The translations under genes and the position numbers were made by a program. A DNA stretch of 10,967 bases, taken from Acidobacteriota bacterium (lineage in GTDB: Bacteria; Acidobacteriota; Terriglobia; Terriglobales; Acidobacteriaceae). Position 1 is the stretch's first letter, and every line of letters starts with the position of its first letter. The notes under the pieces are model-generated. The model saw nothing but the letters and a program-made list of their open reading frames with translations, was not told the DNA's origin and made no database searches. Shown one piece after another: positions 1 through 10,967 of this stretch. Location: assembly GCA_003225615.1 (NCBI GenBank), contig QIAS01000360.1, positions 1,529 through 12,495 on the forward strand, in the 5' to 3' direction.

Positions 1-1190
1 GCCTCGGAGGCCATTACAACCAGATCGTCGTGCGTTATTACGTAACGGCCGGGGCGCAGGCCATTGCGGTCGAGCGTTGCACCGATGACCCGGCCATCGG
101 TGAAGGCGATTGCGGCAGGGCCGTCCCACGGTTCCATCAATGAGGCGTGGTATTCGTAAAAAGCGCGCTTCTCGGGCTTCATGTGCGGATTCCCCGCCCA
201 GGCTTCGGGAATCAGCATAGCCATGACATGAGGAAGAGAGCGTCCTGCCTGGAAAAGGAGTTCGACAGCATTGTCGAGGTTTGCGGAGTCGCTGCCGCCG
301 GGCGCGATGATGGGATAGAGCTTCTTCAAGTCATCGCCGAACAGCGGGGACTGCAGCAAGGACTGGCGCGCGTACATCCAGTTCACGTTGCCTTTGAGCG
401 TGTTGATTTCGCCGTTGTGCGCGATGTAGCGATACGGATGCGCGAGTTGCCAGCTGGGAAAAGTGTTGGTGGAGAAGCGCTGGTGCACGAGGCAGAGCGC
501 GCTCGTCACATCCGGATCAGAAAGCTCGCCGTAGAAATTCGCAATCTGCGGAGCGAGCAGCAAGCCTTTGTAGATGATGGTGCGTGCAGAGAGCGACGGA
601 ATGTAGAACATGCCGTGGTCCTGCATGTCAGAGGCGGCGACTTCCGACTCGGCCCGCTTGCGAACAACGTAGAGCTTGCGCTCGAAGGCGTCTTCGTCCA
701 TGACAGCTGCGCAGCCGATGAAAATCTGCTGAATGTAAGGTTGGGAGCCGCGGGCTACGCGGCCAATTGCGGCGGGGTCGACGGGCGTATCCCGCCAGCC
801 CAATACCTTTAGGCCTTCTTCACGGATGATGCGCTCCAGAATTCCTTCGCATTGCAGGCGCTGATGCTTCTCAACCGGCAGAAACGTCATGCCGACGCCG
901 TACGCGCCGGGAGCGGGGAGTTCGAAGCCCAGCCTGGCACATTCGCGGGCGAAGAACTTGTGCGGGATCTGAATGAGCACGCCGGCCCCGTCGCCGGTTT
1001 CCGGATCGCAACCGCAGGCTCCGCGGTGGGTGAGGTTGATGAGTACCTGAATTCCCTTGCGGATTATGTCGTGGCTTTTGTGGCCGCGGATGCTGGCTAC
1101 AAATCCGATGCCGCATGCGTCGTGCTCGTGCGCGGGATTGTACAGTCCCTGGACAGGAGGAAGACCGTTGATGAAGGTGTTCCGCGTCAT
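1..1190 (-). CDS. gltB: Glutamate synthase large subunit, N-terminal part (runs off left edge)
   Basis: Large subunit of glutamate synthase (GOGAT), which makes two glutamates from glutamine and 2-oxoglutarate in the cytoplasm. Only the first 396 codons are here, of roughly 1500 in the family; this part is the class II glutamine amidotransferase domain that releases ammonia from glutamine. Visible motifs are HDACGIGF, with Cys26 as the expected nucleophile once a 25-residue propeptide is removed; RGACGCDPETGDGAG; QRFSTNTFPSW; AHNGEINTLKGN; and GGSDSANLDNAVELL. The frame is open to base 1. I chose ATG at 1190 because it gives a normal-length propeptide. An in-frame TGA lies upstream at 1241-1239, and a GTG at 1214 is the only alternative. 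No clear Shine-Dalgarno precedes the ATG. A TACAAT on the minus strand (1197-1192) ends one base before it, so a leaderless transcript is possible but unproven. It is divergent from the lysC-hom unit. The electron-donor type (NADPH or ferredoxin) cannot be told from this part. Confidence 0.96.
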   Translation of the reverse strand, partial: MTRNTFINGLPPVQGLYNPAHEHDACGIGFVASIRGHKSHDIIRKGIQVLINLTHRGACGCDPETGDGAGVLIQIPHKFFARECARLGFELPAPGAYGVGMTFLPVEKHQRLQCEGILERIIREEGLKVLGWRDTPVDPAAIGRVARGSQPYIQQIFIGCAAVMDEDAFERKLYVVRKRAESEVAASDMQDHGMFYIPSLSARTIIYKGLLLAPQIANFYGELSDPDVTSALCLVHQRFSTNTFPSWQLAHPYRYIAHNGEINTLKGNVNWMYARQSLLQSPLFGDDLKKLYPIIAPGGSDSANLDNAVELLFQAGRSLPHVMAMLIPEAWAGNPHMKPEKRAFYEYHASLMEPWDGPAAIAFTDGRVIGATLDRNGLRPGRYVITHDDLVVMASE

Positions 1191-1524
1191 TATTGTAGTT
1201 TCTACGAAAGACACGATCAGCCGCGTCGCCGAGACAGTTCATCACCCCGCTGCAGAAAACCTGGGTCGCGCGGGCGGGTCGGCAGAGATAGGCTTCCGTC
1301 TTCTTAAGTACCTTGTGGCGAACCAAAAAGTACAATTCAGAATTTCGATGGACGAGATGGAAATTTCGAAAGAACTGCAGCGCTGAGGAATCGCAGATCG
1401 AGACAAAACGAGTTGTTGGTATCTTCCTTCCAGATTAGAAGCTTCTTAGATCTCGAGTGAAGAGCTTGTGTGTTGCGTTGCAGGTGTTGATCTTTGCAAG
1501 CTGCCATTTGGCGCCGCTTCAGGT

Positions 1525-1547
1525 TTTTCGATTACAGCAATCGAAAA
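1525..1547. promoter_or_regulatory. Perfect 9-bp inverted repeat, candidate operator
   Basis: TTTTCGATT, a five-base spacer (ACAGC), then AATCGAAAA: both arms match perfectly. The stem is AT-rich with only two G-C pairs and has no following T-run on the plus strand, so a terminator is unlikely. It lies about 30 bases upstream of the candidate -10 box of the lysC leader, where an activator or repressor could bind. Its symmetry means it could equally serve gltB. The binding factor is unknown. Confidence 0.4.
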
Positions 1548-1577
1548 CTTGAATACAGCAGGAGTCAAAACTGCCGA

Positions 1578-1583
1578 TATAGT
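1578..1583 (+). promoter_or_regulatory. Candidate -10 box for the leader-lysC-hom transcript
   Basis: TATAGT matches the sigma-70 -10 consensus at five of six bases. It would start RNA near 1590, about 30 bases before the leader ATG at 1621. No good -35 lies at 16-18 bases; the nearest TTGA-type element (TTGAAT, 1549-1554) is 24 bases away. The promoter may need an activator or may lie elsewhere. Confidence 0.35.
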
Positions 1584-1620
1584 ACCTATGCTTATGTTCC
1601 GAATTAGCCAGAAGATGTCG

Positions 1621-1683
1621 ATGGTGATGCGGCCCACAACAACGGGCACAAGCATCACAGGTGCTTCTGGCACAGGGGCATAG
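1621..1683 (+). CDS. Threonine-rich attenuator leader peptide (thrL-like)
   Basis: A 20-codon reading frame encodes MVMRPTTTGTSITGASGTGA and ends in TAG. Six of 20 residues are Thr (6, 7, 8, 10, 13 and 18) and one is Ile (12), just upstream of an intrinsic terminator and the aspartate kinase gene. Length and composition closely resemble the E. coli thrL leader peptide (21 residues, Thr- and Ile-rich, ending in a Gly/Ala tail), whose role is to sense charged tRNA-Thr by ribosome stalling. I chose ATG at 1621 because AGAAG (1610-1614) lies six bases before it. In-frame ATGs at 1588, 1594, 1615 and 1627 are alternatives and leave the Thr-rich end unchanged. Five of the six Thr codons are ACA. 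The frame is open back to 1468, so translation initiation needs experimental proof. Confidence 0.8.
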   Translation: MVMRPTTTGTSITGASGTGA

Positions 1684-1729
1684 TTGAGCTAGAAAGAATT
1701 CAGACTCAAACGAACCCACTGCCAGAAGC
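1663..1729 (+). promoter_or_regulatory. Antiterminator helix of the threonine attenuator
   Basis: GCTTCTGGCA (1663-1672) is a perfect ten-base complement of TGCCAGAAGC (1720-1729). Past a 2x2 internal loop, GGG (1675-1677) can pair with CCC (1715-1717). The 3' arm covers most of the 5' strand and the loop of the terminator, so the two helices cannot coexist. The 5' arm falls in leader codons 15-19, before the TAG. A ribosome stalled on the first Thr codons (1636-1650) would leave it exposed; one at the stop codon would cover it. A small competing hairpin (AAGCA 1650-1654 with TGCTT 1662-1666) could hold the 5' arm in the absence of stalling. Pairing was worked out by eye, without energy calculations. 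Confidence 0.75.
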
Positions 1730-1752
1730 TGGCAAGTGGGTTTTCGCTTTTT
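1713..1752 (+). terminator. Intrinsic terminator (attenuator) upstream of lysC
   Basis: AACCCACT and GCCAG (1713-1725) pair with CTGGC and AGTGGGTT (1729-1742), giving a 13-bp stem with a single bulged A and an AAG loop. A T-rich run follows (TTTT, then CGC, then TTTTT to 1752). It stands 37 bases before the lysC start and after the leader stop codon, so it can only act as a conditional terminator of the lysC-hom transcript. No plus-strand gene upstream needs an ordinary terminator here. Confidence 0.85.
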
Positions 1753-1789
1753 ATGGAACGTTTCAGCGAAGGCAAGGGATGGCATAGCC

Positions 1790-3382
1790 ATGATAATCAT
1801 GAAATTTGGCGGCACTTCGGTTGAAAATGCGGCCGCGATCGAGCAAGTGGCTGAAATTGTGCGCAGCCGACAAAAAGACAGTCCTATAGTCGTGGTCAGC
1901 GCATTTGCGAAAGTCACCGACCAGCTGGTGCTCATGGGCCAGCAGGCTGCTTCGGGTGATTGCGAGTCGTGCCTGCAATTATTGCAAGCGATTCGCGCGC
2001 GCCACTTGGAGACTGCGGAAGCCCTCGTTGAGACGGGATTCTCCAAGATTTCAAAGCGGGTCGAAAGTATCACAGCCGATTTGGAACATTTTGTGCGCGG
2101 CGTGGCGGCGGTGCGTGAACTGTCACCGCGCAGCAGCGATTGCCTGCTGTCGTTTGGAGAACTACTTTCGAGCGAAATTGTGGCTGCGGCGCTCGCGGTT
2201 CGCGGTCTGGATTCGGTATGGGTGGATGCCAGGGAATGTATTGTTACCGACGCGATGCATACGCGCGCGCGGCCATTATTCGAAGCGACCAAGGAACATC
2301 TGCAGGCAAAGCTAGGTCCGGTTCTGGTCAAGAGCCGCATTCCCGTGATGGGCGGCTTTATAGCTGCTACACAAGAGGGCATTCCGACCACGCTGGGTCG
2401 GGGTGGGTCCGATTTTTCAGCCGCCATTGTCGGTGCTGCACTGACTGCGGAGCGCATTGAGATTTGGACTGATGTGGAAGGCATGATGACGACCGACCCA
2501 AGGCTATGTGCCGAAGCGCGAACCATCCGGCAAATCAGTTTCAATGAGGCAGCCGAACTCGCATACTTCGGGGCGAAGGTCCTGCATCCCGCTACGTTGT
2601 TGCCAGCGATCGAGCAGAATATTCCAGTGTATGTTTTAAATTCTCGGAATTTGAAGAGCAAGGGCACGCGCATTACCGCGCATGCGCCGCGCAGCCGCGA
2701 CATTTTTCGGGCGATTACGGCGAAAACCGGCGTCAGCATGGTGAACGTTGTGGCTTCGCGAGGTTTGATGGTGCACAACTTTTTGCGTTCGGTGTTTGAA
2801 GCGCTCGACCGGCACGGCTGTCCGGTCGACCTGGTGGCAATCTCTGAAGTGAGCTTGTCGTTCACTATGGAGTCGAAGCGGCTTCCGGAAACTTTGCTGG
2901 CAGAGCTTGAAGAAATTGCGGACGTCACGTGTGAAGATCAGCAGGCGATCGTTTGTCTGGTGGGCGAAGACATTCACGGGAAACCAGGAATCGCAGCGAA
3001 CGTGTTCACTACCGTGGCCAAGGCGGGCGTGAATGTGCGGATGATTTCGCAGGGCGCGTCCGAGATCAACATCAGTTTCGTCATCAAGGAGGGCGATGTG
3101 CCACAGGCCGTGCGCCACTTGCATAGGCATTTCTTTCCGAGTCACTCGGCGCAAGTGGGCCGTACCGCTGCTGCCGGGGAGGTGCGCCGTGCTCGCAGCG
3201 CGACTCGCGACAGGAATGCGAACGGCTCACGTTCAAAGTCGGAGAAGATTGGAAGGAATAGATCGGGTTCGGCTTCGGGTGGAGCAAGGGTCAGTCGCGC
3301 ACCTGGAGAGCACCCACGGCCTCGGCAGGTGTCAGCAGCTCCTCTACTCAATGTCAAGCTTGCGTCGGGGTCGCGGGGGTGA
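1790..3382 (+). CDS. lysC: Aspartate kinase with paired ACT domains and an unusual C-terminal tail
   Basis: Aspartokinase phosphorylates L-aspartate to 4-phospho-aspartate, the first step towards Lys, Thr, Met and Ile, in the cytoplasm. The kinase domain (about 1-300) shows KFGGTSV at 5-11, SFGELLSSE at 121-129, TLGRGGSDFSAA at 201-212, IWTDVEGMMTTDPR at 225-238 and FGAKVLHPATLLP at 260-272, all close to E. coli LysC. Two ACT domains follow (about 315-380 and 385-449), the usual site of feedback inhibition. The threonine leader and the hom neighbour suggest Thr as effector, but sequence alone cannot decide. Start: ATG at 1790 with AAGGGA (1774-1779) ten bases upstream; the frame runs further up, but only through the attenuator. 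The enzyme should end near residue 449 (HLHRHFF). Residues 450-530 are an extra Arg/Ser/Gly/Ala-rich, probably disordered tail that I cannot match to a domain. The stop overlaps hom by one base. Confidence 0.93.
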   Translation: MIIMKFGGTSVENAAAIEQVAEIVRSRQKDSPIVVVSAFAKVTDQLVLMGQQAASGDCESCLQLLQAIRARHLETAEALVETGFSKISKRVESITADLEHFVRGVAAVRELSPRSSDCLLSFGELLSSEIVAAALAVRGLDSVWVDARECIVTDAMHTRARPLFEATKEHLQAKLGPVLVKSRIPVMGGFIAATQEGIPTTLGRGGSDFSAAIVGAALTAERIEIWTDVEGMMTTDPRLCAEARTIRQISFNEAAELAYFGAKVLHPATLLPAIEQNIPVYVLNSRNLKSKGTRITAHAPRSRDIFRAITAKTGVSMVNVVASRGLMVHNFLRSVFEALDRHGCPVDLVAISEVSLSFTMESKRLPETLLAELEEIADVTCEDQQAIVCLVGEDIHGKPGIAANVFTTVAKAGVNVRMISQGASEINISFVIKEGDVPQAVRHLHRHFFPSHSAQVGRTAAAGEVRRARSATRDRNANGSRSKSEKIGRNRSGSASGGARVSRAPGEHPRPRQVSAAPLLNVKLASGSRG

Positions 3383-4749
3383 TGGCCATGGGTGCTTCGA
3401 AATCGAATTCGTTGAAAGCCCCACGGAACGACAGTTCCGGCGACGTGGCTGTGGTTTCCGGTCCAAAGCGTCACGCTGTCGTCCCGAGCCCTGAACAAAA
3501 AATCTGCAACGTGGCTCTTCTGGGCTTCGGCACGGTGGGCAGCTCAGTGGCGCGGATTCTCGCCGAACGCGCGCCTGGCCGCCTGCGCCTTTCGCATGTT
3601 TGCAATCGCAATGTTTCTCGCAAACGGGTGGATTGGCTGCCGCCAGATGTGAAATGGACGGAGGACATGAATGAAGTTCTGTCCTCTGATGTGGATATCG
3701 TCGTCGAAGTGATCGGAGGCCTCGAGCCCGCGAAAGATTGGATTTGCAGAACACTCAGTGCCGGCAAGTCCGTGGTCACGGCAAACAAGCAATTGATCGC
3801 GCACCACGGTCCAGAGTTGATAGAGCTCGCGCGGCGGATGAAGCGGCACATCGCGTTTGGAGCATCTGTTGCGGGTGGCGTGCCGGTGATTTCCGGATTG
3901 CGTGAGGGTCTGGCGGGGGACGAACTCTTCAAGATCTACGGCATTCTTAACGGCACTTGTAACTACATTCTTAGCCGTATTGAGAGTTCCCGGATCTCGT
4001 TTTCCGACGCGCTCGCGGAGGCGCAGAAACTTGGGTTTGCTGAGGCCGATCCTACTGAAGATGTGGATGGGCTGGATGCGCGCGCCAAATTGGCGATCCT
4101 GGCGCGCATCGGGCTGCACAGTGACGTGCAGCCGGACAGCATTGTTTGCCGCTCGATCTCGTCGATCGAAGCTGTGGACTTTGAATATGGCAATCAGGTG
4201 GGGTTTACGATTCGCCAGATTTCCTGGGCTGAACTGAAAGATAATCGTCTGTTTGCTTCGGTACAGCCTGCGCTGGTTGGGCTGTCTTCGCCTCTGGCCC
4301 GTGTTGAAGGCGGTCAGAATCTGGTGATGGCGACCGGCAAATTCGGCGGCGAGACCGTGTTTGCTGGTCATGGCGCCGGCGGCCATCCGACTGCGGTCGC
4401 GGTTGTGTCCGACATCATCTCCATTGCCGGGCATGAGGGCGGAATGAATGGCTTCGCGGATATGCCGCAGATCACGCCTACGGTTACCGCGGACTTCACC
4501 ACGCGCCATTACCTGCGGTTCAAGGTGATGGATCGTCCCGGCATCATTGCGGCTCTAGCGACAATTTTTTCTGAGTGCGGCATCAACATTGATTCGTTGC
4601 TGCAAAAGCCGGGATACTTGAAGTCAAGCCTGCCGTTTGTGATCACGCTTGAGGCGTGTCAAACCTCGCTTATTGAAAAGGCACTGCAGCAGATCTCGCG
4701 GCTGGATTTCCTGGTCCAGCCCACCGTCCACCTGCCGATCCTGGACTGA
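3382..4749 (+). CDS. hom: Homoserine dehydrogenase with C-terminal ACT domain
   Basis: Reduces aspartate 4-semialdehyde to homoserine with NAD(P)H, the branch point to Thr, Ile and Met. In the 455-residue product, the Rossmann motif GFGTVG is at 48-53, TANKQLIAHHG at 133-143, FGASVAGGVPVI at 159-170, GILNGTCNYIL at 187-197, and the family signature FAEADPTEDVDGLDARAKL at 219-237, with Lys236 in the active site. An ACT domain occupies about 377-450 (MDRPGIIAALATIF). The core begins only near residue 42, so the N-terminus carries about 40 extra residues of low complexity. ATG at 3382 shares its A with the lysC stop (TGATG), implying translational coupling. ATG at 3388 is a real alternative, since GGGGG at 3375-3379 is better spaced for it. 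Probably one transcript with lysC under the threonine attenuator. Confidence 0.95.
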   Translation: MAMGASKSNSLKAPRNDSSGDVAVVSGPKRHAVVPSPEQKICNVALLGFGTVGSSVARILAERAPGRLRLSHVCNRNVSRKRVDWLPPDVKWTEDMNEVLSSDVDIVVEVIGGLEPAKDWICRTLSAGKSVVTANKQLIAHHGPELIELARRMKRHIAFGASVAGGVPVISGLREGLAGDELFKIYGILNGTCNYILSRIESSRISFSDALAEAQKLGFAEADPTEDVDGLDARAKLAILARIGLHSDVQPDSIVCRSISSIEAVDFEYGNQVGFTIRQISWAELKDNRLFASVQPALVGLSSPLARVEGGQNLVMATGKFGGETVFAGHGAGGHPTAVAVVSDIISIAGHEGGMNGFADMPQITPTVTADFTTRHYLRFKVMDRPGIIAALATIFSECGINIDSLLQKPGYLKSSLPFVITLEACQTSLIEKALQQISRLDFLVQPTVHLPILD

Positions 4750-4795
4750 AGGACGATAGGCTTCGGCTGGGGTAGTCGCAGTGCGGTTGTTCCGG

Positions 4796-4820
4796 GCCGG
4801 GCCTTCTTAGGCAGTCCGGC
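4796..4820 (+). terminator. GC-rich hairpin after hom, possible weak terminator
   Basis: GCCGG-GCCT, loop TCTT, then AGGC, a three-base bulge (AGT), and CCGGC: nine base pairs in all. It lies 47 bases after the hom stop codon and upstream of the separate promoter for the ACT protein. No T-run follows, so it may slow or trim the transcript rather than end it. Confidence 0.35.
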
Positions 4821-4875
4821 GCCAAAATCCCCAATGTAAGCCCACTCTGTCACATCCCTGGTGGACGAAGAGGCG

Positions 4876-4903
4876 TATAATTTCTCGCCAAAATCGCAGG
4901 AGG
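4876..4903 (+). promoter_or_regulatory. Promoter -10 and strong Shine-Dalgarno of the tandem-ACT gene
   Basis: A perfect TATAAT at 4876-4881 would start RNA near 4888. A perfect AGGAGG at 4898-4903 lies seven bases before the ATG at 4911. No clear -35 is seen at the usual distance; TGTCAC (4849-4854) is 21 bases away. The gene therefore seems able to be transcribed apart from hom, and its translation signal is the strongest in the window. Confidence 0.6.
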
Positions 4904-4910
4904 CGCCAAT

Positions 4911-5300
4911 ATGGCCAAGACGAAGCAGTTCACAATTGCGGTCGAGCATCGACCGGGTGCAGTGGCCGAAATCGCTAGAACACTCGGGAATGCCAAAGTA
5001 AATATTCTTGCTCTGCTCGGCACGGCGCAAGGCACGGGCGGGGCGGTTCACGTTGTGGTAGAGGATGCGCGGCGGGCAAGGAAGGCGTTGGACGAAGCCG
5101 AAATTTCCTATCAGGAAAATACCGCGGAAGAGATCGAATTGGCCAACAAACCGGGCGCGCTGGCGCAAACTCTGGATAAGCTGGCCGCCAAGGGCGTAAA
5201 CCTGAACTCGATTTACGCGACTGCTTCCAAAGGTGGGAAAAAGGCAATCATCGTTTACACCTCAGAGGCAAAGTCGGCCACCGCGGCCACTGCGGCGTAG
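4911..5300 (+). CDS. Small tandem ACT-domain protein
   Basis: A 129-residue protein made almost wholly of two ACT domains: residues about 6-68 (FTIAVEHRPGAVAEIARTLG, then VNILALLG) and about 74-120 (ELANKPGALAQTLDKLAAKG, then VNLNSIYA). Each repeat keeps the xxxPGALAxxxxxLAxxxVN pattern that forms the amino-acid binding interface. It has no catalytic domain, signal peptide or membrane segment, and ends in a short Ala/Thr tail. ACT domains commonly bind amino acids allosterically, so a sensor or partner of the adjacent aspartate kinase and homoserine dehydrogenase is plausible, but only context supports that. Start is fixed by AGGAGG seven bases upstream. Not assigned a gene symbol. Confidence 0.88.
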   Translation: MAKTKQFTIAVEHRPGAVAEIARTLGNAKVNILALLGTAQGTGGAVHVVVEDARRARKALDEAEISYQENTAEEIELANKPGALAQTLDKLAAKGVNLNSIYATASKGGKKAIIVYTSEAKSATAATAA

Positions 5301-5488
5301 CAAGCAGACCGCTGGTCAGCGCGTCTTTTGCCGGTTTGAAGAGCAACTCGGCCTGAGGCGGCCGAGCGCCGGTGTTGGTGTGCTCAAAACCAAGTAGAGT
5401 CAAATCACGGGCGAGACGAATTTGTTCGCCACAATTTTTTCGTCTTCCGACTTCGCATCGAATTTTCCGTCTTACTCGCACGCACTGC
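5301..5488. other. Convergent intergenic region with two hairpins
   Basis: This lies between the ACT gene (plus) and the hydrolase gene (minus), which converge here. CTCGGCC (5347-5353) pairs with GGCCGAG (5360-5366) around TGAGGC. GACGAA (5415-5420) pairs with TTCGTC (5439-5444), with TTGT/ACAA pairing inside. Neither has a good T-run on the correct side, so either may be a factor-assisted end signal. No gene seen. Confidence 0.4.
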
Positions 5489-6544
5489 TCAGGGCTGGCT
5501 TTCTGACAGCAACTGTGCCAAATACCCCTTCCAGACGTTTGGCAGGCTATGGGTGCCGTGGCCGCGAGTCTGATCGCTGATCGGCAGCAGGACGAAACGG
5601 CCGCGCTTTACCTTTTTGATTTGCTGCTCGGCGATGCCCAGTTCCGGCGGATTAATTAGATCGTCGGCTGAGTTGATGAACATCACAGGCGCCTTGATCC
5701 GGTCGAGCTTGGGCGACGGATCATAGTTTCGCGAGGCATCAAACGCGTACAGCAGATCGTTCGGATCTGTGCTGGCCATTCGGGTCTGCATGAAATGTTC
5801 GTAATAAGCGTCGGCCTGTTCCCGGGTCGGATACTCCTTCTGCATTTGCAGCGGGCTGCTGGTCATAATCAGGAAAATATCGAAGACAGTCCGCATACCA
5901 CGCGGCGTCTGCTTGTACTCGCCATTCATCCATTCGGGGTCGCTACGGATCGCGTCCATGATCATCGTCCGCATCATGCGATTGCGTCCCGCGATTTGCA
6001 CGGGGAGACAGGCTAGCGGCATGACCGCGTCCATGAAGTCAGGATAAGCTTCCGCCCACATCGAGGTACCCATCACCAGGCGCAGGTGATCGACTTTGAG
6101 ACCTTCGGTGAGTAGCGAGTGCTGTGCTTCGACCATGTCGTCGTAGTCGTAGTGCGGGAACCGGGCGTGCAGGCCGTCGCTTGGCTTGGTGGAATGGCCA
6201 TGGCCTATCGAGTCAGGAAGGATGATGTAGTACCGATTCCCATCCAGAAGCTGACCGGGGCCGAAGAGCACGCCGGCAAAACGCTCGGAGGTGAACTGCT
6301 GGCCGGAGCCGGTCGTGCCGTGGAGAATCATCACTGCGTTGGAGACCCTGCCCTTGGCGTCAGTCACGGGCTTGCCGTAGGTGGTGTAGTGCACCCTCAA
6401 TTCAGGCAGCACTTCCCCGGAATGAAAATGGAAGTTGTGCAGCGTGAAGTCTCCCTCACTTGGCTTGGGCGGTGCTTGCGCAAAAGCGGCTGTGCTCAAG
6501 TACATGAAGATGGCAAAGACAAGGAGAATGGAAATTCGCTTCAT
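5489..6544 (-). CDS. Secreted MetX-like alpha/beta hydrolase with a gap at the nucleophile elbow
   Basis: A 351-residue alpha/beta-fold hydrolase of the homoserine O-acetyltransferase-like superfamily, with a signal peptide (residues 1-22, hydrophobic, AFA before QAPP), so exported and unlikely to be the biosynthetic MetX. HGTTGSGQQF (75-84) forms the oxyanion-side loop, Ser161 in VMGTSM is the expected nucleophile, Asp294 or Asp295 in NSADD the acid, and His329 or His332 in RGHGTHS the base. Homologues as I remember them read GTSMGGMH-W-VW-GE. Here GTSM runs straight into WAEAYPDF, so about seven residues (GGMHxWx) are missing in frame, including the second Gly of GxSxG. Activity is therefore doubtful. 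ATG at 6544 is chosen because it begins the signal peptide; the longer open frame overlaps the upstream gene. It lies 50 bases after the ATP-grasp gene. Substrate unknown. Confidence 0.85.
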   Translation of the reverse strand: MKRISILLVFAIFMYLSTAAFAQAPPKPSEGDFTLHNFHFHSGEVLPELRVHYTTYGKPVTDAKGRVSNAVMILHGTTGSGQQFTSERFAGVLFGPGQLLDGNRYYIILPDSIGHGHSTKPSDGLHARFPHYDYDDMVEAQHSLLTEGLKVDHLRLVMGTSMWAEAYPDFMDAVMPLACLPVQIAGRNRMMRTMIMDAIRSDPEWMNGEYKQTPRGMRTVFDIFLIMTSSPLQMQKEYPTREQADAYYEHFMQTRMASTDPNDLLYAFDASRNYDPSPKLDRIKAPVMFINSADDLINPPELGIAEQQIKKVKRGRFVLLPISDQTRGHGTHSLPNVWKGYLAQLLSESQP

Positions 6545-6594
6545 GGGGCACGAGCTTACTGGGCGGGAGTTCGCGGCGCAAGGGATTGCGAAGA

Positions 6595-7674
6595 TCAGGT
6601 CTGGGATGAGAGGGCAGCCATGGTGGTCTTGCCGAAATATCTGGCCATTGCGAGATCTACGATTTCGGCAATCAGCTGTGTGTAGGAGCGCCCTGAGGCT
6701 TTTGCCGCCATGGCGAATTCCTGTGTGCTTGCAAGCCACGGATTGGGGTTGGCTTCGATCACATATACCTCGCCTTTCGGCGAAAGGCGCATATCGATGC
6801 GGCCGTAATCGCGCAGCTTGAGAGCGCGGTAAGCAGCCAATGCAGTCTCCTGCAACTTGGCGACGGTCTCCTCATCCATATTTTCGACGACGCCCGACTT
6901 GGTTAACTTGTAGGCTTCCGCGTTCTTATCGAACTTTACTTCCTGGCTGGCGATTTTGGGGGTGCCTTTGGGCAGGCGCGACAGGTCCAGTTCGACCAAC
7001 GGCAGGGCCTCCGCCCGCTCGTAGCTGCCGAGTACGGCGGCGTAGATCTCGCGGCCTTCGATGTACTCCTCGATAATGGCCTCGGAATCGAACGTGTCCT
7101 GGATATATTCCACTCGTTCCATCAGCTCTTTGACACCGTTTACGACAGCATCCGCATCGATTCCTATCGAACCATCCTCGGATAAGGGCTTCACGATAAG
7201 AGGGAAGGAGATGTTGTGAGCGTGCTCGATCCGGCCGCGATAGGCGGTAGCAAAGTATGGCGTCTGAATGCCATGGAAGGCGAACATCTTTTTGGCGACC
7301 GCCTTGTCCTGGGCGAGGAAGAGGGCGTGCGGGCCCGCTCCGGTGTAGCGCAAGCCAAGCAGGTCGAGATATCCTGCGATGTTCATTTCTTTTGTGTCAT
7401 CACCCGCATATGATTCGGTCAAGTTGAAGATTAGATCCGCTCCGCACTTCACCAGGGCATGCAGGGATTGCGAATTTCCGTCGATCACATGGTAGAAGGG
7501 TTCGTGATCGAGCTTTTGTAGAGCTTCGAAAATTTCTTCCCGATCTTCTTTCGTTTTTCTTGCCTTTTTCTGCGCCTTCCGTTTGCGAGTCTGTTCCGCC
7601 GGAACCTCGGCGGCGGAGGGATCGTCGCCCCAGACGTCATAAAGCACAGCGATTTTGAGCTTCGTGCTGATCAT
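6595..7674 (-). CDS. D-alanine--D-alanine ligase-like ATP-grasp enzyme
   Basis: A 359-residue ATP-grasp ligase. The N-terminal domain (MISTKLKIAVLYDVWGDDPS) resembles the Ddl fold but contains a strongly basic helix at about 26-48 (EQTRKRKAQKKARKTKE). TGAGPHALFLAQDKAVAKK lies at 111-129, the ATP-binding Lys in VKPLSEDGSIGI at 161-172, EEYIEGREIYAAVLG at 202-216, GRIDMR at 291-296 and the metal-binding EANPNP at 307-312. Classical Ddl ends in an E-V-N-x-x-P-G motif, so the EANPNPWL variant argues against a true peptidoglycan Ddl and for ligation of another amino acid or peptide. No signal peptide. ATG at 7674 has GGGGAA just upstream; a longer frame to 7716 begins with an unlikely segment. It sits 61 bases after the double stop ending the metallopeptidase C-terminal frame, and 50 bases before the hydrolase, so the three are probably one operon. 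Substrates unknown. Confidence 0.87.
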   Translation of the reverse strand: MISTKLKIAVLYDVWGDDPSAAEVPAEQTRKRKAQKKARKTKEDREEIFEALQKLDHEPFYHVIDGNSQSLHALVKCGADLIFNLTESYAGDDTKEMNIAGYLDLLGLRYTGAGPHALFLAQDKAVAKKMFAFHGIQTPYFATAYRGRIEHAHNISFPLIVKPLSEDGSIGIDADAVVNGVKELMERVEYIQDTFDSEAIIEEYIEGREIYAAVLGSYERAEALPLVELDLSRLPKGTPKIASQEVKFDKNAEAYKLTKSGVVENMDEETVAKLQETALAAYRALKLRDYGRIDMRLSPKGEVYVIEANPNPWLASTQEFAMAAKASGRSYTQLIAEIVDLAMARYFGKTTMAALSSQT

Positions 7675-7735
7675 TGCGTTCCCCGGTGCGGCCACGGAGC
7701 GTAAGCGTTGTACCAAACAATTCGATTCATTTTCA

Positions 7736-7965
7736 TCATGGTTGAATAAACTTCCCCCGAGTCATGTAGTTCACCGCCAAGACTGTCGCGTAAACAGTAA
7801 TTTCGGCGAGATGTTCGGACTCGCGCCTGGTCTCAGCTCGCAGCTTGAGCTCGCCGATTCTCTTCTCGATCACTTCGATCAATCTTTTTATCAGTGGACG
7901 CTGCACTCCCGTCCAATAAGCGATTTTGTCGACGACTTCTTTCCGGTGCTCGCCGGCCTGACCCC
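7736..7965 (-). pseudogene. Out-of-frame C-terminus of the metallopeptidase
   Basis: Read one frame back (-1) relative to the peptidase, the minus strand here stays open and protein-like to a double stop TGATGA (7738-7733). It encodes ...GEHRKEVVDKIAYWTGVQ, then RPLIKRLIEVIEKRIGELK, and ends in VLAVNYMTRGKFIQP. One extra base in the G4 run at 7965-7962 would join it to the upstream frame after Asn255, giving one continuous product of about 331 residues. This stretch otherwise has no start codon with a ribosome site. It is either a real frameshift mutation or a sequencing or assembly error. Confidence 0.7.
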
Positions 7966-8730
7966 GTTGCGCCGTTTTGAAACGTTGAAGATGTCCACAA
8001 GATCGGTATCAAGCGCCAAGTCTACGACCGGAATTTCTTGTGCTATGGACTGCCGGTAAAACTCACCGACGGTGGATTCCATCTCGTCCACGGTGATATC
8101 AGTGTGCCCACGCCGCCGCATGGGATCCGCTCCGCCCAGTTCGCGGGCAATTTGATTTACGTAGCGCAGCTTTGCCATTGCGCCCCAACCTCGGTAGCGT
8201 TTACGCCAACTGGAACGCGGTGTTAGCCAGACAGCAAAGGTTTCCGCGAAATCTTCGTCCGGATGCTTTTGGGCATACCATCCGGCCAAGTGACGGACAA
8301 AATTTCGCGAGAAAGGCACCGGACGGTAAGTCTCCCGGTAGGGGCGGCGGAAGGGGCCAAATAATTGTTTCCACTCAGGTGTCTGGTAAAGCTTGTAAGC
8401 GTAATTGAATGCGTGGCCGGCTTCGTGACGCAAATACATCATAATCTCGCGGGTATCTTCAAGATCATTCATTTCCTTTTCGAGGAGAGAGAGATCCGGG
8501 CTGGCGAGATAAAACGGGATGCCGATGACCGGCTCACCGGATGGGCAGCCCCACTCGTCCGTCAGATAGCAAGTGGGACGGAACTTAGTAATTCCCTTTT
8601 CCTGAAGTTCCTCGTACAAGCGCTGAACATGGGTTTCTACGGGAGATCCGGCCAGCTTGAGGCCTAACTCACGAATGGGCTTGCTGAGTATCTCCTGGAA
8701 ACCGTTGCGTGATTTTTCAACGTCGAGCAC
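7891..8730 (-). CDS. Putative zinc metallopeptidase (HEAGH), frameshifted near its C-terminus
   Basis: A 279-residue gluzincin-type protein. The zinc motif HEAGH lies at 102-106 in MMYLRHEAGHAFNYAYKLY, and Glu163 in DEDFAETFAVWL is the likely third ligand. Around it lie aromatic and proline-rich segments (FGPFRRPYRETYRPVPFS, 124-141) and a cysteine pair (C54, C62). It has no signal peptide or membrane helix, so probably acts in the cytoplasm; substrate unknown. It resembles the loosely defined putative zinc-binding metallopeptidases seen beside ATP-grasp genes, a resemblance from memory. The last 24 or so residues (VRPASTGKKSSTKS onward) look non-native, and a better C-terminus continues in another frame to 7736. 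The start is GTG at 8730, with an in-frame TGA nine bases upstream and no clear Shine-Dalgarno. First gene of the probable operon with the ATP-grasp and hydrolase genes. Confidence 0.8.
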   Translation of the reverse strand: MLDVEKSRNGFQEILSKPIRELGLKLAGSPVETHVQRLYEELQEKGITKFRPTCYLTDEWGCPSGEPVIGIPFYLASPDLSLLEKEMNDLEDTREIMMYLRHEAGHAFNYAYKLYQTPEWKQLFGPFRRPYRETYRPVPFSRNFVRHLAGWYAQKHPDEDFAETFAVWLTPRSSWRKRYRGWGAMAKLRYVNQIARELGGADPMRRRGHTDITVDEMESTVGEFYRQSIAQEIPVVDLALDTDLVDIFNVSKRRNGVRPASTGKKSSTKSLIGRECSVH

Positions 8731-8951
8731 GGGATCTCACGTATTGAATGATAAGCCAGTCGCGACCCACGGGGAGGAGAGAGCGGCAGTCCGCTCCATT
8801 TTCAGACATTAACAAATCAGAGGGACGGGCTCTAAGATCACCAGAGATCAAGCACCATAGGTTGGATACAGTGCGGCGTGCGAAGCGAAGTACCCGGTGC
8901 GGCGAACTAAATGCCGCGGATGCGGAGTCCTCGCTTCGCGCAGTCACTCGG

Positions 8952-9473
8952 TTAGCCGACCTGCTTGGCCGCGAACTCGCCGATGAACGGGATCATCGGG
9001 CGTTCATTGTTATAGGCCCGGTACATGAGGTAGAGCTTGTAGGCGATAACCGCGAGCCAGAAGATTCCCCATATCGGCAGCATGACTAGGCCGCCGAATC
9101 CGGAGGTAATCGCGGCAATGATCATGCCAAGGATGGAGAAGACAATGCTCACTCCTACCAGCGCCACAGAAAATAAAAGTTCCTGCAGGGCGTTGAAACG
9201 AATGAATGGATCATTCTTGTACGGGTCGAGCACGAGCCAGAGGACGGCGATGATCCAGCCGACGAAGGGAGTGTAGGCCAGCATGCCGGCGACATTGGGC
9301 GCGAGACCCGTGCTGGCGGGTGCGCCAGTGGGAACAGGGCTGCGAACCGGTGCGGGCGCGGGCGCCGCCGCAGCGCTTCCCTGGGCAAGTGATGAACTGA
9401 CTTTTGCGCCACAAGAGCCGCAAAAGGTAGCACCTTGATTCAACGGTCCGCCGCAACTCGCACAGAATGCCAT
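8952..9473 (-). CDS. Zinc-ribbon, Tic20/DUF4870-like membrane protein
   Basis: A 173-residue protein with three parts. A zinc ribbon at the N-terminus has Cys4, Cys7, Cys18 and Cys21 (FCASCGGPLNQGATFCGSCG). A flexible Ala/Pro-rich linker follows (about 29-58). The rest is a membrane domain with about three helices (roughly 60-83, 96-122 and 126-150), carrying the charged loop DPYKNDPFIRFNALQ (83-97) typical of DUF4870/Tic20-like proteins. The function of that family in bacteria is not established. ATG at 9473 is fixed by AGGAGG six bases upstream; the longer open frame to 9515 has none. It stands alone: 221 bases separate it from the peptidase start and 66 from the aminotransferase stop. Confidence 0.85.
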   Translation of the reverse strand: MAFCASCGGPLNQGATFCGSCGAKVSSSLAQGSAAAAPAPAPVRSPVPTGAPASTGLAPNVAGMLAYTPFVGWIIAVLWLVLDPYKNDPFIRFNALQELLFSVALVGVSIVFSILGMIIAAITSGFGGLVMLPIWGIFWLAVIAYKLYLMYRAYNNERPMIPFIGEFAAKQVG

Positions 9474-9539
9474 GTCATGCCTCCTGGATCGAAATTTGCC
9501 ACGGAATGATACCACTCAATGCAAGCGGGCTTACCAGAA

Positions 9540-10730
9540 TCAGCTTGGCAATCCCATCCCATCGAAGTGCGGCCGAACCCGGCGCCTGGGGGCCAGAGGG
9601 TGGGTTGCAGATTGTTGCATCACGCTCTGAAATGCAGTTTGGAAGCGCGCCATCTCATCGTGCGTGCCAACAGTGATGCGGACATGCGTGGGGAGTGCGG
9701 GCCAGACTCGTCCAATATAGACGTTTTGGTGCGCCATGCCGTCGATGACTTCTTTTGCTGGGCGCTTCGTATCGAGCATGAAACAATTGGATTGAGAGGG
9801 AATGTAGGAATAGCCATGTTGGTCGAACCAGTGAAACGTGTCCTCCCGGATAGAGCTGTTGATGCGCTTGCGCTCGGAGACGAGGCGGGGATCTCTCAAG
9901 CTGGCGGTAGCCGCGGCTACCGCGGTAATCGGCATCGCGTTCCAACCGGCATATTGGTCAATTCTGGCCAGCAAGTCGGGCCGCGCGATTGCCAATCCAC
10001 AGCGCAAGCCTGCCATTCCGTAGATTTTTGAAAATGTACGCAGCAGAATTACATCTTTGTCCGCCTTCACCAAGTCAATGGCGGATGGGGCATCAGAAAA
10101 GTGAATGTAGGCTTCATCCACCAGCAGGATGGATTTCTTTGGTTTATTTTCCAGCAGGTATTCGATATCGGAGTGGCTGGTCAGCGTGCCGGTGGGATTG
10201 TTAGGCGTACAGATGTAGAAGACTCCAGCGTCGGGCGCCGCAGCCAGCATAGCTTTCACATCGTGCGCATACATTTTTGTCAGTGGCACCTTCACCACAC
10301 GTGCGCCAGCAACTTCGGCGGCATGCATTCCTGACTCGAATCCGGGATCGGCGGTGACGTAGCTTGCCTGGGGTGAAGTGTAGGCCAGCACGGTGTAGTG
10401 CAGGGGGGCGCTTGATCCCGGGAAAACTCTGACGTATTCCGGTTTCACAGCCTCCATTTGAGAAAAGAGAGCAATCAGGTCGTCAGTCATATTGAGCGAG
10501 TACCGGCCGCCTTGCGGCGTAATAGCCGCAATCGCCTGGCGCGCATCAGAGCAGGGGCCAAGCGGGTTCTCGTTGGAGTCAATCATGACGGCATCTTTGG
10601 GGAATGATTTGACTGCTGCCCGCGCCAGCAGCGGCTCCGTCACGATGCGGAGTGCCATGGCAGCGGAAGCTGCGGTCGAGACGTGTAGAAATGACCGTCG
10701 AGAGAACGATGAAAAAGAACCAGGCTGCAT
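9540..10730 (-). CDS. HisC-like PLP aminotransferase with a Tat signal peptide
   Basis: A 396-residue fold-type I aminotransferase, closest to histidinol-phosphate aminotransferase (HisC) in pattern. SNENPLGP lies at 52-59, FPGSSAPLHYTVLA at 103-116, CTPNNPTG at 174-181 (Asn178 near PLP), LVDEAYIHF at 203-211 (Asp205 to the PLP nitrogen), Lys235 in TFSKIYGMAGLRCG as the Schiff-base lysine, and RITVGT at 351-356. The N-terminus is a twin-arginine signal (SRRSFLHVSTAASAAMALRI, residues 10-29, ending near ARA), so the enzyme should be exported folded with its cofactor. That is not expected of biosynthetic HisC, and no his gene is nearby. A basic tail of about 25 residues follows the usual end. 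ATG at 10730 has GGAGG seven bases upstream; the preceding GTG is less likely. Substrate unknown. Confidence 0.88.
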   Translation of the reverse strand: MQPGSFSSFSRRSFLHVSTAASAAMALRIVTEPLLARAAVKSFPKDAVMIDSNENPLGPCSDARQAIAAITPQGGRYSLNMTDDLIALFSQMEAVKPEYVRVFPGSSAPLHYTVLAYTSPQASYVTADPGFESGMHAAEVAGARVVKVPLTKMYAHDVKAMLAAAPDAGVFYICTPNNPTGTLTSHSDIEYLLENKPKKSILLVDEAYIHFSDAPSAIDLVKADKDVILLRTFSKIYGMAGLRCGLAIARPDLLARIDQYAGWNAMPITAVAAATASLRDPRLVSERKRINSSIREDTFHWFDQHGYSYIPSQSNCFMLDTKRPAKEVIDGMAHQNVYIGRVWPALPTHVRITVGTHDEMARFQTAFQSVMQQSATHPLAPRRRVRPHFDGMGLPS

Positions 10731-10774
10731 CACTTTCCTCCTGCTATCGGGAACGCGCTATTCCGTTTCGCATT

Positions 10775-10802
10775 ATTATGGGGAAGAAACACGAAAGTGC
10801 AA
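10775..10802 (-). promoter_or_regulatory. Candidate promoter of the Tat aminotransferase gene
   Basis: On the minus strand TTGCAC (10802-10797) and CATAAT (10780-10775) are separated by 16 bases. The -10 matches consensus at five of six positions, the -35 at three. RNA would start near 10768, about 38 bases before the ATG, which has a good GGAGG. Confidence 0.4.
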
Positions 10803-10869
10803 GTCCCCTGCGTCCGCAAGATCATACGCCATCAATTCCTAGGTTTGTGATGCGCCTGCGGCACACGGG

Positions 10870-10875
10870 TACAAT
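10870..10875 (+). promoter_or_regulatory. Candidate -10 box of the right-edge gene
   Basis: TACAAT matches consensus at five of six bases and lies 15 bases before the ATG at 10891. TTGTGA (10845-10850) could be a -35 but is 19 bases away, longer than usual. The intergenic region 10731-10890 seems to serve two divergent genes. Confidence 0.3.
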
Positions 10876-10890
10876 AGGGACTGATTCACC

Positions 10891-10967
10891 ATGAAACAGG
10901 CGGTGCTCGAGATGTCGGAGATGTGGAAGCGGTGGGAAGGCCAGGTTGTGAATGGCACTTTTCCGCT
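10891..10967 (+). CDS. Start of an unidentified gene (runs off right edge)
   Basis: Twenty-five codons are present, beginning MKQAVLEMSEMWKRWEGQVV and continuing NGTFP, open to the last base. AGGGA (10876-10880) lies ten bases upstream as a weak ribosome site, with a TACAAT box before it. The W-EGQ-V--G-FPL pattern reminds me of the N-terminal segment of some acidobacterial proteins that carry kinase-like or TonB-type domains further on. That is a memory-based hint only; too little sequence is present to name it. Confidence 0.55.
   Translation, partial: MKQAVLEMSEMWKRWEGQVVNGTFP

Follow-up and report, generated by a model that had tools for sequence, protein, structure and literature searches.

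In E. coli, the thrL leader has a short frame with many Thr and Ile codons and, after it, a terminator in front of aspartokinase/homoserine dehydrogenase genes, and the position of the ribosome sets the fold of the RNA. The locus described here raises the question whether the region upstream of the aspartate kinase gene lysC and the homoserine dehydrogenase gene hom in a bacterium of the Acidobacteriaceae is such an attenuator, as an earlier note on this DNA had proposed. The window, i.e., the whole analyzed stretch of 10,967 nucleotides, is located on contig C539 of a 4.0 Mb genome that is 83% complete.

Organization of the lysC-hom Locus

The two downstream genes named in the earlier note were both recovered above the cut-off: lysC at 1790..3382 (plus strand; NF006570, 9.3e-151) and hom at 3379..4749 (plus strand; NF004976, 2.3e-124), with the start of the hom frame overlapping the end of lysC (3379 vs 3382). 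Both are putative regulated genes. The leader is located between them and a divergent glutamate-synthase-like gene on the minus strand, which was named by eye.

At positions 3140–3380, beyond the ACT domains, the frame of the aspartate kinase runs on for some 80 residues rich in Arg and Ser, and most relatives align to the protein only up to about residue 450–490. Downstream of hom, at 4911–5300, a 129-aa protein with ACT-like parts was found (NCBIfam matches all below cut-off), which is possibly a small amino-acid-binding regulator.

The Threonine-Rich Leader Frame

The frame read from the ATG at 1588 is MLMFRISQKMSMVMRPTTTGTSITGASGTGA and ends with a TAG stop codon at 1681–1683, which results in a length of about 29–31 codons depending on the start. 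The sensor codons are located at 1636..1674 on the plus strand, with Thr at positions 1636, 1639, 1642, 1648, 1657 and 1672 and Ile at position 1654. The previously noted six Thr codons and one Ile codon within 13 codons, followed by a stop, could be confirmed. At least six Thr codons among 13 stop-terminated codons were found in 0 of 2000 dinucleotide shuffles of positions 1391–1790 in any plus-strand frame, and the window contains only one other such run on its two strands, in a 43-codon open stretch of the minus strand. Neither the leader peptide of the window nor five other leader peptides were recognized by NCBIfam.

Terminator and Alternative Helices

A terminator with a T-rich tail upstream of lysC-hom had been reported with a 13-bp stem. 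The terminator is present at 1712–1743, and its stem consists of 14 pairs with one bulged A (−21.3 kcal/mol; equal stability in 0 of 1000 shuffles). The 3′ arm ends with TTTT, followed by CGCTTTTT, and the T tail reaches position 1752. Four segments on the plus strand can be distinguished. Segment 1 (GCCAGAAG; 1607..1614), an inverted repeat, is complementary to the same bases of segment 2 (GCTTCTGGCACAGGG; 1663..1677) that the antiterminator uses, and segment 2 codes for the end of the leader peptide. Segment 3 (1712..1729) comprises the 5′ arm and the loop of the terminator and is the alternative pairing partner of segment 2, and segment 4 (1729..1752) comprises the 3′ arm and the T tail. 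A small hairpin (TTGAG...CTCAA; 1684..1709, plus strand) lies between the leader stop and the terminator.

The antiterminator, or 2:3 helix, pairs 1663–1677 with 1715–1729 at −25.3 kcal/mol, which was reached in 0 of 1000 shuffles. A possible 1:2 helix (1607–1614 with 1664–1671) appears in the full-length fold; judged on the window by itself it has no significance, being reached in 223 of 1000 shuffles. Folding of the entire leader gave a z-score of −5.29. The antiterminator and the possible 1:2 helix, neither of which the earlier note mentions, would make the leader an attenuator and not a plain terminator. The features expected of an attenuator were found as follows: a run of codons for the end product of the pathway in a short frame (codons confirmed and conserved, frame predicted), an intrinsic terminator between this frame and the first gene and, in silico, a mutually exclusive antiterminator controlled by the ribosome.

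Folding of the Growing Transcript

For folds of the growing transcript, the front edge of the ribosome was assumed to lie 12 nt beyond the A-site. With the edge at 1648–1663, an antiterminator of 12–13 pairs was the best fold for RNA 3′ ends from 1729 to 1737, and 12–13 antiterminator pairs were obtained at every edge position up to and including 1663. This number decreased to nine pairs at edge 1666 and to six at most at edge 1669, and at edge 1693, where the ribosome occupies the stop codon, the terminator formed and no antiterminator pair was left. Since the antiterminator pairs drop when the edge moves beyond 1663, the first four Thr codons (1636–1650) would be the useful sensors. In an untranslated transcript ending at 1731, the 2:3 helix was favored over the 1:2 helix. 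The terminator was the best fold of the completed leader in all modelled ribosome states, so that, according to the model, antitermination must be kinetic, the choice between the helices being made during transcription.

The leader very probably senses charged tRNA-Thr and controls the transcription of lysC-hom. Under threonine shortage, the first ribosome would stall on the Thr codons at 1636–1650, leaving segment 2 free to pair with segment 3 once this is transcribed. The antiterminator of 12–13 pairs would persist while RNA polymerase crosses the terminator, and lysC-hom would be transcribed. When threonine is ample, the ribosome would reach the stop codon and mask segment 2, whereupon segments 3 and 4 would pair and transcription would stop near 1745–1753. 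In this scheme, the stalling of the ribosome, the choice of helix by kinetics and the direction of the response to threonine are inferred, as is the leaderless start of the mRNA.

Conservation Among LysC Orthologues

A search for LysC in 200 genomes of the same family yielded nine further close orthologues with 71–76% identity over the first 450 residues. A Thr/Ile frame and a terminator with a similar core were found upstream of 9/9 of these closest LysC orthologues. The earlier note had named homologous upstream regions lacking a Thr-rich frame or terminator as evidence against its proposal; both elements are present in all nine, and the conserved frame and terminator support a thrL-type threonine attenuator upstream of lysC-hom. 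In L011, frame and terminator are placed further upstream than in the other orthologues. The leader peptides of orthologues end with PTRTTGTRITVWRGR, MRPITTGTRIIVFWPGRS and PRTISGTRISVWRGRR, and some leaders contain few Thr codons, L121 being the poorest with two, followed by L124 with three. Among the LysC loci of lower identity (L012–L031), 18 of 20 were without such a leader as judged by eye, and L015 and L024 have one. No leader was found by eye at the second aspartokinase gene of the genome of the window (L002).

Eleven leaders were aligned, namely those of the window, eight close orthologues and the divergent loci L015 and L024, with L011 omitted. The compensatory terminator changes that the note had called for were observed insofar as the arms change together (two-sided changes in 4 of the 15 predicted hairpin pairs), the overall RNAalifold covariation term of only 0.03 on the 11 leaders giving no net support. 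The antiterminator was 82.4% paired on the 11 leaders vs 29–46% when slid, and three of its pairs had changed on both sides. Shuffling its letters gave a mean of 80.0% paired; 15 of 500 shuffles reached the observed fraction, and 10 of 500 the covariation score. In the small hairpin, each of the five consensus pairs was retained in 9–11 of the 11 aligned sequences.

Related Leaders in the Family

A covariance model of the 3′ part of the leader (E ≤ 1e-3) matched in 141 of 398 genomes of the family, distributed over 44 of 79 genera. The matches listed, 150 loci from 115 genomes out of a longer set, were examined. Their downstream genes were classified as thr (61), sulfur (72), ilv (6), his (2) and other (9), the classes being assigned by hand with the leaders already seen, based on protein clusters, Pfam matches of representatives and inspection by eye (L134, L149, L177, L181, L190, L205, L232, L254, L261 and L263 were classed singly by eye). 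The thr class contains lysC, hom, thrB and thrC. The sulfur class, with mostly Cys-rich leaders, includes genes for sulfite reductase, cysK-like and PAPS_reduct/cysD-like proteins, a solute-binding protein, rhodanese, the type 2A encapsulin SrpI-like, PF03601 and others.

Sensor codons were counted as the maximum per 16 codons in all frames. Among the matches listed, thr genes were preceded by a mean maximum of 4.97 Thr and 1.48 Cys codons, and sulfur genes by one of 2.00 Thr and 6.17 Cys codons. The relation between sensor codon and operon product was reached in 0 (Thr), 0 (Cys), 2 (His) and 11 (Ile/Val/Leu) of 20000 permutations, in which relatedness was ignored. Ile/Val/Leu codons are a weak discriminator, with 9.33 before ilv and 7.60 before sulfur genes. 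In all four classes (thr, sulfur, his and ilv), the sensor codon thus corresponds to what the operon makes.

The second match in the genome of the window (L113; C397:2426-2528, minus strand) is a polycysteine leader (CCFCCCC) with the sequence MSASRQTYTCCFCCCCRARVSSGTGRLLT upstream of sulfite reductase, and a promoter-like sequence, TTGACA-17-TACTAT, ends 9 nt upstream of its ATG. The relative G032 likewise carries one thr and one cys leader. Six and five consecutive His codons were found in L261 and L263, upstream of hisI and hisG, with a terminator core unlike that of the thr and cys leaders; in L261, the different terminator arm GCCCGCTGACGCGATGA is matched by a different antiterminator, ACATCGCGTGGCGGCGGGG. 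In the genome of the window, trpE (L275) and ilvD (L276) had no obvious leader as judged by eye, and a search of this 83%-complete assembly did not recover hisG.

Cys-rich leaders also precede a type 2A encapsulin gene (SrpI-like, PF19307; L177) and a rhodanese gene with a similar encapsulin-like frame further down, as seen by eye (L146). Their position suggests that encapsulin loci such as these may be under cysteine-responsive control. Two further Cys-rich leaders (L192 and L252) are located upstream of related outer membrane proteins (L192 of the OMPP1/FadL type according to Pfam), whose tie to sulfur metabolism is not obvious.

In a phylum-wide draw (E ≤ 1e-4), the model matched in 7 of 396 genomes, six within the family and one outside. 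In this last genome, which belongs to another family, L272 (1459–1554) contains a leader frame in which Trp codons stand side by side, followed by a terminator and part of a trpE-like frame (TIGR00564 at 3.6e-18, under the cut-off). It is probably a tryptophan attenuator.

Putative Promoters and Translation Starts of the Leaders

A −10-like box, TATAGT, was identified at 1578..1583 on the plus strand, 10 nt upstream of the ATG at 1594, and TATAxT is nearly invariant in the 11-sequence alignment. The leader frame can be read from 1588 as described earlier, but ATG 1594 is more likely the true start, because it aligns with the orthologue starts and follows TATAGT by 10 nt. The frame predicted from there (1594..1683, plus strand) is MFRISQKMSMVMRPTTTGTSITGASGTGA and probably lies on a leaderless or nearly leaderless mRNA; ATG 1588 is possible too. 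No −35 element was seen near TATAGT, the box being supported by conservation alone, and a sigma-70 scan of 1200–2200 found no promoter.

Among the matches listed, 37 of 57 Thr leaders had a −10-like box 4–13 nt upstream of an in-frame start, against a control mean of 23.0 (maximum 32). For the sulfur leaders the count was 60 of 68, against a control mean of 27.0 (maximum 36). Four thr and four sulfur loci had been dropped for having no sensor frame. The spacing between box and start was 9–10 nt in 38 of these 60 sulfur and 14 of these 37 Thr leaders. Shine-Dalgarno-like 4-mers were scarce (2 of 37 Thr and 1 of 60 sulfur leaders). The box position and the few Shine-Dalgarno-like 4-mers suggest that the leader mRNAs are leaderless.

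Upstream of the leader promoter, a perfect inverted repeat, TTTTCGATT-N5-AATCGAAAA, was found at 1525..1547. It is the sole site in its genome at up to two mismatches, and degenerate copies were seen by eye at the same place in most of the 11 aligned leaders. It is probably a binding site for a transcription factor or other regulator.

Loci Selected Without the Covariance Model

The upstream regions of the 30 best sulfite reductases from a protein search of 80 genomes were scored. At least four Cys codons within 14 codons, with a stop before a terminator, were found at 23 of the 30 loci and at 0 of 30 on the reverse complement, and asking for nine other amino acids gave 0–2 of 30 each. L280 and L287, additional to the 23, have the Cys run and a terminator that was clipped by the cut of the region. 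The terminator is quite different, of a GCCCGC type, at several distant sulfite reductase loci, and the device is therefore not bound to one core.

Furthermore, 40 loci were selected by homoserine dehydrogenase similarity, leaving out the five best, which were already known. At least five Thr codons within 14 codons and a terminator were found at 9 of these 40 loci (L355 was judged false) and at 0 of 40 on the control strand, and the covariance model matched before 14 of the 40, among the matches listed. At four of these loci (L339, L354, L356 and L376), the region was short or its start lay too near the leader. Comparing 9 of 40 hom loci with 23 of 30 sulfite reductase loci, threonine attenuation is patchy and covers part of the family, whereas cysteine attenuation covers more of it.

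Coordinated Change of the Helices

In a swap test with a strict hairpin definition, the duplex energy of each cognate pair was compared with the mean of the swapped duplexes. Among the matches listed, the cognate 2:3 helix was better than the swapped mean in 101 of 150 cases when terminators were swapped and in 115 of 150 when leaders were swapped, with a mean of −1.94 kcal/mol (p = 1e-10 and 2e-12, relatedness ignored). Taken singly, the 2:3 duplex was reached in at most 10 of 200 shuffles for 48 of the 61 thr leaders and for 45 of the 72 sulfur leaders listed; for 13 of the 61 Thr-class leaders it was equalled in more than 10 of 200 (L123: 96 of 200).

The cognate 1:2 helix was better than the swapped ones in 107 of 137 of the matches listed (p = 7e-13), with 13 of the 150 loci left out, and stood out singly in 36 of the 55 thr leaders and in 23 of the 68 sulfur leaders among these matches. 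A looser delimitation of the terminator, which merges neighbouring stems, gave weaker results for the 2:3 helix, with 10 of 61 thr leaders reaching p ≤ 1/100 and the cognate helix ahead in 92 of 150 cases.

Alternative Explanations

The leader of the window is very probably a classical four-segment, ribosome-mediated threonine attenuator of lysC-hom and, jointly with this, one of a set of attenuators in Acidobacteriaceae-like bacteria. What the sequence itself shows is the run of codons, the two helices, which are conserved and change in a coordinated way, and the context of the genes. It is improbable that the terminator is unregulated and merely insulates or lowers lysC-hom behind a Thr-rich frame that arose by chance. 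Such a terminator would agree with the full-length folds, which always favor it, and with the RNAalifold term of 0.03, but the frame, the spacing from stop to terminator and the antiterminator are conserved and change together on average, and the sensor codons match the operon product in the thr, sulfur, his and ilv classes alike. The divergent orientation of the upstream neighbour also speaks against it. The terminator was rejected as the end of that gene as well, since the gene is on the minus strand.

Slightly less probable still is a leader that acts through an arrest peptide stalling the ribosome or through coupling to lysC translation. A common peptide ending like GTRI..WRGR in several close orthologues is in line with an arrest peptide, and mycobacterial cysteine leaders were described without obvious terminators (PMC1262725). 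However, the window peptide has no such ending and the residue type tracks the pathway; the conserved codons coincide with antiterminator bases, so that RNA pairing can explain their conservation. Coupling is disfavored by the 106 nt and the terminator between the leader stop and the lysC start. Hardly any weight was given to a riboswitch or T-box that senses a ligand or tRNA directly: the structure is strong (z −5.29), but leader frame, antiterminator and terminator account for it, and no Rfam family reached its gathering score in the window. An identity as T-box or riboswitch was rejected as there was no Rfam match.

Possible Origin of the Attenuator Core

The putative common attenuator core consists of CCAGAAG, CTTCTGGC, CCCACCGCCAGAAG and CTGGCGGTGGG for segments 1 to 4. 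Among the matches listed, both core motifs were found in 33 of 61 thr, 38 of 72 sulfur, 2 of 6 ilv and 0 of 2 his leaders, and distant relatives have other terminators, with the GCCCGC type before some sulfite reductase and his genes. In Acidobacteriaceae-like bacteria, one ancestral core may have been copied before unrelated operons, with only the sensor codons (Thr, Cys, Ile/Val) exchanged, a scenario to which we give somewhat less than an even chance; the alternative is convergence on a sequence preferred in the lineage. The thr and cys cores were no more alike within genomes (0.667, n = 21) than between genomes (0.672), and there is therefore no sign of recent copying. A search of the genome with the exact thr terminator pattern returned the window copy only, two required spacer bases having excluded the cys copy. 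Core copying, if true, would make these leaders a modular regulon, leaderless and ribosome-sensing, that serves the metabolism of amino acids and sulfur and includes loci with an encapsulin gene.

Comparison With Known Attenuators

As in the gamma-proteobacterial thrL, a Thr/Ile frame is followed by a terminator and then by aspartokinase/homoserine dehydrogenase genes. Unlike in E. coli, lysC and hom are separate genes, the −10-like box about 10 nt upstream of the leader ATG suggests a leaderless start, and the RNA core resembles the attenuators of other operons in the same bacteria. The Rfam thr leader family (RF00506) did not score above its gathering threshold. No other family did so in the window, and positions 1500–1800 gave two unrelated sub-threshold matches at E ≤ 10. 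Relative to the Rfam thr leader, the sequence is therefore very divergent at the least; the earlier note had supposed an independent or very divergent attenuator.

A literature search, mostly outside subscription journals, gave no threonine attenuator in Acidobacteria recognizable by title or start of abstract. The work of Lopatovskaya et al. (2010), which PMC4833913 cites, is said to be a comparative study of attenuation and may list Acidobacteria. Canestrari et al. (2020), a reference in PMC13236596, reportedly described polycysteine leaderless short ORFs of mycobacteria. The leaders found here resemble these in that a short frame, apparently leaderless, carries its sensor codons in runs and precedes biosynthetic genes, and the Cys-type relatives would sense the same amino acid. 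The cys leaders of Mycobacterium are without conserved terminator hairpins according to PMC1262725. In contrast, a hairpin and T tail were found in 150 of the 150 matches listed here, for which the model itself selects, and a terminator and Cys run at 23 of the 30 sulfite reductase loci picked without the model. According to the same article, no conserved RNA structures occur upstream of threonine operons in Actinobacteria, and the actinobacterial trp attenuators have a leader peptide, an antiterminator and a terminator with complementary triples (PMC1262725), an arrangement shared by the leaders described here. Acidobacteria are mentioned for leader-gene spacing (PMC4833913).

Besides the threonine attenuator, the set comprises cysteine, histidine and branched-chain attenuators and, in one case from another family of the phylum, probably a tryptophan attenuator. 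It provides a testable view of how amino-acid control works in soil bacteria and is a natural experiment on the change of specificity in leader-peptide sensors. In its architecture and logic, the leader of the window follows classical leader-peptide attenuation, which is already known.
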